From Pseudomonas sp. R76 (lineage in GTDB: Bacteria > Pseudomonadota > Gammaproteobacteria > Pseudomonadales > Pseudomonadaceae), in the NCBI RefSeq assembly GCF_009834565.1, contig NZ_CP019428.1, positions 4,774,001 to 4,838,000 of the forward strand: a DNA stretch of 64,000 bases. Reading direction: 5' to 3'. The first letter of the stretch is position 1; the number at the start of each line of letters is the position of its first letter. Below are positions 1 to 64,000 of the stretch, one piece after another. The position numbers and the translations under genes are program-made. Under the pieces are notes generated by a model. It did not search any database, was not told where the DNA came from, and saw only the letters and a list, made by a program, of their open reading frames with translations.

Positions 1-1
1 G

Positions 2-685
2 CCGTTGATCCGCAACGTGCTGTTCGTGACCATCTTTATCATCGCCGCCATCGTGGCGCTGGCGAACATGGGCATGAACGTTACGCCACTGCTGGCCGGT
101 GCCGGTGTGATCGGTATCGCCATCGGTTTTGGTGCTCAGTCGCTGGTGGCGGACTTGATCACCGGCCTGTTCATCATCATCGAAGACTCGCTGGCCATCG
201 ACGACTACGTGGATGTCGGCGGCCACCTCGGCACCGTCGAGGGCCTGACTATCCGTACCGTGCGCCTGCGCGACATCGACGGCATCGTGCACACCATTCC
301 GTTCAGCGAAATCAAGAGCATCAAGAACTACTCCCGCGAGTTCGGCTACGCGATCTTCCGGGTGGCGATCCCCTACAACATGGAAATCGACGACGCCATC
401 AAACTGATGCGCGATGTCGGCCAGAAAATGCGCAACGACCCACTGCAACGCCGCAACATCTGGTCGCCGCTGGAGATTCAGGGCGTGGAAAGCTTTGAGT
501 CCGGTAGCGCGATCCTGCGGGCGCGGTTCAAGACCGCACCGATCAAGCAGTGGGAAGTGTCGCGGGCGTTCAACCTGGCGCTCAAGCGTCAGCTGGATGA
601 AGCCGGGCTCGACCTGGCGACGCCGCGCTTGAGTGTGCAGGTGGTCACCGCCGGCACCGTGCAGGAGAAAGAACCACAACAATAA
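2..685 (+). CDS. MscS-family mechanosensitive ion channel, C-terminal part
   Basis: The reading frame enters from the left edge, so this is the C-terminal portion of a small-conductance mechanosensitive channel-type protein of the inner membrane. Visible parts are a membrane helix (about residues 5-22 of the fragment), the pore-lining helix rich in Gly and Ala (AGVIGIAIGFGAQSLVADL, the MscS TM3 signature), then the beta domain (VGGHLGTVEGLTIRTVRLRD) and the alpha/beta cytoplasmic domain. The C-terminus is complete at a TAA. The family opens on membrane tension and protects against osmotic downshock. The missing N-terminal part could carry extra domains, so the MscS, MscM or KefA-like subtype cannot be decided. 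The next gene starts 16 bp downstream on the same strand. Confidence 0.9.
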   Translation, partial: PLIRNVLFVTIFIIAAIVALANMGMNVTPLLAGAGVIGIAIGFGAQSLVADLITGLFIIIEDSLAIDDYVDVGGHLGTVEGLTIRTVRLRDIDGIVHTIPFSEIKSIKNYSREFGYAIFRVAIPYNMEIDDAIKLMRDVGQKMRNDPLQRRNIWSPLEIQGVESFESGSAILRARFKTAPIKQWEVSRAFNLALKRQLDEAGLDLATPRLSVQVVTAGTVQEKEPQQ

Positions 686-701
686 AGAGGGAGAGGTACT
701 T

Positions 702-2048
702 ATGCGTTTGAACGGTCTGACACACCCATGGGTTTTCGGCATGCTCTGCGGGCTCGCCAGCAGCGCAGTGATTGCCGCCAGCAGCGGCCAGGAGAGCGCC
801 CGGGAGGAAATCGCCGCCCAGGCAAAAAGCCTTGAACCGGCGTTACTGGAAACCCGCCGCGATATCCATGCCCATCCTGAACTGGGCAATACCGAAACCC
901 GCACCGCCGAACTGGTTGCCAAGCAATTGCGCGAGTTGGGCCTTGAGGTAAAAACCGGCGTGGCGCGCGCCGGCGTCGTCGCGATCTTGAAGGGCGCCCT
1001 GCCCGGCCCGACCGTGGCCCTTCGCGCGGACATGGATGCACTGCCGGTCAAGGAAGTCGCCGACCTGCCGTTCGCCTCCAAGGCCAAAGGCACTTACTTG
1101 GGCAAGGAAGTCGACGTGATGCACGCCTGCGGCCACGACGCCCACACCGCGATCCTGCTGAGCACGGCAAAAATCCTCACCGGCATGCGCGACCGCCTGC
1201 CGGGCACCGTGGTGTTTTATTTCCAGCCGGCCGAAGAAGGCCCGAGCGACTTTATCCCCGACGGCAAAAACACCTGGGGCGCGAAGATGATGGTGCAGGA
1301 AGGCGTGATGAAAGCGCCCAAGCCAGACGCCGTATTCGGCCTGCATGTGTGGGCCGGTGTACCCGCCGGGCAGATCGCCTATCGCCCGGGGCCGACCCTG
1401 GCCAGCTCCGATGACCTGCGCATCAAAATCCTCGGCAAGCAGACCCACGCCGGGCGCCCCTGGGACGGCATCGACCCGATCACCGTCGGCGCGCAGACCA
1501 TTGTCGGCCTGCAAACCGTGGTCAGCCGTCGCACCGACATCTCGTCATTTCCGTCGGTGGTGAGCATCGGCACCATCAATGGCGGCACTCGCTACAACAT
1601 CATCCCCGAGTCGGTGGACATGAGCGGCACCATTCGCTCCTACGACTACGGCATTCGCCAGAAGCTGCACGCGGACGTGCGCCAGACCGTGGAGAAAATC
1701 GCGGAAAGTGGCGGCGCCAAGGCTGAAGTCACGATCATCGAGAAGTACGACCCGACCATCAACAACCCGGCACTCACCGAGAAAATGCTGCCGAGCCTGC
1801 GCTGGGCGGCCAAGGATGATGTGGTGCAAGGCCCGCTGGTGGGCGGTGCCGAGGACTTCTCGTTCTATGCCAAGGAAGCGCCGGGGCTGTTTGTGTTCCT
1901 GGGGGTGACGCCGAGGGATCAGGACATGAGCAAGGCGGCGCCGAACCATAATCCGGGGTTCTTCGTGGATGAGTCGGCGTTGGTGGTGGGGGTCAGAACG
2001 TTGGCGTCGTTGGCGACGGATTACCTGTACACCAACCCACCGCAGTAG
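702..2048 (+). CDS. M20-family amidohydrolase, exported
   Basis: A 448-residue metal-dependent amidohydrolase/carboxypeptidase of peptidase family M20D (hippurate hydrolase/IAA-amino acid hydrolase type). The N-terminus has a signal peptide-like stretch (positive start, hydrophobic 10-24, AIAAS-like end), so it probably acts in the periplasm. Metal-binding motifs are visible: RADMDALPV, HACGHDAHTA, and the acidic pair in QPAEEGP. The central dimerisation domain contains HAGRPWDGIDP. The ATG at 702 was chosen because a purine-rich AGAGGGAGAGG Shine-Dalgarno lies just upstream; in-frame upstream codons would overlap the channel gene. It is probably co-transcribed with the MscS-type gene. The natural substrate (an N-acyl or amide-linked amino acid) cannot be read from sequence. 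The last 200 bases shift to G-rich codons. Confidence 0.9.
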   Translation: MRLNGLTHPWVFGMLCGLASSAVIAASSGQESAREEIAAQAKSLEPALLETRRDIHAHPELGNTETRTAELVAKQLRELGLEVKTGVARAGVVAILKGALPGPTVALRADMDALPVKEVADLPFASKAKGTYLGKEVDVMHACGHDAHTAILLSTAKILTGMRDRLPGTVVFYFQPAEEGPSDFIPDGKNTWGAKMMVQEGVMKAPKPDAVFGLHVWAGVPAGQIAYRPGPTLASSDDLRIKILGKQTHAGRPWDGIDPITVGAQTIVGLQTVVSRRTDISSFPSVVSIGTINGGTRYNIIPESVDMSGTIRSYDYGIRQKLHADVRQTVEKIAESGGAKAEVTIIEKYDPTINNPALTEKMLPSLRWAAKDDVVQGPLVGGAEDFSFYAKEAPGLFVFLGVTPRDQDMSKAAPNHNPGFFVDESALVVGVRTLASLATDYLYTNPPQ

Positions 2049-2057
2049 GGCTTTTTA

Positions 2058-2147
2058 TGTGGGAGCGGGCTTGCCCGCGATAGCGGTGTATCAGTCGCCG
2101 AATAGTTAGACTGATACGCCCTCATCGCGGGCAAGCCCGCTCCCACA
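2058..2147. repeat. REP pair (type with GGGCTTGCCCGC core)
   Basis: Two inverted copies of the element TGTGGGAGCGGGCTTGCCCG face each other (2058-2082 and 2123-2147) around a shorter imperfect inverted stem. It lies between two convergent genes, the amidohydrolase and the mbtH-like gene, where such a stem can act as a bidirectional transcript end. Related units occur at 27227, 35198, 58319 and 60022. Confidence 0.85.
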
Positions 2148-2163
2148 TTGGGTTTGCAGTGCT

Positions 2164-2388
2164 TCAGCCGGCCAGCGCAGCGCCATCCATCTTCTGGCGC
2201 AGGCTCAATGGGCGCATATCCGTCCAGACTTCCTCGATGTAAGCCAGGCACTCTTTCTTCATGCCGCTCTTGCCCACGGTGCGCCAGCCTTCCGGCACGG
2301 CCTTGTAGTCAGGCCAGATGGAATACTGTTCTTCGTGGTTGACCACTACCTGAAACAGGATGTCGTCGCGGTCAAATACTGAGGTCAT
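2164..2388 (-). CDS. MbtH-like NRPS accessory protein
   Basis: A 74-residue MbtH-family protein, a cytoplasmic cofactor that binds and activates adenylation domains of non-ribosomal peptide synthetases. The family signature is intact: [10 protein letters not shown] (residues 17-26), GWRTVG (34-39) and TDMRPLSLR near the C-terminus. It lies 83 bp downstream of pvdH, the same arrangement as PA2412-pvdH in P. aeruginosa, where the protein is needed for pyoverdine production. A PvdS-type promoter box overlaps the end of pvdH (2451-2474), so it may have its own iron-starvation promoter in addition to read-through. The likely partners are PvdL and the other pyoverdine synthetases. Confidence 0.95.
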
Positions 2389-2450
2389 TGCTGTTCTCCA
2401 TCGCTTATAGGGCTGGCTGCGCACCACGCGCAGCGCTGATATCTGTAGAA

Positions 2451-2474
2451 ACGTACCAAGCGTGCGAAAAATTA
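2451..2474 (-). promoter_or_regulatory. PvdS-type iron-starvation box for the mbtH-like gene
   Basis: On the minus strand TAATT is followed after exactly 16 bases by CGT, matching the Pseudomonas iron-starvation sigma factor pattern TAAAT-N16/17-CGT with one change. The -35-like element includes the TAA stop codon of pvdH, and the box ends 63 bp before the mbtH start codon. The same geometry is seen before pvdH and pvdG. Confidence 0.6.
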
Positions 2475-3884
2475 GAGGCTGACGACCGCTGCCGCCAAGG
2501 CGCGTCCGAAGATCTCGGCCACCTGGTCGATTTGGGCGGCGGTGATGACCAGCGGAGGCAAGAAGCGCACGACGCTGCCATGCCGCCCGCCCAGCTCCAG
2601 GATCAGGCCGCGCTTGAGGCATTCGCGCTGCACCAGCGGCGCCAGTTGGCGATGCACCGGTGGGTGGCCCTGGCTATCGGGCGCGCCGTTCGGGTCCACC
2701 AGTTCCACGCCGAGCATCAGCCCGCGCCCACGAATATCCCCCAGTTGCGGGAAGTCGCGCTGCAGGATGCGCAGGTGCTCACCGAGACGCTCGCCCATGG
2801 CCGCCGCGTGGCCGGCCAGGTCGTGCTCCTTGAGGTAGCGCATTACCGCCGAACCCGCCGCCATCGCCATCTGGTTGCCCCGGAACGTCCCGGCATGCGC
2901 GCCCGGCAACCACGTGTCGAGCCAGTCGCGATACACCACCACCGCCAACGGCAAGCTGCCGCCGATGGCCTTGGACATCACCACCACATCCGGAATGATG
3001 CCGGCGTGTTCGAAAGCAAACATTTTGCCGGTGCGACCGAAACCACTCTGGATTTCATCGACGATCAACGCCACGCCCGCCTGCTCGGTGATGCGCCGCA
3101 GGCCGCGCAGCCAGTCGAGATCGGCGGGGATCACACCGCCCTCGCCCTGCACCACCTCGACAATCACCGCCGCCGGCAACAACACCCCGGCTTCGGGGTC
3201 ATTGAGCAGGTTTTCCAGGTAATGCAGGTTGACCCGCACACCTTCCGCGCCGCCCAGGCCGAAGGGGCAACGGTAATCGTAGGGATACGGCAGGAATTGC
3301 ACGCCGTTACCGAGCAAGGCGCCCAAAGGTTTTTTCGGCCCCAGGCTGCCCATCAGGCTCAGCGCGCCTTGGCTCATGCCGTGATAACCGCCCTGGAAGG
3401 ACAACACCGTGCTGCGACCGGTGGCGGTGCGCACCAGCTTCAACGCGGCTTCGACGGCGTCTGTGCCGGTAGGGCCGCAGAACTGGATTTTCGCTTCCCG
3501 CGCCAGCTCAGCGGGCAACAGGCCGAACAGGTCTTGTACGAACTGGTCTTTGACCGGGGTGGTCAGGTCGAGGGTGTGCAGCGGCAGTTCGTCGCTGAGC
3601 ACTTGTTGAATGGCTTCGATCACCACCGGGTGGTTGTGGCCCAGCGCCAACGTGCCGGCGCCGGCCAGGCAGTCGATGAAACTGCGGCCCTCCACGTCCT
3701 CCACGTAGATACCCTTGGCGCGTTTGAGCGCCAGGGGAATGCGCCGAGGGTAACTGCGAGCGTTGGATTCCTGCTGGCGCTGGCGGGCCAGCAACGGGGT
3801 TTCTTCGAACTGGTAGAGCGTTTCCACGGGTGCCGGGCTGGCGTGCACCGGGGCGTCTTCGATACGGCTGGTAGCGACTGACAT
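2472..3884 (-). CDS. pvdH: L-2,4-diaminobutyrate:2-oxoglutarate aminotransferase PvdH
   Basis: A 470-residue class III PLP-dependent aminotransferase, the length of P. aeruginosa PvdH (469). It makes L-2,4-diaminobutyrate from aspartate semialdehyde; Dab is the third residue activated by PvdL for the pyoverdine chromophore. Visible features are the cofactor loop [23 protein letters not shown], the [11 protein letters not shown] motif and the PLP lysine in [15 protein letters not shown]. The ATG at 3884 was chosen because GAGGGA lies seven bases upstream; a TTG 15 bases earlier would itself overlap that Shine-Dalgarno. A strong PvdS-type promoter (TAAAT-N16-CGT) lies 75-98 bp upstream. It is likely co-transcribed with the mbtH-like gene. 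A generic diaminobutyrate aminotransferase is the alternative, but context makes PvdH most likely. Confidence 0.93.
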
Positions 3885-3958
3885 CTCTCGATCCCTCAAT
3901 ACGCGGGTGGGGTGACCAAACTGCCGATCCGCGCATGTGCGGATTTCATGTTCTGGAG

Positions 3959-3982
3959 ACGCACCAGCGGTTGGGGGATTTA
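3959..3982 (-). promoter_or_regulatory. PvdS-type iron-starvation box for pvdH
   Basis: The minus strand reads TAAAT, 16 bases, CGT: a perfect match to the PvdS-dependent promoter pattern. It ends 74 bp before the pvdH start codon, so pvdH should be induced by iron limitation through the PvdS sigma factor encoded at 26662 in this window. Confidence 0.75.
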
Positions 3983-4013
3983 GGCTTGTTGTGGTTTTTG
4001 ATCACTGACAGTT

Positions 4014-4133
4014 GATCGTTCCCACGCTCCGCGTGGGAATGCATCCCGTGACGCTCCGCGTCACCAGAATTTCACTGACAGCGGGACGCCGAGCGTCCGT
4101 GGTGGCATTCCCACGCAGAGCGTGGGAACGATC
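4014..4133. repeat. REPIN (GATCGTTCCCACGC-type inverted pair)
   Basis: The element starts GATCGTTCCCACGCTCCGCG and ends with the complementary GCGTGGGAACGATC. Inside are the secondary stems GACGCTCCGCGTC and GGGACGCCGAGCGTCC. It is one of four complete and one partial copies of this family in the window (33210, 43916, 58373, 58949). It ends 8 bp from the stop codon of the amidase gene and could stabilise or end that transcript. Confidence 0.85.
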
Positions 4134-4141
4134 AGCAGCCT

Positions 4142-4909
4142 TCACATCCCGCGATACCGCTCATTCAACGCATACAAAATCGCACACGTCTCCCCATCCA
4201 GAACCCCGGAATAATCGCGGCTGCGAAAATGCATCTGAAACGCCCGCGTGCGCAGCGCAAACGCCTGGCGATTCTGCGCCGGCTTATACCCATAGCGCTG
4301 AAAGGCCCGCTCCACCTCGACCTCCGGCGGCAACCCAAGGCAAAACCGGCGCTGATACATCGCCCGCGTCGACTCATCAAACCAGGCCCCGATCCCGGCC
4401 TCGAACAAACACCGCCAAGGCAACCGCGGCCCCGGATCACTCTTGCGCCAGTACGCCACATCCGAATGCCCGAGAATGTCCGTCGGGCCTAGCTGTGGGT
4501 AGCGCCCAAGCAGGTCGCGAACCAAGGCCACCAACACATCTATTTGCTCCTCAGCGTACGCAGGAAAGGTAAACACCCCGCCATCATCGCGGGCCAAATT
4601 GACCATCTCGATGCCAATGGATCGGCTATTAAGATTATCCCGCCCAACCCAATGGCTCACCCCGGCATGCCAGGCGCGCTTATCCTCGTCCACCAGACGA
4701 AACGCGCGCAATTCGTCATAGCCCATGGCGCGGTAGCCGGGGTCATCAGGATCGGGCAGCAGATAGTGAGCGCTGACACCGTCTTGCGTCAGCGTACGCA
4801 ACGATGAGGCAAAGGGCGCTGCGGTGTAGTGCAGGATCACTTGCCCCACGGGCTCGCCGTTGCGTTGATTGAAATCCCTGGCCGGGAAACTGCTATCGAT
4901 AACCAACAT
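4142..4909 (-). CDS. N-acetylmuramoyl-L-alanine amidase, AmpDh3-like
   Basis: A 255-residue zinc amidase of the AmpD/Amidase_2 family that cleaves the bond between MurNAc and L-Ala in peptidoglycan. The N-terminal catalytic domain shows the zinc ligands in LHYTAAP, in the RAWHAGVSHW loop, and in GHSDVAYWRKSDPGP. The C-terminal about 80 residues form a peptidoglycan-binding-like domain (FQMHFRSRDYSGVLDGET). Length and C-terminal layout match P. aeruginosa AmpDh3 (255 aa), a homologue reported as a type VI secretion effector. No signal peptide or lipobox is visible, also as in AmpDh3. The ATG at 4909 was chosen over one at 4942 because AAGGACGG lies just upstream. No immunity or secretion gene is adjacent. 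Confidence 0.88.
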   Translation of the reverse strand: MLVIDSSFPARDFNQRNGEPVGQVILHYTAAPFASSLRTLTQDGVSAHYLLPDPDDPGYRAMGYDELRAFRLVDEDKRAWHAGVSHWVGRDNLNSRSIGIEMVNLARDDGGVFTFPAYAEEQIDVLVALVRDLLGRYPQLGPTDILGHSDVAYWRKSDPGPRLPWRCLFEAGIGAWFDESTRAMYQRRFCLGLPPEVEVERAFQRYGYKPAQNRQAFALRTRAFQMHFRSRDYSGVLDGETCAILYALNERYRGM

Positions 4910-4959
4910 AAGAACCGTCCTTTTCAGTACAGGCCGAGTCATTCAGCCCGTTCAAGCGC

Positions 4960-5007
4960 AAAAAAATTACCGCCATCCTGAAGCGCTGAACTTCAAAAAG
5001 GCGGTAA
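4960..5007 (-). terminator. Rho-independent terminator of the sensor kinase operon
   Basis: Reading the minus strand downstream of the kinase gene, GGCGGTAA pairs with TTACCGCC across a loop that itself contains a GAAG/CTTC stem. It is followed directly by a run of seven T. The position, about 25 bases past the kinase stop codon, is right for ending the two-gene transcript. Confidence 0.7.
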
Positions 5008-5031
5008 CTATTTGGCACATGAAAAGAGAGA

Positions 5032-6354
5032 TCAGTGTCGCAGCGGCATGCCCAGGTCTACCCGCAGGCCATCCGGCTGGCTGTCGAATTTCAACGAGCA
5101 GGAGCAGCGTTGCACGATAGCCTGCACAATCGCCAAACCCAGCCCGCAGCCCTCGCTGCTGCCATTGCGCCAGAAGCGTTGGGTCAGGTATTGCAGGTCC
5201 TCACTGGAGATTTGCTTGCCATGATCACGCACGCGGAACACCACCGTATCGGCAGTAGTGAATACATTCAGCTCCACGCGGGTATCACTCGGCGTGTGAC
5301 GCAGGGCGTTATCCAACAGGTTGCGCAAGGCTGCCACCGCCAGGGCCACCGGCATTTCCACCGGGGTTTCAGTCAGGTTGGCCGACAGGATCAAATCGAT
5401 ACGCCGATTGTCACCGGCATTGGCATCCTGGATCGCCAGGCGCGCAACCTGTTCGGCGCTGGATTGCAGGCCGTCATCAAACGACAGGCTGCCCTCCACC
5501 CGCGCCAGCAACAGCAATTGCTCCAGGGTCCGGTGCAGGCGGTCGGCGCCCTCTTCGGCGTGGGCCAGGGATTGGTCGCGGGCCGCGCCGTCGGTCATGC
5601 GCGCCACTTGCAGGTGGGTCTTGATCGCCGTCAGCGGGCTGCGCAACTCATGGGCCGCGTCACCGGTGAGACGGCGCTCACGTTCGATGGTCTTGGCGAT
5701 GCGTTGCAACAGTTGGTTCTGGGTGTCGAGCAGCGGTTTAAGTTCGCTGGGCAACGGGTGAATCTGCAGGGGTTCGAGGGAATCGGCACTGCGGCGCATC
5801 AACGCGTCACGCATGCGGTTGAGCGGCAACAGGCTTTGGCCGATGCCCAGCCACAGCAGGCCCAGGCAACCCAGCAAGGCCACGCCCACCGGCACCGACG
5901 CCGCCAGCAGGATCGACAGGTTCAGCGCCTCGCGCTCCACCTGACGGTCGGCCGTGGTGATCAGCAAATCACCGCGCGACAGGGTGAAGCTGCGCCAGCC
6001 CACACCGTCGATAATCTGGTCACGAAAGCCGCTTTTGCGCGACTCCAGGCCCTCGTCCGGGGTCATGTGGCTGCGCGCGAGGATTTCGCCGCGCAGAGAG
6101 CTGACCTGGCAGGCCATGCCGCCCGGTACGTTGAGTTGCTCGGTGCGCAAATGCGTCGTGCCGCCGGCCACGCTGGCCAGGCCCGGCATCTGCTCGGTCA
6201 GCCCGGCCACCATGCGTGCCGACGCCACCAGGCGCTGGTCGAGCGAGAACATCATCTGGTTGCGCAGATCGTTGAGCATCCAGGCCGCCGCCAGCAGCCA
6301 GATCAGCACAAAAGCGGCGCCCAGCTTGAACGTCAGGCGCAGGCGCAGGCTCAT
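5032..6354 (-). CDS. Sensor histidine kinase, QseC/PmrB type
   Basis: A 440-residue inner-membrane histidine kinase. Membrane helices at about 8-28 and 148-172 frame a periplasmic sensor domain of about 120 residues. HAMP-like and HisKA regions follow, with the phospho-acceptor H-box DAAHELRSPLTAIKTHLQVA, an N-box RNLLDNALRHTP and the G-boxes (VRDHGK, GCGLGLAIVQAIV). It is encoded directly after its response regulator, and the regulator's stop codon overlaps the kinase start. A GTG three bases upstream (6357) is an alternative start. It matches the arrangement PA2480/PA2479 next to the dsb genes of P. aeruginosa, so it may sense an envelope or redox signal. The stimulus cannot be read from sequence. 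Confidence 0.92.
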   Translation of the reverse strand: MSLRLRLTFKLGAAFVLIWLLAAAWMLNDLRNQMMFSLDQRLVASARMVAGLTEQMPGLASVAGGTTHLRTEQLNVPGGMACQVSSLRGEILARSHMTPDEGLESRKSGFRDQIIDGVGWRSFTLSRGDLLITTADRQVEREALNLSILLAASVPVGVALLGCLGLLWLGIGQSLLPLNRMRDALMRRSADSLEPLQIHPLPSELKPLLDTQNQLLQRIAKTIERERRLTGDAAHELRSPLTAIKTHLQVARMTDGAARDQSLAHAEEGADRLHRTLEQLLLLARVEGSLSFDDGLQSSAEQVARLAIQDANAGDNRRIDLILSANLTETPVEMPVALAVAALRNLLDNALRHTPSDTRVELNVFTTADTVVFRVRDHGKQISSEDLQYLTQRFWRNGSSEGCGLGLAIVQAIVQRCSCSLKFDSQPDGLRVDLGMPLRH

Positions 6355-7049
6355 CACGACGCGTTGTCTCCCTCATCCACCGCGCCGCCGTCCGCCGTGC
6401 CCAGGCGATAACCAAGGCCGCGCACGGTCTCGACGATGCCATTGCCCAATTTGCGCCGCAGGTGATGGATATGCACGTTGAGGGCGTTGCTTTCCAGTTC
6501 GTCGTTAAAACCGTAGACGCTGTCCTTGAGCTGCTCGCTGGACAGCACCCGGCCCTTGTTGTGCAACAGCGCTTGCAACAAGGCTTGTTCGCGACGGGAA
6601 AGGTCCACCGGCTCGCCCGCCAGGAAGGTTTCGCGACTGCTCGGGTCATAGGCCAGCCGGCCGTGTTCGATCAGGTTGACCCGGCGCCCCGCCACGCGCC
6701 GCAGCAGGGTTTGCAGGCGGGCGGCGAGTTCGCGCAGGTCGAAGGGTTTGAGCAGGTAGTCGTCGGCGCCGGCTTGCAGGCCATCGACGCGGTTGGTCAC
6801 CGAATCACGCGCGGTGAGGATCAGAACCGGAATTTCCAGGCCTTGGCTGCGTTGTTGCTGCAGCAGCTTGAGGCCGTCTTCGTCGGGCAAACCGAGGTCG
6901 AGCACCATGATGTCGAACGTAGCCGCCTTGAGCATCGCCCGCGCAGCGGCTGCGGTGGCCACGCGCTCGACGGTAAAGCCCTGGGCGCCGAGGCCGGCCA
7001 CGATGCCGCTGGCGATCAGTTCGTCGTCTTCACAGACCAGTACGTGCAT
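6354..7049 (-). CDS. OmpR-family response regulator
   Basis: A 231-residue two-component regulator. The receiver domain (1-120) has the acidic pair EDD at 8-10, the phospho-acceptor Asp in VLDLGLPDEDG, the Thr in ILTARDS and the Lys in LLKPFDL. The C-terminal winged-helix DNA-binding domain (about 130-220) ends in the typical NVHIHHLRRKLG...VRGLGYRLG. It pairs with the kinase encoded just downstream and is divergent from dsbD. An 11-bp direct repeat at 7160-7181 in the shared promoter region is the likely binding site, suggesting control of the disulfide module and possibly of itself. Confidence 0.93.
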   Translation of the reverse strand: MHVLVCEDDELIASGIVAGLGAQGFTVERVATAAAARAMLKAATFDIMVLDLGLPDEDGLKLLQQQRSQGLEIPVLILTARDSVTNRVDGLQAGADDYLLKPFDLRELAARLQTLLRRVAGRRVNLIEHGRLAYDPSSRETFLAGEPVDLSRREQALLQALLHNKGRVLSSEQLKDSVYGFNDELESNALNVHIHHLRRKLGNGIVETVRGLGYRLGTADGGAVDEGDNAS

Positions 7050-7159
7050 GGTTAACCCTTCATGAAAGATGGGGAGAATTAAAGGTGCCGAGGATTAAGC
7101 GCCGATTATGCCGCGAAAAGACGCGCGCCCTGCGCTTCCCTTCACTTTAGAATAGCCAC

Positions 7160-7181
7160 CGGTTAATCATCGGTTAATCAG
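7160..7181 (+). promoter_or_regulatory. Direct repeat, likely response-regulator site at the dsbD promoter
   Basis: CGGTTAATCAT is followed immediately by CGGTTAATCAG: two 11-bp units in tandem, one helical turn apart, the usual spacing for OmpR/PmrA/QseB-type dimers. It lies 45 bp before the dsbD start codon and 111 bp upstream of the divergent regulator gene. Confidence 0.6.
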
Positions 7182-7226
7182 CACCACACATTGTGTGCCT
7201 AACTTGCAACGAACTAAGGCTCGTCC

Positions 7227-8954
7227 ATGCGGTATTTGTTTACCTTTCTGCTGGTGTTTTTCGCGGGGTTGGCCCAGGCAGCGCCGGGCAATCCATTCGA
7301 AACCAAACCTGACTTCCTGCCGGTGGGCAAGGCTTTCACCTTTACCTCCGAGCGTCTTGAAAGCGGCGAGACCCAGCTGTATTGGCAGATTGCCGACGGC
7401 TATTACCTCTACCAGCAGCGCATGAAGTTCGACGGCCTGGCCGAAAAACCTGTATTGCCGCAGGGCGAAGCTCATAGCGATGAGTTCTTCGGCGAGCAGC
7501 AAGTGTATCGCCAAGGCCTGGAAGTGAAGATTCCGGCCGGTGCGACCGGCCAGGTCAAGCTGGGCTGGCAGGGCTGTGCCGATGCAGGCCTGTGCTACCC
7601 GCCGCAGTCGATCACTGTGGACCTGGGTGGCAACCCCGCCGTTGCCGCCACCACCCAAGCCCAGGACCAAAGCCTGGCCAGCGGCCTGCAGCAACGCAGC
7701 CTGGGCTGGAGCCTGCTGGTGTTCTTTGGCCTGGGCCTGCTGCTGGCATTCGCGCCGTGCTCGCTGCCGATGCTGCCGATCCTCGCCGGCCTGGTGGTGG
7801 GCAGTGGCGCCAGCCCGCGGCGTGGTTTCGCCCTGGCCAGCAGCTACGTGGTGTGCATGGCCCTGGTGTATGCGGCGCTCGGCGTGTTGGCCGCGTTGCT
7901 CGGCGGCAACCTCGCTGCACTGCTGCAAACGCCGTGGATTCTCGGCAGCTTCGCCGCGCTGTTTGTGCTACTCGCGCTGCCGATGTTCGGCTTCTTCGAA
8001 TTGCAATTGCCGGCCTTCCTGCGCGACCGCCTGGACAACGTCAGCCGTCAGCAAAGCGGCGGCAGCCTGGTGGGCGCCGGCATTCTCGGTGCACTGTCCG
8101 GTTTGCTGGTGGGGCCGTGCATGACCGCGCCGCTGGCCGGCGCGCTGCTGTATATCGCCCAAAGCGGCAATGCGCTGCACGGCGGCTTGATCCTGTTTGC
8201 GATGGGCATCGGCATCGGTATCCCGCTGTTGCTGCTGGTGACGGTGGGCAACCGCTTCCTGCCTAAACCGGGCACCTGGATGAATGTGCTCAAGGGCGTC
8301 TTCGGCTTCCTGTTCCTCGGCACCGCGGTGCTGATGATTCGCCCGGTAGTGGGTGAAAGCCTGTGGATTGGCCTTTGGGGTGCATTGGCGCTGGTGATGG
8401 CCTATTGCGGCTGGGGCTTGGCCCGCGAATACGGGCTGGCCGCCAAGGTCTTTGGCGCCGGCTCCCTGGTGCTGGGCCTGTGGGGCGCGGTGCTGGTGGT
8501 GGGTGCGGCCGGGGGCAGCGATGATGTGTGGCAGCCCTTGAAGGTCTACAGCGGCGAGCGCGTTGGCGCAGCCCCCAGCGCCCACGACGCCTTCATGACC
8601 ATCAACGACCCGGCCGTGCTGCAAAGCCAACTCGACAGCGCCAAGGCCCAGGGCCAATGGGTGCTGGTGGATTACTACGCCGACTGGTGCGTGTCGTGCA
8701 AGATCATGGAAAAACAAGTGTTCGGCAAACCCGAAGTCATGGACGCCCTCAAAGACGTGCGCCTGCTGCGCCTGGATGTCACTGCCGACAACGCCGCCAG
8801 CCGTGAACTGCTCGGCCGCTACAAGGTACCAGGGCCACCGAGCTTTGTGTGGATCGGCCCGGACGGCGAAGAGCGCCGCGCCCAACGCATCACCGGCGAA
8901 GTGGATGCCGCCGAATTCCTGCAACGCTGGACGCAAACCCGAGACGCACGCTGA
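7227..8954 (+). CDS. dsbD: Thiol:disulfide interchange protein DsbD
   Basis: A 575-residue inner-membrane electron carrier that passes electrons from cytoplasmic thioredoxin to periplasmic isomerases and reductases. A signal peptide (1-18, ending AQA) leads to an N-terminal immunoglobulin-like alpha domain with a Cys pair (QGCADAGLCYPPQ). A multi-helix core (about 155-430) follows, holding the two membrane cysteines in FAPCSLPMLPILAG and GPCMTAPLAGALL. A C-terminal thioredoxin-like gamma domain has WCVSCK. All three cysteine pairs are present. It overlaps the next gene by one base (TGATG) and feeds a thioredoxin-like partner and DsbG encoded behind it. Synteny matches PA2478 of P. aeruginosa. 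Confidence 0.96.
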   Translation: MRYLFTFLLVFFAGLAQAAPGNPFETKPDFLPVGKAFTFTSERLESGETQLYWQIADGYYLYQQRMKFDGLAEKPVLPQGEAHSDEFFGEQQVYRQGLEVKIPAGATGQVKLGWQGCADAGLCYPPQSITVDLGGNPAVAATTQAQDQSLASGLQQRSLGWSLLVFFGLGLLLAFAPCSLPMLPILAGLVVGSGASPRRGFALASSYVVCMALVYAALGVLAALLGGNLAALLQTPWILGSFAALFVLLALPMFGFFELQLPAFLRDRLDNVSRQQSGGSLVGAGILGALSGLLVGPCMTAPLAGALLYIAQSGNALHGGLILFAMGIGIGIPLLLLVTVGNRFLPKPGTWMNVLKGVFGFLFLGTAVLMIRPVVGESLWIGLWGALALVMAYCGWGLAREYGLAAKVFGAGSLVLGLWGAVLVVGAAGGSDDVWQPLKVYSGERVGAAPSAHDAFMTINDPAVLQSQLDSAKAQGQWVLVDYYADWCVSCKIMEKQVFGKPEVMDALKDVRLLRLDVTADNAASRELLGRYKVPGPPSFVWIGPDGEERRAQRITGEVDAAEFLQRWTQTRDAR

Positions 8955-9799
8955 TGCTGACCCTGACCATCGGCACCTTCGCCATTGCCCTGAATCACAT
9001 CCTGCTGATCAGCGCGCTGATTCTCGCCACTGTGGTGGGCTGGCGCGTGGCCAAACGCGGCGGCGAAAACCCCGAGTCGGTGCTGTTCAGCCTGTTCCTG
9101 TTGGGCATGCTGGTGGCGCGCGTCAGCTTTGTGTTGATGTACTGGGGCGATTACAGCCACGACCCGCTGCAGATGGTCGACCTGCGCGACGGCGGTTTCC
9201 TCGCCTGGCCGGGCGTGATCGCGCTGGTGCTCGGCGCCCTGTTGTACGGCTGGCGCCGCCCGGCATTGCGCAAACCACTGAGCGCCGGGGTAATGACCGG
9301 CCTGGTGTTCTGGGGGCTGACCAGCTTGTCCTTGAGCCTCTACGACAAAGGCGCGCAACTGCCGGATATCACCTTGCGCAACGCCAATGGCGACGTGGTG
9401 CAACTGGCCGACTACAAAGGTGGGCCACTGGTGATCAACCTCTGGGCCACCTGGTGCCCACCGTGCCGGCGCGAAATGCCGGTGCTGGAGCGCGCGCAGC
9501 ACCAGCGCCCCGACGTGACCTTCCTGTTCGTCAACCAGGCCGAAAGCATGCAAAGCGTCAGCACCTTCCTCGCAACCCAAGGCCTGACCCTCGACAATGT
9601 GCTGTTTGACGCCAGCGGCCGCCTCGGCCAGGCCGTGGGCTCCATGGCCTTGCCGACCACTCTGTTCTACCAAGCCGATGGGCGCCTGATCAACAGCCAC
9701 CTCGGTGAGCTGTCCCAAGCCAGCCTGGCCCGCGCCATGGAACCCTTCGACACCGCCACGACAAGGAAACCGACATGCCAAGCCTCCGCCACCTGCTGA
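8954..9799 (+). CDS. Membrane-anchored TlpA-like thioredoxin with Lgt-like N-terminal domain
   Basis: A 281-residue inner-membrane protein. Residues 1 to about 135 form three to five membrane helices whose loops (ARVSFVLMYWGDY, LRDGGFLAWPG) resemble prolipoprotein diacylglyceryl transferase (Lgt), but the catalytic HGG of Lgt is replaced by WPG. Residues about 140-275 are a TlpA/DsbE-type thioredoxin domain with the active site WATWCPPCRRE and the cis-Pro loop MALPTTLF. The likely role is a DsbD-fed periplasmic thiol reductase. It is translationally coupled to dsbD and overlaps dsbG by 25 bp. The P. aeruginosa counterpart by synteny is PA2477. The function of the membrane part is unknown. Confidence 0.88.
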   Translation: MLTLTIGTFAIALNHILLISALILATVVGWRVAKRGGENPESVLFSLFLLGMLVARVSFVLMYWGDYSHDPLQMVDLRDGGFLAWPGVIALVLGALLYGWRRPALRKPLSAGVMTGLVFWGLTSLSLSLYDKGAQLPDITLRNANGDVVQLADYKGGPLVINLWATWCPPCRREMPVLERAQHQRPDVTFLFVNQAESMQSVSTFLATQGLTLDNVLFDASGRLGQAVGSMALPTTLFYQADGRLINSHLGELSQASLARAMEPFDTATTRKPTCQASATC

Positions 9800-10536
9800 C
9801 CCTGCTGCCGCTGACGCTCGCGGCCACTCTGGCCCAGGCCGAAGACTGGCCGGCGCCGATCAAACAGATCGAAGCCAAAGGCGCCAAGATCCTCGGCAAG
9901 TTCGACGCGCCCAGCGGTCTCACCGGCTACGCCGCGCAATACCAGAACCGCGGCATGGCCCTGTACCTGACCGCCGACGGCAAAAGCGTGATTGCCGGCA
10001 ACCTGTACGACGCCGAGGGCAAAGACCTGAGCAGCGCGCCCCTGGAAAAACTGGTGTACGCGCCGATGGCCAAGGAAGTCTGGGCCAAGATGGAACACAG
10101 CAACTGGATTCAGGATGGCGATAAAAACGCCCCACGCACCGTTTACCTGTTCAGCGACCCCAACTGCCCTTACTGCAACATGTTCTGGGAACAGGCACGC
10201 CCGTGGGTAAAAGCCGGCAAGGTGCAGTTGCGCCACATCATGGTCGGCATCATCCGCGAAGACAGCCCCGGCAAATCCGCCGCCCTGTTTGCCGCCAAAG
10301 ACCCGCAGAAAGCCCTGGAAGAACACGAAGCCGCCGGCAAAGGCAGCAAGTTGCAGGCGCTGGACAAGATCCCGGCGGATATCGAAGCCAAGCTCGATGC
10401 CAATATGAAGTTGATGGAAGAGCTTGAACTGTCGGCGACGCCGGCAATTTTCTACCTGGATGACAAGGGCGGCTTGCAGCAACAACAAGGCGCGCCGTCG
10501 CCGGATAAGCTGGCGAAGATTCTGGGGCCGAAGTAA
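9775..10536 (+). CDS. dsbG: Periplasmic disulfide isomerase/chaperone DsbG
   Basis: A 253-residue periplasmic protein with a signal peptide (1-22, ending LAQAE). An N-terminal dimerisation domain is followed by a DsbC/DsbG-type thioredoxin domain carrying the CPYC active site (SDPNCPYCNMFW) and the cis-Pro loop SATPAIFY. It shuffles wrong disulfides or reduces sulfenylated cysteines and needs reducing power from DsbD, encoded two genes upstream. The start overlaps the preceding gene by 25 bp, with AAGGA eight bases before the ATG. A bidirectional terminator follows 27 bp after the stop. Confidence 0.94.
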   Translation: MPSLRHLLTLLPLTLAATLAQAEDWPAPIKQIEAKGAKILGKFDAPSGLTGYAAQYQNRGMALYLTADGKSVIAGNLYDAEGKDLSSAPLEKLVYAPMAKEVWAKMEHSNWIQDGDKNAPRTVYLFSDPNCPYCNMFWEQARPWVKAGKVQLRHIMVGIIREDSPGKSAALFAAKDPQKALEEHEAAGKGSKLQALDKIPADIEAKLDANMKLMEELELSATPAIFYLDDKGGLQQQQGAPSPDKLAKILGPK

Positions 10537-10563
10537 TCGGATGCAGATTTGCGCTTGACGCAG

Positions 10564-10598
10564 AAAATCCGATGCCCAAACAGGCATCGGATTTTATT
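10564..10598. terminator. Bidirectional Rho-independent terminator
   Basis: AAAATCCGATGCC pairs with GGCATCGGATTTT across a six-base loop. The flanking A and T runs serve both strands. It lies between the convergent dsbG and GH18 genes. Confidence 0.85.
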
Positions 10599-10670
10599 TC
10601 ATAACACCAACGATCAGATCATAAACATAGCTGTTTGAGATCAGGCACGTCTGCCAGATGTCTCTTTACG

Positions 10671-11735
10671 CTACAGCCGATTGGCGATATCGAGATCCGC
10701 CTCATCCTCACTGAGGCCAGAGCGATGAGTGCCTGCGATCAACGGCCCATAACGGCGGCTGAATTCCCAGTTGTAGGGCACGCGATCTTTGCTGATCCCG
10801 TTGTCCCAATTCACCGACCATGTCATCAGGCCCTTGATCGACAACCCTTTGTCGTGCAAACGCGTGAATGCATTGGTCACGGCTGCGGGGTTGATCACAT
10901 AACCGGTGGCGGCTGCGTCGACGTTGGCCGGCAGACCAATGACGAACTTGTCCGCCGGGATTTTGGTAAACCCTCGCGTTCCGCTCACCAGACTTTCGGT
11001 CAGGTAAAACAGGAAATCCTCTTTCATCGCGTCGTTGTTCTGGGCAATCCAGGCACCGTTGCCGTTGTTGACCTCCTGCACCCAGATTCCGTCGCCCCCC
11101 TGGTTGTAATACTGCGGGGCGATGAAGTCGTAATAGCCTTCCAGCGCCTGGATGTAACCGACGTATTTGCCGTCGGCGGTCAGGTAAGGAAACTCCGGCG
11201 CCATGCTGATAATGAAGTGTTTGCCTTCACCGGCGTAATGGTCCTTGACCAGTTTCAACGCGGCGGGCAGGACAGTCTTGTTGTCGGCGAAATCAATCGC
11301 GCTCTGCTCAAGATCGATGTCCAGGCCATCAAAGCCATAGGTTTCCACCAGGCGGATAATCTCGTTGGCCAGTGGCTGTTCGTTGCCTTTATGCAACTCG
11401 ATGTGCGCATCGGCGCCGCCAAGGGAAATCAACACCGCCCTGCCCTGGCTGTTCAGCACGCCCACCTGGCGGCGGAACTCGGCGTCGGAAAGGTTGTACG
11501 GCTTGAACGTTGGGATACCGTTACCTTTCATAAAGGCCACGGCCACCACGTTGTAATCACTCGGCACGTCCACCAGGTTCATATTGGCGAATTGGCCACG
11601 CTGGTAGCCGTCGCTCGCGCCGGCAGGCCAGTTGTGCCAGAAGCCCATGAGGATCTTTTTGCCGGCGATGCTCGGCATCAGCGAGGCGACATCGTTCAGC
11701 GGCGATTTCAGTGAGGTGAAGTCAATCTTTGTCAT
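10671..11735 (-). CDS. GH18-family chitinase, no signal peptide
   Basis: A 354-residue glycoside hydrolase family 18 protein of the bacterial ChiD/ChiC type. The catalytic motif is complete: DGLDIDLEQ (DxxDxDxE, about residues 132-140). Other family features are VLISLGGADAH in strand 3, FIAPQYYNQ after strand 6 and GLMTWSVNWD at the last strand. It should cleave chitin or related GlcNAc polymers by substrate-assisted catalysis. No hydrophobic signal sequence precedes the domain, which starts within 25 residues of the ATG, so export would need a non-Sec route or cell lysis, as noted for P. aeruginosa ChiC. It lies 40 bp downstream of an LPMO gene and is probably in one operon with it. No carbohydrate-binding module is present. 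Confidence 0.9.
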   Translation of the reverse strand: MTKIDFTSLKSPLNDVASLMPSIAGKKILMGFWHNWPAGASDGYQRGQFANMNLVDVPSDYNVVAVAFMKGNGIPTFKPYNLSDAEFRRQVGVLNSQGRAVLISLGGADAHIELHKGNEQPLANEIIRLVETYGFDGLDIDLEQSAIDFADNKTVLPAALKLVKDHYAGEGKHFIISMAPEFPYLTADGKYVGYIQALEGYYDFIAPQYYNQGGDGIWVQEVNNGNGAWIAQNNDAMKEDFLFYLTESLVSGTRGFTKIPADKFVIGLPANVDAAATGYVINPAAVTNAFTRLHDKGLSIKGLMTWSVNWDNGISKDRVPYNWEFSRRYGPLIAGTHRSGLSEDEADLDIANRL

Positions 11736-11775
11736 GTTCTAATCCTTCAGAACGTATGGGTTGAACGGCGCGGGC

Positions 11776-12411
11776 TTATTTGAAGTCCACGTCGAAGGCT
11801 TGATAGAAGGCGTTGCCGGTGTTGGCGACGATCCACATCAATACGATCACGTGCCGGCCCTTTTTGTTGGCCGGCAGTTTCACTTCATGATTGACCTTGG
11901 CCTTCAGTTCGCCTGCATGGCTGTAGTACGGCACCTGGGTATAGAAGTCTTCGGCGAACGGCTGGGTTTCCAGTTGTGCACGGGTGATGCGCTGTTTCGG
12001 ATCCCAGCCATCCTTGGTGATCAGCCAGCGATAGCCACGGGTGGTGTGCGCCGCGGTGTATTCCCAGGTGACCTTGAAGGTCTGACCCGGGTCGACATTG
12101 AGCAGCGGCCAGGTGAAGGCGCGGTTGAGCTTGCTGGCCATTTCCTCGTCTGTGAAGTTGATGCAGTCACGGGCATCGGTCTTGCCGCCGCTGAGGATGA
12201 AGCCGTCGGCTGGTGGGGTGACGCTGTCACTGTCGGTTTGATAAGGCGCCGGGAACGGGCCGGCAACCAGTGCCGGAAAGTTCTTGCCGCCTTCCATTTC
12301 ATTGACCTGCCAGGTACCCAGCAGGCCGAGATCCACGGCGACTGCGCCACGGCTGGAAGGGGACGTGACACGACCATGGCGAAGAGGTGTCTGGGTTTGT
12401 GGTTTATTCAT
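11776..12411 (-). CDS. AA10 lytic polysaccharide monooxygenase (chitin-active type), no signal peptide
   Basis: A 211-residue chitin-binding/AA10 copper monooxygenase. The copper histidine brace is recognisable as His12 in RHGRVTSPSSRG and the second His in EYTAAHTTRGYRW; the axial Phe lies in FYQAFDVDF near the C-terminus. AA10 enzymes need the first His as the free N-terminus after signal cleavage, yet here only MNKPQTQTPLR precedes it, with no hydrophobic segment. The ATG at 12411 was chosen because GGAG lies seven bases upstream; an ATG at 12423 adds only MELE. It is the first gene of an operon with the GH18 chitinase, a sensible pair for oxidative plus hydrolytic chitin breakdown. How it leaves the cell and is matured is unclear. 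Confidence 0.9.
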   Translation of the reverse strand: MNKPQTQTPLRHGRVTSPSSRGAVAVDLGLLGTWQVNEMEGGKNFPALVAGPFPAPYQTDSDSVTPPADGFILSGGKTDARDCINFTDEEMASKLNRAFTWPLLNVDPGQTFKVTWEYTAAHTTRGYRWLITKDGWDPKQRITRAQLETQPFAEDFYTQVPYYSHAGELKAKVNHEVKLPANKKGRHVIVLMWIVANTGNAFYQAFDVDFK

Positions 12412-12439
12412 TTCTAACTCCATTTAGATTGATTAAGAA

Positions 12440-12460
12440 CTCTCCTTTCCTGAAGGAGAG
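12440..12460 (-). promoter_or_regulatory. Leader hairpin upstream of the LPMO gene
   Basis: CTCTCCTT and AAGGAGAG form an eight-base stem with a five-base loop in the 5' leader of the LPMO transcript. The AAGGAGAG arm looks like a Shine-Dalgarno but lies 29 bases before the chosen start. About 30 bases further upstream is a run of nine A. No clear sigma70 promoter was recognised in 12461-12659. Confidence 0.35.
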
Positions 12461-12659
12461 AACCTCAAACTAACGGAGTTGCTTTTTTTTTCCACAGGCC
12501 CGTTTTTCACTCATTTGCTTCCCATCAGGCAATAGCCCTTAAAACACTGTATATAAAAACAGTATTATGGAAATCACCTACGCCACACAAGGTCAATATC
12601 CTACAAACAAAAGCGGAAATAAGCACAATTTCTCACACCGCCAGTTGTTCCAGGTTTGC

Positions 12660-15600
12660 TTAAAGCCCCTCCAGCTCCGCCATCAAATCACTCAACCGAT
12701 CGACCTTCTCGGTGCTGATCTCATTCGCCTCCAAGCCCTCGATATACTCAGCCAATTGCGCCACCGTGCTGCACTCGAACATCGCCCGCAGCGGTACATC
12801 GCGTTGCAGGGTTTTCTGCACGCGGGAGGCAATCTGCGTGGCCAGCAACGAGTGCCCGCCCAGCTCGAAGAAGTTGTCCTGCACGCCCACCCTTTCGACT
12901 TTCAGCACCTCGGCCCAGATGGCAGCCAAGGTGGTTTCCAGCTCGTTGCGCGGCGCCAGGTAATCCTGGCTGTGCAACTGGCCAATCTCCAGGGCCGGCA
13001 GGGCCTTGCGGTCGAGCTTGCCGTTGGCATTCAGCGGCAACCGGTCTAACCATAACCAGTGCAGCGGCACCATGTATTCCGGCAGCTCGGCCCGCAGGCG
13101 TTGCTTGATGCGGTCCAGGCGATCACTCGGGTTCAGGCTCGCATCCGCCGCCACCAGGTAGCCGACCAAATGCTTGCCGTTGACGCCTTCCTGCACGCCG
13201 ACGGCTGCGTCGCGCACTTGCGGTTGTTCGTGCAGACGCGCCTCGATTTCACCCAGCTCGATGCGGTAGCCGCGAATCTTCACCTGATGGTCGATACGCC
13301 CCACATATTCCAACACCCCATCGCTGCGTCGGCGTGCCAGGTCGCCGGTGCGGTACAGGCGCTCGCCCGGCGCGCCGAACGGGTTCGGCACAAATACTGG
13401 CGCCGTGCGCAGTGGGTCGCTGACATAACCACGGCCCACACCCGTACCCGCCACGCATAACTCGCCGACGGCACCTTGCGGCACCAGCTCCAGCGCACCA
13501 TCGACCACGTACAAACGGTTGTTGTCGGTCGGGGTGCCAATCGGCAGGTAAGTGCCACGGGTCGAGGCCAGGTCGACGCGGAAGAACGCCACGTCGTCCG
13601 AACATTCCGCCGGGCCATAAGCGTTGACCAGGCCAATCTGCGGGTAACGCAGCAGCCACTGGTGCGCCAGTTCCGGCGGCATTGCTTCACCTGTCGGCAG
13701 CATCCAGCGCAGGCCATCCAGGCTCATGCGCTCCTGGGCCAACATGCCCTGGATCAGCGACGGCACGCTTTCCAGCACGGTTATTCCCTGGGCCTGCACA
13801 TGCGCCAGCAAGCCTTGCGGATCATGGGCGATGGTGTTCGGCACAATATCTACCCGCGCGCCAAACAACGGCGCGGCGAGGAACTGCCACACGGAAATAT
13901 CGAAACTTTGCGACGCGGTCTGGGCGATCACATCGGTCGGGCTCAGGTCCAGGTACGGCATCTTGCTCAACTGGTTATTAAGCATGCCGCGCTGTTCGAC
14001 CATCACGCCCTTGGGCAGGCCGGTGGAGCCCGACGTGTAGATCACGTAGGCGAGGTTGTCCGGGCCGCTGTAGACACCCGGGTTTTCCCCGCGGCTCGGC
14101 ACTTCCTCCCACACCAGCAGCTGGCAGTCGGTGCCTTGCAGCAACTCAATGGCCTGCTCGCGGCACGCCTCGGTGCACACCAGCAACGGCGTGCGGCTCA
14201 AGTCGATAATGCGGCTCAGGCGTTGGCTCGGCAGGCCTGGGTCCAGCGGCAAGTAACCGGCACCGGCCTTGAAGCTGCCGATGATCATGCCGAGCAGATC
14301 CAGGTTTCGTTCAGCCAGCAACGCCACCGGTTGATCCAGGCCGACACCCGCCGCGATCAGCGCGTGGCCAAGACCATTACTGCGCCGGTTCAATTCGTCA
14401 TAGCTCCATTGCTGGTCCAGGCAACTGGCGGCGATGCGCTGCGGATACGCGGCCACCTGCGCCTCAAACAGCTCGATATAGCTGCGCTCCAGCGGGTAGG
14501 CGTGCTCGCTCTGGTTGCAGCCGTCGAGCAGGAATTCACGTTCCTGCGCGCCAATCAACGGCAGGTCGGCCATGTCGCCATGGAAGCCCTGCACCAGCGC
14601 CAGCAGCAGGCGTTTGAACTCGCCGAGCATGCCTTGCACGGTGGTTTCGTCGAAATAACGCTGGTCATAAGACAGGTGCAAACCGAGGTCGTCGCCCGGG
14701 TAGCACACGGCGGTCAGCGGGAAGTTGGTGTGGGTGCGGCCGGAATCCGAGGTGGCGTTCAGGCTTTGCGCGCGGTCCAGCACCGAGACTTCCACTGGCG
14801 CGTTCTCGAACACGAACAGGCTGTCGAACAGCGGCTGGCCCTTGGGCAACTCGCTGTGTTCCTGGATAGTCACCAGCGGCAGGTATTCGTACTCGCGCAG
14901 CTGCATGTTGCTGTCGAGCAGGCTGCTCAACCATTGGCGCACGCTGCAACGCTGGTGGTCTTCAGGAAATTTCACTCGCAGCGCAATGCTGTTGATGAAC
15001 AGGCCGACGGTGCGCTGCATCTCCGGCATTTCCACCGGGCGCCCGGCGACGGTGACGCCGAACAGCACATCACGGTCCCCGCTCAAGCGCCGCAGCACCA
15101 ACGCCCATGCCGCCTGGGCAAAGGTGTTGACGGTCAGTTGATGGGCCTGCGCCAACTCACGCAGTTGCGCACCGTCGCGGGCATCCAGGCGGGTGTAGCA
15201 GTCGCCCACCACCATGCCGCCGCTGTGACCGGCGTGTTCACGCAGGAACGGCCGGTCGCTCGGGATCGGCGTGGTGCGTTCGAAGCCTTGCAGGTTCTGC
15301 TGCCACCACTGGCGCGCTTCGGCGAGGTTCTGGCGTTGCAGCCAGGCGATGTAGTCGCGGTAGCGCGGCGGCGTGGCCAATTGCGCTTCGCGGCCTTCGC
15401 CCAACGCCATGTAGATATCAAAGAAATCATTCATCAGCAGCGAACGGCACCAGGCATCGATGAGGATGTGGTGGTTGCTCATCATGAACCAGTAACGCGC
15501 TTCGCCGACGCGGATCAGGCGCAGGTGGAACGGCGCCTGGTTGAGCAGATCAAAACCGGCCTCGCGCTCGGCCTTGAGCAGGGCTTGCAGGCGCGGCTCC

Positions 15601-18600
15601 TGTTCACTTTCCGGGTCGGCACTCCAGTCCAGGTACTCAATCGGCGTACTGCCCGGTTTGTGGATGACTTGCAGCATGTCTTCGCCGACGTTCCAGCAGA
15701 ACGACGCACGCAAGGCTTCATGGCGGGCGATGACTGCCTGCCAGGCCTGGGCAAAACGCTCGGGGTCCAGCGCGCTGTTGATGCGGTAGCGGTCCTGCAT
15801 GTAGTAGAGGCCGGTGCCCGGCTCCAGCAGGGTGTGCAGCAGCAGGCCTTCCTGCATCGGCGTCAGCGGGTAGACGTCCTCGATGGCGCTGGCCGCAATC
15901 GGCAGGCTGTCGAGTTGCGACTGCGTCAGGTGTGCCAGCGGGAAGTCGGACGGCGTGAGGCCGCCGGCATCGTCCTTGAGGCAATGCGCAATCAGGCTGT
16001 GCAGTTCGGCGAGATAGGCATCGGCCAGCTCGCGGATGGTCTGCTGATCGTGACGCTCGCTGCTGAAGGTCCAGCGCAGCACCAGTTCGCCGCCGTACAC
16101 CTGGCTGTCGACGCTCAAAGCATTGGGCAGCGGTGCATCCGGGTCATGGGCCAGGCCCGCCGACTCATCCAGCGGGTGGAACAGCGCATCGGCGCCGAAG
16201 CTCTGGTCGAACTGGCCAAGGTAGTTGAAGGTGATCTCGGCGCTCGGCAGTGCGGCCATGGTTTGCCGGCCCAGGTCGTCCGCCAGGTAACGCAGCACGC
16301 CATAGCCCAAGCCTTTGTGCGGCACGCCGCGCAGTTGCTCCTTGATCGCCTTGATCGAGTCGCCCTGCCCGGCTTGCGGTGTCAGGCGCAACGGGTAAGC
16401 ACTGGTAAACCAGCCAACGCTGCGGGTCAGGTCGATTTCATCGAACAGCGCTTCACGGCCATGACCTTCCAACTGGATCAACGCCGAGTCGTGGCCACTC
16501 CAGCGGCACAGCACTCGGGCCAACGCGGTCAGCAGCAAGTCGTTGACCTGGGTGCGATAGGCGCTTGGCGCCTGTTGCAGCAACTGGCGCGTGTGCTCGG
16601 CATCCAGGCGTACGCTGACGGTGTCGGCATCACGGTTGCGCAGCGCGCCGTGCGGGCGATCCACCGGCAATTTCACCTGCGGCCCGGCCAACTGGTCTTG
16701 CCACACATTCAACTCTTCACGCAGCGACTCGCTGCTCGCATAGGCCTGCAAGCGCGCCGCCCAATCGCGCAACGCGCTGGTCTTGGCCGGCAGGCTGACC
16801 GACTGCCCGTCGCTCAACTGGCGGTAGACCGTTTGCAAATCCTCAAGCAGTACGCGCCACGACACGCCATCCACCACCAGGTGATGAATCGCGATCAGCA
16901 GGCGTTGCTGGCCTTGCGGGCCGTCCACCAGCAAGGCGCGCAGCAGCGGGCCGTGTGCGAGGTCGAGGCTGCGTTGGGTGTCGGTGAACAGCGCGGTGCA
17001 GTCCTGCATATCGCGCACCTGCGCCTGCATCAGCACACCGCCTTGGGGCACGGCCAAATGCTCGGCATGCCATTGCGCATCGCGCGGGGTGAAGCTCAGG
17101 CGTAGCTCGTCGTGGTGCTCCAGCACGGCCAGCAGTGCTTGCTCCAGGCGATGCGGGTCGAGCAGTTGCAGCGGTTTGAGCAGCAACGCCTGGTTCCAGT
17201 GTTGGCGATTCGGAATATCCGTATCGAAGAACCAATGCTGGATCGGCGTCAGCCCCGAGCTGCCCGTCAGCACGCCTTGCTCGGCGATGACCTGCTCGGT
17301 ACGCGTGGCCACGGCGGCCAGGGTTTGCACGGTCTGGTGCTGGAACAGGTCGCGCGGGCTGAAGTGGATCCCCGCCTGGCGCGCACGGCTGACCACCTGG
17401 ATCGACAGGATCGAGTCGCCGCCCAGCTCAAAGAAGTTATCGTCCAGGCCGACTTGCTGCACGTTCAACACCGCGCACCAGATCGCGGCCAGGGTGTGCT
17501 CCAGCTCGTTGCGCGGCGCCACATACTGTTGGCGATTGGCCTCGGGGTCGGGCTGCGGCAAGGCACGGCGGTCGAGTTTGCCGTTGGCGGTCAGCGGCAT
17601 GCTGTCCAGCACGATCAGGTGCGCGGGCACCATGTAGTCCGGCAGTTGCGCCTTGAGGTGCGCCTTCAGCGCTTCGTTCAGGGTGCCGTGGTCGGCGTCG
17701 CTGACCAGGTAGGCCACCAACTGTTTGCCACTTGGCGAATCCAGCGCCAGCACCACCGCCTCACGCACCGCCTGGTGCTCCAGCAGGCGGGTTTCGATTT
17801 CACCCAGCTCAATGCGGAAACCGCGAATCTTCACTTGATGGTCGATACGCCCCAGGTACTCCACCAGGCCATCGGCGCGTTGGCGCACCAGGTCGCCGGT
17901 GCGGTACAAACGCCCGCCATCGGCGGCAAACGGGTCGGCGACAAAGCGCTCTGCGGTCATGCCCGGCCGTTCGTGGTAACCCAGGGCCAGACCAGCGCCA
18001 CCGACATACAACTCGCCAGTCGCGCCTTGGGGCACCAGCGCCAGGTCGGCGTCGAGAATGTAGGCCACGCGGGCGCCGATAATGTGGCCGATCGGCACGC
18101 TGGCGGCGCCCTCTTCCAGTTGCTGCGGCGCCAGGCTGGCCAGCGGCATGACCACGGTTTCGGTCGGGCCATAGGCGTTGAAAAACACCTCGGGCTGGAA
18201 CGCGGCGCGGATACGCTGCAAGTGCTCGCCGGTCAGCGCCTCACCACCGGTGATGCACATGCGCACCGGCAAGGTCTGCTGCTGGGTCGCCAGCCACTGC
18301 GCCAACTGGCTGCCGTAGCTCGGGGTAAAGCCAAGAATGTTGATGCGATGGGCGCGAATCAGCGCGCAGATTTCTTCGGCATCCCACTGGCCTTGGGCGC
18401 GCAACACCACCTGCGCACCGCTGAGCAGCGGCACCAGCAGGCGTTCGGTGGCGGCGTCGAAGTTGATCGAATAAAAGTGCAGTTCACAGTCGTCCGCGCG
18501 CATGCCAAAGCGCTCGATCACGGCCTGGCAATGCATGGCGATTTCACCGTGGGACACCACCACGCCTTTGGGCTTGCCGGTGGAGCCGGAGGTGTAGATC

Positions 18601-21600
18601 AAGTACGCCTGGTGCTGCGGCAGGCTGATAAAGGGCAACGCGTCGGCCGGGTAATTGGCGAGCACCGGCAGGTCATCTTCCAGGCACCAGCAGGCCACCG
18701 TCGCCGGCAATTCGCCGAGGGCTTCAAACATCGCCGCATCGCTGAGCAGCAGGCCGATGCCGCTGTCTTCGATCATGTAGTGCAAGCGGTCCAGTGGGTA
18801 TTCCGGGTCCAGCGGCACATAGGCGCCACCGGCTTTAAGGATCGCCAGCAGGCCAACGACCATTTCCAGCGAACGCGGCAGCGCCAGGCCGACGCGCACC
18901 TGCGGGCCGACGCCGCGCTCGCGCAGCATCCAGGCCAGGCGGTTGGCGCGAGTGTCCAGCTCGCGGTAGGTCAGCGTTTCTCCTGCAAATGTCAGCGCCG
19001 GCGCATCGGCACGCTTGCTCGCCTGCTGACTGAACAGCTGATGAATACACTGATCGAGGCGATGCTCGCCCGCTTCCACACCGAGGCTGTCCTGCAACGC
19101 GCGCTGCTCGACGGCGCTCAGCAACGGCAGTTCGCTGAGGCGCTGCTGCGGGTTGGCGATCAATGCTTCCAGCAGATTGCGCCAATGCTCGGCCATGCGC
19201 GCAATGCGCGGTTCATCGAACAGGTCGGTGCTGTAGGTCAGGCAGCAACCCAGGCGGTGGTCGAGGTCGGTGACTTCCAGGTTGAGGTCGAACTTGGTCG
19301 CGCGCGCATCATTGGCCAGGTACTCGACGGTCATGCCGGCCAGTTGGCGGCTCTGCTGGAACTCCCAGCGCTGCACGTTGCACATCACTTGGAACAGCGG
19401 GTTGTACGCCGCGCTGCGCGGGGGTTGCAGGGCTTCCACCAAATGATCGAACGGCAGGTCTTGATGGGACTGGCCTTCGATCACGGTGTGACGCACCTGC
19501 TCGAACAGCTCAGCCACATTCATCTGCCCGGTGAGCTGGCAACGCAGCACCTGGGTGTTGAGGAAGGCGCCGATCAGCCCTTCACTTTCCGGGCGAATCC
19601 GGTTGGCCACCGGCGCGCCGATGCGCAGGTCGGTCTGGCCGCTGTAGCGGTAGAGCAACACCGCCAGGGTCGCGGTCATGGTCATGAACAGGGTCAGGCC
19701 GCGCTCGGCATTGAAGGCGCGCACGCGGGCGGCCAGCTCGTCGCTCAGGTCGAAACGGTACAACTCGCCCTGGTGGCTTTGCACCGGCGGCCGTGGGCGG
19801 TCGCCGGGCAGTTCGAGCAACGGGTGCTCATAGCCAAGCTGCGCGGTCCAGTAGTCCAGTTGGCGCTGGCGCTCACCGGCCTCCAGCCACTGGCGCTGCC
19901 ACACGCTGTAGTCGAGGTATTGCACCGGCAACGGCGCCAGCGGCGAGTCGCGTTCGTCGATAAAGGCTTCGTACAACGCGCTGAGCTCACGGGCGAAGAT
20001 GTCCATCGCCCAGCCTTCGGTGACGATATGGTGCAGGGTCAGCACCAGGTAGTGTTCCTGATCAAAGGCCTTGACCAGGCAAGCGCGCAGCAGTGGCCCG
20101 GTTTCCAGATTGAAAGGCGTGTGCGCCTCATGGTCGGCCAATTGCTGCAGACGCAGTTGACGCTCGGCTTCATTCAGCGCCGAAAAATCCTGCCAGTCCA
20201 TGCGCAGGCCGGTTTGCTTGGCGACCTTTTGCCGGGCCACGCCGTCGATGCTCGGGAAGGTGGTGCGCAGGGTTTCGTGGCGCATGATCAAGGCTTGCAA
20301 CGCCGCCTCGAAACGCCCCACATCCAGCACGCCACGCAGGCGCGCCATACCGCCGACGTTGTAGGCCGGGCTGTCCGGTTCCATCTGCCAGAGGAACCAC
20401 ATGCGCTGCTGCGAATAGGACAGCGGCACCGGCGCGCTGCGGTCGACCCTGGCGATGGCGGTTTGCTGGTTGCGCTGGCCGGAGGCCTGGATCAGCCCGA
20501 CTTGCTCGGCAAACGCACCCAGCTCGCTGGCTTCGAACAAGGTGCGCAGCGGCAGCTCGACGTCACAGGCCTGGCGGGTGCGCGAGATGATTTGCGTGGC
20601 CAGCAACGAGTGGCCGCCGAGGGCGAAAAAGTCGTCGCCCAGGCCAATGCGTGGCAGGCCGAGGACCTCGCGCCAGATCGCCGCTATCTGCTGCTGCAAC
20701 GGCGTTTCGGGCTCGATGTGTTCACGGGTTTGCCACACCGGCTCCGGCAGCGCGCGCCTGTCGAGCTTGCCGCTGGGGCTCAGGGGCATGGCGTCCAGGC
20801 GCATCAGTTGCGCGGGCACCATGTACTCCGGCAGCTCGGCAGCCAGGGCGGATTTTACCTGCTGTTCGAAAAGCTCGGTGCTGGCGGTGTAGTAGCCGAT
20901 CAACTGCTGATCACGCACCAGCACCACGGCTTGGGCGATGCCGTCCATGGCCAGCATGCGGGCTTCGATTTCTTCTGGCTCGACACGGAAGCCGCGCAGT
21001 TTGACCTGCTGATCGAGGCGGCCGAGGTATTCGAGCACACCGTCAGCACTCCAGCGCACGCGGTCGCCGGTGCGATACAGACGTGCGCCCGCCTCGCCCA
21101 GCGGGTCGGCGACGAAGCGCTCGGCGGTCAGCCCGGCACGGCCGAGGTAACCGCGCGCCAGGCCGATGCCGCCAATGCACAGTTCGCCCGGCACACCGGC
21201 CGGCAGTGGGTTGAGGTGTTCGTCCAGCACACGGCAAATCACATTGCCCAGCGGGCGGCCAATCGGCGAACGCTCGCCGTCCTCAGCCTTGCAGTGCCAG
21301 TGGGTGACGTTGATTGCAGTTTCGGTCGGGCCATAACGGTTGTGCAATTGCACCGCCGGCAGTTGCGCCAATACGCGGTTACGCAGCTCGGCCGGCAAGG
21401 CTTCGCCACCGGAGAACAGCCGACGCAGGCTGGTGCATTCGGCCACCAACGGCTCATCGATAAACAGCTGCAACAGCGGCGGCACAAAGTGCAGCGTGGT
21501 CACGCCGTGTTCCTGCACCAACTGCGCGATGCGGTGCGGGTCGCGGTGCTCGCTGGGGCCCGCCAGTACCAGGCGGCAACCAGTGATCAAGGGCCAGAAG

Positions 21601-24600
21601 CACTCCCACACCGACACGTCGAAACTGATCGGCGCCTTTTGCATCAGCACATCGGTGTGGTTGAGTTGATAGGTGGCTTGCATCCACTGCAAGCGCTCAG
21701 CCAACGCCGCGTGGGTAGTGCCGACGCCCTTGGGCTGGCCGGTGGAACCGGAGGTGTAAATCACGTAGGCGAGGTTGTCGCCGTGCAAATGCAAGCCCGG
21801 TGCCTGGGTCGGCCAGCTGTCGAGGTGCAGGCTGTCCATGGCGATCACGCACACGCCTTCGGGCGCCGGTAACAGTTCCAGCAGCGCGGTCTGAGTCAGC
21901 AGCAGGTGCACGCCGCTGTCCTGGAGCATGTAGGCCAGGCGGTCGGCGGGGTAATCCGGGTCCAACGGCACATAGGCGCCACCGGCCTTGATGATTGCGA
22001 GCAAGCCGATCAACAGTTGCGGCGAGCGCTCGGCGGCGATGGCCACGCACACGTCCGGGCCGACGCCCTTGTCGCGCAGGTAATGGGCCAGGCGGTTGGC
22101 CTGGGTGTGCAACTGGGCGAAGCTCAGGCTGCCGCCCTGCCAGACCAGCGCGGTGTCTTCCGAGGCGTGGTGGCTGAGCAGTTCGGGCAACCACTGCCGG
22201 GCTGGCGCGCACGGCGCTTCACTCCACGGCTGCTGCTCGTCGGCTTGCATCAGCTTGAGGTCGCCGATGGCCTGTTGCGGTTGCTCGCACACGGCGTGCA
22301 GCAGGCTGATGTAGTGTTCGGCCAGGCGTTGAATCGTGGCGCTGTCGAACACTTCGTCGGCGTAGTCGAACGCCAGGCTCAGGCGCCCGTTGCGGTCTTC
22401 TTCGCTGTGCAGTTGCAGGTCGAACTTGGCTTCGCGGCTGTGCCACGGCAGTTCATCGGCGAGCATCCCCGGCAAGCGGCGCAAGGCACCTAAATCGCGC
22501 TGCTGGTGGTTGAACATGACCTGGAACAGGCCTTGCTCGCGGGCGTGCGGGAAAGCTTCGAGCAATTGTTCGAACGGCAAGTCCTGATGGGCCTGGGCGC
22601 CCAACGCGGTCTGGCGGGTGGCGGCCAGCAGTTGGTTGAATGGCAGGCGGCCGTCCAACTCGGCGCGCAGCACCAGGGTGTTGATGAAGAAGCCGATCAG
22701 GCCTTGGGTTTCCTGGCGCGGGCGGTTGGCATTTGGCACGCCGATGCGGATATCGCGCTGGCCGCTGTAGCGGTAGAGCAGGCTTTGGAACGCCGCGAGC
22801 AGCAGCATGAACGGTGTGGATTCATTCGCCTGCGCAGTCTGGCGAATCGCTGCGCTGAAGCCTGCATCCAGGCGCACGCTATGGCGCGAGGCGCTGTTGC
22901 GTTGCTGGGCCGAGCGCGGGTGGTCGGTGGCCAGGCTCAGGGTCGGATGTTCCTCGCCCAACTGTGCTTTCCAGTACGCCAGTTGCCGCTGGCCTTCGCC
23001 TTCGGCCAGCCATTGGCGCTGCCAGCTGCCGTAGTCGGCGTATTGCAACGCCAGTGGCGGCAGCGCCAATGTTTGGCCCTGGCTCGCGGCGGCGTACAGG
23101 CGCGAGAATTCGTCAATAAGGATATTCAGCGACCAACCGTCGGCGATGATGTGGTGCAGCGTCACCAGCAACTGGTGCTCTTCATCGCCAAGGCGCACCA
23201 GGGTCACCCACAGCAGCGGGCCTTTTTCCAGGTCGAACTGGGTGCGCGCTTCGTCCTCGCGGATCTGTTGCGCGCGCACTTCACGCTCGGCGGCAGGCAG
23301 GTCGCTGAGGTCGATGACTTGCAGGTCGAATTCAACGTTGGCGTCCACACGCTGGAAGGCCTGGCCGTCGCGCTCGTAGAAGCGGGTGCGCAGGGCTTCG
23401 TGACGCTGGATCAGTTGCTGGAAGCTGGCGCGCACCGCGTCTTCGTCCAGCTCGCCGCGCAAGCGCAGGGCGCCGGGGATGGTGTAGGCGCTGCTGTGCG
23501 GGTCCAACTGCCAGGTGATCCACAGGCGGTTTTGCGCCAGCGATTGCGGCAGGTCGTCCTGGCGCGACAGTGCGTGGATCGCGCCCTGAGCGACGCCGCC
23601 GTCTTGCTGCAATTGCGCGACGTTGGCGGCAAAAGTCGCCAGCGTCGGCGCCTCGAACAGCATGCGCAGGTTCAGCTCCAGGCCCAGGGTTTCGCGCAGG
23701 CGCGCCACCACTTGGGTGGCGGTGATGGAGTTACCGCCAAGCAGGAAAAAGTGGTCATCGGCGGCGACGGTTGCGACCTGCAGCTGCTCGCACCAGATCG
23801 CCGCGATCTGGCTTTGCAGTTCCGATTCCAACCCCACATCGTTCGTGTGCGTTTGCAGATCGGGGAACTGCGCATAGCTGTCGAGGCTGCCGTCGGCGTG
23901 GCGAAGGCCGCAAGCGGCGCGCTGCACCTTGCCGCTGGAGGTCTTCGGCAAGGCGCCGGGGTTGAGCAATACCACCACGCTCGGCGCTTGCTGATACGCC
24001 TCGGCCACGGCCTGGCGGATGGCTTTGATCAGCGCTTCGGGCGGCAGGATTTTCTGCACGCTGCGGCTGATTTCGGCGGCAATGCCGATACCTTCCAGGC
24101 CCTGGTCATTCACCGCAAAGGCGGCGACGCGGCCCTTGCGCACCACTTCCACTTCGCGCTCGACAGTCTGCTCGATGTCCTGGGGATACAGGTTATGGCC
24201 GCGCACGATCAGCAGGTCTTTCAAGCGGCCGGTGATGTACACCTCGCCGTCTCGGATAAAACCCAGGTCGCCGGTGCGCAGCCAGGTGCGGCCGGCGTGT
24301 TGTACGAAGGTTTTGGCGGTGGCTTCGGGGTTGCGCCAGTAGCCGTGGGCGATGCTCGGGCCGCTGGCCCACAGTTCGCCGACGCGGTTATCCGCCAGCT
24401 CGCTGAGCGTGTGCGGATCAGCGATCAACACGGCGTGTTCCGGCTGGCGGGTGCCGCAGCTCATGATCGCACTGCCCTGCCCCGGCTCGGCGCGGTTGGC
24501 GGCCAGCGCTTGTTCATCCACACGCAGGGCCGGGATGCCTTGGCCACGGGTGCCGCCGGCGACAAACAGGGTCGCCTCGGCCAGACCGTAAGAGGCGAAG

Positions 24601-25556
24601 AAATTATTCGAGGTAAAACCGCAGGCCGCGAACTTCTTGGCGAAGCGTTCCAGGGTGTCGAGGCGGATCGGCTCGGAGCCCGAATAGGCCACGCGCCAGG
24701 TGCTCAAGTCCAGGCGCTCCAGGGCCGATTCGCTGACCCGCTCGCTGCACAGGCGGTAGGCGAAATCCGGGCCGCCGCTGATGGTGCCGCCGTATTCGCT
24801 GATCGCTTCGAGCCAGCGCAACGGCCGACCGAGGAAGTACGCCGGCGACATCAACACACACGGCACACCGCTGAAAATCGGCTGCAGCAGGCCGCCGATC
24901 AAGCCCATGTCGTGGTACAGCGGCAGCCAGCTGACGATCACGTCATCCGGGTTCAAGTCGATGCCAAAACCACGACGGATCAGCACTTCGTTGGCCACCA
25001 GGTTGCCGTGGCTGACTTGCACGCCTTTGGGCAAGGCGGTGGAGCCAGAGGTGTATTGCAGGAAGGCGATGTCGTCGGCGTGCAGTTTGGGCTCGACCCA
25101 ACTGTCTGCGAGCTGCGCATCGAGGGTATCGACGCTCAGCACCGGCGGCGCGTTGTCGATTTGTGCCAGGCCGTCGGCGAGGCTGGCGATGCTCAGCAGC
25201 AGGCGCGGTTCGGCATCGGCAATGATCGACAGCAGGCGCTCCTGATGATGCCGGCGCGTGGATTCGGGTGGATACGCCGGCACTGCGATGATCCCGGCGT
25301 ACAGGCAACCAAAGAACGCCGCGACGTAGTCCGGGCCGCTGGGGAACAACAGCACCGCACGCTCGCCCAGCGCCGCATTGGCCTGCAAGGCGGCGGCGAT
25401 GGTGCGGGCGCGCTGGTCGAGGTCACGGTAGCTGAGCACAACGTTGTGCTCGGCGGAATCGGCGAGGAAGCGCAGCGCCACTTGGTCCGGCGTCTGCGCG
25501 GCACGACGTTGAAGGGACTGGACCAGAGTGCGGGGAAGTTCGAAGGCGTCCATCAT
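12660..25556 (-). CDS. pvdL: Pyoverdine chromophore non-ribosomal peptide synthetase PvdL
   Basis: A 4298-residue NRPS starting pyoverdine assembly. Domain order by residue: fatty acyl-AMP ligase (1-580), carrier 1 (Ser610 in LLGGNS), C1 (655-1090, HHIIADG), A1 (1115-1600), carrier 2 (Ser1650), C2 (1705-2150, HHIVTEG), A2 (2170-2665), carrier 3 (Ser2715), epimerase (2770-3200, HHLVVDG), C3 (3225-3660, HHILIDA), A3 (3690-4185), carrier 4 (Ser4236). No thioesterase. This AL-T-C-A-T-C-A-T-E-C-A-T order is that of PvdL, which builds acyl-L-Glu-D-Tyr-L-Dab, the chromophore precursor; substrate choice is taken from the family, not derived here. The acyl ligase lacks the CoA-forming step and loads a fatty acid removed later in the periplasm. 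The start at 25556 has AGGA seven bases upstream. It lies 51 bp behind pvdG and is likely co-transcribed. Confidence 0.97.
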
Positions 25557-25607
25557 GGGGTTCCTGCCTGAAATCGGCTTACGGGAAAATCGAGAATTAG
25601 AGAGCGT

Positions 25608-26360
25608 TCAGCCGGCGACCAGTTGCCGCGCCGCGCCATTGCGCCAGCGGGCCAGGTGCTCATCGGCGTAACGCCGCAGGCAACGCAGCACAGCGCTTTC
25701 GTGCTGCACGAGGAAGAAGTGGTGACCGTCGAACATGTCCAGGGAAAAGCCGCTGGCGGTGTCGGCCTGCCAGTCGAGCAACTGCTCGGCACGCACGCTG
25801 TCTTGTTTGCCGCCGAACACGTGAATCGGCATGCCCAGGGGCTCGCGCTGGCCATAGGTGAAGCTGCCGCAGAGCAGAAAGTCGGCGCGCAGGATCGGCA
25901 GCATCAACTGCATCAACTCAGGGTTGGCCAGGGCTTCTTCGGCGGTGCCCTGCAGCTCGCGCAGGCGGGCGATCAGTTGTGCGTCGGTCTTTTCGATGGC
26001 GTATTCGCTGACATCGCGGCGCGCCGGGCCGGCAGTGCCGGAGGCGAATAACGCCAGCGGTGCGGGCACACCGCGCTCGTGCAGGGCGTGGGCCAATTCG
26101 AATGCCAACAGGCCGCCGAGGCTGTGGCCGAACAAGGCGTAGGGGCCGTTCAGGTCATGGCTGATTTCATCCGCCAGCTGTGCTGCCAAGGCCTTGATGT
26201 CGCGCTGCAACGGCTCATCCATGCGCATGCCGCGCCCCGGCAATTCCAGCGGACACACCTGCAACCAATCCGGCAAAGCCCGACGCCAACGTGCATACAC
26301 CATGGCACTGGCGCCCGAATAGGGCAGGCAAAACAGGCGCAGTCGGGTTGAAGCACTCAT
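25608..26360 (-). CDS. pvdG: Type II thioesterase PvdG
   Basis: A 250-residue alpha/beta hydrolase of the stand-alone thioesterase (TEII) family, which removes wrong acyl or aminoacyl groups from NRPS carrier domains. The nucleophile elbow GHSLGG is at about residue 88, and the catalytic Asp and His lie towards the C-terminus (GGKQDSV; DGHHFFL). The N-terminal [18 protein letters not shown] is typical. The ATG at 26360 was chosen because GGAGG lies nine bases upstream; longer frames lack support. It is the first gene of a pvdG-pvdL unit, as in P. aeruginosa (PA2425-PA2424), and is preceded by a PvdS-type box at 26471-26494. Confidence 0.93.
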
Positions 26361-26470
26361 CAAACGAGGCCTCCAAACTGAAACACGCTGTATGCACGAT
26401 ACAAACCCATGTCGTCCTCCTGCGGGCGCTGATCCTTGGCCGTTTGTTAACGGACCTGTCACCCATGAGA

Positions 26471-26494
26471 ACGGACGGTGCGGGCAAATAATTA
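26471..26494 (-). promoter_or_regulatory. PvdS-type iron-starvation box for pvdG-pvdL
   Basis: The minus strand has TAATT, then 16 bases, then CGT, in line with the PvdS promoter pattern. It ends 110 bp before the pvdG start. In the 301-bp gap between pvdG and pvdS this box serves one strand and the Fur-type promoter at 26564 the other. Confidence 0.6.
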
Positions 26495-26563
26495 GTCGCA
26501 GGGGATGTAGGAGAAGTGGTTCACACCTTGTAGGAAGGCATAAGATTAGTTCGCCTTCTCATT

Positions 26564-26592
26564 TGACAATCATTATCATTAAGCATAATTTG
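26564..26592 (+). promoter_or_regulatory. pvdS promoter with Fur box
   Basis: A perfect -35 hexamer TTGACA (26564-26569) overlaps a Fur-like box GACAATCATTATCATTAAG (26566-26584), which matches the 19-bp consensus at 14 positions by eye. A -10 candidate CATAAT (26585) or TAATTT (26587) follows. This fits iron repression of pvdS by Fur. Confidence 0.8.
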
Positions 26593-26661
26593 TTGCCCGA
26601 TGTGTAGGAGGCCTCAGCAAGGACGCCCTCCCCTAACCTCTTTTGCAACAAGGTGATTTCC

Positions 26662-27213
26662 ATGACGGAACAAGTATCCACAGGCAGGTGCGACTCACCC
26701 CTTCTCCAGGCATTCGTCGACAATCGTTTGATTCTGGTGAAGATCGCGGCGCGCATTACCGGCTGCCGCTCGCGTGCCGAAGACGTGGTGCAGGATGCCT
26801 ACTTCCGGCTGCAATCCGCGCCGACGATCACCTCATCGTTCAAGGCCCAATTGAGTTATCTGTTCCAGATCGTGCGTAACCTGGCGATCGATCACTACCG
26901 CAAGCAAGCCCTGGAGCTCAAATATTCCGGGACCGAGGAGGAAGGTTTGAATGTGGTGATTCATGGCGCATCACCGGAAACTTCCCACATCAACTTCAAC
27001 ACCCTGGAAAACATCGCCGACGCCCTGACGGAGCTGCCGCAGCGCACCCGCTACGCGTTCGAGATGTATCGCCTGCACGGCGTGCCACAAAAGGACATCG
27101 CCAAGGAACTCGGCGTGTCGCCGACGTTGGTCAACTTCATGATTCGGGATGCGCTGGTGCATTGCCGCAAGGTGTCGGGCAGCCACAGCGATACGTTTGC
27201 GCGGCGAGTCTGA
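26662..27213 (+). CDS. pvdS: ECF sigma factor PvdS (iron starvation)
   Basis: A 183-residue extracytoplasmic-function sigma factor of the iron-starvation group; P. aeruginosa PvdS has 187. Region 2 is seen in VDNRLILVKIAARITGCRSRAEDVVQDAYFR and in FQIVRNLAIDHYRKQ; region 4 in LPQRTRYAFEMYRLHG...KDIAKELGVSPTLVNFMIRDAL. It directs RNA polymerase to pyoverdine genes through boxes like those found here before pvdH, the mbtH-like gene and pvdG. Its activity in the family is held by the anti-sigma FpvR, which is not in this window. The ATG at 26662 has AAGGTGA upstream. Divergent from pvdG as in P. aeruginosa. Confidence 0.95.
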   Translation: MTEQVSTGRCDSPLLQAFVDNRLILVKIAARITGCRSRAEDVVQDAYFRLQSAPTITSSFKAQLSYLFQIVRNLAIDHYRKQALELKYSGTEEEGLNVVIHGASPETSHINFNTLENIADALTELPQRTRYAFEMYRLHGVPQKDIAKELGVSPTLVNFMIRDALVHCRKVSGSHSDTFARRV

Positions 27214-27226
27214 TTGTGGTGAAAGA

Positions 27227-27260
27227 GCTTGCTGTGGCAAGTGGGCTTGCCACAACAAGC
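27227..27260. repeat. REP-like hairpin between convergent genes
   Basis: GCTTGCTGTGGCAAG faces CTTGCCACAACAAGC around a four-base loop, giving a strong stem 14 bp after the pvdS stop. It can end transcripts from both pvdS and the convergent solute-binding protein gene, although no long T run follows. Confidence 0.6.
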
Positions 27261-27271
27261 CTGATCAGCGG

Positions 27272-28060
27272 TCAGTGCACCGCCGTCACATCAATCCGAT
27301 ACGGCTCGAAAATCTTCAACATCTGCCCGTTATCGCGCAGGCGCTTGAGCAACTCGGCAAACGCCTCCCCGGTAATCGGCGCCTTGGGCCGCAGCAACGC
27401 GTAGTGGTGATACACCTGGTCAATTCGTTCCGAGACCAGGAACTGCCCGGCCAGGTCCGCGTTGCGCACCATGAAATCACTCAAGTACGAACGCGTGACC
27501 AGCGCGATATCGGCCCGCCCGCGCGCGACCATCAGCAAGTTGCTGTCATGGGAGTAGGTCAACGTGGCGTTGAAGTGCTCGACCATGTACTTGGGGTCGG
27601 GGTTGAAGTTGGCGAAGGCGTAGTGATAACCGCTGAACACGGCCAGACGCTTGCCCTTGAGGTCAGCGAAATAACCCTGGTCGCGACCGGCCTCACGCTG
27701 GGCAACGAAGATTTCCGCGTCTTCCAGGCCCATGTCGACGCTGGTGTGGGGAATGTCCTGCCAACCCCAATCCGGGTTTTCGAAGATCGCCATGTCGACG
27801 CGGCCTTGCTCGAAATCGCGGAAGCGCCGGGGGATGGAGGTTGGCACCAGCACAAATTGGTAGTCGCTTTGCGAGGCGTTCAGGGCCTCCACCAGTTGCG
27901 GCAGTAAGCCGGTGTCGGCGCCTTGCTCAGGGCGTACGGTGTAGGGCGGAAAATGCGCGGCGCCGATTCTCACCAATTGCGCAGCCGAAGCCGGCATCCA
28001 CCCTGCGGTGCCCAGTGCCCATAAAGTTAGTCCTGCAGCCAGCCGCCATGGCGAAAACAT
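27272..28060 (-). CDS. Periplasmic solute-binding protein, family 3 type
   Basis: A 262-residue extracellular solute-binding protein of the SBP_bac_3 (amino-acid binding) fold. It has a signal peptide (MFSPWRLAAGLTLWALGTAG...ASAA) followed by VRIGAAHFPPYTVRPEQGADTGLLPQLVEAL, the usual first strand and ligand loop. The mature part lacks an adjacent permease or ATPase, so it may be an orphan receptor or a sensor-type binding protein. A GTG 12 bases upstream (28072) is an alternative start; neither has a clear Shine-Dalgarno. The ligand cannot be inferred. It is convergent with pvdS, and nothing links it to pyoverdine beyond position. Confidence 0.8.
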   Translation of the reverse strand: MFSPWRLAAGLTLWALGTAGWMPASAAQLVRIGAAHFPPYTVRPEQGADTGLLPQLVEALNASQSDYQFVLVPTSIPRRFRDFEQGRVDMAIFENPDWGWQDIPHTSVDMGLEDAEIFVAQREAGRDQGYFADLKGKRLAVFSGYHYAFANFNPDPKYMVEHFNATLTYSHDSNLLMVARGRADIALVTRSYLSDFMVRNADLAGQFLVSERIDQVYHHYALLRPKAPITGEAFAELLKRLRDNGQMLKIFEPYRIDVTAVH

Positions 28061-28153
28061 TGAGGCACGCACCGTTTAATACTCTGATGGCAATAAGCTA
28101 GGCGTTTTTGTCAGGTGAGACAACTTTCCGTCGGTAAATTAACGGCTTGCGCC

Positions 28154-28777
28154 TTAATCAGCCTTCAGCACCATCAGCAGGGCTTCTTCGGCCAATTGCT
28201 CCAGGGTCAGGCTGCCTTGGGCGCGGAACCAGGTGGTGGTCCAGGACAACGCGCCGGTGAGGAAGCGGCGGGTGATAAAAACATCGCCGCGAATGTAGCC
28301 GGCAGCCTTGGCCTCGCCCAGCACCTGCAACCAGATTTCTTCATACACATCGCGCAGCGCCAGCACCTGGGCCTGGCCGTCGGCCGACAACGAACGCCAT
28401 TCGTAGACCAGCACCGCCATGGCTTCGCCGCTGCCGCCCATGATCGACTGCAATTCGCAGCGAATCAGCGCCAGCACGCGCTCACGCACGGTGTTCGCTT
28501 CTTCAAGTGAAGCGCGCATCATCGCGGTGTTGTAGTGGATGGTTTCCTCCATCACCGCGCGCAGGATCTCGTCCTTGCTCTTGAAGTGATGAAAGATGCT
28601 GCCGGACTGAATTCCCACCGCGCTGGCCAAGTCACGCACGGTGGTGCGTTCAAAGCCCTTGTTGCGAAACAGGTGAGCTGCGGTTTGCAGCAATTTGCCC
28701 CGGGCACTGTCGGGGTCGGTCAATTGGCCGGCATCGACCATGGTGCGCATGACCCGCAGGGCTTTCTGCTCATCCAT
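28154..28777 (-). CDS. atuR: TetR-family repressor AtuR
   Basis: A 207-residue TetR-type regulator. The helix-turn-helix lies at about 28-75 (AAHLFRNKGFERTTVRDLASAVGIQSGSIFHHFKSKDEIL) and the C-terminal region is a ligand/dimer domain. It is divergent from atuABCDEF, the arrangement in which AtuR represses the acyclic terpene genes of P. aeruginosa until a pathway intermediate relieves it. The start at 28777 has a strong AAGGAGAG. Two 16-bp mirror-image sequences in the 153-bp gap are the likely operators. The open frame continues far upstream but only because of GC-rich antisense sequence. Confidence 0.92.
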   Translation of the reverse strand: MDEQKALRVMRTMVDAGQLTDPDSARGKLLQTAAHLFRNKGFERTTVRDLASAVGIQSGSIFHHFKSKDEILRAVMEETIHYNTAMMRASLEEANTVRERVLALIRCELQSIMGGSGEAMAVLVYEWRSLSADGQAQVLALRDVYEEIWLQVLGEAKAAGYIRGDVFITRRFLTGALSWTTTWFRAQGSLTLEQLAEEALLMVLKAD

Positions 28778-28835
28778 GCCTCTCTCCTTCACGTGTGCTG
28801 ACGTCTTGGGCGGCAATTTAGGCCGTGGCTGCCAA

Positions 28836-28851
28836 CCAAGCAAGCGCTTGG
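28836..28851. promoter_or_regulatory. AtuR operator candidate 1
   Basis: CCAAGCAAGCGCTTGG. It is the exact reverse complement of the element at 28879-28894 and contains the palindrome CAAGCGCTTG. It lies 58 bp from the atuR start, a suitable place for autoregulation. Confidence 0.65.
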
Positions 28852-28870
28852 GCAAAACTTGTGTGCAGAG

Positions 28871-28900
28871 TTTACAAACCAAGCGCTTGCTTGGTAGTCT
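28871..28900 (+). promoter_or_regulatory. atuA promoter with AtuR operator candidate 2
   Basis: CCAAGCGCTTGCTTGG (28879-28894) is the mirror image of the first element, with centres 43 bp apart, about four helical turns. A TTTACA -35 candidate (28871-28876) and a weak TAGTCT -10 candidate (28895-28900) would place the operator between the promoter hexamers, so bound repressor would block [13 protein letters not shown] of atuA. Confidence 0.6.
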
Positions 28901-28930
28901 CGACGCCAGCCATTCGAGGAAGGATTTCTC

Positions 28931-30709
28931 ATGAGCAAGACGGTTCGTATCGGCTGCGCCAGCGCCTTCTGGGGTGATACCTGCACGGCTGCCGCCCAAT
29001 TGGTGCACGGCGGCGCGCTGGATTACCTGGTATTCGACTATTTGGCGGAAGTCACCATGTCGATCCTCGCCGGTGCGCGGATGAAAGATCCCCAGGCCGG
29101 CTACGCCACGGACTTCGTCGACGTGCTCACGCCGTTGCTGGGCGACATCCAGCGCCAAGGCATCCGCGTGATCAGCAATGCCGGCGGCATCAACCCACAG
29201 GCCTGCGCCGCCGCGCTGCAAGCAGCCTGCGACAAGGCGAGCATCCCGCTGAAAATCGCCGTACTGCTCGGCGATGACCTGCAACCACAACTCAAACACC
29301 TGCACGGCGTCAGCGACATGTTCAACGGCGCGCCGCTGCCGCCGATGTGCGTGTCCGCCAACGCCTACCTCGGCGCGCCAGGCATTGCCAAGGCACTTGA
29401 GCTGGGCGCCGACATCGTCATCACCGGCCGCGTGGTCGACAGCGCCGTGGTCAGCGCGGCCTTGGTGCATGAATTCAGCTGGTCATGGCAGGACTATGAC
29501 CGCCTCGCCCAGGCCGCATTGGCCGGGCATATCATCGAATGCGGCGCGCAGTGCACGGGCGGCAACTTCACCGATTGGCGCGACGTGCCGGACTACGAGC
29601 ACATCGGTTTTCCCATCGTCGAGGTCAGCGCCGACGGCCAGTTCACCGTCAACAAGGTCGACGGCAGCGGCGGGCTGATCAGCGAACTCAGCGTGGCCGA
29701 ACAGCTGCTGTATGAAATTGGCGACCCGCGCGCCTACCTGTTGCCCGACGTGATCTGCGATTTCAGCCAGGTCAAATTGCAGCAGCAAGGCAAACACAGC
29801 GTGCGCCTGCATGGCGCCAAGGGTTTGCCGCCCACCGACCAGTACAAGGTCAGCGCCACCTACCCGGACGGTTTCCGCTGCACCGCCAGTTGCCTGATCG
29901 CCGGGATTGACGCCGTGGCCAAGGCCGAGCGCGTCAGCCAGGCCATCATCAACAAGACCTCGGAGCTGTTCAGCCAACGGGGCTGGGCGCCTTACACCGA
30001 GGTGAACATCGAATTGCTCGGCAGCGAAGCCACCTACGGCGCCCACGCCCAGCGCCAGGATTGCCGCGAAGTGGTGGTGAAACTCGCGGTGCGACATCCA
30101 AGCAAACAGGCGCTGGTGCTGTTCGCCCGCGAGATCGCCCAGGCGGCGACCGGCATGGCGCCCGGCTTGACCGGCATCGTCGGCGGGCGGCCAACGGTGT
30201 ATCCGCTGATTCGGCTGTTTTCGTTCCTGATCGATAAATCTTCCTGCGAGCCGGTGGTCGACTTCCAAGGCCAGCGTCACGCCATTGAACTGCCCACCGC
30301 TACGCCACCGGCCACCCCGGCCGCGCCGATTGACCCGCCCAAGCCCCAAGGCCGCGCCGACGCCAGCGTGCCGCTGGTGAAACTGGCCGTGGCGCGCTCC
30401 GGCGACAAGGGCAACCACAGCAATATCGGCGTGATCGCCCGCCATCCCGACTACTTGCCGTGGATCGCCGAAGTGCTGACCCCGGAAGTGATCGTCGACT
30501 GGATGAGCCACGTGCTCGACCCCCTCCACGGCCGCGTCGAACGCTGGTACTTGCCCGGCAGCCACAGCCTGAATTTCCTGCTGGAAAACGCCCTGGGCGG
30601 CGGCGGCATCGCCAGCCTGCGCATCGACCCGCAAGGCAAAGCCTTCGCCCAGCAACTGCTGGAAATCCCCATCGCCGTGCCGCAACACATCGCCGATCAA
30701 CTCACATAA
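28931..30709 (+). CDS. atuA: Acyclic terpene utilisation protein AtuA
   Basis: A 592-residue protein of the AtuA/DUF1446 family, required for citronellol and geraniol catabolism in pseudomonads, exact reaction unknown. Typical stretches are [12 protein letters not shown] at the N-terminus, the conserved [24 protein letters not shown] and GKGNH-like [17 protein letters not shown] in the C-terminal part (about 480), which starts the second domain. Length agrees with P. aeruginosa AtuA. The start has AGGAAGGA upstream. It is the first gene of the atuABCDEF operon, 12 bp before atuB. Confidence 0.95.
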
Positions 30710-30721
30710 AGGAGCGTTGCC

Positions 30722-31594
30722 GTGGCCTTCGACTCAATTTTCAAAGCCGACCTGTTCCAGGGGCAAACCGTGATCGTCACCGGCGGTGGCAGTGGCATTG
30801 GCCGCTGCACCGCGCATGAGCTGGCGGCCCTCGGCGCCCGTGTGATTGTGGTGGGACGCAAGCCGGAAAAGCTGCAAAAGGTAGCAGCGGAAATTGCCGA
30901 AGACGGCGGCACGGCGCACTGGCAGGCCTGCGATATTCGCGATGAAGAGGCGGTTAAGGCGCTGGTCACACAGATCATCCACGCACACGGGCCGATCCAC
31001 GGCCTGGTGAATAACGCCGGCGGCCAATACCCGTCGCCCCTGGCCTCGATCAATCAAAAGGGCTTTGAAACCGTGCTGCGCACCAACCTGGTCGGCGGTT
31101 TCCTGGTGGCACGGGAAGTGTTCAACCAGTCGATGAGCAAACACGGCGGCGCCATCGTCAACATGCTTGCGGACATGTGGGGCGGCATGCCCGGCATGGG
31201 CCACTCGGGCGCGGCGCGTTCGGGCATGGACAATTTCACCAAGACCGCCGCCTTCGAATGGGGTTACGCCGGCGTGCGCGTCAACGCCGTGGCGCCGGGC
31301 TGGATTGCCTCCAGCGGCATGGACACCTACGAAGGCGCATTCAAGGCGGTGATCCCAACCTTGCGCGAACACGTGCCGCTCAAGCGTATCGGCACTGAAT
31401 CGGAAGTCAGCGCGGCCATCGTGTTTCTGCTCAGCCCCGCCGCCGCCTTCGTCAGCGGCAGCACCTTGCGCATCGACGGCGCCGCCAGCCTGGGCAGCCG
31501 CGCCTGGCCCTTGCAAAAACCCCACTCGCCGAGCGAGCCGTTCAATGGTTTCCACCGCGCGTACTTGCCCGATGTGCTCAAGGCGGAGCACTAA
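30722..31594 (+). CDS. atuB: Short-chain dehydrogenase/reductase AtuB
   Basis: A 290-residue SDR. The cofactor motif TGGGSGIGRCTAHEL (about 20-34), the NNAGG strand motif and a catalytic region around residues 150-175 are seen. In place of the classical YxxxK tyrosine the region reads HSGAARSGMDNFTK, lacking Tyr, as in 2,4-dienoyl-CoA reductase-type SDRs. In the atu pathway it is thought to be an oxidoreductase on citronellol/citronellal or CoA-ester intermediates; its exact step is not settled. The start is GTG with AAAGGAG upstream. It lies 3 bp before atuC. Confidence 0.9.
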   Translation: MAFDSIFKADLFQGQTVIVTGGGSGIGRCTAHELAALGARVIVVGRKPEKLQKVAAEIAEDGGTAHWQACDIRDEEAVKALVTQIIHAHGPIHGLVNNAGGQYPSPLASINQKGFETVLRTNLVGGFLVAREVFNQSMSKHGGAIVNMLADMWGGMPGMGHSGAARSGMDNFTKTAAFEWGYAGVRVNAVAPGWIASSGMDTYEGAFKAVIPTLREHVPLKRIGTESEVSAAIVFLLSPAAAFVSGSTLRIDGAASLGSRAWPLQKPHSPSEPFNGFHRAYLPDVLKAEH

Positions 31595-31597
31595 ACC

Positions 31598-33211
31598 ATG
31601 CCGGTAATTGAAAGTTTGATCGACGCGCACAGCGCGCCATACGCCCAGAACCGCGAAGCCATGCTGGCCAGCATCCAGCAGCTGCGCCAACTCGAACACG
31701 CCCTGCTCGCCAAGGCCCAGGAGGCCAAAGCCAAGTTCGACAAACGCGGCCAACTGCTGCCCCGCGAACGCCTCAACCTGCTGCTCGACCCTGGCGCGCC
31801 GTTCCTGGAACTGGCGAGCCTGGCCGGCTACAAACTCCACGATGACAAAGACGGCAGCGCAGCCGGTGGCGGCTTGATCGCCGGCATCGGTTACGTCAGC
31901 GGCGTGCGCATGCTGGTGGTGGCCAATAACAGCGCGATCAAGGGCGGCACGATTTCCCCCACCGGCTTGAAAAAATCCCTGCGCCTGCAACAGATCGCCA
32001 TGGAAAACAAACTGCCGGTGGTGACACTCGCCGAAAGCGGCGGCGCCAACCTCAACTATGCCGCCGAGATTTTCGTCGAAGGCGCGCGCAGCTTTGCCAA
32101 CCAGGCGCGCATGTCGGCCATGGGCTTGCCGCAAATCACCGTGGTGCACGGCTCGGCCACGGCGGGCGGCGCCTATCAGCCGGGGCTGTCGGATTACGTG
32201 GTGGTGGTGCGCGGCAAGGCCAAGCTGTTCCTCGCCGGGCCGCCGCTGCTCAAGGCCGCTACCGGCGAAGTGGCGACCGACGAAGAACTGGGCGGCGCCG
32301 AGATGCACGCGCAAACCGCCGGCACCGCCGAATACCTGGCGGAAAACGATGCCGACGGCGTGCGCATCGTGCGTGAAATCGTCAGCCTGTTGCCCTGGGA
32401 TGAGCGCCTGCCGACAGCGCCCGAACGCGATTACAAAGAGCCGCTGTATCCCATCGAAGAGCTGCTGGGGCTGATTCCCGACGACCCGAAAAAACCCTAC
32501 GACGTGCGCGAAATCCTCGCGCGCCTGGCCGACGGCTCCAACTTCCTCGAATTCAAGGGCGAGTTCGATGCCCACACCGTCTGCGGCCATGTGCAGATTC
32601 AAGGCCGCGCCGTCGGTGTGATCGGCAACAACGGCCCGATCACGCCCAAAGGCGCGAGCAAGGCCGCGCAGTTTATCCAGCTGTGCGACCAGAGCCGCAC
32701 GCCGCTGCTGTTCCTGCACAACACCACCGGTTTCATGGTGGGCACCGAGTCGGAGCAACAGGGTGTGATCAAGCGCGGTGCGAAGATGATCCAGGCGGTG
32801 GCCAATGCCCGCGTGCCTAAACTCACGATTGTGGTCGGCGGCTCCTACGGCGCCGGCAACTATGCGATGTGCGGCCGTGGTCTGGACCCGCGCTTTATCT
32901 TCGCCTGGCCCAACAGCCGCACGGCGGTGATGGGCGGCGCGCAAGCGGGCAAAGTGCTGCGCATCGTCACCGAGGCCAAGCAATTGAAGGACGGTTTGGT
33001 GCCCGACCCCAAGGTGCTCGACATGCTCGAACAGGTCACCGCGCAGAAGCTCGACAGCCAGTCCACCGCCTTGTACGGCAGCGCAAACCTGTGGGACGAC
33101 GGGCTGATTGACCCACGCGATACCCGCACGCTGCTGGGTTTGCTGCTGGATATCTGCCATGCGGCCGAGGTGCGGCAGTTGCAACCCAACAGCTTCGGCA
33201 TAGCGCGCTGA
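31598..33211 (+). CDS. atuC: Geranyl-CoA carboxylase beta subunit AtuC
   Basis: A 537-residue carboxyltransferase subunit. It has the two crotonase-like halves of acyl-CoA carboxylase beta chains, with GGTISPTGLKKSLR, AESGGANL and GSATAGGAYQPGLSDY in the first and NNGPITPKGASKAAQFIQLCDQ, LFLHNTTGFMVG and VGGSYGAGNYAMCGRG in the second. With AtuF it carboxylates the gamma-methyl of cis-geranyl-CoA. Methylcrotonyl-CoA carboxylase LiuB is a close relative, but the atuA-F context decides. The stop codon overlaps a partial REP sequence. Confidence 0.94.
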   Translation: MPVIESLIDAHSAPYAQNREAMLASIQQLRQLEHALLAKAQEAKAKFDKRGQLLPRERLNLLLDPGAPFLELASLAGYKLHDDKDGSAAGGGLIAGIGYVSGVRMLVVANNSAIKGGTISPTGLKKSLRLQQIAMENKLPVVTLAESGGANLNYAAEIFVEGARSFANQARMSAMGLPQITVVHGSATAGGAYQPGLSDYVVVVRGKAKLFLAGPPLLKAATGEVATDEELGGAEMHAQTAGTAEYLAENDADGVRIVREIVSLLPWDERLPTAPERDYKEPLYPIEELLGLIPDDPKKPYDVREILARLADGSNFLEFKGEFDAHTVCGHVQIQGRAVGVIGNNGPITPKGASKAAQFIQLCDQSRTPLLFLHNTTGFMVGTESEQQGVIKRGAKMIQAVANARVPKLTIVVGGSYGAGNYAMCGRGLDPRFIFAWPNSRTAVMGGAQAGKVLRIVTEAKQLKDGLVPDPKVLDMLEQVTAQKLDSQSTALYGSANLWDDGLIDPRDTRTLLGLLLDICHAAEVRQLQPNSFGIAR

Positions 33212-33260
33212 TCGTTCTAACGCTGCGCGTGGTAATGCAGCCCAGGACGCTCCGCGTCCC
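33210..33260. repeat. Partial REP element between atuC and atuD
   Basis: GATCGTTCTAACGCTGCGCG followed by GGACGCTCCGCGTCC matches the left half of the REPIN family at 4014 and 58373, with several changes in the first stem. It fills most of the 68-bp gap inside the operon; the second half is absent. Confidence 0.7.
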
Positions 33261-33279
33261 AACAAGGAGAACAACAACA

Positions 33280-34437
33280 ATGATCTTCACCCAGGAACAC
33301 CAGGAACTGCGCCGCACCGTTCGCGCCTTCGTCGACCGTGAGATCAACCCACACGTCGATGAATGGGAAAAAGCCGGGCGTTTTCCCATCCACGAGATCT
33401 TCCGCAAGGCCGGCGACCTCGGCCTGCTGGGCATTTCCAAGCCGGAGAAATTCGGCGGCATGGGCCTGGACTACAGCTATTCCGTAGTCGCCGCCGAAGA
33501 GTTCGGCAGCATTCGCTGTGGCGGCATCCCCATGTCCATCGGCGTACAGACCGACATGTGCACCCCCGCCCTCGCCCGCTTCGGCAGCGATGAACTGCGC
33601 GACGAGTTCCTGCGCCCGGCCATCAGCGGCGAGCAAGTGGGCTGCATCGGCGTCTCGGAAACCGGCGCTGGCTCCGACGTGGCCGGGCTGAAAACCCATG
33701 CGCGCAAAGACGGCGACGACTATGTGATCAACGGCAGCAAAATGTGGATCACCAACTCGCCCAGCGCCGACTTCATTTGCCTGCTGGCCAACACCTCCGA
33801 CGACAAGCCGCACATCAACAAGTCGCTGATCATGGTGCCGATGAACACGCCCGGCATCAGCGTCAGCCCGCCGCTGGAAAAACTCGGCATGCACAGCTCC
33901 GAGACCGCCCAGGTGTTCTTCGACGGCGTACGCGTGCCGCAGCGCAATCGCATCGGCCACGAAGGCGCGGGGTTCATGATGCAGATGCTGCAGTTCCAGG
34001 AAGAACGCCTGTTCGGCGCCGCCAACATGATCAAGGGCCTGGAGTACTGCATCGACAGCACCATCGACTACTGCAAGGAGCGCCAGACCTTCGGCAAGGC
34101 GCTGATCGACAACCAGGTCATCCACTTTCGCCTGGCCGAATTGGCCACTGAAATCGAATGCCTGCGCGCGCTGGTCTACCAGGCCACCGAGCAATACATC
34201 AAAGGCCAGGACGTGACTCGCCTGGCCTCCATGGCCAAGCTCAAGGCCGGGCGCCTGGGCCGCGAAGTCAGCGACAGCTGCCTGCAATACTGGGGCGGCA
34301 TGGGCTTCATGTGGGACAACCCGGTGGCCCGCGCCTATCGCGACGTGCGGCTGGTGTCGATTGGCGGCGGCGCCGACGAAATCATGCTGGGCATCATCTG
34401 CAAACTGATGGGCACGCTGCCGGGGAAAAAATCATGA
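33280..34437 (+). CDS. atuD: Citronellyl-CoA dehydrogenase AtuD
   Basis: A 385-residue FAD-dependent acyl-CoA dehydrogenase. Signature regions are CIGVSETGAGSDVAGLKT (flavin/substrate loop, about 125), WITNSPSADF and the C-terminal QYWGGMGFMWDNPVARAYRDVR with the FAD-binding GG...EI. It oxidises citronellyl-CoA to geranyl-CoA in the atu pathway. The ATG at 33280 has AAGGAG upstream; a 51-base longer frame runs into the REP remnant. It overlaps atuE by four bases (ATGA). Confidence 0.94.
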   Translation: MIFTQEHQELRRTVRAFVDREINPHVDEWEKAGRFPIHEIFRKAGDLGLLGISKPEKFGGMGLDYSYSVVAAEEFGSIRCGGIPMSIGVQTDMCTPALARFGSDELRDEFLRPAISGEQVGCIGVSETGAGSDVAGLKTHARKDGDDYVINGSKMWITNSPSADFICLLANTSDDKPHINKSLIMVPMNTPGISVSPPLEKLGMHSSETAQVFFDGVRVPQRNRIGHEGAGFMMQMLQFQEERLFGAANMIKGLEYCIDSTIDYCKERQTFGKALIDNQVIHFRLAELATEIECLRALVYQATEQYIKGQDVTRLASMAKLKAGRLGREVSDSCLQYWGGMGFMWDNPVARAYRDVRLVSIGGGADEIMLGIICKLMGTLPGKKS

Positions 34438-35195
34438 ACACCTTGCTGCTCGAACCGCATAACGGCGTGCTGCACATCACCCTCAACCGCCCGGCCAGCC
34501 GCAATGCCATGAGCCTGGAGATGGTCAACGAACTGCGCACGGTTTTGGCGCAGCTCGACAGCCAGGTGCGCGCGCTGGTGATCAGCGGCGCCGACGGGCA
34601 CTTCTGCGCCGGGGCGGATGTGAAGGACATGATCACCGCGGGCGACCAGTTGCAGGCCTTGAACCGCGTATTTGGCACCTTGCTGCAAGAAGTCGAGGCC
34701 GTGCCGCAGGTGGTGATCGTGGTGCTGCAAGGCGCGGTGCTGGGCGGCGGGTTCGGGTTGGCGTGTGTGAGTGATATTGCGATTGCCGACCATCAGGCGA
34801 AGTTCGGCTTGCCGGAAACCAGCCTGGGGTTGTTGCCGGCGCAGATTGCGCCGTTTGTAGTCAAGCGGATCGGCTTGACCCAGGCACGGCGGCTGGCGCT
34901 GACGGCGGCGCGGTTTGATGGGGTTGAGGCGCAGCGGTTGGGCGTGGTGCATTTTGTCGAGGCCGATGCGCAGGCGTTGGCGGAGCGGTTGGATGAGGTG
35001 CTGGGGCAAGTATTGCGCTGTGCGCCGGGGGCGAATGGGCGGACTAAAGCGCTGTTGCTCGCCAGTGTTGATGAGCCGCTTGAGCAGGTATTGGATCGAG
35101 GGGCGCAGTGGTTTGCCGAGGCGGTGACGGGTATGGAAGGGATTGAGGGGACTCAGGCTTTTGTGCAGAAGCGTAAGCCGAGTTGGTGCAAGTGA
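34434..35195 (+). CDS. atuE: Isohexenyl-glutaconyl-CoA hydratase AtuE
   Basis: A 253-residue enoyl-CoA hydratase/isomerase-family enzyme. It shows the crotonase core LNRPASRNAMSLEM, the oxyanion loop GADGHFCAGADVKDM and the second loop GAVLGGGFGLACVSDIAIA...KFGLPETSLGL. It hydrates the carboxylated geranyl intermediate produced by AtuCF. The start overlaps the atuD stop. From about 34740 on, codon third positions change from mostly C to G and T, the strand becoming G-rich up to the REP hairpin behind the gene. Confidence 0.92.
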   Translation: MNTLLLEPHNGVLHITLNRPASRNAMSLEMVNELRTVLAQLDSQVRALVISGADGHFCAGADVKDMITAGDQLQALNRVFGTLLQEVEAVPQVVIVVLQGAVLGGGFGLACVSDIAIADHQAKFGLPETSLGLLPAQIAPFVVKRIGLTQARRLALTAARFDGVEAQRLGVVHFVEADAQALAERLDEVLGQVLRCAPGANGRTKALLLASVDEPLEQVLDRGAQWFAEAVTGMEGIEGTQAFVQKRKPSWCK

Positions 35196-35197
35196 TG

Positions 35198-35256
35198 CCA
35201 TCGCAGGCAAGCCAGCTCCCACCTTTTCTCTGTGGGAGCTGGTTTGCCTGCGATGG
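35198..35256. repeat. REP hairpin inside the atu operon
   Basis: A near-perfect 25-base inverted repeat: CCATCGCAGGCAAGCCAGCT and its complement flank a nine-base loop. It lies between atuE and atuF (99-bp gap) and may lower read-through or stabilise the upstream mRNA, so AtuF may be made at a different level from AtuA-E. Confidence 0.85.
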
Positions 35257-35294
35257 GGCCAGAACATTCACCCAGTGTGCCAAGGGATAAACCC

Positions 35295-37223
35295 ATGTCC
35301 AATTTCAGCAAAATCCTGATCGCCAACCGCGGCGAAATCGCCTGCCGTATCCAGCGCACCGCCCAGGCCCTGGGCTACCGCACCGTGGCGGTCTACAGCG
35401 ACGCCGACGCCCAGGCCCTGCATGTGCAAATGGCCGACGAGGCCATCAACATCGGCCCGGCCCCCGTCAACCAGTCGTACCTGAACATCCCGGCCATCCT
35501 CGAAGCCGCGCTGAAAACCGGCGCCGACGCCATCCACCCTGGTTATGGTTTTCTCTCCGAAAACCCCGACTTCGCCCTGGCCTGCCAACGCGCGGGGCTC
35601 ACCTTCATCGGCCCTGGCCCCGACGCGATCAAGCTGATGGGCAGCAAGCGCCTGTCCAAACTCGCCATGCTCGACGCTGGCGTGCCGTGCATCGCCGGCT
35701 ACCAAGGCAGCGCTCAGGACGACGCTACTTTGCAACAGGAGGCCGAGCGCATCGGCTACCCGTTGATGATCAAGGCCAGTGCTGGCGGTGGCGGTCGCGG
35801 TATGCGCCTGGTGCACGGCAGCGGCCAACTGCTCGACCAACTGCGCACCGCGCGTTCCGAGGCCATGAACGCCTTCGGCAGTGACGAACTGATCCTCGAA
35901 CAAGCGCTGATCGCGCCGCGCCATGTCGAAATTCAAGTGTTTGGCGACAGCCACGGCAACCTCATCTACTTGGGCGAACGCGACTGTTCACTCCAGCGCC
36001 GCCATCAAAAAGTCATCGAGGAAGCGCCCTGCCCGGTGATGACAGCCGAGCTGCGCCAGGCCATGGGCGAAGCCGCGCTCAAGGCCGGGCGCGCCGTCAA
36101 CTATGTCGGCGCCGGCACCGTGGAATTTTTGCTCGACCGCAGTGGCCGCTTCTATTTCCTGGAAATGAACACCCGCCTGCAAGTCGAACATCCCGTCACC
36201 GAGCTGATTACCGGCCTCGACCTGGTGGCCTGGCAACTGCACATCGCCGCCGGCCAGCCGCTGCCGCTGACACAGGCCGACGTAACGCTGAGTGGCCACG
36301 CCATGGAAGTGCGCCTGTACGCCGAGGACCCGGCCCAGGGCTTTCTGCCGCAAACCGGTGACGTGCTGCGCTGGGAGCCCGCCGCTGGCGTGCGGGTTGA
36401 CCATGGCGTACTTGAAGGCCAGCGCATCAGCCCGTTCTACGACGCCATGCTCGGCAAGATCATCGCCCACGGCGCCACCCGCGAAGAGGCGCGGCGCAAA
36501 CTGCTGCGGGCGGTGGAAGATACTGTGTTGCTGGGCGTGACGACCAACCAGCGCTTGCTGGCCGACCTGCTCAAACACCCGGATTTTATCGCCGGCGATT
36601 TCAGCACCGGACTCATCGCCGAACACTTCAATGAAATCCCGCGCCAGGCAGCAACGGACGAACAGATCGCCTTGGCCGCCGCGCTGTTTTATCACCACAG
36701 CGCCAGCGCTCACCGCCAGGGTTTAGCCGGCTGGCGCAACAACGCCAGCACGGCGTGGACCTACCGCCTGGAGATTAACGAGGCGGTCCACGAGGTTGCC
36801 GTCAGCGTTCTGGCAAACGACCATCTGCTGGCCAACGGCATCGATATCAGCCACCTCAGCAGCGACGGCCGCTGGGCGACCGTGGTCATCAACGGTATCC
36901 GCCGCCGCAGCGCCTATCACCTCGACGACACCCAGCTCTGGCTGCCCGGCGTGAAGGTCATCAACCGTACCCAGCAAGTCGCCAGCTGCCAGGCCGAGGT
37001 TGCCAGCGGCAGCGTCAAGGCGCCGATGGACGGTGCGATTGTCGATGTACGGGTGAGCACCGGTGAGCGCGTCACCAGAGGTCAATTGCTGCTGGTACTT
37101 GAAGCGATGAAAATGGAGCACCCGTTGACGGCCGGGATAGATGGCGTGATCACAGGCGTGCAGGTGAGCGCCGGCGATCAGGTGCGTAATCGCCAGATGT
37201 TGCTGGAGATTGAAAAGGCCTAG
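35295..37223 (+). CDS. atuF: Geranyl-CoA carboxylase alpha subunit AtuF (biotin carboxylase/BCCP)
   Basis: A 642-residue biotin-dependent carboxylase subunit. The biotin carboxylase domain (1-450) begins KILIANRGEIACRI and holds the ATP-grasp Gly-rich loop KASAGGGGRGMRLV, the ERDCSLQRRHQK motif and EMNTRLQVEHPVTE. The C-terminal biotinyl domain (about 565-640) carries the biotinylated Lys in LEAMKMEHPL. It supplies carboxybiotin to AtuC. The ATG at 35295 was chosen as the start of the conserved domain. It is the last atu gene here: neither an atuG-type dehydrogenase nor an atuH-type acyl-CoA synthetase follows. Confidence 0.95.
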   Translation: MSNFSKILIANRGEIACRIQRTAQALGYRTVAVYSDADAQALHVQMADEAINIGPAPVNQSYLNIPAILEAALKTGADAIHPGYGFLSENPDFALACQRAGLTFIGPGPDAIKLMGSKRLSKLAMLDAGVPCIAGYQGSAQDDATLQQEAERIGYPLMIKASAGGGGRGMRLVHGSGQLLDQLRTARSEAMNAFGSDELILEQALIAPRHVEIQVFGDSHGNLIYLGERDCSLQRRHQKVIEEAPCPVMTAELRQAMGEAALKAGRAVNYVGAGTVEFLLDRSGRFYFLEMNTRLQVEHPVTELITGLDLVAWQLHIAAGQPLPLTQADVTLSGHAMEVRLYAEDPAQGFLPQTGDVLRWEPAAGVRVDHGVLEGQRISPFYDAMLGKIIAHGATREEARRKLLRAVEDTVLLGVTTNQRLLADLLKHPDFIAGDFSTGLIAEHFNEIPRQAATDEQIALAAALFYHHSASAHRQGLAGWRNNASTAWTYRLEINEAVHEVAVSVLANDHLLANGIDISHLSSDGRWATVVINGIRRRSAYHLDDTQLWLPGVKVINRTQQVASCQAEVASGSVKAPMDGAIVDVRVSTGERVTRGQLLLVLEAMKMEHPLTAGIDGVITGVQVSAGDQVRNRQMLLEIEKA

Positions 37224-37289
37224 GCGGAACTACGAGGCTTGGCTACGCTCTATCCCCATCTGGAAGGGAAGAGTACGGGAACCTGCGCG

Positions 37290-37832
37290 ATGCCTCATTG
37301 GCTGATTATTGACCTTGAAGCCACAACGGATGAAGGCGGCTGGCCCGTGACGGAGATGGAAGTCATCGAGATCGGCGCGAGCCTGGTCAACCGCCAGGGC
37401 CGCGAGTTGGATCACTTCCAGCGCTTTGTGCGGCCGCTGCGTCGGCCGTTGCTGACGCCCTTCTGCCGGCAACTCACGCATATCACCCAGGCCAACATCG
37501 ACGGCGCGGCAGCGATGACCGAGGTGTGGCCGTTGTTCGAACGCTGGTTGGGCCAGCATCACGCGCGCCTGGAAGGCTGGGCCAGCTGGGGTGACTACGA
37601 CCGCCAGCAGCTTGAGCTTGAATGGCAACGCCATGGCCTGGCCAGCGCGCTTGCGCACACGCCGCATGTGAACCTCAAGCAGCGTTTCGCCAAGGCCCGG
37701 CGCCTGGACAAGCCGCTGGGGCTCAACGGCGCCCTGCAATTGGCGGGGATGCAGTTCCATGGCCAGCAACACCGGGCGCTGGAAGATGCGCGCAACACCG
37801 CACGCCTGTTGCCATTGATTCTGCCGGTCTAG
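37290..37832 (+). CDS. DEDDh-family 3'-5' exonuclease
   Basis: A 180-residue exonuclease-fold protein. Motif Exo I is LIIDLEATT (DxE, residues 5-13), Exo II includes the Asp in WGDYDRQQLE, and Exo III is HRALEDARNTARLL (HxxxxD). This is the DEDDh set used for two-metal 3'-5' hydrolysis of DNA or RNA, closest in style to small ERI-1/exoribonuclease-like proteins of proteobacteria. The substrate is unknown. The ATG at 37290 was chosen because the fold begins four residues later and GGGAACCTGCGCG lies upstream; an earlier ATG at 37239 lacks homology-like sequence. It stands alone after atuF. Confidence 0.85.
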   Translation: MPHWLIIDLEATTDEGGWPVTEMEVIEIGASLVNRQGRELDHFQRFVRPLRRPLLTPFCRQLTHITQANIDGAAAMTEVWPLFERWLGQHHARLEGWASWGDYDRQQLELEWQRHGLASALAHTPHVNLKQRFAKARRLDKPLGLNGALQLAGMQFHGQQHRALEDARNTARLLPLILPV

Positions 37833-37895
37833 GCAGCTCCCCTGGGCTTGGGCATACTGGCCAACCTTTCCAGACCCTTTTCCGAGGATTCACCC

Positions 37896-38180
37896 ATGTT
37901 TAAAGTCAACGAATACTTTGACGGCACCGTCAAGTCGATCGCTTTCGGCACCGCAGAAGGTCCGGCGACCATTGGCGTAATGGCCCCGGGTGAATACGAA
38001 TTCGGCACCGCCCAGCGTGAAATCATGCACGTGGTGTCTGGCGCGCTGAGCGTGAAACTGCCGGACGCCAGCGAGTGGGAAACCTTCGCTGCCGGCAGCC
38101 AGTTCAACGTGCCGGCCAACAGCAAGTTCCAGCTGAAGGTCGCCGTAGATACCGCTTACCTGTGCGAATACCGCGGCTGA
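37896..38180 (+). CDS. ppnP: Pyrimidine/purine nucleoside phosphorylase PpnP
   Basis: A 94-residue cupin-fold protein of the UPF0345/YaiE family, shown in E. coli to be a broad-range nucleoside phosphorylase. The whole family sequence is recognisable: [59 protein letters not shown] and DTAYLCEY at the end. The start has CGAGGA upstream. A strong terminator follows 20 bp after the stop. Confidence 0.95.
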
Positions 38181-38200
38181 TTCAGCCAAGGTCAAAAAAA

Positions 38201-38231
38201 ATGCCCGTCTCGCAGGAGACGGGCATTTTTT
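38201..38231. terminator. Bidirectional Rho-independent terminator
   Basis: ATGCCCGTCTC pairs with GAGACGGGCAT around a three-base loop, with a T run on the right and an A run on the left, so it can end both ppnP and the convergent MOSC gene. Confidence 0.92.
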
Positions 38232-38245
38232 ATGGGTGGCGCACA

Positions 38246-39052
38246 TTACTCAAGAATGGTCACCGGCATGCCGACTTCCAGGCGCCCGACGCCATCGTTG
38301 ACCAGGTTCTGGCCGAACATCGCGCCGTTCTCCGTCTTGCGGTACGCATCGAGCGTGGCGAAAGGTTCGCGGTCAGCACTGCGCTCGCCGGTGGCGGGGT
38401 CGATGGTGGTGAGAATGCAGCGTGAACATGGCTTGACCACGCGGAACTCGACATCGCCAATACGCAGGCGCTTCCAGCCGTCTTCGGCGAATGCGTCAGC
38501 GCCTTCGATCACCAGATTGGGACGAAAACGCAACATTTCCATGGGCCGGCCCACCTGCCGGGACAGATCGTCCAGGGAGCCCTGGCCGATCAGCAACAGC
38601 GGGTAACCGTCGGCAAACGCCACTTGGTCATCATCATTGCCGAAACCGGCCTCGGTGGTACGCGCGCGCGCAAGCGGCATCTGCACCAGCCGCGTGGGCT
38701 TGCCGATAAACTCGCTGACCCAGGCAGCGGCGGCATCGCCGGCGTCCGGTACGCGCAGGGTGTCACGCCAGATGGTCACGCCGCGCAACTCGGCGTCATT
38801 GCCGGGCAAGGGCACGTCCAGCGTCGGGTGGCCGGGCGAACTCAGGGTCAAGCCGCCGGCACTGTTCCATAACGCCGACAACTGGCTCATCTTCGCCACT
38901 GCGCGCTGCGTCAGAAATCGTCCGCTGGCTTCGTCCACCAACATCCAGCGTCGATCCCCCGCCAGCCCGAGTTTATCCAGGCCGATGTGCTGCAAGGTCT
39001 CGGCCTTGCCGGACTTCAAGGGGTAACGGTACAACGCGCTGAGACGAAGCAT
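38246..39052 (-). CDS. MOSC-domain protein, YcbX/mARC-like
   Basis: A 268-residue protein with an N-terminal beta-barrel MOSC_N domain (LSALYRYPLKSGKAE, DRRWMLVDEASGRFLTQR) and a C-terminal MOSC domain with the molybdenum-ligand-type Cys in VKPCSRCILTTIDPATGE. Family members bind molybdopterin cofactor and reduce N-hydroxylated bases such as 6-hydroxylaminopurine. E. coli YcbX has a C-terminal ferredoxin domain of about 100 residues that is missing here, so an external electron donor would be needed. It stands as a single gene. Confidence 0.88.
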   Translation of the reverse strand: MLRLSALYRYPLKSGKAETLQHIGLDKLGLAGDRRWMLVDEASGRFLTQRAVAKMSQLSALWNSAGGLTLSSPGHPTLDVPLPGNDAELRGVTIWRDTLRVPDAGDAAAAWVSEFIGKPTRLVQMPLARARTTEAGFGNDDDQVAFADGYPLLLIGQGSLDDLSRQVGRPMEMLRFRPNLVIEGADAFAEDGWKRLRIGDVEFRVVKPCSRCILTTIDPATGERSADREPFATLDAYRKTENGAMFGQNLVNDGVGRLEVGMPVTILE

Positions 39053-39090
39053 GGGCCTGCATTCCTGAGAAACAAAGTGTCACCCTAAAG

Positions 39091-40026
39091 TCAGGCGGGC
39101 ACTTCGTCCAGCATCAGGCGTTGACGCACCACGTCCACCAGCTTGTCGGGCTGGAATTTGGACAGGAAGTTATCGCAGCCAACCTTTTTCACCATCGAGT
39201 CGTTGAAGCTGCCCGACAGCGAGGTGTGCAGCACTACGTACAACCCACGCAAGCGTGGGTCGTTGCGGATTTCGGTGGTCAGGCGGTAGCCGTCCATCTC
39301 GGGCATTTCGGCGTCGGTGAAGATCATCAGCAGTTTGTCGGTCATCACCTGGCCGCTGTCGGCCCAGGCCTTGAGCATGTTCAGTGCCTTGAGGCCGTCG
39401 CTGGCGATGTGCATCTTCACGCCGAGCTGCCCCAGGGTGTCGCGCAGCTGCGACAGCGCCACATTGGAGTCGTCCACCAGCAGCACTTCGCGACCACGGG
39501 CGCGTTCCAGCACCGGGTCTTCGAGTTTTTCCCGGGAGACCTTGGCGTTGTACGGCACGATTTCGGCGAGGACTTTTTCCACGTCGATGATTTCCACCAA
39601 CTGGTCATCGACCTTGCTGATCGCCGTGAGGTAATGCTGGCGCCCGGCGCTGGCCGGTGGCGGCAGGATGGCTTCCCAGTTCATGTTGACGATGCGGTCT
39701 ACGCCGCCCACCAGAAACGCCTGCACCGAGCGGTTGTACTCGGTGACGATAATCGTGCTGTTGGGGCCTGGCACCAGCGGGCGCATGCCGATGGCCTGGG
39801 ACAGGTCGATCACCGGCAGGGTCTGGCCGCGCAGGTTGACCACGCCGCACACGAACGGGTGGCGCTGGGGCATCAGCGTCAGCTTAGGCAGTTGCAGGAC
39901 CTCCTGCACCTTGAACACGTTGATCGCGAACAACTGCCGCCCGGCCAGGCGAAACATAAGAATCTCCAGGCGATTCTCACCCACCAGTTGCGTGCGTTGA
40001 TCTACCGTGTCGAGAATGCCGGCCAT
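39091..40026 (-). CDS. cheV: Chemotaxis scaffold protein CheV
   Basis: A 311-residue CheV: an N-terminal CheW-like domain (about 20-165, with VFKVQEVLQLP, GVVNLRGQTLPVIDL) fused to a receiver domain (about 180-305) with the acidic residues in LLVDDSNVA, the phospho-Asp in IFTDAEMPEMDGYRL, the Thr/Ser in VVLHTSLSG and the Lys in FLSKFQPD. It couples receptors to CheA and may buffer phosphate. The ATG at 40026 has AGGAG upstream. A FliA-type promoter at 40070-40096 ties it to the motility regulon encoded at 44-64 kb. Confidence 0.93.
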   Translation of the reverse strand: MAGILDTVDQRTQLVGENRLEILMFRLAGRQLFAINVFKVQEVLQLPKLTLMPQRHPFVCGVVNLRGQTLPVIDLSQAIGMRPLVPGPNSTIIVTEYNRSVQAFLVGGVDRIVNMNWEAILPPPASAGRQHYLTAISKVDDQLVEIIDVEKVLAEIVPYNAKVSREKLEDPVLERARGREVLLVDDSNVALSQLRDTLGQLGVKMHIASDGLKALNMLKAWADSGQVMTDKLLMIFTDAEMPEMDGYRLTTEIRNDPRLRGLYVVLHTSLSGSFNDSMVKKVGCDNFLSKFQPDKLVDVVRQRLMLDEVPA

Positions 40027-40069
40027 TAAAAGCTCCTGATGTGGGATTGTGCTGTTCACTTAAGGCTAG

Positions 40070-40096
40070 TTATCGGCGGCAAGCGCCAGACCTTGA
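40070..40096 (-). promoter_or_regulatory. FliA (sigma28)-type promoter for cheV
   Basis: The minus strand reads TCAAGGTC, 11 bases, GCCGATAA, an exact -10 and a good -35 for the flagellar sigma factor FliA. It ends 43 bp before the cheV start. Confidence 0.8.
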
Positions 40097-40561
40097 CCCC
40101 CGTAAAATGCCACGTAAATTCATTGATGTCACACTGACATCATGCTTTACTGCAACGGCCTCTCCAAATGGCACTACAGCAACTTCGCGCGACATTCAAA
40201 TCGACGCGAGGTTCCGCTGTGTAAGGGATTCCCCTATGAACAATCAGGCCCAACCTGATATTCGCGATATCTAATAGCCATTAATGTGACGCCATTCTCA
40301 TTGCATGAATGGAGTCAGGCTTTTGTTTGCCATCCCAAGCCCTCGGCCCACGGGTCTTCCAGAGACACTCGTGGCGGCAACTGAAGTTGTGCAATCGCCC
40401 AGGATAGTGCGGCGTATGCGCGGCATTTGCGATCATTCAAGTATCGGTCCTACTGAAATTTCAGAACAGGGCTACAGATTTCAGTCATATTTCAGCGGTA
40501 GTTTTACGCCATTCACCCGGTGCGGCATCTCATCAACCCGACCTTATGTGCGGAGACTTGC
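40097..40561. other. Intergenic region without a recognised gene
   Basis: These 465 bases lie between cheV and the HPt-like gene. Short frames, including a 12-codon one at 40236 and an 86-codon one at 40305, resemble nothing known and lack good ribosome sites. A perfect palindrome GATATTCGCGATATC is at 40257-40271 and a cluster of ATTTCAG sites at 40453-40495. Confidence 0.5.
40453..40495. promoter_or_regulatory. Cluster of CTGAAAT/ATTTCAG half-sites
   Basis: A perfect 12-bp palindrome CTGAAATTTCAG (40453-40464) is followed by two further ATTTCAG copies at 40478-40484 and 40489-40495, 11 bp apart. This looks like a multi-site operator 67-110 bp before the HPt-like gene. The regulator is unknown. 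Confidence 0.45.
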
Positions 40562-41011
40562 ATGATGAATAACGCAAACGAATGGCAAACCGCTCTTCCC
40601 GAGTTCTTGCTTGAAGCCGAGACGCTCCTGGCCAAGTCCGAAGAGTGCTTGAACCACTTGCACTTGATTCGCAACGACAGCGATGCCATCGACTGCATGA
40701 AAATCAGCCTGAGCAAACTGGCTGAAAAGGCCGAAGGCCTGGCCCTGCAGGCGATCAGCGAATTCTCCCGGCACATTCAATACCTGATTGCGAATGCCGC
40801 AAGCCCCATGGAACTGCATGACCAGGCCTTGAATGCCCTGCATGACTGCCTGACATTACTGGCTTGGCAACTGGAGCTGATTGACGCCCGCACCGGGGAG
40901 TTGGCGCTGGATGAAAGCGAACAAACTAAATTGATTGCGACGGTCACCTTGCAGATCCCACAAAAAGACTTCGGTTATAAACCGCAGCAGCGTGTGCATC
41001 ACACGTCTTGA
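40562..41011 (+). CDS. Degenerate HPt-like helical protein
   Basis: A 149-residue, mostly helical, soluble protein without signal peptide. Its first 85 residues line up by eye with the CheA/HPt histidine-phosphotransfer fold: FLLEAETLLAKSEECLNHLHL corresponds to [20 protein letters not shown] of CheA in this window, and the AEGLALQAISEFSRHIQYL helix to [20 protein letters not shown]. The phospho-acceptor segment HTVKGG is replaced by SKLAEK, so the active His is absent. The tail (about 95-149) is unassigned. The start at 40562 has CGGAG upstream; ATG 40565 is equivalent. It lies 352 bp before a two-component pair on the same strand. A role as a phospho-dead binding partner is inference. Confidence 0.65.
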   Translation: MMNNANEWQTALPEFLLEAETLLAKSEECLNHLHLIRNDSDAIDCMKISLSKLAEKAEGLALQAISEFSRHIQYLIANAASPMELHDQALNALHDCLTLLAWQLELIDARTGELALDESEQTKLIATVTLQIPQKDFGYKPQQRVHHTS

Positions 41012-41363
41012 GTGTTGAGCAGGTCGTATTCAATCGGTGAGTTATCTAAAAACGACACCGATATATCAATTAGCCATCAACGCTATAACTCTACAAACCC
41101 ACTTAATTAATACAACTGCCACCTCTTTGAACTCTGGGACTCCTTAATGTCAGGATTAGGGCCCAGGGCGTTTGTGCGTGTTTAATAAGCAGTGGAGTGA
41201 GGCGCCAGGCGACCAACGGTAATAGTGGTGGTACTATGCCCCGCTCGAAGTGACTCAACTTCACTATGTACAAAAAAATGTTTCGGCACCGCATTCCAAA
41301 CAGAGCCCTGTCAGCCGCCATGACCGGTCTTCCCGCAGCGAACCTTGATTGGCTCCATCCGCT
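41012..41363. other. AT-rich intergenic region
   Basis: 352 bases of lower GC than the surroundings between the HPt-like gene and the sensor kinase gene. It presumably holds the promoter of the kinase operon. No clear sigma70, sigma54 or FliA site, hairpin with T run, or credible small gene was recognised. Confidence 0.4.
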
Positions 41364-42257
41364 ATGTACGCCAGCCTGAAGTCACTCATCGCAAGATCCG
41401 TGTCCCGCAGCAATGCCCGTCGGATCGTTCTCGCCCTGTGCCTTTGCTCTTTGCTGGTCAGCGTGTGGGCCTACACCCGTTCGGCACCGTTGCCATTACT
41501 GATCCTGCTGCTCAACCTGGCCACCTTGCTGGTGGTGGGCCTGCAGCAATGGAGTTCGCGCAAATCGATCAAATTCCAGCCACAGGAATTGGCCGATCGC
41601 CTGCTGCAAGTCCAGGAAAACGAACGCCATCGCCTCAGCCGCGAATTGCATGACGACATCGGCCAGCTGCTTACCGCCGCCAAACTGCAGAGCGAATGGC
41701 TCAAGCGCCGTCTGCCGGACGACCTGCAAAGCCAATGCACGGTGCTGTGCAACACGCTGAATGAAACCCTGGCCAAGGTGCGCGACGTGTCGGCCATTCT
41801 CAACCCAAGGCAGCTGGCCAGCCTGGGCCTGGAGGCCAGCCTGCGCGCGCACCTGCTCAAGACCCTGGAAAACACCCCGATCCACTGGAGCCTGGAATGC
41901 CAGCAGCGGCTGACCGGTATCCCGGAAGAAATGGCCGTGGCGGCCTTTCGCATCACCCAGGAAGCGGTGACCAACATGCTTCGTCATGCCCAGGCGCACA
42001 ACTTGCTGGTACGCCTGCAACGCCTGCCCGAGGGCCTGTTGCTGATGATCTGCGATGACGGCCTGGGCTTCTCGCCTGCCATCAACCCAGGCCTGGAAGG
42101 CCAACGGGGCATGGCCGGTATGTCCGAGCGGATAGATCAGTTGGGCGGCACCCTGTCCGTCAACAGCCAGCCAGGTAAAGGTACTAAGATCGACGCGCTT
42201 TTTCCCTGGGCGCCGCGCGCCCTCGAACGGGCCAGTTCCCCTAAGGTTCTCGAGTGA
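41364..42257 (+). CDS. NarX/UhpB-type sensor histidine kinase
   Basis: A 297-residue kinase with two adjacent N-terminal membrane helices (about 20-60) and almost no periplasmic part, so it senses in the membrane or cytoplasm. The HisKA_3 dimerisation domain shows QENERHRLSRELHDDIGQLLTAAKLQ with the phospho-His in ELHDD. The HATPase domain has RITQEAVTNMLRHAQA, CDDGLGF and GQRGMAGMSERIDQLGG. The ATG at 41364 was chosen; a TTG lies 15 bases earlier. The stop overlaps the GTG start of the response regulator by four bases. No signal is known for this pair. Confidence 0.88.
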   Translation: MYASLKSLIARSVSRSNARRIVLALCLCSLLVSVWAYTRSAPLPLLILLLNLATLLVVGLQQWSSRKSIKFQPQELADRLLQVQENERHRLSRELHDDIGQLLTAAKLQSEWLKRRLPDDLQSQCTVLCNTLNETLAKVRDVSAILNPRQLASLGLEASLRAHLLKTLENTPIHWSLECQQRLTGIPEEMAVAAFRITQEAVTNMLRHAQAHNLLVRLQRLPEGLLLMICDDGLGFSPAINPGLEGQRGMAGMSERIDQLGGTLSVNSQPGKGTKIDALFPWAPRALERASSPKVLE

Positions 42258-42913
42258 TCTGCAATTTACTCTTGGTGGATGACCACGCACTGATACGGGC
42301 CGGCGTACGCGCGCTGATCCAGGACATGCCCGGTTACACCGTGATCGGCGAGGCCAGCGATGGCGCGCAGTTGCTGGAAAAATTCAGCGCCCTGCAGCCA
42401 GATATCGTGCTGCTGGACCTGTCGATGAAACAACTGGGCGGCCTGGACGCATTAGAGCAACTCAAAGCGGCCTACCCAAAAAGCAAAGTGTTGATCCTGT
42501 CGATGCACACCGACCCGGAGCTGATCATGCGCGCGCTGGAAGCCGGCGCCCATGGCTACCTGCTCAAGGACACCACCGCCAACGAGCTGGAACACGCCCT
42601 GCTGGCCTTGCGCAACAACGAGCGCTACCTGAGCCCGGCGATTGCCCACACGGTGATCAATCAGGCGCTGATCCGCAGCCAGGGCCCGACCTCTCCCGCC
42701 GCCCACAGCCACAACCTCACAGCGCGCCAATTGGAAATCCTGCGGTTGATCGTGCGCGGCAAGTCCACCCGCGAAATCGCCCACGGCCTGGGCCTGAGCA
42801 TCAAGACCGTGGAAGCCCACCGCTCGCAAATCATGAAACGCCTGCAGATTTTCGACGTGGCGGGCCTGGTGTTATTCGCCGTTCGCGAGCAGATCATCAG
42901 CCTGGACGACTAA
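42254..42913 (+). CDS. NarL/LuxR-family response regulator
   Basis: A 219-residue regulator. Receiver domain with LLVDDHALIRAGV, phospho-Asp in VLLDLSMKQLGG, ILSMH and LLKDTT; a C-terminal LuxR-type helix-turn-helix with LTARQLEILRLIVRGKSTREIAHGLGLSIKTVEAHRSQIMKRL. GTG start overlapping the kinase stop. Its last 42 bases overlap the end of the convergent lipid kinase gene. The target genes are unknown; the upstream ATTTCAG cluster is one possible site. Confidence 0.9.
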   Translation: MICNLLLVDDHALIRAGVRALIQDMPGYTVIGEASDGAQLLEKFSALQPDIVLLDLSMKQLGGLDALEQLKAAYPKSKVLILSMHTDPELIMRALEAGAHGYLLKDTTANELEHALLALRNNERYLSPAIAHTVINQALIRSQGPTSPAAHSHNLTARQLEILRLIVRGKSTREIAHGLGLSIKTVEAHRSQIMKRLQIFDVAGLVLFAVREQIISLDD

Positions 42914-43792
42914 CGGCGAGTCCAGCGGCAAGTGCACGCGCAGGGCCTTGGGCAGCGCGGAAAAACGCAGGTCATCGCCCTTCAACGGCTCGCCATCGAG
43001 GTTGATGTACAGCCCTTCGGCCACCTTGATTTCGACCCATGGCAGGCGCGCGCGCACAAACATATTGTCCAGGCCCCAGCCGTCGCTCATCAGCGTCATC
43101 AGCGTGCCGACCACTTCCTGGGGCGCCGGCAGGATGCTGATATCGAGCAAGCCATCATCGGCCAGCGCGCCGGGGCACAGCACATGCCCACCGCCCGCTT
43201 GGCGACCGTTGCCGATGCCCAGCGCAAGCAAATCGCCCTTCCAGTGGAAACCTGGCCCTTCCAGCTCGCCATAGGCCGCCTTCAATTCGCTGAAGCGCGT
43301 CAGGCCGGTGAACAGGTAAGCAGCGCCACCGAGCACTTTTTTCAGGTCTTCGGAAGTGTTGGCCGTGACCTGGCTGCCAAAACCGCCGGTGGCCATATTG
43401 AGGAATATTTGCCCACCCGCCTGGCCAAGGTCGATAGCCTTGGGCGGCACATCCAGCAACGCCAGTGCCTTGGCCGGCTCCAGCGGCACGCCGGCGGCGC
43501 GGGCGAAGTCATTGGCGGTACCCAGTGGCATCAGCACCAGGCTGGCGTCGGTCTTGGCCAAGGCCATGGCTTCGGCCACATCGCGCAAGGTGCCGTCGCC
43601 GCCACCGGCGATCAGGTGGGTGTAACCGTCGGCCAAGGCCTCGTCGACCAGGCGCCGGGCGTCGCCGCCCTCCCACGTCACCCGCACCGCCAGCTCCCAG
43701 CCTTGTTCACGCCGGGCCTGCACGGCCGCGCGCACGTCCTCGTTGAGGGCTTGCTTGCCATGCAGGATCAACAGTGCCTTGTGGGTGCTCAT
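42872..43792 (-). CDS. yegS: YegS-family lipid kinase
   Basis: A 306-residue diacylglycerol-kinase-fold protein that phosphorylates phosphatidylglycerol or a related lipid in the YegS group. The ATP-binding motif is LIAGGGDGTLRDVAEAM (about 63-79), followed by LMPLGTANDFARA and the second domain with NMATGGFGSQVTANT. Length matches E. coli YegS (299). AGGAG lies about ten bases before the ATG. The 3' end overlaps that of the response regulator by 42 bp in convergent orientation. Confidence 0.9.
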   Translation of the reverse strand: MSTHKALLILHGKQALNEDVRAAVQARREQGWELAVRVTWEGGDARRLVDEALADGYTHLIAGGGDGTLRDVAEAMALAKTDASLVLMPLGTANDFARAAGVPLEPAKALALLDVPPKAIDLGQAGGQIFLNMATGGFGSQVTANTSEDLKKVLGGAAYLFTGLTRFSELKAAYGELEGPGFHWKGDLLALGIGNGRQAGGGHVLCPGALADDGLLDISILPAPQEVVGTLMTLMSDGWGLDNMFVRARLPWVEIKVAEGLYINLDGEPLKGDDLRFSALPKALRVHLPLDSPLVVQADDLLANGE

Positions 43793-43915
43793 CGGGGGAA
43801 ATCTCCTGGTTCAAAGGTGCTTGAAGGATGTGGACCTTTGGGGAGGAGAAAAAAGCCATCGAAGTCGTAAATTATTTGGCAGGCGAGAAATTAACCATCC
43901 CATGGCCGCCAGCAT

Positions 43916-44029
43916 GATCGTTCACACGCTCTGCGTGGGAATGCAGCATTGGACGCTCCGCGTCTTGCCTCTTAAGTCGTGACGCGGAGCGTCACAGGGT
44001 GCATGCCCACGCGGAGCGTGGGCACGATC
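43916..44029. repeat. REPIN (GATCGTTC-type)
   Basis: Begins GATCGTTCACACGCTCTGCG and ends GCGGAGCGTGGGCACGATC, with the inner stem GACGCTCCGCGTC/GACGCGGAGCGTC. It ends 20 bp downstream of the DUF2802 gene stop and closes the motility block from the lipid kinase promoter region. Confidence 0.85.
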
Positions 44030-44049
44030 AAAACTCAGGGAGACAGCCA

Positions 44050-44442
44050 TCAGCTCTTGTGCAACTTGCTCATCAACTGCGCTTCAGCCTGGGTCAGCCC
44101 ACACGACTGCGTGAGCTCATCGACGGTCGCGCCCATGCCCACCAGCTTTGCCGCCTGGGCAAATGACAGGCTCGACGGGTCGCGCTGTTCGATCTGCGCC
44201 AACTTGTCCGGCAATGGCCCGAGGATCGCGCGCAGTTCATGCACCTCGTCCCCGACCTTCACCGCACTCTGCTGGAAGTGATCCACGCGCTTGACCAGGT
44301 CGAGGATGCGCCGGTCACGCACGGCATCACGCTCAGCCTGTTGCTGGGCCAATTCCCGTTGCTGGCGCATATAGCGCAGCAGGAATGCCACCGTCCCGGC
44401 CCACAACAGGGCCAGGACAATCACCGCCGCTTCAAGAAACAA
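44050..44442 (-). CDS. DUF2802 membrane-anchored protein of the chemotaxis cluster
   Basis: A 130-residue protein with one N-terminal membrane helix (2-22), a coiled-coil region (25-75, many Gln, Glu and Arg) and a C-terminal DUF2802 helix-turn-helix-like part (SFAQAAKLVGMGATVDELTQSCGLTQAEAQLM). Function is unknown. It is the last gene of the che block, as PA1465 in P. aeruginosa. The start appears to be TTG, directly after the cheW TGA, with GGAG nine bases upstream inside cheW, so translation is probably coupled. Confidence 0.8.
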   Translation of the reverse strand: MFLEAAVIVLALLWAGTVAFLLRYMRQQRELAQQQAERDAVRDRRILDLVKRVDHFQQSAVKVGDEVHELRAILGPLPDKLAQIEQRDPSSLSFAQAAKLVGMGATVDELTQSCGLTQAEAQLMSKLHKS

Positions 44443-44928
44443 TCAGATGTTCTCCAGGTCCTGCCATTCTTCTTCGCTCATCATCTTGTCCAGCTCAACC
44501 AGAATCAGCAATTCGCCGTTCTTGTTGCACACGCCCTGGATAAACTTGGCGGATTCTTCGTTGCCGACGTTCGGCGCAGTTTCCACTTCCGATTGGCGCA
44601 GGTAAACCACTTCAGCCACGCTGTCGACCATGATCCCGACCACTTGCTTGTCGGCTTCGATGATAACGATACGGGTGTTGTCGTTGACTTCGGTCGGCAC
44701 CAGGCCAAAACGCTGGCGGGTATCGATCACAGTCACCACGTTGCCGCGCAGGTTGATGATGCCCAGCACGTAGCTTGGCGCACCCGGCACCGGGGCGATC
44801 TCGGTGTAGCGCAGAACTTCCTGCACGCGCATCACGTTGATGCCGTAGGACTCATTGTCCAGCTTGAAGGTTACCCATTGCAGGATTGGATCATCGACCA
44901 AACCTTGTGCGGATGCTGACTTGTTCAT
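44443..44928 (-). CDS. cheW: Chemotaxis coupling protein CheW
   Basis: A 161-residue CheW that links receptors to the CheA kinase. The complete two-barrel SH3-like fold is recognisable: WVTFKLDNESYGINVMRVQEVLRY, VLGIINLRGNVVTVIDTRQRFG, and the C-terminal ESAKFIQGVCNKNGELLILVELDKMM. It follows the ParP-like gene after an 80-bp gap, in the same order as in P. aeruginosa (PA1464). Confidence 0.96.
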   Translation of the reverse strand: MNKSASAQGLVDDPILQWVTFKLDNESYGINVMRVQEVLRYTEIAPVPGAPSYVLGIINLRGNVVTVIDTRQRFGLVPTEVNDNTRIVIIEADKQVVGIMVDSVAEVVYLRQSEVETAPNVGNEESAKFIQGVCNKNGELLILVELDKMMSEEEWQDLENI

Positions 44929-45008
44929 TTCTCGGACCCCTTCAAATGCCGCTTAACACGGCGTATGTACTTCGCTGACCGCACTTGCATGCGGGCCTTA
45001 TTGTTCAA

Positions 45009-45785
45009 TCAACTGCGTTTGTTCTGTGGCATCGCTTTTACGGCGCCGCTGGCGATCAACTCAGCCAGTTCGGCGACGTCGAGCAACGCGCACATGTGTT
45101 CAATCACGGTGCCCGCCAGCCATGGCCGTTGACCCCGGTGGCTGCGCCATTTGATTTCATTCGGGTCCAGGCGCAACGAGCGGCTGACTTGATGCACCGC
45201 CAGCCCCCACTCGTAGCCCTGGACCGAGATCACGTACTGCAAACCCTGGCGGAAATCATCGCGGTAACGGTCGGGCATCACCCAACGCGCGGTATCCAGC
45301 ACCTTGAGGTTGCCGGCTTGGCTGGGCAGGATGCCGAGGAACCATTCCGGTTGCCCGAACAGTGGCGTCAGCTCCTGGCCTTCCAGCGAATAAATCGAGC
45401 CCAGGCACACCAGCGGCACCGCCAGGGTCAACCCGGCGACGTCGAACAACAGGCATTCGAACGGCTCGGCGGCCCATGACGGGCGGCCATCACCGGTGAC
45501 CGGCGGCGGCGTGATGCTGGGCGGCAGGTGCACTTGCACCACGGGCGCGACCACGACCGGTGCAATCGGCACAACCACAGGCGCCACATGCGCGTCGCGG
45601 GCTTGTTCTTCAAGCACCGCCAGCTGGAATTCATCCAACGTGCTGTCGGGTTCTACAACGGCCGGTTCAAGTACCAGAAGCGGTTCCGGCAGTTCTTCTT
45701 CCGTCGCTTCCTGCAGCAAGGCATCCAGGTAGGATTCCAGTGCCAGTTGCGGCCGGGTCTTGAGTTCAACGGGACGGTTCATCAC
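45009..45785 (-). CDS. ParP-like chemotaxis array protein with CheW/AIF domain
   Basis: A 258-residue protein: a Pro-, Val- and Glu-rich N-terminal half (1-100) and a C-terminal CheW-like domain (about 115-250; ECLLFDVAGLTLAVPLVCLGSIY, ILPSQAGNLKVLDTARWVMPD). This layout is that of ParP, which binds CheA and the polar ParC ATPase and keeps chemotaxis arrays at the flagellated pole. The start overlaps the ParA-like gene by four bases, as expected for partners. Homologue of PA1463 by position. Confidence 0.88.
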   Translation of the reverse strand: MMNRPVELKTRPQLALESYLDALLQEATEEELPEPLLVLEPAVVEPDSTLDEFQLAVLEEQARDAHVAPVVVPIAPVVVAPVVQVHLPPSITPPPVTGDGRPSWAAEPFECLLFDVAGLTLAVPLVCLGSIYSLEGQELTPLFGQPEWFLGILPSQAGNLKVLDTARWVMPDRYRDDFRQGLQYVISVQGYEWGLAVHQVSRSLRLDPNEIKWRSHRGQRPWLAGTVIEHMCALLDVAELAELIASGAVKAMPQNKRS

Positions 45786-46570
45786 GCCACCTGCGCCACA
45801 AGTTGCTGCGACAGCAGGTGCTTAAGCAACGCGCGGTAGGCCAGCACGCCACGGCTTTTGCCGTCGAACTGCGACGGCGTCAGCCCGGCACGGCTGGCGT
45901 CACGCAGGCGCGTGTCCACCGGGATATAGCCGTTCCAAATGGTGTCCGGGTAGGCATCGCGCAATACCCGCAAAGTACCGAGGGACGCCTGGGTACGGCG
46001 GTCGAACAGGGTCGGCACAATGCTGAACGGCAGCGCCTGCTTGCGTGAGCGGTTGATCATCGCCAAGGTGCTGACCATGCGTTCCAGACCTTTGACCGCC
46101 AGGTGCTCGGTCTGCACCGGGATCACCAGTTGCTGGCTGGCCGCCAAGGCGTTGACCATCAGCACGCCCAGCAGCGGCGGGCTGTCGATAATGGCGTAGT
46201 CGAAGTCCTGCCACAGTTGCGCCAGGGTCTTGGCGATCACCAGGCCCAGGCCGCTCTGCCCCGGCGACTGACGCTCAAGGGTGGCCAGGGCGGTGCTGGA
46301 CGGCAGCAGTGAAATGCTTTCGTTGCTGGTGGGCAGCAACAGTTGCCCAGGCAAGTCGGCAGGCACGCTGCCTTTGTGCAGGAACAAGTCGTAGCAGCTG
46401 TGCTCCAGCGCATCCGGGTCGTAGCCGAAATAGCTGGTCATCGAGCCATGCGGGTCCAGGTCGACCACGACCACACGCTTGCCCGCCTCGGCCAGCAAGC
46501 CGGCTAAGGCGATGGAGGTGGTGGTCTTGCCGACTCCACCTTTTTGATTGGCAACTGCCCAGACTCTCAT
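45782..46570 (-). CDS. ParA-family ATPase (ParC type, polar chemotaxis positioning)
   Basis: A 262-residue ParA/MinD ATPase. The deviant Walker A NQKGGVGKTTTSIALAGLLA is at residues 8-27, switch regions are VVVDLDPHGSMTS and DYAIIDSPPLLGVL. Chromosome-partition ParA would sit beside parB; instead this gene is coupled to a ParP-like gene inside the che cluster, so it is the ParC-type ATPase that recruits chemotaxis arrays to the pole. It should not be confused with topoisomerase IV ParC. Confidence 0.9.
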   Translation of the reverse strand: MRVWAVANQKGGVGKTTTSIALAGLLAEAGKRVVVVDLDPHGSMTSYFGYDPDALEHSCYDLFLHKGSVPADLPGQLLLPTSNESISLLPSSTALATLERQSPGQSGLGLVIAKTLAQLWQDFDYAIIDSPPLLGVLMVNALAASQQLVIPVQTEHLAVKGLERMVSTLAMINRSRKQALPFSIVPTLFDRRTQASLGTLRVLRDAYPDTIWNGYIPVDTRLRDASRAGLTPSQFDGKSRGVLAYRALLKHLLSQQLVAQVA

Positions 46571-46621
46571 TCGGTTGGTTCCTCCCGGCAGGCGTTGGCG
46601 CGACCGAGACAGTGCATAAAA

Positions 46622-47509
46622 TTATTGAGCCGGTGACGGAGAATTGACGGCGCTCTGACGAACCGGCGGCTTAACGGTTGGCGGTGCAGTTTGTGTGCCA
46701 GCCCGCTTGAGTGCCGCATCCGGTGTGGCATTGGCCGTGCCGGTGCCGGTGAGGCTGCGGCGCACATCGAGGTTGCGCGACACCACCAACACCACACGGC
46801 GGTTGCGCGCGCGACCTTCGGCGGTGGCGTTATTGGCCACCGGCTGGAATTCACCGTAGCCCACCGACGCCAGCCGGCCAGGGTTCACGCCCTGCATAGC
46901 GAGCATGCGCACGATGCTCGCGGCACGCGCCGAGGACAGTTCCCAGTTGGTCGGGTACTGCGCGGTGGCAATCGGGAAATTGTCGGTAAAGCCTTCCACG
47001 TGGATCGGGTTTTCAAACGGCTTGAGGATCGCCGCCACCTTGTCGATGATGGTGAAGGCCTGGTCGCTCGGCATCGCGTCGGCGCTGGCGAACAGCAGGC
47101 TGGAGTTCAGCTCGATCTCCACCCACAGCTCATTGCCGCGCACGGTCATCTGGTTGGATTTAATCAGGTCGCCAAACGCGGCACTGATGTCATCGGCAAT
47201 GCTTTTCAGTGGGTCGCTGGTGCCGCCCACGCCGGCGGCGGTTTCGTCGCTGTCGTTGACCAGCGGCTTGGCCGGGGTGACGGTCTTGGGCCGCTCTTCG
47301 CCGATAGGAATCGGCTTGAGGGCACGGTCGGCGTCGTTGAACACACCGATCAGCGCCTGGGAAATCACCTTGTACTTGCCTTCGTTGATCGACGAGATGG
47401 AGTACATGACCACAAAAAACGCGAACAGCAAGGTAATGAAGTCGGCGTAGGACACCAGCCAGCGTTCATGGTTGACGTGCTCTTCAGGCTCGCGGCGGCG
47501 ACGGCTCAC
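46622..47509 (-). CDS. motD: Flagellar stator protein MotD
   Basis: A 295-residue MotB-type stator subunit (P. aeruginosa MotD has 296). One membrane helix with the proton-site region SYADFITLLFAFFVVMYSIS, then a linker and an OmpA-like peptidoglycan-binding domain (VEGFTDNFPI, NWELSSARAASIVRML, RLASVGYGEFQPV, RARNRRVVLVV). The GTG at 47509 was chosen because AGGAGG lies six bases upstream; an in-frame TTG further up lies in that ribosome site. It pairs with MotC encoded just upstream. Confidence 0.94.
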   Translation of the reverse strand: MSRRRREPEEHVNHERWLVSYADFITLLFAFFVVMYSISSINEGKYKVISQALIGVFNDADRALKPIPIGEERPKTVTPAKPLVNDSDETAAGVGGTSDPLKSIADDISAAFGDLIKSNQMTVRGNELWVEIELNSSLLFASADAMPSDQAFTIIDKVAAILKPFENPIHVEGFTDNFPIATAQYPTNWELSSARAASIVRMLAMQGVNPGRLASVGYGEFQPVANNATAEGRARNRRVVLVVSRNLDVRRSLTGTGTANATPDAALKRAGTQTAPPTVKPPVRQSAVNSPSPAQ

Positions 47510-47537
47510 AAACTCCCTCCTACACAAAGCATGCGCA

Positions 47538-48278
47538 TCAATCCATGAAGCCCTGGAGCTTCAATTCGATGGAGCGCGGGTTCTCACCCTCGGCAATCGA
47601 CAAGAGGCCTTCCAGCAACATTTCGCGGTAACGCGATTGGCGCATGGCGATCGACTTGAGCTTGCTGGCCACCGGCAGCAACACCAGGTTGGCACTCGCC
47701 ACGCCGTAGATGGTGGCGACAAACGCCACGGCAATGCCGCTGCCCAACTGCGACGGGTCGGCCAGGTTGCCCATCACGTGGATCAAGCCCATCACCGCAC
47801 CGATGATGCCGATGGTCGGCGCGGAGCCGCCCATGCTTTCAAACACTTTGGCGGCGTTGATGTCGCGGCTTTCCTGGGTGTAGAAGTCCACTTCGAGGAT
47901 GCTGCGGATCGCTTCCGGTTCGGCGCCGTCCACCAGCAATTGCAGGCCTTTGCGCGCGTAGCTGTCGGGCTCGGCATCGGCCACGCCTTCCAGGCCCAGC
48001 AGGCCTTCCTTGCGGGCGGTTAGGCTCCAGTTGACCACGCGGTCGATGCCGCCTGGCAGGTCGACGCGCGGCGGGAAAATAATCCACACCAGAATCTGCA
48101 TGGCACGCTTGAACGAACTCAGCGGCGACTGCAACAACGCGGCGCCCACGGTGCCGCCAATCACAATCAGCGCTGCCGGGCCGTTGGCCAAGGCGCCAAG
48201 GTGGCCGCCTTCAAGGTAGTTGCCGCCGATAATCGCGACAAACGCCATGGTGATGCCAATCAGGCTCAAGACATCCAT
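47538..48278 (-). CDS. motC: Flagellar stator protein MotC
   Basis: A 246-residue MotA-type stator subunit with four membrane helices (about 1-20, 33-50, 150-170, 180-205). It has the conserved cytoplasmic loop and the MotA/TolQ/ExbB signature (GGSAPTIGIIGAVMGLIHVMGNL). MotCD is the second stator set of pseudomonads, important for swarming and high-load swimming. The start overlaps the cheB stop by one base (TGATG). Confidence 0.95.
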   Translation of the reverse strand: MDVLSLIGITMAFVAIIGGNYLEGGHLGALANGPAALIVIGGTVGAALLQSPLSSFKRAMQILVWIIFPPRVDLPGGIDRVVNWSLTARKEGLLGLEGVADAEPDSYARKGLQLLVDGAEPEAIRSILEVDFYTQESRDINAAKVFESMGGSAPTIGIIGAVMGLIHVMGNLADPSQLGSGIAVAFVATIYGVASANLVLLPVASKLKSIAMRQSRYREMLLEGLLSIAEGENPRSIELKLQGFMD

Positions 48279-49399
48279 CAGAGGCAGGCCTCCACCAAAT
48301 GCTTGCCGATGTCGTCCAGGCTGTAGACAGCGTCGGCCAGGTCCGCCTTGACGATGGCCATGGGCATGCCATAGATCACGCAGCTGGCTTCGTCCTGCGC
48401 CCAGATCGCGCTGCCGCCCTGCTTGAGCAGGCGCGCGCCTTCACGGCCGTCGGCGCCCATGCCGGTGAGCACCACCGCCAGAACTTTGTCGCCGTAGGAC
48501 TTGGCCGCCGAGCCGAAGGTGATGTCCACGCACGGCTTGTAATTCAAACGTTCGTCACCCGGCAGAATTTTGATCGTGCCACGGCCATCCACCATCATCT
48601 GCTTGCCACCCGGCGCCAGCAGCGCCAGGCCAGGACGCAGGATGTCGCCATCCTCGGCTTCCTTGACAGTGATGCGGCACAGCTTGTCCAAACGCTCGGC
48701 GAAGGCCTTGGTGAAGGCCGCCGGCATGTGCTGGATCAGCACGATCGGTGCGGGAAAGTTGGCCGGCAATTGCGTCAACACGCGCTGCAGGGCCACCGGG
48801 CCGCCGGTAGACGTGCCGATAGCGACCAGCTTGTAGGCTTTGCGCTTGGGCGCAGGCGAATGCGCGCTCGGTGCAGCGGCACGTACGGGTGGCGCCGCAG
48901 GGCGTGCCACGGGCGCAGGCGCCGGGCGTGCAAATGACGACGTCGGCGCAGCAGGCGCTGCCGCCGGTGCAGGCGCTGGCGCACTGAACAGGCTGCGACG
49001 GTTACTGCGCGAAATGCTGTGCACCTTCTCGCACAGCATCTGCTTGACCTTCTCGGGGTTGCGCGAGATGTCTTCGAAATTCTTCGGCAGGAAGTCCACC
49101 GCACCGGCATCCAGCGCATCCAGGGTGACCCGGGCGCCTTCGTGCGTCAGCGAGGAGAACATCAACACCGGAGTCGGGCAGCGCTGCATGATGTGCCGAA
49201 CTGCGGTGATGCCATCCATCATCGGCATCTCGTAGTCCATGGTGATCACATCAGGCTTCAACGCAATGGCTTGATCAATCGCTTCTTTGCCGTTGGTGGC
49301 CGTACCGACCACCTGGATCGTTGGATCGGCGGAAAGAATTTCCGAGACGCGGCGGCGGAAGAAACCCGAATCGTCCACCACCAGGACCTTGACTGCCAT
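48278..49399 (-). CDS. cheB: Chemotaxis methylesterase/deamidase CheB
   Basis: A 373-residue response-regulator esterase. The receiver domain (1-125) has [10 protein letters not shown], the phospho-Asp in [13 protein letters not shown] and the Lys in DFLPKNFED. An Ala/Pro-rich linker of about 65 residues follows (150-205), then the methylesterase domain with the catalytic Ser in [11 protein letters not shown], the His in [11 protein letters not shown] and the Asp in [11 protein letters not shown]. It removes methyl groups from receptors for adaptation. The ATG at 49399 has CGGAG upstream. Confidence 0.95.
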
Positions 49400-49448
49400 A
49401 AACACTCCGTTAGGCGGGGCGGGCATTACCGCCCAAGCCCCACCAGAA

Positions 49449-51674
49449 TCAAATACGCCGTGCGGCGTAACGCTTGAGCATGCTCGGAACATCGAGAATC
49501 AGCGCGATCCGACCGTCACCGGTGATGGTCGCACCCGACATGCCCGGGGTTCCCTGCAGCATTTTGCCCAAAGGCTTGATGACCACTTCTTCCTGGCCCA
49601 CCAACTGGTCGACGACAAAGCCGATCCGCTGAGTGCCCACGGAGAGAATCACCACATGGCCTTCGCGCTGCTCTTCATGCTTGGCCGAAGCCACCAGCCA
49701 GCGCTTGAGGTAGAACAGCGGCAACGCCTTGTCGCGCACGATCACCACTTCCTGGCCGTCCACCACGTTGGTGCGCGACAGGTCGAGGTGGAAGATCTCA
49801 TTGACGTTGACCAGCGGGAAGGCGAACGCCTGGTTGCCCAGCATCACCATCAGGGTCGGCATGATCGCCAGGGTCAACGGCACCTTGATGACGATCTTCG
49901 AGCCCTGGCCCTTGGTCGAGTAGATGTTGATCGAGCCGTTGAGCTGGCTGATCTTGGTCTTCACCACGTCCATGCCCACGCCACGGCCGGACACGTCGGA
50001 GATCTCGGTCTTGGTCGAGAAACCCGGGGCGAAGATCAGGTTGTAGCACTCGGTGTCGGTCAGGCGGTCGGCGGCGTCCTTGTCCATCACGCCACGCTTG
50101 ACCGCGATATTGCGCAGAATCGCCGGGTCCATGCCTTTGCCGTCATCGGTGATCGACAGCAGGATATGGTCGCCTTCCTGTTCCGCCGCCAGAATCACTT
50201 TGCCGTTGCGGGACTTGCCCGAGGCTTCGCGTTCTTCCGGGGTTTCGACGCCATGGTCGACGGCGTTGCGCACCAAGTGGACCAGCGGGTCGGCCAGGGC
50301 CTCGACAAGGTTTTTGTCGAGGTCGGTTTCTTCACCCACCAGCTCCAGGTTGATTTCTTTCTTGAGCTGGCGTGCCAGGTCGCGAACCAGGCGCGGGAAG
50401 CGGCCGAAGACTTTCTTGATCGGCTGCATCCGCGTTTTCATCACGGCGGTTTGCAAGTCTGCGGTGACCACGTCGAGGTTCGACACGGCCTTTTGCATGG
50501 CTTCGTCGCCACTGTTCAGGCCCAGGCGCACCAAGCGGTTACGCACCAGCACCAGTTCGCCGACCATGTTCATGATGTCGTCCAGGCGCGCAGTATCAAC
50601 GCGCACCGTGGTTTCGGCTTCACTGGCAGGTTTTTCGGCCACCGGCGCCGCTGCGGCACGCGCAGGTGCCGGAGCAGCTGCGGGGGCTGGAGCCGGAGCA
50701 GGTTTGGCGGCAGCTTTGGCCGGTGCAGGTTTCTCTGCCACTGGTGCGGCAGTTGCAGCCGCAGCGGCCGGGGCCACTTCGGTGAACTTGCCTTTGCCGT
50801 GCAATTCGTCGAGCAGGGCTTCGAATTCGTGATCGGAGATCAGCCCGTCGCCGGCAGGTTCAGCCTTGGCGGCTGGCGCTGCGGCGGTCGCGGCGGTCGC
50901 GGCGACTTCCGGCAAGGCTTCGGCCACAAACGTGCCTTTGCCGTGCAGTTGGTCGAGCAATGCTTCGAATTCGTCGTCGGTAATGTCGGTGCTGGCAGGC
51001 GCAGCCGGTGCTTGCGGCTCGGCGGCAGCAGGCGCCACTGCGTCGGCGGCGAACTGGCCTTTGCCATGCAGCTGGTCGAGCAAGGACTCGAACTCAGCGT
51101 CGGTAATGTCTTCGCTGGTCGGCGTGGCAGGCGGGGTTGCGGGCGCAGCGGGTGCTTGCTGCGCTTGCGCCTCGGCCTTCACGGCACTGAGGGAGTTGAG
51201 CAGCTGTTCGAACTCGCTGTCGGTCACATCCGCTTCAGGCTCGGCCACCGGCGCCGCTTCCACCACCGGCGCAGCCGTGGTGTCGGCAGGTTCGGCCAGG
51301 CGCGCCAGGGCGGCCAGCAGTTCCGGGGTGGCAGCCGTGATCGGGGCACGTTCGCGCACTTCGCTGAACATGCCGTTGACCGCATCCAATGCTTCGAGAA
51401 TTACGTCCATCAGTTCCGAGTCGACGTGTCGCTCACCCTTGCGCAGGATGTCGAACACGTTCTCGGCGATGTGACAGCACTCCACCAGCTCATGGAGCTG
51501 GAGGAAGCCGGCGCCCCCTTTTACAGTGTGAAAACCGCGAAAAATTGCATTGAGCAGGTTCGCATCATCCGGGCGGCTTTCCAGCTCGACCAGTTGTTCG
51601 GAAAGTTGCTCTAAAATTTCGCCGGCCTCTACAAGGAAATCCTGAAGGATTTCTTCATCGGCGCCGAAGCTCAT
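49449..51674 (-). CDS. cheA: Chemotaxis histidine kinase CheA
   Basis: A 741-residue CheA. HPt domain (1-105) with phospho-His49 in [12 protein letters not shown]; dimerisation domain around 360-430; HATPase domain with [17 protein letters not shown] and DDGKGMD and [10 protein letters not shown]-terminal CheW-like domain (about 610-740). Between HPt and dimerisation domain lies a long Ala/Pro-rich region holding four copies of a short motif, three of them almost identical ([13 protein letters not shown]; near residues 191, 232 and 280) and one shorter (152). It phosphorylates CheY and CheB. It lies 11 bp after cheZ. Confidence 0.96.
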
Positions 51675-51685
51675 GTGGGTGCTCC

Positions 51686-52474
51686 TTAGAAGCCTAAACT
51701 GGATAACAGGTCATCTACGTCATCCTGACCTGACATAACGTCTTCACGTTTATCGGCATGAATCTGCGGACCTTCACCCTTGGCGAGATGTTTTTGTGGA
51801 TCTTTTTCCGAGAGGATCGCTTCGCGGTCATGTTCGATGCCGGCAAAACGATCAACCTGGCCGGCCATGAGCACCAATTTGAGCAGGTTGCTTTCCACTT
51901 CGGTGACCAGTTGGGTCACGCGCTTGATCACTTGACCGGTGAGGTCCTGGTAATCCTGGGCGAGCAGAATGTCATTGAGGTTGCTGGCAACCGTGTGGTT
52001 TTCCTGCTCGCTGCGCGACAAAAAGCCGTCGACCCGACGCGCCAATTCACGAAACTCTTCCGCACCCACTTCCCGACGCATGAAGCGGCCCCAGTCAACG
52101 CTGAGGGCCTGCGCTTCGGTGACCATGCCGTTGACCAGGGGCGTGGCGTTTTCCACCAGGTCCATGGTGCGGTTGGCCGCTGCCTCAGTCAGCCTGACCA
52201 CGTAGGACAGGCGTTCGGTAGCATCGGTGATTTGCGAAATCTCTTCGGCCTGGGGCATATGCGGGTCAATCTGGAAATTGACGATCGCACTGTGCAGCTC
52301 GCGTGTGAGCTTGCCCACTTCCTGGTACAGGCCGCGGTCACGGGTCTGGTTGAGCTCATGGATTAACTGCACCGCGTCGCCGAACTGGCCTTTTTCAAGG
52401 CTGTCGACCAACTGGTGAGCATGCTTTTTCAGGGTCGACTCAAAATCGCCCTGTGACGTTTCTTTATGCTCCAT
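51686..52474 (-). CDS. cheZ: CheY-P phosphatase CheZ
   Basis: A 262-residue CheZ. The long helical hairpin contains the catalytic Gln region NDILLAQDYQDLTGQVIKRV, and the C-terminal peptide DVDDLLSSLGF is the CheY-binding tail. It sits between cheY and cheA as in other pseudomonads, with an 18-bp gap to cheY. Confidence 0.95.
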   Translation of the reverse strand: MEHKETSQGDFESTLKKHAHQLVDSLEKGQFGDAVQLIHELNQTRDRGLYQEVGKLTRELHSAIVNFQIDPHMPQAEEISQITDATERLSYVVRLTEAAANRTMDLVENATPLVNGMVTEAQALSVDWGRFMRREVGAEEFRELARRVDGFLSRSEQENHTVASNLNDILLAQDYQDLTGQVIKRVTQLVTEVESNLLKLVLMAGQVDRFAGIEHDREAILSEKDPQKHLAKGEGPQIHADKREDVMSGQDDVDDLLSSLGF

Positions 52475-52492
52475 AGCTCCCCCGTGGCAGCA

Positions 52493-52867
52493 TCAATGAC
52501 CGATGCGTTCGAAGATTTTTTCGATCTTCTCTTTCAAGGCCAGCGCAGTGAATGGCTTGACCACGTAACCGTTAACCCCGGCTTGGGCGGCTTCGATGAT
52601 CTGTTCACGCTTGGCTTCGGCGGTCACCATCAACACAGGCAAGCTGCGCAGTTTTTCATCGGCGCGCACGTGACGCAGCAAGTCAATGCCGGTCATGCCC
52701 GGCATGTTCCAGTCGGTTACCAGAAAGTCGATGCTCCCGCTGTTGAGGATCGGAATCGCCGTAATGCCGTCATCCGCCTCGACCGTGTTGGTGAACCCAA
52801 GGTCACGCAACAGGTTTTTTATGATCCGCCGCATCGTTGAGAAGTCATCAACGATGAGGATTTTCAT
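52493..52867 (-). CDS. cheY: Chemotaxis response regulator CheY
   Basis: A 124-residue single-domain receiver. It has [23 protein letters not shown], the phospho-Asp in [34 protein letters not shown] and the Lys in [11 protein letters not shown]. Phosphorylated CheY binds the FliM/FliN switch to reverse the motor. The ATG at 52867 begins the fold; an upstream in-frame ATG at 52891 adds eight residues. Confidence 0.96.
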
Positions 52868-52981
52868 GTTCTTGTCCAATTCGACCTCCAAGCAGTCTTA
52901 AACGCGCCCAGCACCTGGACGCGCCATTTCAATCAACAGGCGTTACACAAAAAGGACTGCCCAGGGCACCACGGAACGAAC

Positions 52982-53006
52982 CCGCGAAGGCTTGAAGCCT
53001 TCGCGG
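52982..53006. other. Hairpin between fliA and cheY
   Basis: CCGCGAAGGCT and AGCCTTCGCGG form a perfect 11-base stem with a three-base loop in the 168-bp gap between fliA and cheY. No T run follows on either strand, so it is not a standard terminator; it may attenuate [13 protein letters not shown] or protect mRNA ends. Confidence 0.6.
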
Positions 53007-53035
53007 TAGCGTCTGCAGTGTCCCCACACTGCCTG

Positions 53036-53776
53036 TCAGCGCGCGCGCCACTCTCCCAATCGCCCCCGCAAGCGGGCTGCGCACTGGCTGTGCAACTGGC
53101 TGACACGCGATTCGCTGACCCCCAGGACCTCACCGATTTCCTTGAGGTTCAGCTCTTCGTCGTAGTACAGCGCCAACACCAGTCGCTCACGCTCCGGCAA
53201 ATTGGCAATCGCATCCGCCAATGCGCCCTGGAAACGTTCGTCTTCCAGGTCGCGCGACGGTTCGAGATGAGCACTCGCGCCGTCCTCGTGCAGCCCTTCG
53301 TGTTCGCCGTCCTGCAACAGGTCGTCGAAACTGAACAGGCGGCTGCCCAAGGTATCGTTCAAAATCCCGTAGTAATCGTCGAGACTCAATTGGAGTTCGG
53401 CCGCAACTTCATGATCTTTAGCGTCACGACCGGTTTTTGCTTCAATTGCGCGAATTGCGTCACTGACCATTCGCGTGTTGCGGTGTACCGAGCGCGGCGC
53501 CCAATCCCCTTTACGCACCTCATCGAGCATCGCGCCACGGATACGGATGCCCGCATACGTCTCGAAACTCGCCCCTTTGCTCGCGTCGTATTTGGTCGAC
53601 ACTTCGAGCAAACCGATCATGCCGGCCTGGATCAGGTCTTCGACCTGCACGCTGGCGGGCAGGCGTGCCAGCAGGTGGTAGGCAATGCGCTTGACCAGGG
53701 GCGCATAGCGCTCGATCAGTTCGCCCTGGCTGTCACGTGCCGACTTTTTGTAAAGGTTGTAGCCGCTGGATGTCAT
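53036..53776 (-). CDS. fliA: Flagellar sigma factor FliA (sigma28)
   Basis: A 246-residue sigma70-family factor (P. aeruginosa 247). Regions 2 (ERYAPLVKRIAYHLLARLP...EDLIQAGMIGLLEVSTKYD), 3 and 4 (LPERERLVLALYYDEELNLKEIGEVLGVSESRVSQLHSQ) are all present. It transcribes late flagellar and chemotaxis genes, such as cheV here through its GCCGATAA -10. The start overlaps the fleN stop by four bases (ATGA). Confidence 0.96.
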   Translation of the reverse strand: MTSSGYNLYKKSARDSQGELIERYAPLVKRIAYHLLARLPASVQVEDLIQAGMIGLLEVSTKYDASKGASFETYAGIRIRGAMLDEVRKGDWAPRSVHRNTRMVSDAIRAIEAKTGRDAKDHEVAAELQLSLDDYYGILNDTLGSRLFSFDDLLQDGEHEGLHEDGASAHLEPSRDLEDERFQGALADAIANLPERERLVLALYYDEELNLKEIGEVLGVSESRVSQLHSQCAARLRGRLGEWRAR

Positions 53777-54606
53777 AGCACAGGTCCCGCGCTCGTCTGA
53801 TGCACCAATCGCTCGACGAAAAACTCCAGATGCCCCCGAGGGTTGGCGGGCAACGGCCAAGTATCGACCTTCTGGGCAATAGCCTTGAACGCCAGTGCGC
53901 ACTTCGAACGAGGGAACGCTTCGTAGACTGCACGCTGCTTTTGCACAGCCTTGCGCACACACTCGTCATAAGGAACTGCGCCAACGTATTGTAAGGCGAC
54001 ATCGAGGAAGCGATCCGTGACCTTGGTCAACTTGGCGAACAGGTTTCGCCCTTCCTGCGGGCTTTGGGCCATGTTGGCCAGCACGCGGAAGCGGTTCATG
54101 CCGTAGTCACGGTTAAGCAGTTTGATCAAGGCATAGGCGTCGGTGATCGAGGTGGGTTCGTCGCAGACCACCAGCAGCACCTCTTGCGCGGCGCGCACGA
54201 AGCTGACCACGGACTCGCCAATGCCGGCGGCGGTGTCGATCACCAGCACGTCGAGGTTGTCGCCGATGTCGCTGAACGCCTGGATCAGGCCGGCATGCTG
54301 CGCCGGGCTCAGGTGCACCATGCTCTGGGTGCCCGAAGCGGCCGGCACGATGCGAATGCCACCGGGGCCTTGCAGCAGCACATCGCGCAGCTCGCAGCGG
54401 CCTTCAATCACATCGGCAAGGGTGTGTTTGGGTGTCAGCCCCAGCAACACGTCGACGTTCGCCAGGCCCAGGTCAGCATCCAGCAGCATGACGCGACGGC
54501 CAAGCTCTGCCAGGGCCAGGGACAAATTCACTGACACGTTAGTTTTCCCGACGCCACCTTTGCCGCCGGTCACCGCGATCACCTGTACGGGATGCATGCT
54601 GCCCAT
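53773..54606 (-). CDS. fleN: Flagellar number regulator FleN
   Basis: A 277-residue MinD/ParA-type ATPase (FleN/FlhG). The deviant Walker A TGGKGGVGKTNVSVNLSLAL is near residue 13, with LLDADLGLANVDVLLG and VIDTAAGIGESV. It restrains the regulator FleQ to keep a single polar flagellum. ATG 54597 is an alternative start. Located between flhF and fliA as is usual. Confidence 0.95.
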   Translation of the reverse strand: MGSMHPVQVIAVTGGKGGVGKTNVSVNLSLALAELGRRVMLLDADLGLANVDVLLGLTPKHTLADVIEGRCELRDVLLQGPGGIRIVPAASGTQSMVHLSPAQHAGLIQAFSDIGDNLDVLVIDTAAGIGESVVSFVRAAQEVLLVVCDEPTSITDAYALIKLLNRDYGMNRFRVLANMAQSPQEGRNLFAKLTKVTDRFLDVALQYVGAVPYDECVRKAVQKQRAVYEAFPRSKCALAFKAIAQKVDTWPLPANPRGHLEFFVERLVHQTSAGPVL

Positions 54607-54713
54607 TTTATTTCTTTACCTTGTCTTGCTTAGACGCAGGCTACATGGCTTGGCCGCGTGAATCGCTTGCAGACCATCGATGTAGATACATTTCACGGTG
54701 TTCATCCTGACCC

Positions 54714-56030
54714 TCAACCCACCCGCTTGGCGGGGTTGTGGTAAAGGTCGGCGAACATATCGGCCATCGCTTCCTCGCTAGGCTCTTCTTGCATTTGCAC
54801 ACTGACAGCACGGCTGACCAACTGATGACGGCGCGGCAGATGAAGATCATCCGGGATCCGCGGCCCGTCGGTCAGGTAGGCGACCGGTAATTCATGACTG
54901 ATAGCCAGGCTCAGCACTTCGCCCAGGCTCGCGGTTTCGTCGAGCTTGGTGAGGATGCAACCGGCCAGGCCGCAGCGTTTGTAGCTGTGGTAGGCAGCGG
55001 TAAGAACCTGTTTCTGGCTGGTGGTTGCAAGCACCAGGTAATTTTTCGACTTGATGCCACGCCCGGCCAGGCTTTCCAGCTGCATGCGCAGCGCCGGGTC
55101 ACTGGCTTGCAGGCCAGCGGTGTCGATCAGCACTACGCGTTTGCGCAGCAGCGGGTCGAGGGCGTTGGCCAGGGACTGGCCCGGGTCGACGTGGGTCACC
55201 GACACATTGAGAATGCGGCCCAACGTCTTGAGCTGTTCCTGGGCACCGATGCGGTAGCTGTCCATGCTCACCAGCGCGATATTCTGCGCGCCGTACTTGA
55301 GCACATAACGCGCAGCCAGCTTGGCCAGGGTGGTGGTCTTGCCCATGCCGGCAGGGCCGACCATGGCAATCACACCGCCCTCTTCCAGCGGTTCGATTTC
55401 CGGGGTGACGATCATGCGCGCCAGGTGCGCCAGCAACATGCGCCAGGCTTGGCGCGGTTCTTCAACTTCGGCGGTCAGCGCCAGCAGGTCGCGGGACAAC
55501 GGGCCGGACAGGCCGATGCGCTGCAGGCGGCGCCACAGGTTGGCCTGTTGCGGCTTGCTGCCTTGCAACTGGTTCCAGGCAAGCGACCCGAGCTGCACTT
55601 CGAGCAGTTCACGCAGGCCATTGAGTTCAAAACGCATCGAATCGAACACGCGCTGGTCGACTGCGGCGGCCGGGGCTGGCGCTGCAGGACGTGGCGGTTC
55701 TTTGAAAGTCGGTTCAACCAGCGGCTCCGCGGCGGTCAGCGGCAGGCCGGCGAACAACTGGCGATTGGTGGTGGTATCGCTGTCGCCACGCATGCTCAGC
55801 TCAGCCTGGGCCGAGACAATGCGCGAAGCGGTCTTGCGCAGCTCGTCTTCGAGTTCCATGTTCGGCACGCGCGGCGCCAAGGCCTGCGGCGTGTAATCCA
55901 GCGCAGCCGTAAGCTCGACACCGCCGGCAATGCGACGGTTGCCGATAATCGCGGCATCGGCGCCCAGCTCATCACGTACCAGTTTCATGGCCTGACGCAT
56001 ATCGGCGGCGAAAAAACGCTTAACTTGCAT
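54714..56030 (-). CDS. flhF: Flagellar biosynthesis GTPase FlhF
   Basis: A 438-residue SRP-type GTPase that sets the polar site of the flagellum. N-terminal B domain (1-150), then NG domain with the P-loop GPAGMGKTTTLAKLAARY (about 232), VSMDSYRIGAQEQL, VLIDTAGL and LTKLDETASLG. It lies 11 bp after flhA and 107 bp before fleN. Confidence 0.95.
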   Translation of the reverse strand: MQVKRFFAADMRQAMKLVRDELGADAAIIGNRRIAGGVELTAALDYTPQALAPRVPNMELEDELRKTASRIVSAQAELSMRGDSDTTTNRQLFAGLPLTAAEPLVEPTFKEPPRPAAPAPAAAVDQRVFDSMRFELNGLRELLEVQLGSLAWNQLQGSKPQQANLWRRLQRIGLSGPLSRDLLALTAEVEEPRQAWRMLLAHLARMIVTPEIEPLEEGGVIAMVGPAGMGKTTTLAKLAARYVLKYGAQNIALVSMDSYRIGAQEQLKTLGRILNVSVTHVDPGQSLANALDPLLRKRVVLIDTAGLQASDPALRMQLESLAGRGIKSKNYLVLATTSQKQVLTAAYHSYKRCGLAGCILTKLDETASLGEVLSLAISHELPVAYLTDGPRIPDDLHLPRRHQLVSRAVSVQMQEEPSEEAMADMFADLYHNPAKRVG

Positions 56031-56041
56031 AACCCACTACC

Positions 56042-58174
56042 TCAGCCGTTGGGCCCTACTGTCGCGACGATAGTCACTTGCTTGTTGTCAGGAATTTCCT
56101 GATAAGCCAAAACGTGCAAATTCGGTACTGCCAGGCGTCCAAACCGCGACAACATCGCGCGGACCGGGCCTGCCACCAGCAGAATCACCGGGTGACCCGC
56201 CATTTCCTGGCGCTGCGCGGCTTCGATCAACGAGCGCTGCAGTTTTTCCGCCATGCTTGGCTCCAGCAGAACGCCCTCTTCCTGGCCTTGTCCTGCCTTC
56301 TGAATACTATTGAGCAATATTTGTTCCAACCTTGGCTCCAAGGTAATAACAGGCAGCTCAGACTCAATGCCTACAATGCTTTGCACGATTGCACGGGACA
56401 ATCCGACGCGCACCGCCGCCACCAAAGCGGCAGTATCTTGACTCTTGGCGGCATTGTTGGCGATGGCCTCGGCGATGCTGCGAATGTCGCGTACCGGCAC
56501 CTGTTCGGCAAGCAAGGCTTGCAGCACTTTGAGCAACTGCGACAGCGACAGCACGCCCGGCACCAGCTCTTCGGCCAATTTTGGCGAGGCTTTGGCCAGC
56601 AACTCCATCAATTGCTGGACTTCCTCGTGGCCGATCAGCTCGTGGGAGTGTTTGTACAGGATCTGGTTGAGGTGCGTGGCGACTACGGTGCTGGCGTCCA
56701 CCACGGTGTAACCGAGGGATTGCGCCTGGCTGCGCTGGCTGACTTCAATCCACACCGCTTCGAGGCCAAAAGCCGGATCTTTGGCGGTGATGCCGTTAAG
56801 CGTACCGAACACCTGGCCGGGGTTGATCGCCAGTTCGCGGTCGGGGTAAATCTCGGCTTCGGCCAGGATCACGCCCATCAGGGTCAACCGGTAGGCGCTG
56901 GGCGCCAGGTCGAGGTTGTCGCGGATATGCACGGTGGGCATCAGGAAGCCCAGGTCCTGGGACAGCTTCTTGCGCACGCCCTTGATCCGCGCCAGCAATT
57001 GGCCGCCCTGGTTGCGGTCCACCAACGGAATCAAGCGGTAGCCGACTTCCAGGCCGATCATGTCGATCGGGGTTACGTCATCCCAGCCAAGCTCCTTGGT
57101 TTCCTGGGCGCGGGCCGGGGACGGCAGCAGGTCTTGTTGGCGGGCGATCTCCTGCTGGGCCAGGACCTTGACCTGGTTTTGCTTGCGCCAGAACAGGTAA
57201 GCACCGCCGGCTGCCATGGCCGCCATGCTCAGGAACGAGACGTGCGGCATGCCCGGCACGATGCCCATGATCGCCATGATGCCCGCCGCCACGGCCAGCG
57301 CTTTGGGCGAGGCGAACATCTGCCGGCTGATCTGCTTGCCCATGTCTTCGGAGCCCGAAGCACGGGTCACCATGATCGCCGCCGCTGTGGATAACAACAG
57401 TGATGGCAATTGCGCCACTAAACCGTCACCGATGGTCAGCAAGGCATACACCTTGCCCGCATCGCCGAAGGTCATGCCGTGCTGGAAGATACCGACCGCC
57501 ATGCCGCCGATCAGGTTGATGAACAGAATCAACAGGCCGGCGATGGCGTCACCGCGTACGAATTTGCTCGCGCCGTCCATGGAACCATAGAACTCGGCCT
57601 CCTGGGCCACTTCCAGGCGGCGGGACTTGGCCTGGTTCTGGTCGATCAGGCCGGCGTTGAGGTCGGCGTCGATGGCCATTTGTTTGCCGGGCATGGCGTC
57701 GAGGGTAAACCGCGCGCTCACCTCGGAAATCCGCCCGGCGCCCTTGGTCACCACCACGAAGTTGATGATCATCAGGATCGCGAACACCACGATACCGACC
57801 ACGTAGTTACCGCCGATCACCACCTCACCGAAAGCCTGGATAACCTTACCGGCGGCGGCGTGGCCGTCCTGGCCGTGGAGCATCACCACCCGCGTGGACG
57901 CCACATTGAGCGCCAGGCGCAGCAGCGTTGCAATCAGCAGGATGGTGGGGAAAACCGCGAAATCCAGTGGGCGCAGGGCGTACACGCAGACCAGCAGCAC
58001 CACCACCGACAAGGCGATGTTGAAGGTGAAGAACACATCGAGCAGGAACGGCGGCATCGGCAACATCATCATTGCCAGCATCACCAGCAACAACAACGGC
58101 ACACCCAGGTTGCCCCGCGACAAGTCAGTCAGGGTGCCACGGGCCGTGTTGAGCATTTGAGAGCGATCTACCAC
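56042..58174 (-). CDS. flhA: Flagellar export gate protein FlhA
   Basis: A 710-residue inner-membrane export-gate protein (P. aeruginosa FlhA 707). N-terminal half with eight membrane helices (NLGVPLLLLVMLAMMMLPMPP onward), the conserved cytoplasmic FHIPEP-type loop (AGRISEVSARFTLDAMPGKQMAID), and a large C-terminal cytoplasmic domain that docks substrates. The GTG at 58174 was chosen because it gives the family N-terminus VDRSQMLNTARG and has GAGGA upstream. A sigma54-type promoter lies at 58238-58252, making this the first gene of flhA-flhF-fleN-fliA. Confidence 0.95.
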   Translation of the reverse strand: MVDRSQMLNTARGTLTDLSRGNLGVPLLLLVMLAMMMLPMPPFLLDVFFTFNIALSVVVLLVCVYALRPLDFAVFPTILLIATLLRLALNVASTRVVMLHGQDGHAAAGKVIQAFGEVVIGGNYVVGIVVFAILMIINFVVVTKGAGRISEVSARFTLDAMPGKQMAIDADLNAGLIDQNQAKSRRLEVAQEAEFYGSMDGASKFVRGDAIAGLLILFINLIGGMAVGIFQHGMTFGDAGKVYALLTIGDGLVAQLPSLLLSTAAAIMVTRASGSEDMGKQISRQMFASPKALAVAAGIMAIMGIVPGMPHVSFLSMAAMAAGGAYLFWRKQNQVKVLAQQEIARQQDLLPSPARAQETKELGWDDVTPIDMIGLEVGYRLIPLVDRNQGGQLLARIKGVRKKLSQDLGFLMPTVHIRDNLDLAPSAYRLTLMGVILAEAEIYPDRELAINPGQVFGTLNGITAKDPAFGLEAVWIEVSQRSQAQSLGYTVVDASTVVATHLNQILYKHSHELIGHEEVQQLMELLAKASPKLAEELVPGVLSLSQLLKVLQALLAEQVPVRDIRSIAEAIANNAAKSQDTAALVAAVRVGLSRAIVQSIVGIESELPVITLEPRLEQILLNSIQKAGQGQEEGVLLEPSMAEKLQRSLIEAAQRQEMAGHPVILLVAGPVRAMLSRFGRLAVPNLHVLAYQEIPDNKQVTIVATVGPNG

Positions 58175-58237
58175 CGGTATTCCTCGTGTTCCTTGAAGCA
58201 AAGTTTTGACGCTGAGAGGCGTCCTGGAGGCGGTATT

Positions 58238-58252
58238 GCAAGAAGCCTTCCA
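58238..58252 (-). promoter_or_regulatory. Sigma54 (RpoN)-type promoter for flhA
   Basis: The minus strand reads TGGAAGGCTTCTTGC, with GG and GC at the -24/-12 spacing of TGGCACG-N4-TTGC. It ends 63 bp before the flhA start. FleQ/RpoN control of flhA is known in P. aeruginosa. Confidence 0.75.
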
Positions 58253-58318
58253 ACTTTTGCTCTGAGACTCAGATGACCGTACAAGCGACCGCGCCTTCCG
58301 GGTGTAAATCCATTCAAA

Positions 58319-58349
58319 TGTGGGAGGGGGCTTGCTCCCGAAGGCGGTG
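58319..58349. repeat. Single REP unit
   Basis: TGTGGGAGGGGGCTTGCTCC followed by CGAAGGCGGTG: one unit of the REP family seen at 2058, without its inverted partner. It lies in the flhA-DUF6124 gap upstream of the sigma54 promoter. Confidence 0.75.
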
Positions 58350-58372
58350 GTTCAGTTAGAACTGTTTTGAAT

Positions 58373-58495
58373 GATCGTTCCCACGCTCTGCGTGGGAATG
58401 CAGCCAGGGACGCTCCGCGTCCCAACTTGAGCCCTGCGCAACGGTGACGCAGAGCGTCACGGGAGGCATTCCCACGCGGGTGCGTGGGAACGATC
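58373..58495. repeat. REPIN copy 1 flanking the DUF6124-like gene
   Basis: 123 bases from GATCGTTCCCACGCTCTGCG to TGCGTGGGAACGATC. By eye it differs at nine positions from the copy at 58949-59071, in the same orientation. Inner stems GGGACGCTCCGCGTCCC and GTGACGCAGAGCGTCAC are present. Confidence 0.9.
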
Positions 58496-58670
58496 TTCAC
58501 AGTTGGAACTGTGTACATCTGCTGCCATTGAGGAAATTTCCGACAAGGTTTTCGGGTTGCCCCTAGGAACTGGGCTCACTAGTCTCCGCACACCGCTGCA
58601 AACGCAGTGGTCGGGCGTCGCGGCTCGCAATATCAAGGAGCTCTCTTATTTCTTTCCACGGAGCGACGCC

Positions 58671-58931
58671 ATGTCCAAAACCACACAAAACGCCCCCACC
58701 GTGCTCTTCACCTTCATCGACGGCATCAGCACCGAAGACCTGATGGTCAACCTCACCGAAACCCTGGCTTCCACCCACGCACTGACCTGCGATTTCGCCT
58801 TTGATCTAGAAGGTTCGCAGCGAGAAGGCGCGCTGGGCATAGCGCAGTTGATTGAGGTAGCGAAGTTGCTGGCTGATCGACTGCTGGATGAGCGAGAACC
58901 GTCATCCGCAGCAACGCAGGGCAACCCCTAG
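58671..58931 (+). CDS. Small DUF6124/DUF3077-like protein
   Basis: An 86-residue acidic, soluble protein without signal peptide or membrane helix. It resembles the small DUF6124/DUF3077 proteins common in Pseudomonas: FIDGISTEDLMVNLTETLASTHALTCDFAFDLEGSQREGALGIAQLIEVAKLLADRLLDE. Function unknown. The ATG at 58671 has CGGAG eight bases upstream; the frame is open further upstream but without similarity. It is the only plus-strand gene in the flagellar block and is bracketed by two direct 123-bp REPINs. Confidence 0.75.
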   Translation: MSKTTQNAPTVLFTFIDGISTEDLMVNLTETLASTHALTCDFAFDLEGSQREGALGIAQLIEVAKLLADRLLDEREPSSAATQGNP

Positions 58932-58948
58932 ACCCAAAAGCCAACACC

Positions 58949-59071
58949 GATCGTTCCCGCGCTCTGCGTGGGAATGCCGCCTGGGACGCTCTGCGTCCCG
59001 ATTTGAGCCCTGCGCAACGGTGACGCGGAGCGTCACGGGATGCATTCCCACGCGGGAGCGTGGGAACGATC
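58949..59071. repeat. REPIN copy 2 flanking the DUF6124-like gene
   Basis: 123 bases from GATCGTTCCCGCGCTCTGCG to AGCGTGGGAACGATC, same orientation as copy 1. Its right end overlaps the stop codon of the cold-shock gene by two bases. Confidence 0.9.
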
Positions 59072-59276
59072 AATCAACAGGCCGTAAGTTAGCGGCCTGC
59101 AGGCCTTTTGCCCCTTGAGTAACCTCGTATTCTACTTTTTGGTTCTCTTCCAGAGTCTTGTACCCATCCCGTGCTATTGCTGAGAAGTGGACGAAAACAT
59201 CCGGGCTCCCATCGTCTTGCGTAATAAACCCAAAACCCTTTTCAGCGTTAAACCATTTCACTTTGCCTGTTGCCAT
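59070..59276 (-). CDS. Cold-shock protein, CspA family
   Basis: A 68-residue single cold-shock domain. All nucleic-acid-binding features are intact: [15 protein letters not shown] (RNP1), DVFVHFSAI (RNP2), and the C-terminal [26 protein letters not shown]. It binds single-stranded RNA/DNA as an RNA chaperone. AGGAG lies ten bases before the ATG. It is 44 bp downstream of a second, diverged cold-shock-domain gene on the same strand and may be co-transcribed. It is inserted between flhB and flhA. Confidence 0.95.
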
Positions 59277-59320
59277 TGCCCTTCTCCTGACATCGCGCTC
59301 GAAACCCGACACGCACGTCG

Positions 59321-59521
59321 CTAGATAATCTTTATGTAGAGCGCAAAGACGCCCGTGGGCCGATGAATCCTCGCCAGTTGCACCCGCTGCCCATTTTTCA
59401 ACCGGCGCGCACCCAGACTCCTGCGATCCACACGTACGGGCTCTTCGCCGCCATCCACTGCGATCCAACCTTCACCGGTTTTTTGGTTGTACGATTTGAT
59501 CGTGCCCGTCACCGCTTCCAT
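59321..59521 (-). CDS. Diverged cold-shock-domain-like protein
   Basis: A 66-residue protein that keeps the framework of a cold-shock domain ([20 protein letters not shown] at the place of [15 protein letters not shown]; then [14 protein letters not shown] and a hydrophobic end) but has lost most of the aromatic nucleic-acid contacts: Trp to Ser, KGFGFI to TGEGWI, and VFVHF to PVRVD. It is therefore unlikely to bind single strands in the usual way. The start has a strong GGGGGAG. Upstream, 79 bp before the ATG, is the perfect palindrome also found before the third gene. Confidence 0.65.
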
Positions 59522-59599
59522 CACCACTCCCCCTGCATCTCGCAACTACTTGTGTGCAGTGTGTGCTGTCATGGAACCGCAGGAAGGCGAGGCTGGCTA

Positions 59600-59615
59600 C
59601 TGTCAAAGTTGACAG
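59600..59615. promoter_or_regulatory. Palindromic operator copy 1
   Basis: CTGTCAAAGTTGACAG: two seven-base arms around AG. Identical to the copy at 59961-59976; the surrounding 45 bases are also related. On the minus strand it contains TTGACA, which may be the -35 of the diverged cold-shock gene, so bound regulator would cover the promoter. Confidence 0.6.
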
Positions 59616-59716
59616 GTAGACGGGGGTTGCGGACGGGTGGTAGAGGGCGGGTGAAAACCGAGGAACATGCTGAGCGGCTTGCCACAACAAGCGCTGTTCC
59701 CGGACCGGGTCCAGTT

Positions 59717-59887
59717 TTATTTTTTTCGCTGGCGAGATGTTCGCGCCTTGGGCGGCACCGGCAACACATCGACTGCGCTGCATTGATCGCCCGCCGGCTG
59801 CACGGGCACCGCATTGCCATCGCGGTCCCTGGCAATAAAACCAATGCCCTTGACCGCGTCGAACCACCTGACCGTGCCCCTGTCCAT
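59717..59887 (-). CDS. Short cold-shock-domain remnant or small protein
   Basis: A 56-codon frame starting MDRGTVRWFDAVKGIGFIAR, which is the first strand pair of a cold-shock domain with RNP1 nearly intact (KGIGFI). RNP2 is lost (AVPVQP in place of VFVHF) and the protein ends in a basic tail (KARTSRQRKK) instead of the second half of the barrel. GGGAGAG precedes the ATG and the palindrome at 59961 lies 74 bp upstream. It may be a decaying paralogue or a new small nucleic-acid-binding protein. Confidence 0.5.
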   Translation of the reverse strand: MDRGTVRWFDAVKGIGFIARDRDGNAVPVQPAGDQCSAVDVLPVPPKARTSRQRKK

Positions 59888-59960
59888 CACCGCTCTCCCG
59901 AGCAGCGCATAAAGGCGCGCCGCGCCGCTCTATCAAACAGTGAAGGCGGTGTAATGGGTA

Positions 59961-59976
59961 CTGTCAAAGTTGACAG
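59961..59976. promoter_or_regulatory. Palindromic operator copy 2
   Basis: CTGTCAAAGTTGACAG, identical to the copy at 59600. Both are flanked by TA on the left and GTA on the right, and by related GAAGGCG and GGGTT blocks, showing that promoter and gene were duplicated together. Confidence 0.6.
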
Positions 59977-60021
59977 GTAAGCGCGGGTTTTAGACAGATG
60001 GCCGGCGTTGGCTGTTATACC

Positions 60022-60050
60022 GCCATCGCGGGCAAGCCCGGCTCCCACAG
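60022..60050. repeat. Single REP unit
   Basis: GCCATCGCGGGCAAGCCCGG followed by CTCCCACAG: one unit of the TGTGGGAGC family, inverted relative to 2058. It lies 21 bp downstream of flhB and probably marks the end of the fliM-flhB transcript. Confidence 0.75.
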
Positions 60051-60071
60051 GGGAATGCGCTCAAGGATGAC

Positions 60072-61208
60072 TCAGGAATCGCGGCGCAAGTCCGGTGGAA
60101 TCGGCAGGTCTTTAAGCGGATCAGGCCGCTTGCCCTTGCCCGCCCGGTACTGGCGGATCTGATAGACGTAGGCCAACACCTGCGCCACCGCCAAATACAG
60201 CCCTGCAGGAATCTCCTGATCCAGATCCGTGGAGTAGAAAATCGAGCGCGCCAGCTCCGGCGACTCCAGCAACAGGATGTCGTTGGCCACGGCGATTTCG
60301 CGGATTTTCAGCGCGGTAAAGTCGCTGCCCTTGGCCAGCAGCATCGGCGCGCCGCCCTTCTCCGGGTCGTACTTGAGCGCCACGGCGTAGTGGGTCGGGT
60401 TGGTGATGACCACGTCGGCATCCGGCACCGCCGCCATCATCTTGCGCTGGGACATTTCGCGCTGCAGCTGACGAATACGCTGTTTGACCTCGGGGCGGCC
60501 CTCTTGGTCTTTGTGCTCGTCGCGCACTTCCTGCTTGGTCATCAGCAGCTTCTTGTGGCTCTCCCACAGCTGGATCGGCGCGTCCACGGCGGCGATGATG
60601 ATCAGCCCGCAGGCCATCCACAGCGCACTCCAGCCCACCACTTGCACGCTATGGATGATCGCCGACTCCAGCGGCTCATGGGCGATGCGCAGCAAGTCGT
60701 CGATGTCGGACGACAACACCGTCAGCGCCACAAACAGAATCAGGATGAATTTCGCCAGCGCCTTGAGCAGCTCCACCAACGCCTTGGTGGAAAACATGCG
60801 CTTGAGCCCAGGCCCAGGGTTCATGCGGCTGAACTTGGGCGCCATGCTGCCGGCGGCGAACAGCCAGCCGCCGAGGGACACCGGCCCGATCAAGGCCGCC
60901 AACAGCAGCGTGATCAGCACCGGCTGCACCGCCAGAATTGCGATCTTGCCCGAGTGCAGCAGGTACTGGCCCATGGCGCCGGGGCTGAGCAGCACTTCGC
61001 GGGGCAAGGAGAAGTTGAGTTTCATCAACTCCATCATGTCCAGCGCCAAACCACCGCCGTAAATCAACAGGCCACCGGAGCCGGCGAGCATCACGGCGAG
61101 GGTATTGAGCTCTTTGGAGCGCGCAATCTCGCCCTTTTCCCTGGAGTCCTTTTTACGTTTCTCCGTGGGGTCTTCTGTTTTGTCCTGACCACTCTCGCTC
61201 TCGGCCAT
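60072..61208 (-). CDS. flhB: Flagellar export switch protein FlhB
   Basis: A 378-residue protein with four membrane helices (about 30-210) and a cytoplasmic domain holding the self-cleavage site NPTH (VVITNPTHYAVALKYD, about residue 267), which switches export from hook to filament. The N-terminus is charged (EKRKKDSREKGEIARSKEL), as in the family. It starts three bases after fliR and is the last gene of the fliM-N-O-P-Q-R-flhB run here. Confidence 0.96.
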   Translation of the reverse strand: MAESESGQDKTEDPTEKRKKDSREKGEIARSKELNTLAVMLAGSGGLLIYGGGLALDMMELMKLNFSLPREVLLSPGAMGQYLLHSGKIAILAVQPVLITLLLAALIGPVSLGGWLFAAGSMAPKFSRMNPGPGLKRMFSTKALVELLKALAKFILILFVALTVLSSDIDDLLRIAHEPLESAIIHSVQVVGWSALWMACGLIIIAAVDAPIQLWESHKKLLMTKQEVRDEHKDQEGRPEVKQRIRQLQREMSQRKMMAAVPDADVVITNPTHYAVALKYDPEKGGAPMLLAKGSDFTALKIREIAVANDILLLESPELARSIFYSTDLDQEIPAGLYLAVAQVLAYVYQIRQYRAGKGKRPDPLKDLPIPPDLRRDS

Positions 61209-61211
61209 GGC

Positions 61212-61997
61212 TCAACCCGCCCGTGCCAGATCACGTAAGAACTGCAAGGCGTCAGTCGCCAGCGGTTGATACTGATTGAGAATGTCGGCCATGCCGATCC
61301 AGAAAATCCCCATGCCCAACACCAGGGTCAACGGGAAACCAATCGAGAAAATGTTCAGCTGCGGCGCCGCGCGGGTCATCACGCCAAAGGCGATGTTGAC
61401 CACCAGCAGCGCGGTGATTGCCGGCAACACCAGCAACAGCGAAGCGCCCAGCACCCAGCTCAGGCGCCCCACCAGCTCCCAGAAGTGATTGACCACCAGC
61501 CCCGAGCCCACCGGCAAGGTGGTGAAACTTTCGGTCATGACCTCGAACACCACCAAGTGGCCGTTCATGGCCAGGAACAGCAAGGTCACCAACATGGTCA
61601 GGAACTGGCCGATCACCGCCACCGACACGCCGTTGGTGGGGTCGACCATGGACGCGAAGCCCATGCCCATCTGAATCGAGATGATTTGCCCGGCGATCAC
61701 AAACGCCTGGAAGAACAACGTCAGCGAGAAGCCCAGCAGCGCACCAATGAGGATTTGCTCGGCAATCAGCAGCAGCGCACTCAAGTCCAGGGCATTCACC
61801 GGCGGCATCGGCGGCAAACCGGGCACGATGACCACGGTAATGGCGAAGGCGAAATACAGGCGAATGCGCCGTGGGACCAAGGTGGTGCCGAACACCGGCA
61901 TGGTCATCAGCACCGCCGTGACGCGGAACATCGGCAGGATGAACGACGCCACCCAGGTGCTGATCTGGGTGTCGGTCAAGGCCAGCACAGATTGCAT
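61212..61997 (-). CDS. fliR: Flagellar export apparatus protein FliR
   Basis: A 261-residue inner-membrane protein with six or more helices. It shows the typical FILPMFRVTAVLMTMPVFG start, IGALLGFSLTLFFQAFVIAGQIISIQMGMGFASMVDP and NIAFGVMTRAAPQLNIFSIGFPLTL. It forms the export gate with FliP and FliQ. Four-base gap to fliQ. Confidence 0.96.
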   Translation of the reverse strand: MQSVLALTDTQISTWVASFILPMFRVTAVLMTMPVFGTTLVPRRIRLYFAFAITVVIVPGLPPMPPVNALDLSALLLIAEQILIGALLGFSLTLFFQAFVIAGQIISIQMGMGFASMVDPTNGVSVAVIGQFLTMLVTLLFLAMNGHLVVFEVMTESFTTLPVGSGLVVNHFWELVGRLSWVLGASLLLVLPAITALLVVNIAFGVMTRAAPQLNIFSIGFPLTLVLGMGIFWIGMADILNQYQPLATDALQFLRDLARAG

Positions 61998-62001
61998 GCG
62001 G

Positions 62002-62271
62002 TCAGCCGATCAACTGCGGAATACTGCCGTACAGCTGCAGGATGTATTCCATAAAGGTTTGCACCAGCCACGGGCCGGCGACGATCAAGGTGATCAGCAT
62101 CACCAGCAAACGCGGGAGGAAGCTCAAGGTTTGTTCGTTGATCTGGGTCGCGGCCTGGAACATCGCCACCAGCAGGCCGACCAACAGGCTCGGCACCACC
62201 AGCACGGCGACCATCATGGTGGTCAGCCACAGCGCTTCACGAAACAGGTCGACCGCTACTTCTGGGGTCAT
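62002..62271 (-). CDS. fliQ: Flagellar export apparatus protein FliQ
   Basis: An 89-residue protein with two membrane helices (AVDLFREALWLTTMMVAVLVVPSLLVGLLVAMFQAATQINEQTLSFLPRLL and a second helix), the standard size and sequence of FliQ. Part of the FliPQR gate. Confidence 0.96.
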   Translation of the reverse strand: MTPEVAVDLFREALWLTTMMVAVLVVPSLLVGLLVAMFQAATQINEQTLSFLPRLLVMLITLIVAGPWLVQTFMEYILQLYGSIPQLIG

Positions 62272-62275
62272 GGCG

Positions 62276-63019
62276 CTACACTCCGCCGAAACTGCTGGCC
62301 AGCGTGCCGATAATCAGCGCCCAGCCATCCACCAGCACAAACAGCATGATCTTGAACGGCAGCGAAATAATCAGCGGCGACAGCATCATCATCCCCATGG
62401 CCATCAGCACGCTCGCCACCACCAGGTCGATGATCAGGAACGGGATGAAAATCATGAAGCCGATCTGGAACGCCGTCTTCAATTCGGAGGTGACGAACGC
62501 CGGCACCAGGATGGTCAATGGCGCCTGATCCGGCGTGGCAATGTCGGTGCGCTTGGACAAACGCATAAACAGCTCAAGGTCGCTGGAGCGGGTTTGCGAC
62601 AGCATGAAGTCCTTGATCGGGCCTTGGGCCTTGTCGATCGCGTCCTGGGCCGTGAGTTTTTCCGCCAGGTACGGTTGCAGGGCTTGCTGGTTCACCTTGT
62701 CGAACACCGGCGCCATGATGAACAGCGTCAAAAACAGCGCCATGCCGGTGAGAATCTGGTTCGACGGTGTCTGCTGCAGGCCCAGGGCCTGACGCAGAAT
62801 CGAGAACACGATGATGATCCGCGTGAAGCTGGTCATCAGCATCACAAACGCCGGGATAAAACTCAGCGCGGTCATGATCAGCAGGATCTGCAGGCTGACC
62901 GAATATTCCTGGGCGCCGGCAGCGTTGGTGCCCAGCGTGATCGCCGGGATCGACAACGGGTCGGCCGCCAACGCCAACGGCGCGGCCAGCAACAGCATGA
63001 GCGTCAATAAAACGCGCAT
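62276..63019 (-). CDS. fliP: Flagellar export apparatus protein FliP
   Basis: A 247-residue protein with a signal peptide ([17 protein letters not shown]), a family requirement, and four membrane helices. Signature regions are [35 protein letters not shown] and the C-terminal [25 protein letters not shown]. The start overlaps the fliO stop by one base. Confidence 0.96.
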
Positions 63020-63459
63020 TACTTCTTATCCTTCTGATCCTTGCCCAGCAACTCCATCAGGCGCTGGGCGAATTCTGGCGTGGCGGCCTCGGTCCTGGCC
63101 ACTTCTACCGGCGACTTGAGCACGTGCAGCGGGGTGATGCGGCCGGGCGTGATACCCAGCAGAATCTGTTCCTCGCCGACTTGCACCAGCACCAGACGAT
63201 CACGCGGGCCGAGGGCGCGCGAGCCGATCATCTCGATAACCTGGCCATTGCCCGGGCCGATGCGCTGCACGCGGCGCATCAACCAGGCCAGCACAAAAAT
63301 CAACCCCACCACCAGCAACAGGCCCAGCACCAACTGGGTCAGTTGCCCGCCGATGCCACTGCTGACTACGGGCGCCGCAGCCGCCGCTTGTGCGATCGGC
63401 TCAGCCGCCAGGGCGCTCAATGGCAGCGCCAGAAACAGTCCCGCCATCGAATACTTCAT
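63019..63459 (-). CDS. fliO: Flagellar protein FliO
   Basis: A 146-residue protein with an N-terminal signal-like helix (1-18), a second helix (about 40-62, [23 protein letters not shown]) and a cytoplasmic FliO domain ([41 protein letters not shown]). It helps FliP complex assembly. Sequence outside the domain is poorly conserved, as usual. Confidence 0.93.
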
Positions 63460-63460
63460 A

Positions 63461-63928
63461 TCAGCGCAACTTCTTGATGCGTTCGCTCGGGCTGATCACA
63501 TCCGTCAGGCGGATGCCGAACTTCTCGTTGACCACCACCACTTCGCCATGGGCGATCAGCGTGCCGTTGACCAGCACGTCCAGCGGCTCGCCAGCCAGGC
63601 GGTCGAGCTCGATCACTGAGCCCTGGTTGAGCTGCAGCAGGTTGCGGATGTTGATTTCGGTGCTGCCGACTTCCATGGAAATCGACACCGGGATGTCGAG
63701 GATCACATCCAGGTTCGGGCCGTCGAGGGTCACCGGGTCGTTGTTTTTCGGCACGCTGCCGAATTCTTCCATCGGCAGGCGGTTGCCGGCCGGCGCGGTG
63801 GCGGCGTCGGCGGCCAGCAGCGCGTCGATGTCGTCCTGGCCAACATCGCCGGTTTCTTCCAGGGCCGCAGCCCACTCGTCAGCCAGGGCCTGGTCTTCGG
63901 CGGAAGTGTTTTCGTGTTCGGTAGCCAT
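63461..63928 (-). CDS. fliN: Flagellar motor switch protein FliN
   Basis: A 155-residue FliN with an acidic N-terminal extension (1-75) and the C-terminal SpoA domain (LDVILDIPVSISMEVGSTEINIRNLLQLNQGSVIELDRLAGEPLDVLVNGTLIAHGEVVVVNEKFGIRLTDVIS). It forms the C-ring with FliM and FliG and binds CheY-P. The ATG at 63928 was chosen as the family start; an ATG-containing frame begins 21 bases earlier. One-base gap to fliO. Confidence 0.95.
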   Translation of the reverse strand: MATEHENTSAEDQALADEWAAALEETGDVGQDDIDALLAADAATAPAGNRLPMEEFGSVPKNNDPVTLDGPNLDVILDIPVSISMEVGSTEINIRNLLQLNQGSVIELDRLAGEPLDVLVNGTLIAHGEVVVVNEKFGIRLTDVISPSERIKKLR

Positions 63929-63962
63929 TACATGTCCTCGGCGAAGCAAAAATTATTGTTGA

Positions 63963-64000
63963 TCAGCGACGGTTGATCGGTTCGATCACTTGCAACGCCA
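63963..64000 (-). CDS. fliM: Flagellar motor switch protein FliM, last codons
   Basis: Only the C-terminal 12 codons are inside the window (ending ALQVIEPINRR before TGA). The call rests on position directly upstream of fliN, as in all pseudomonads, more than on the short sequence. Confidence 0.7.
   Translation of the reverse strand, partial: ALQVIEPINRR

Follow-up and report, generated by a model that had tools for sequence, protein, structure and literature searches.

Lux boxes, the sites of LuxR-type regulators, are centred at -42.5, and the las/rhl, Cvi and cep boxes are further representatives of these elements. At class II activator sites, a palindrome lies near -43 and an accompanying -35 element is lacking. 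LexA boxes likewise follow a CTGT-N8-ACAG outline and have an A/T-rich centre of the ATATATAT type. Among proteins, the RNP1 and RNP2 motifs of the cold-shock proteins are aromatic. The V. fischeri lux box is given as ACCTGTAGGATCGTACAGGT in the part of PMC4444344 available to us. According to the accessible sections of PMC8546723, the subgroup A LuxR solos (PpoR, PplR and Ppu16R) are the most widespread in their group and are flanked by genes for a ferredoxin-NADP reductase and a 23S rRNA methyltransferase, while their molecular response mechanism is called unknown there. Neither an operator nor a direct regulon of subgroup A is described in the accessible parts of PMC8546723, PMC2703642 and PMC11543582.

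Here, we describe two promoters in the flagellar export locus of Pseudomonas sp. R76 that resemble a lux box-controlled promoter in outline and position. In the window, i.e. the whole stretch of 64,000 nucleotides that was analysed, two small ORFs with weak matches to the Pfam cold-shock domain (CSD) and an ordinary cold-shock protein gene (csp) lie on the minus strand between flhB and flhA, in the order CSD-3, CSD-2 and csp (Table 1). A first-pass annotation had pointed to this three-gene cluster and to the same palindrome in front of its two unusual members, and both observations hold: CTGTCAAAGTTGACAG, with the arms CTGTCAA and TTGACAG, is present upstream of each, reading CTGTCAACTTTGACAG in gene direction. 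The palindrome had been called perfect, which is correct for the arms but not for the central AG, which is not self-complementary (7+2+7). It had also been placed 74-79 bp before the start codons, close to the distances measured here, which are 70-73 bp for CSD-3 (GTG 59890 or ATG 59887) and 75-78 bp for CSD-2 (GTG 59524 or ATG 59521).

Allowing up to three mismatches, a search of the window returned only these two places (four strand matches vs 0.32 expected). Across the 6.83-Mb genome, there are three copies of the exact 16-mer, namely the two window sites and one at 863203, and the strict pattern CTGTCAANNTTGACAG occurs at four sites compared to none for the reversed-pattern control. Besides the csd and csp frames, the flhB-flhA gap holds a DUF6124 gene (58671-58931, plus strand), which by eye is flanked by two long inverted-repeat copies of the GATCGTTCCCACGC...GCGTGGGAACGATC type (58377-58500 and 58950-59075). 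Among the frames seen in the gap, none was recognised as a repressor gene. In the gap of P. veronii (L294:4410-5876), the ordinary csp frame is not listed and one gene has, by eye, a PAAR-like start; judging from this content, the flhB-flhA gap may be an insertion spot.

Table 1. Features of the flhB-flhA gap (window positions) and exact matches to the composite promoter pattern (for promoters 3 and 4, genome positions)
Feature	Positions	Strand	Remarks
flhB, upstream neighbour	60072..61208	-	Bac_export_2 match
Putative lux-box-like operator (ACCTGTCAACTTTGACAGTA) of flhB-proximal gene	59959..59978	-	core 59961-59976
Predicted -10, TTTGAT	59932..59937	-	23 bp past palindrome; predicted transcript start ~59925
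CSD-3, truncated cold-shock-domain gene	59717..59887	-	56 aa from ATG; 57 aa from GTG 59890
Second putative lux-box-like operator (ACCTGTCAACTTTGACAGTA)	59598..59617	-	core 59600-59615
Predicted -10, TTCCAT	59571..59576	-	23 bp past palindrome; predicted transcript start ~59564
CSD-2, divergent cold-shock-fold protein	59321..59521	-	66 aa from ATG
Ordinary cold-shock protein gene	59070..59276	-	68 aa from ATG; without a palindrome of its own
flhA frame from first possible start, downstream neighbour	56042..58201	-	FHIPEP 876.5 bits
Exact composite promoters 1 and 2			both window promoters (CSD-3, CSD-2)
Exact composite promoter 3	1112149-1112193		before 378-aa gene divergent from XaxA-like gene (YaxA E 1.9e-9)
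Exact composite promoter 4	3844396-3844440		before gene of at least 475 aa, no Pfam match

The two genes behind the palindromes are unusual relatives of the cold-shock proteins CspA, CspE and CspD. Whereas the ordinary Csp matches the Pfam CSD with 106.8 bits, both small ORFs stay below the gathering cut-off of 27 bits (21.2 and 21.4 bits, the latter for CSD-3, where the match spans residues 4-26 of the 57-aa version). CSD-3 is truncated: it retains the first CSD half including an RNP1-like KGIGFI, with a basic tail at its end. The CSD-2 frame is intact in seven genomes, the other six versions being 36-47% identical to that of the window; in closer pairs dN is well under dS (0.05 vs 0.47; 0.22 vs 1.08), and a structure model (mean pLDDT 85.5) adopts the five-stranded cold-shock (OB) fold with a TM score of 0.86 to CspA. 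Given the maintained frame, the low dN and the fold of the model, CSD-2 looks like a real gene. Unlike the cold-shock proteins, however, it carries GEGWIAV and PVRVDRR at the RNP1 and RNP2 positions, and we infer that CSD-2 and CSD-3 would both act as small proteins of the cold-shock fold, the nucleic-acid surface being altered in CSD-2. The proposal that promoter and gene were duplicated as a unit would fit the promoters and start regions, which align, but less so the proteins, as CSD-3 shares 57% identity with the ordinary Csp over 21 residues and only 37% with CSD-2 over 27 residues; on sequence grounds, a cassette duplication is plausible. A CSD profile search matched 39 of 119 Pseudomonas genomes, with 33 of the 40 matches at 21-27 bits and mostly in frames of at least 200 aa; among these weak matches, G053 alone was examined further.

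While the proteins diverge, the site stays, as the first-pass annotation had noticed for the window. In a named collection, all seven Pseudomonas records with a CSD-2 relative (P. rhodesiae, P. lurida, P. veronii, P. marginalis, P. grimontii, P. extremorientalis and Pseudomonas sp. MIACH) keep both the site and the -10 element; the arms are perfect in six and have one mismatch in P. extremorientalis. In these records the palindrome and the matched start that follows it are 64-85 bp apart, and TTCCAT or TTCTAT is found at offset 39 in every case. Four of the seven records are new, the P. rhodesiae, P. lurida and P. grimontii records overlapping G004, G040 and G101 of the genome set; an eighth locus from this search, L298, is unrelated and was left out of the count. 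In the flhB region of nine genomes, a -10 at offset 39 accompanies 12 of the 12 sites inspected, 11 of which precede CSD genes and one an FKBP gene. Conservation of the site and constancy of its spacing support the earlier suggestion that these promoters hold the site of a dedicated regulator. In genome G099, the two genes and their two sites are arranged as in the window; the CSD-3-like frame there has 58 aa, and one of the sites has the centre ACTC. The FKBP-type isomerase gene of this genome (L122:1107-1550) lies behind a third palindrome, which has a -10 at the same spacing.

A scan of related Pseudomonas genomes, proposed at the outset as a check, found CTGTCAANNTTGACAG at 75 sites in 34 of 119 genomes, compared to 2 of 119 for the reversed pattern. 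Using a simple ORF picker to call the genes behind them, the strict sites precede many unrelated genes, among them csp-like genes (L070, L072), the FKBP gene of G099 and a LuxR-HTH gene. The relaxed pattern CTGTCAN4TGACAG reaches 0-35 sites per genome (controls 0-2). A variant 16-mer with a class B centre, CTGTCATTTCTGACAG, is present in 31 of the 119 genomes and is unusually expanded in G044 (27 copies), G070 (21) and G037 (12). Its sites show the same geometry: of the 23 that could be oriented, 16 have a T at offset 44 (33 distinct sites in the loci examined, of which a further 6 are ambiguous and 4 without a gene). Among nine target genes searched against Pfam, the only ones to receive a name were those for an alpha/beta hydrolase and for a thioredoxin-like protein; for a protein that is RHS-like by eye, no convincing solved structural relative was found. 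In G079 and G006, a 106-aa LuxR-type HTH gene lies 113 bp past the palindrome (L131:1501-1821, L132); in L131 it adjoins a frame that is RHS/TccC-like by eye. At another locus, L017, a response-regulator gene is followed by one whose product has a sensor domain of the solute-binding type. Finally, at four loci (L001:1480-1540, L093, L096 and L108) the palindrome lies within a longer terminator-like hairpin and precedes a family of 165-175-aa proteins; the -10 geometry was not seen there.

The surroundings of the strict sites share a directional layout. Of the 75 sites, 74 were retrieved (all except G040:C23:474); dropping 8 that had no gene within 300 bp, 1 that lacked a 65-aa ORF and 13 with genes on both sides left 52 flanked by a gene on a single side, or 43 after removal of 9 redundant ones. 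The resulting consensus is A[AC]CTGTCAACTTTGACAGTAG, with A or C at -1 in 43 of 43 sites and T at +16 in 32 of 43; conservation of the core is imposed, since strict sites were chosen by pattern. About 23 bp past the palindrome (offset 39-44) lies an A/T-rich, -10-like hexamer. Scored as at least three of four key bases at offset 38-41, it is present in 36 of the 43 sites, while other windows of the same width give a mean of 10.1 and a maximum of 19; leaving out the flhB-gap sites, the figures are 31 of 38, 9.2 and 18. TWNNAT is matched in full at offset 39 by 10 of the 43 sites when read toward the gene and by 1 of the 43 when read the other way. Under a stricter -10 score, no more than 4 of 52 sites pass at this offset, meaning that the -10 is weak. 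As the palindrome centre is 31.5 bp from the start of the -10, it would be situated near -43, and the transcript starts predicted from the -10 (~59564 and ~59925) replace those near 59590 and 59950 that had been expected before. The composite pattern CTGTNAN4TNACAG-N23-TWNNAT, which was derived from these same sites, has four exact matches in the 6.83-Mb genome, two of them the window's own, and none for the reversed control (Table 1). With up to one mismatch, it is found at 13 places (control 0), four of which lack a close ORF: at L304, L309 and L310 none of at least 60 aa begins within 260 bp, and at L303 the only one is distant.

This geometry also bears on two other ways to read the palindrome. 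On the minus strand it contains TTGACA, which had led to the suggestion that an Xre- or phage-type repressor covers the -35. Such an operator would overlap the -35 and have a -10 about 17 bp downstream, an arrangement that is not found: none of the 52 oriented sites passes the -10 score 16-18 bp from TTGACA, and the mean score at 17 bp is -6.4, near or below the background of about -5 at most other positions, compared to -0.8 at offset 39. TTGACA is thus probably not the -35, and the site would sit at an activator position, leaving the repressor highly improbable. We give similarly poor odds to the palindrome acting as RNA, be it as a terminator stem or a processing site. In L001 and L093 it does lie at the core of a longer inverted repeat with a T run behind it, but the window palindromes have neither an extended stem nor an adjacent T run, and the consensus has a direction and keeps a set distance to a -10.

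The closest match among the operators considered is the lux box. With the V. fischeri luxI element the palindrome shares a 20-bp inverted repeat, ACCTGT-N8-ACAG, that includes the CTGT...ACAG arms, and it takes the place of a -35, some 43 bp ahead of the predicted start. This position near -42.5, together with the missing -35 and the fixed spacing to a -10, recurs at 36 of 43 sites as judged by predicted -10 elements. The inner bases differ, being CAACTTTG rather than AGGATCGT, and no LuxI gene was seen beside the palindrome. The arms would also fit a LexA box, but the centre CAACTTTG departs from the A/T-rich type, and a position fixed at -43 points to activation. In a literature search on the motif letters, no Pseudomonas lux box with this sequence was recognised among the matches listed. 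We consider it likely that the palindrome is the site of a LuxR-type activator.

Three proteins of the window's genome have a LuxR autoinducer domain, and a short protein has only the LuxR-type HTH (GerE 67.3 bits; 89 aa, G000:C1:4734069-4734335) and no receptor domain. One of the three, encoded at G000:C1:5882100-5882807, is a candidate subgroup A (PpoR-type) solo: its autoinducer domain matches PF03472 with 111.1 bits (cut-off 23), and its neighbours are a flavin reductase gene of the ferredoxin-NADP reductase type (NAD_binding_1/FAD_binding_6) and a methyltransferase gene (MTS), Pfam matches that fit the two enzymes described for subgroup A without naming them exactly. The neighbour ORFs are the same in eight genomes, those in which orthology to subgroup A was checked by neighbours. 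A search with PF00765 (LuxI) gave no match in this genome, nor did it in the control genomes. In the parts of the published work available, PplR acts mostly positively, with 79 of 84 changed genes falling in the mutant, which fits an activator; the accessible portions of the expression lists for PpoR of P. putida and PplR of P. plecoglossicida contain targets unlike this regulon. Literature searches combining the solo with cold shock, and LuxR with xaxA, returned no title on this regulon among the matches listed.

The distribution of sites and candidates was compared with family cut-offs set after seeing the data (at least 80 bits for the solo, at least 59 bits for the family of the short protein) and without regard to phylogeny. 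At least four relaxed sites are found in 61 of 119 genomes, all 61 of which have a solo match or a member of the short protein's family, compared to 0 of the 26 genomes with neither. Solo matches are present in all 34 strict-site genomes (only partially in G088) and in 48 of the other 85; 27 of the 82 genomes with a solo match have fewer than four sites. The short protein's family occurs in 17 of the 34 strict-site genomes and in 15 of the other 85, with 12 of these 32 holding a full-length LuxR homologue instead of the short form. Eight genomes with at least three relaxed sites and no solo match all have the short protein's family and no strict sites. This pattern suggests that both proteins may read related sites. 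G090 has one in-frame stop in each candidate frame (C18:123854-124552 and C1:825091-825351), yet keeps three strict sites, and the solo match of G074 also contains a stop.

The short LuxR-HTH protein might then read the site in place of the solo, acting constitutively or through its own level. Clear orthologues exist in 20 of the 119 genomes, 17 of them with strict sites; its family, counting full-length homologues, is present in 10 of the 12 genomes with at least two class B CTGTCATTTCTGACAG sites; and the leaders of the short luxR genes in four genomes (L162, L171, L173 and L174) contain a CTGTCAATAGGAGG-like half-site (CTGTCAATAGGAGGA), possibly for autoregulation. As the sole regulator, however, it would be incomplete, with its family missing from half of the strict-site genomes, including G084 (eight strict sites) and G053 (four), and with the stop in the G090 copy, so that we regard this option as unlikely. 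A shade less probable is another activator bound at -43, such as a NarL/FixJ response regulator. A response-regulator gene (L017:1490-3000; Response_reg 90.7 bits, GerE 59.4 bits) has a related site, CTGTCATTTCTCACAG, 53 bp ahead of its start, but that site has no -10 at offset 39, and the ACCTGT-N8-ACAG outline fits a lux box.

Taken together, we assign a probability of roughly 0.6 to the reading that the palindromes are operators of a LuxR-type activator in a wider regulon, with the subgroup A solo as the likeliest regulator. Each palindrome would be a putative lux-box-like operator, where a dimer at about -43 would stand in for the absent -35 element and bring RNA polymerase to the weak -10, thereby switching on the CSD gene behind it. 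Activation by a regulator at the site is what we infer from this layout. The two sites of the window would belong to a Pseudomonas regulon of otherwise unrelated genes. That the subgroup A solo itself reads the site is a tentative assignment, to which we give somewhat less than even odds, the short LuxR-HTH protein being the second candidate; the signal would be an acyl-homoserine lactone or another compound. More speculative, and in our view rather doubtful, is the extension that the solo directly activates toxin-like genes (the XaxA-like locus, RHS-like), large surface-type genes and degenerate cold-shock-fold genes, such that foreign quorum signals would elicit competitive behaviour and the CSD pair would tie this response to the flagellar export locus.

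If the reading is true, the subgroup A solo, which is found in most fluorescent pseudomonads, would gain an operator and a regulon. Its mechanism would become directly testable through a concrete operator, a promoter geometry and, in this genome, 4 exact and 13 near-exact target promoters. Within a flagellar locus, cold-shock-fold proteins that diverge rapidly would also come under a control that looks signal-dependent.
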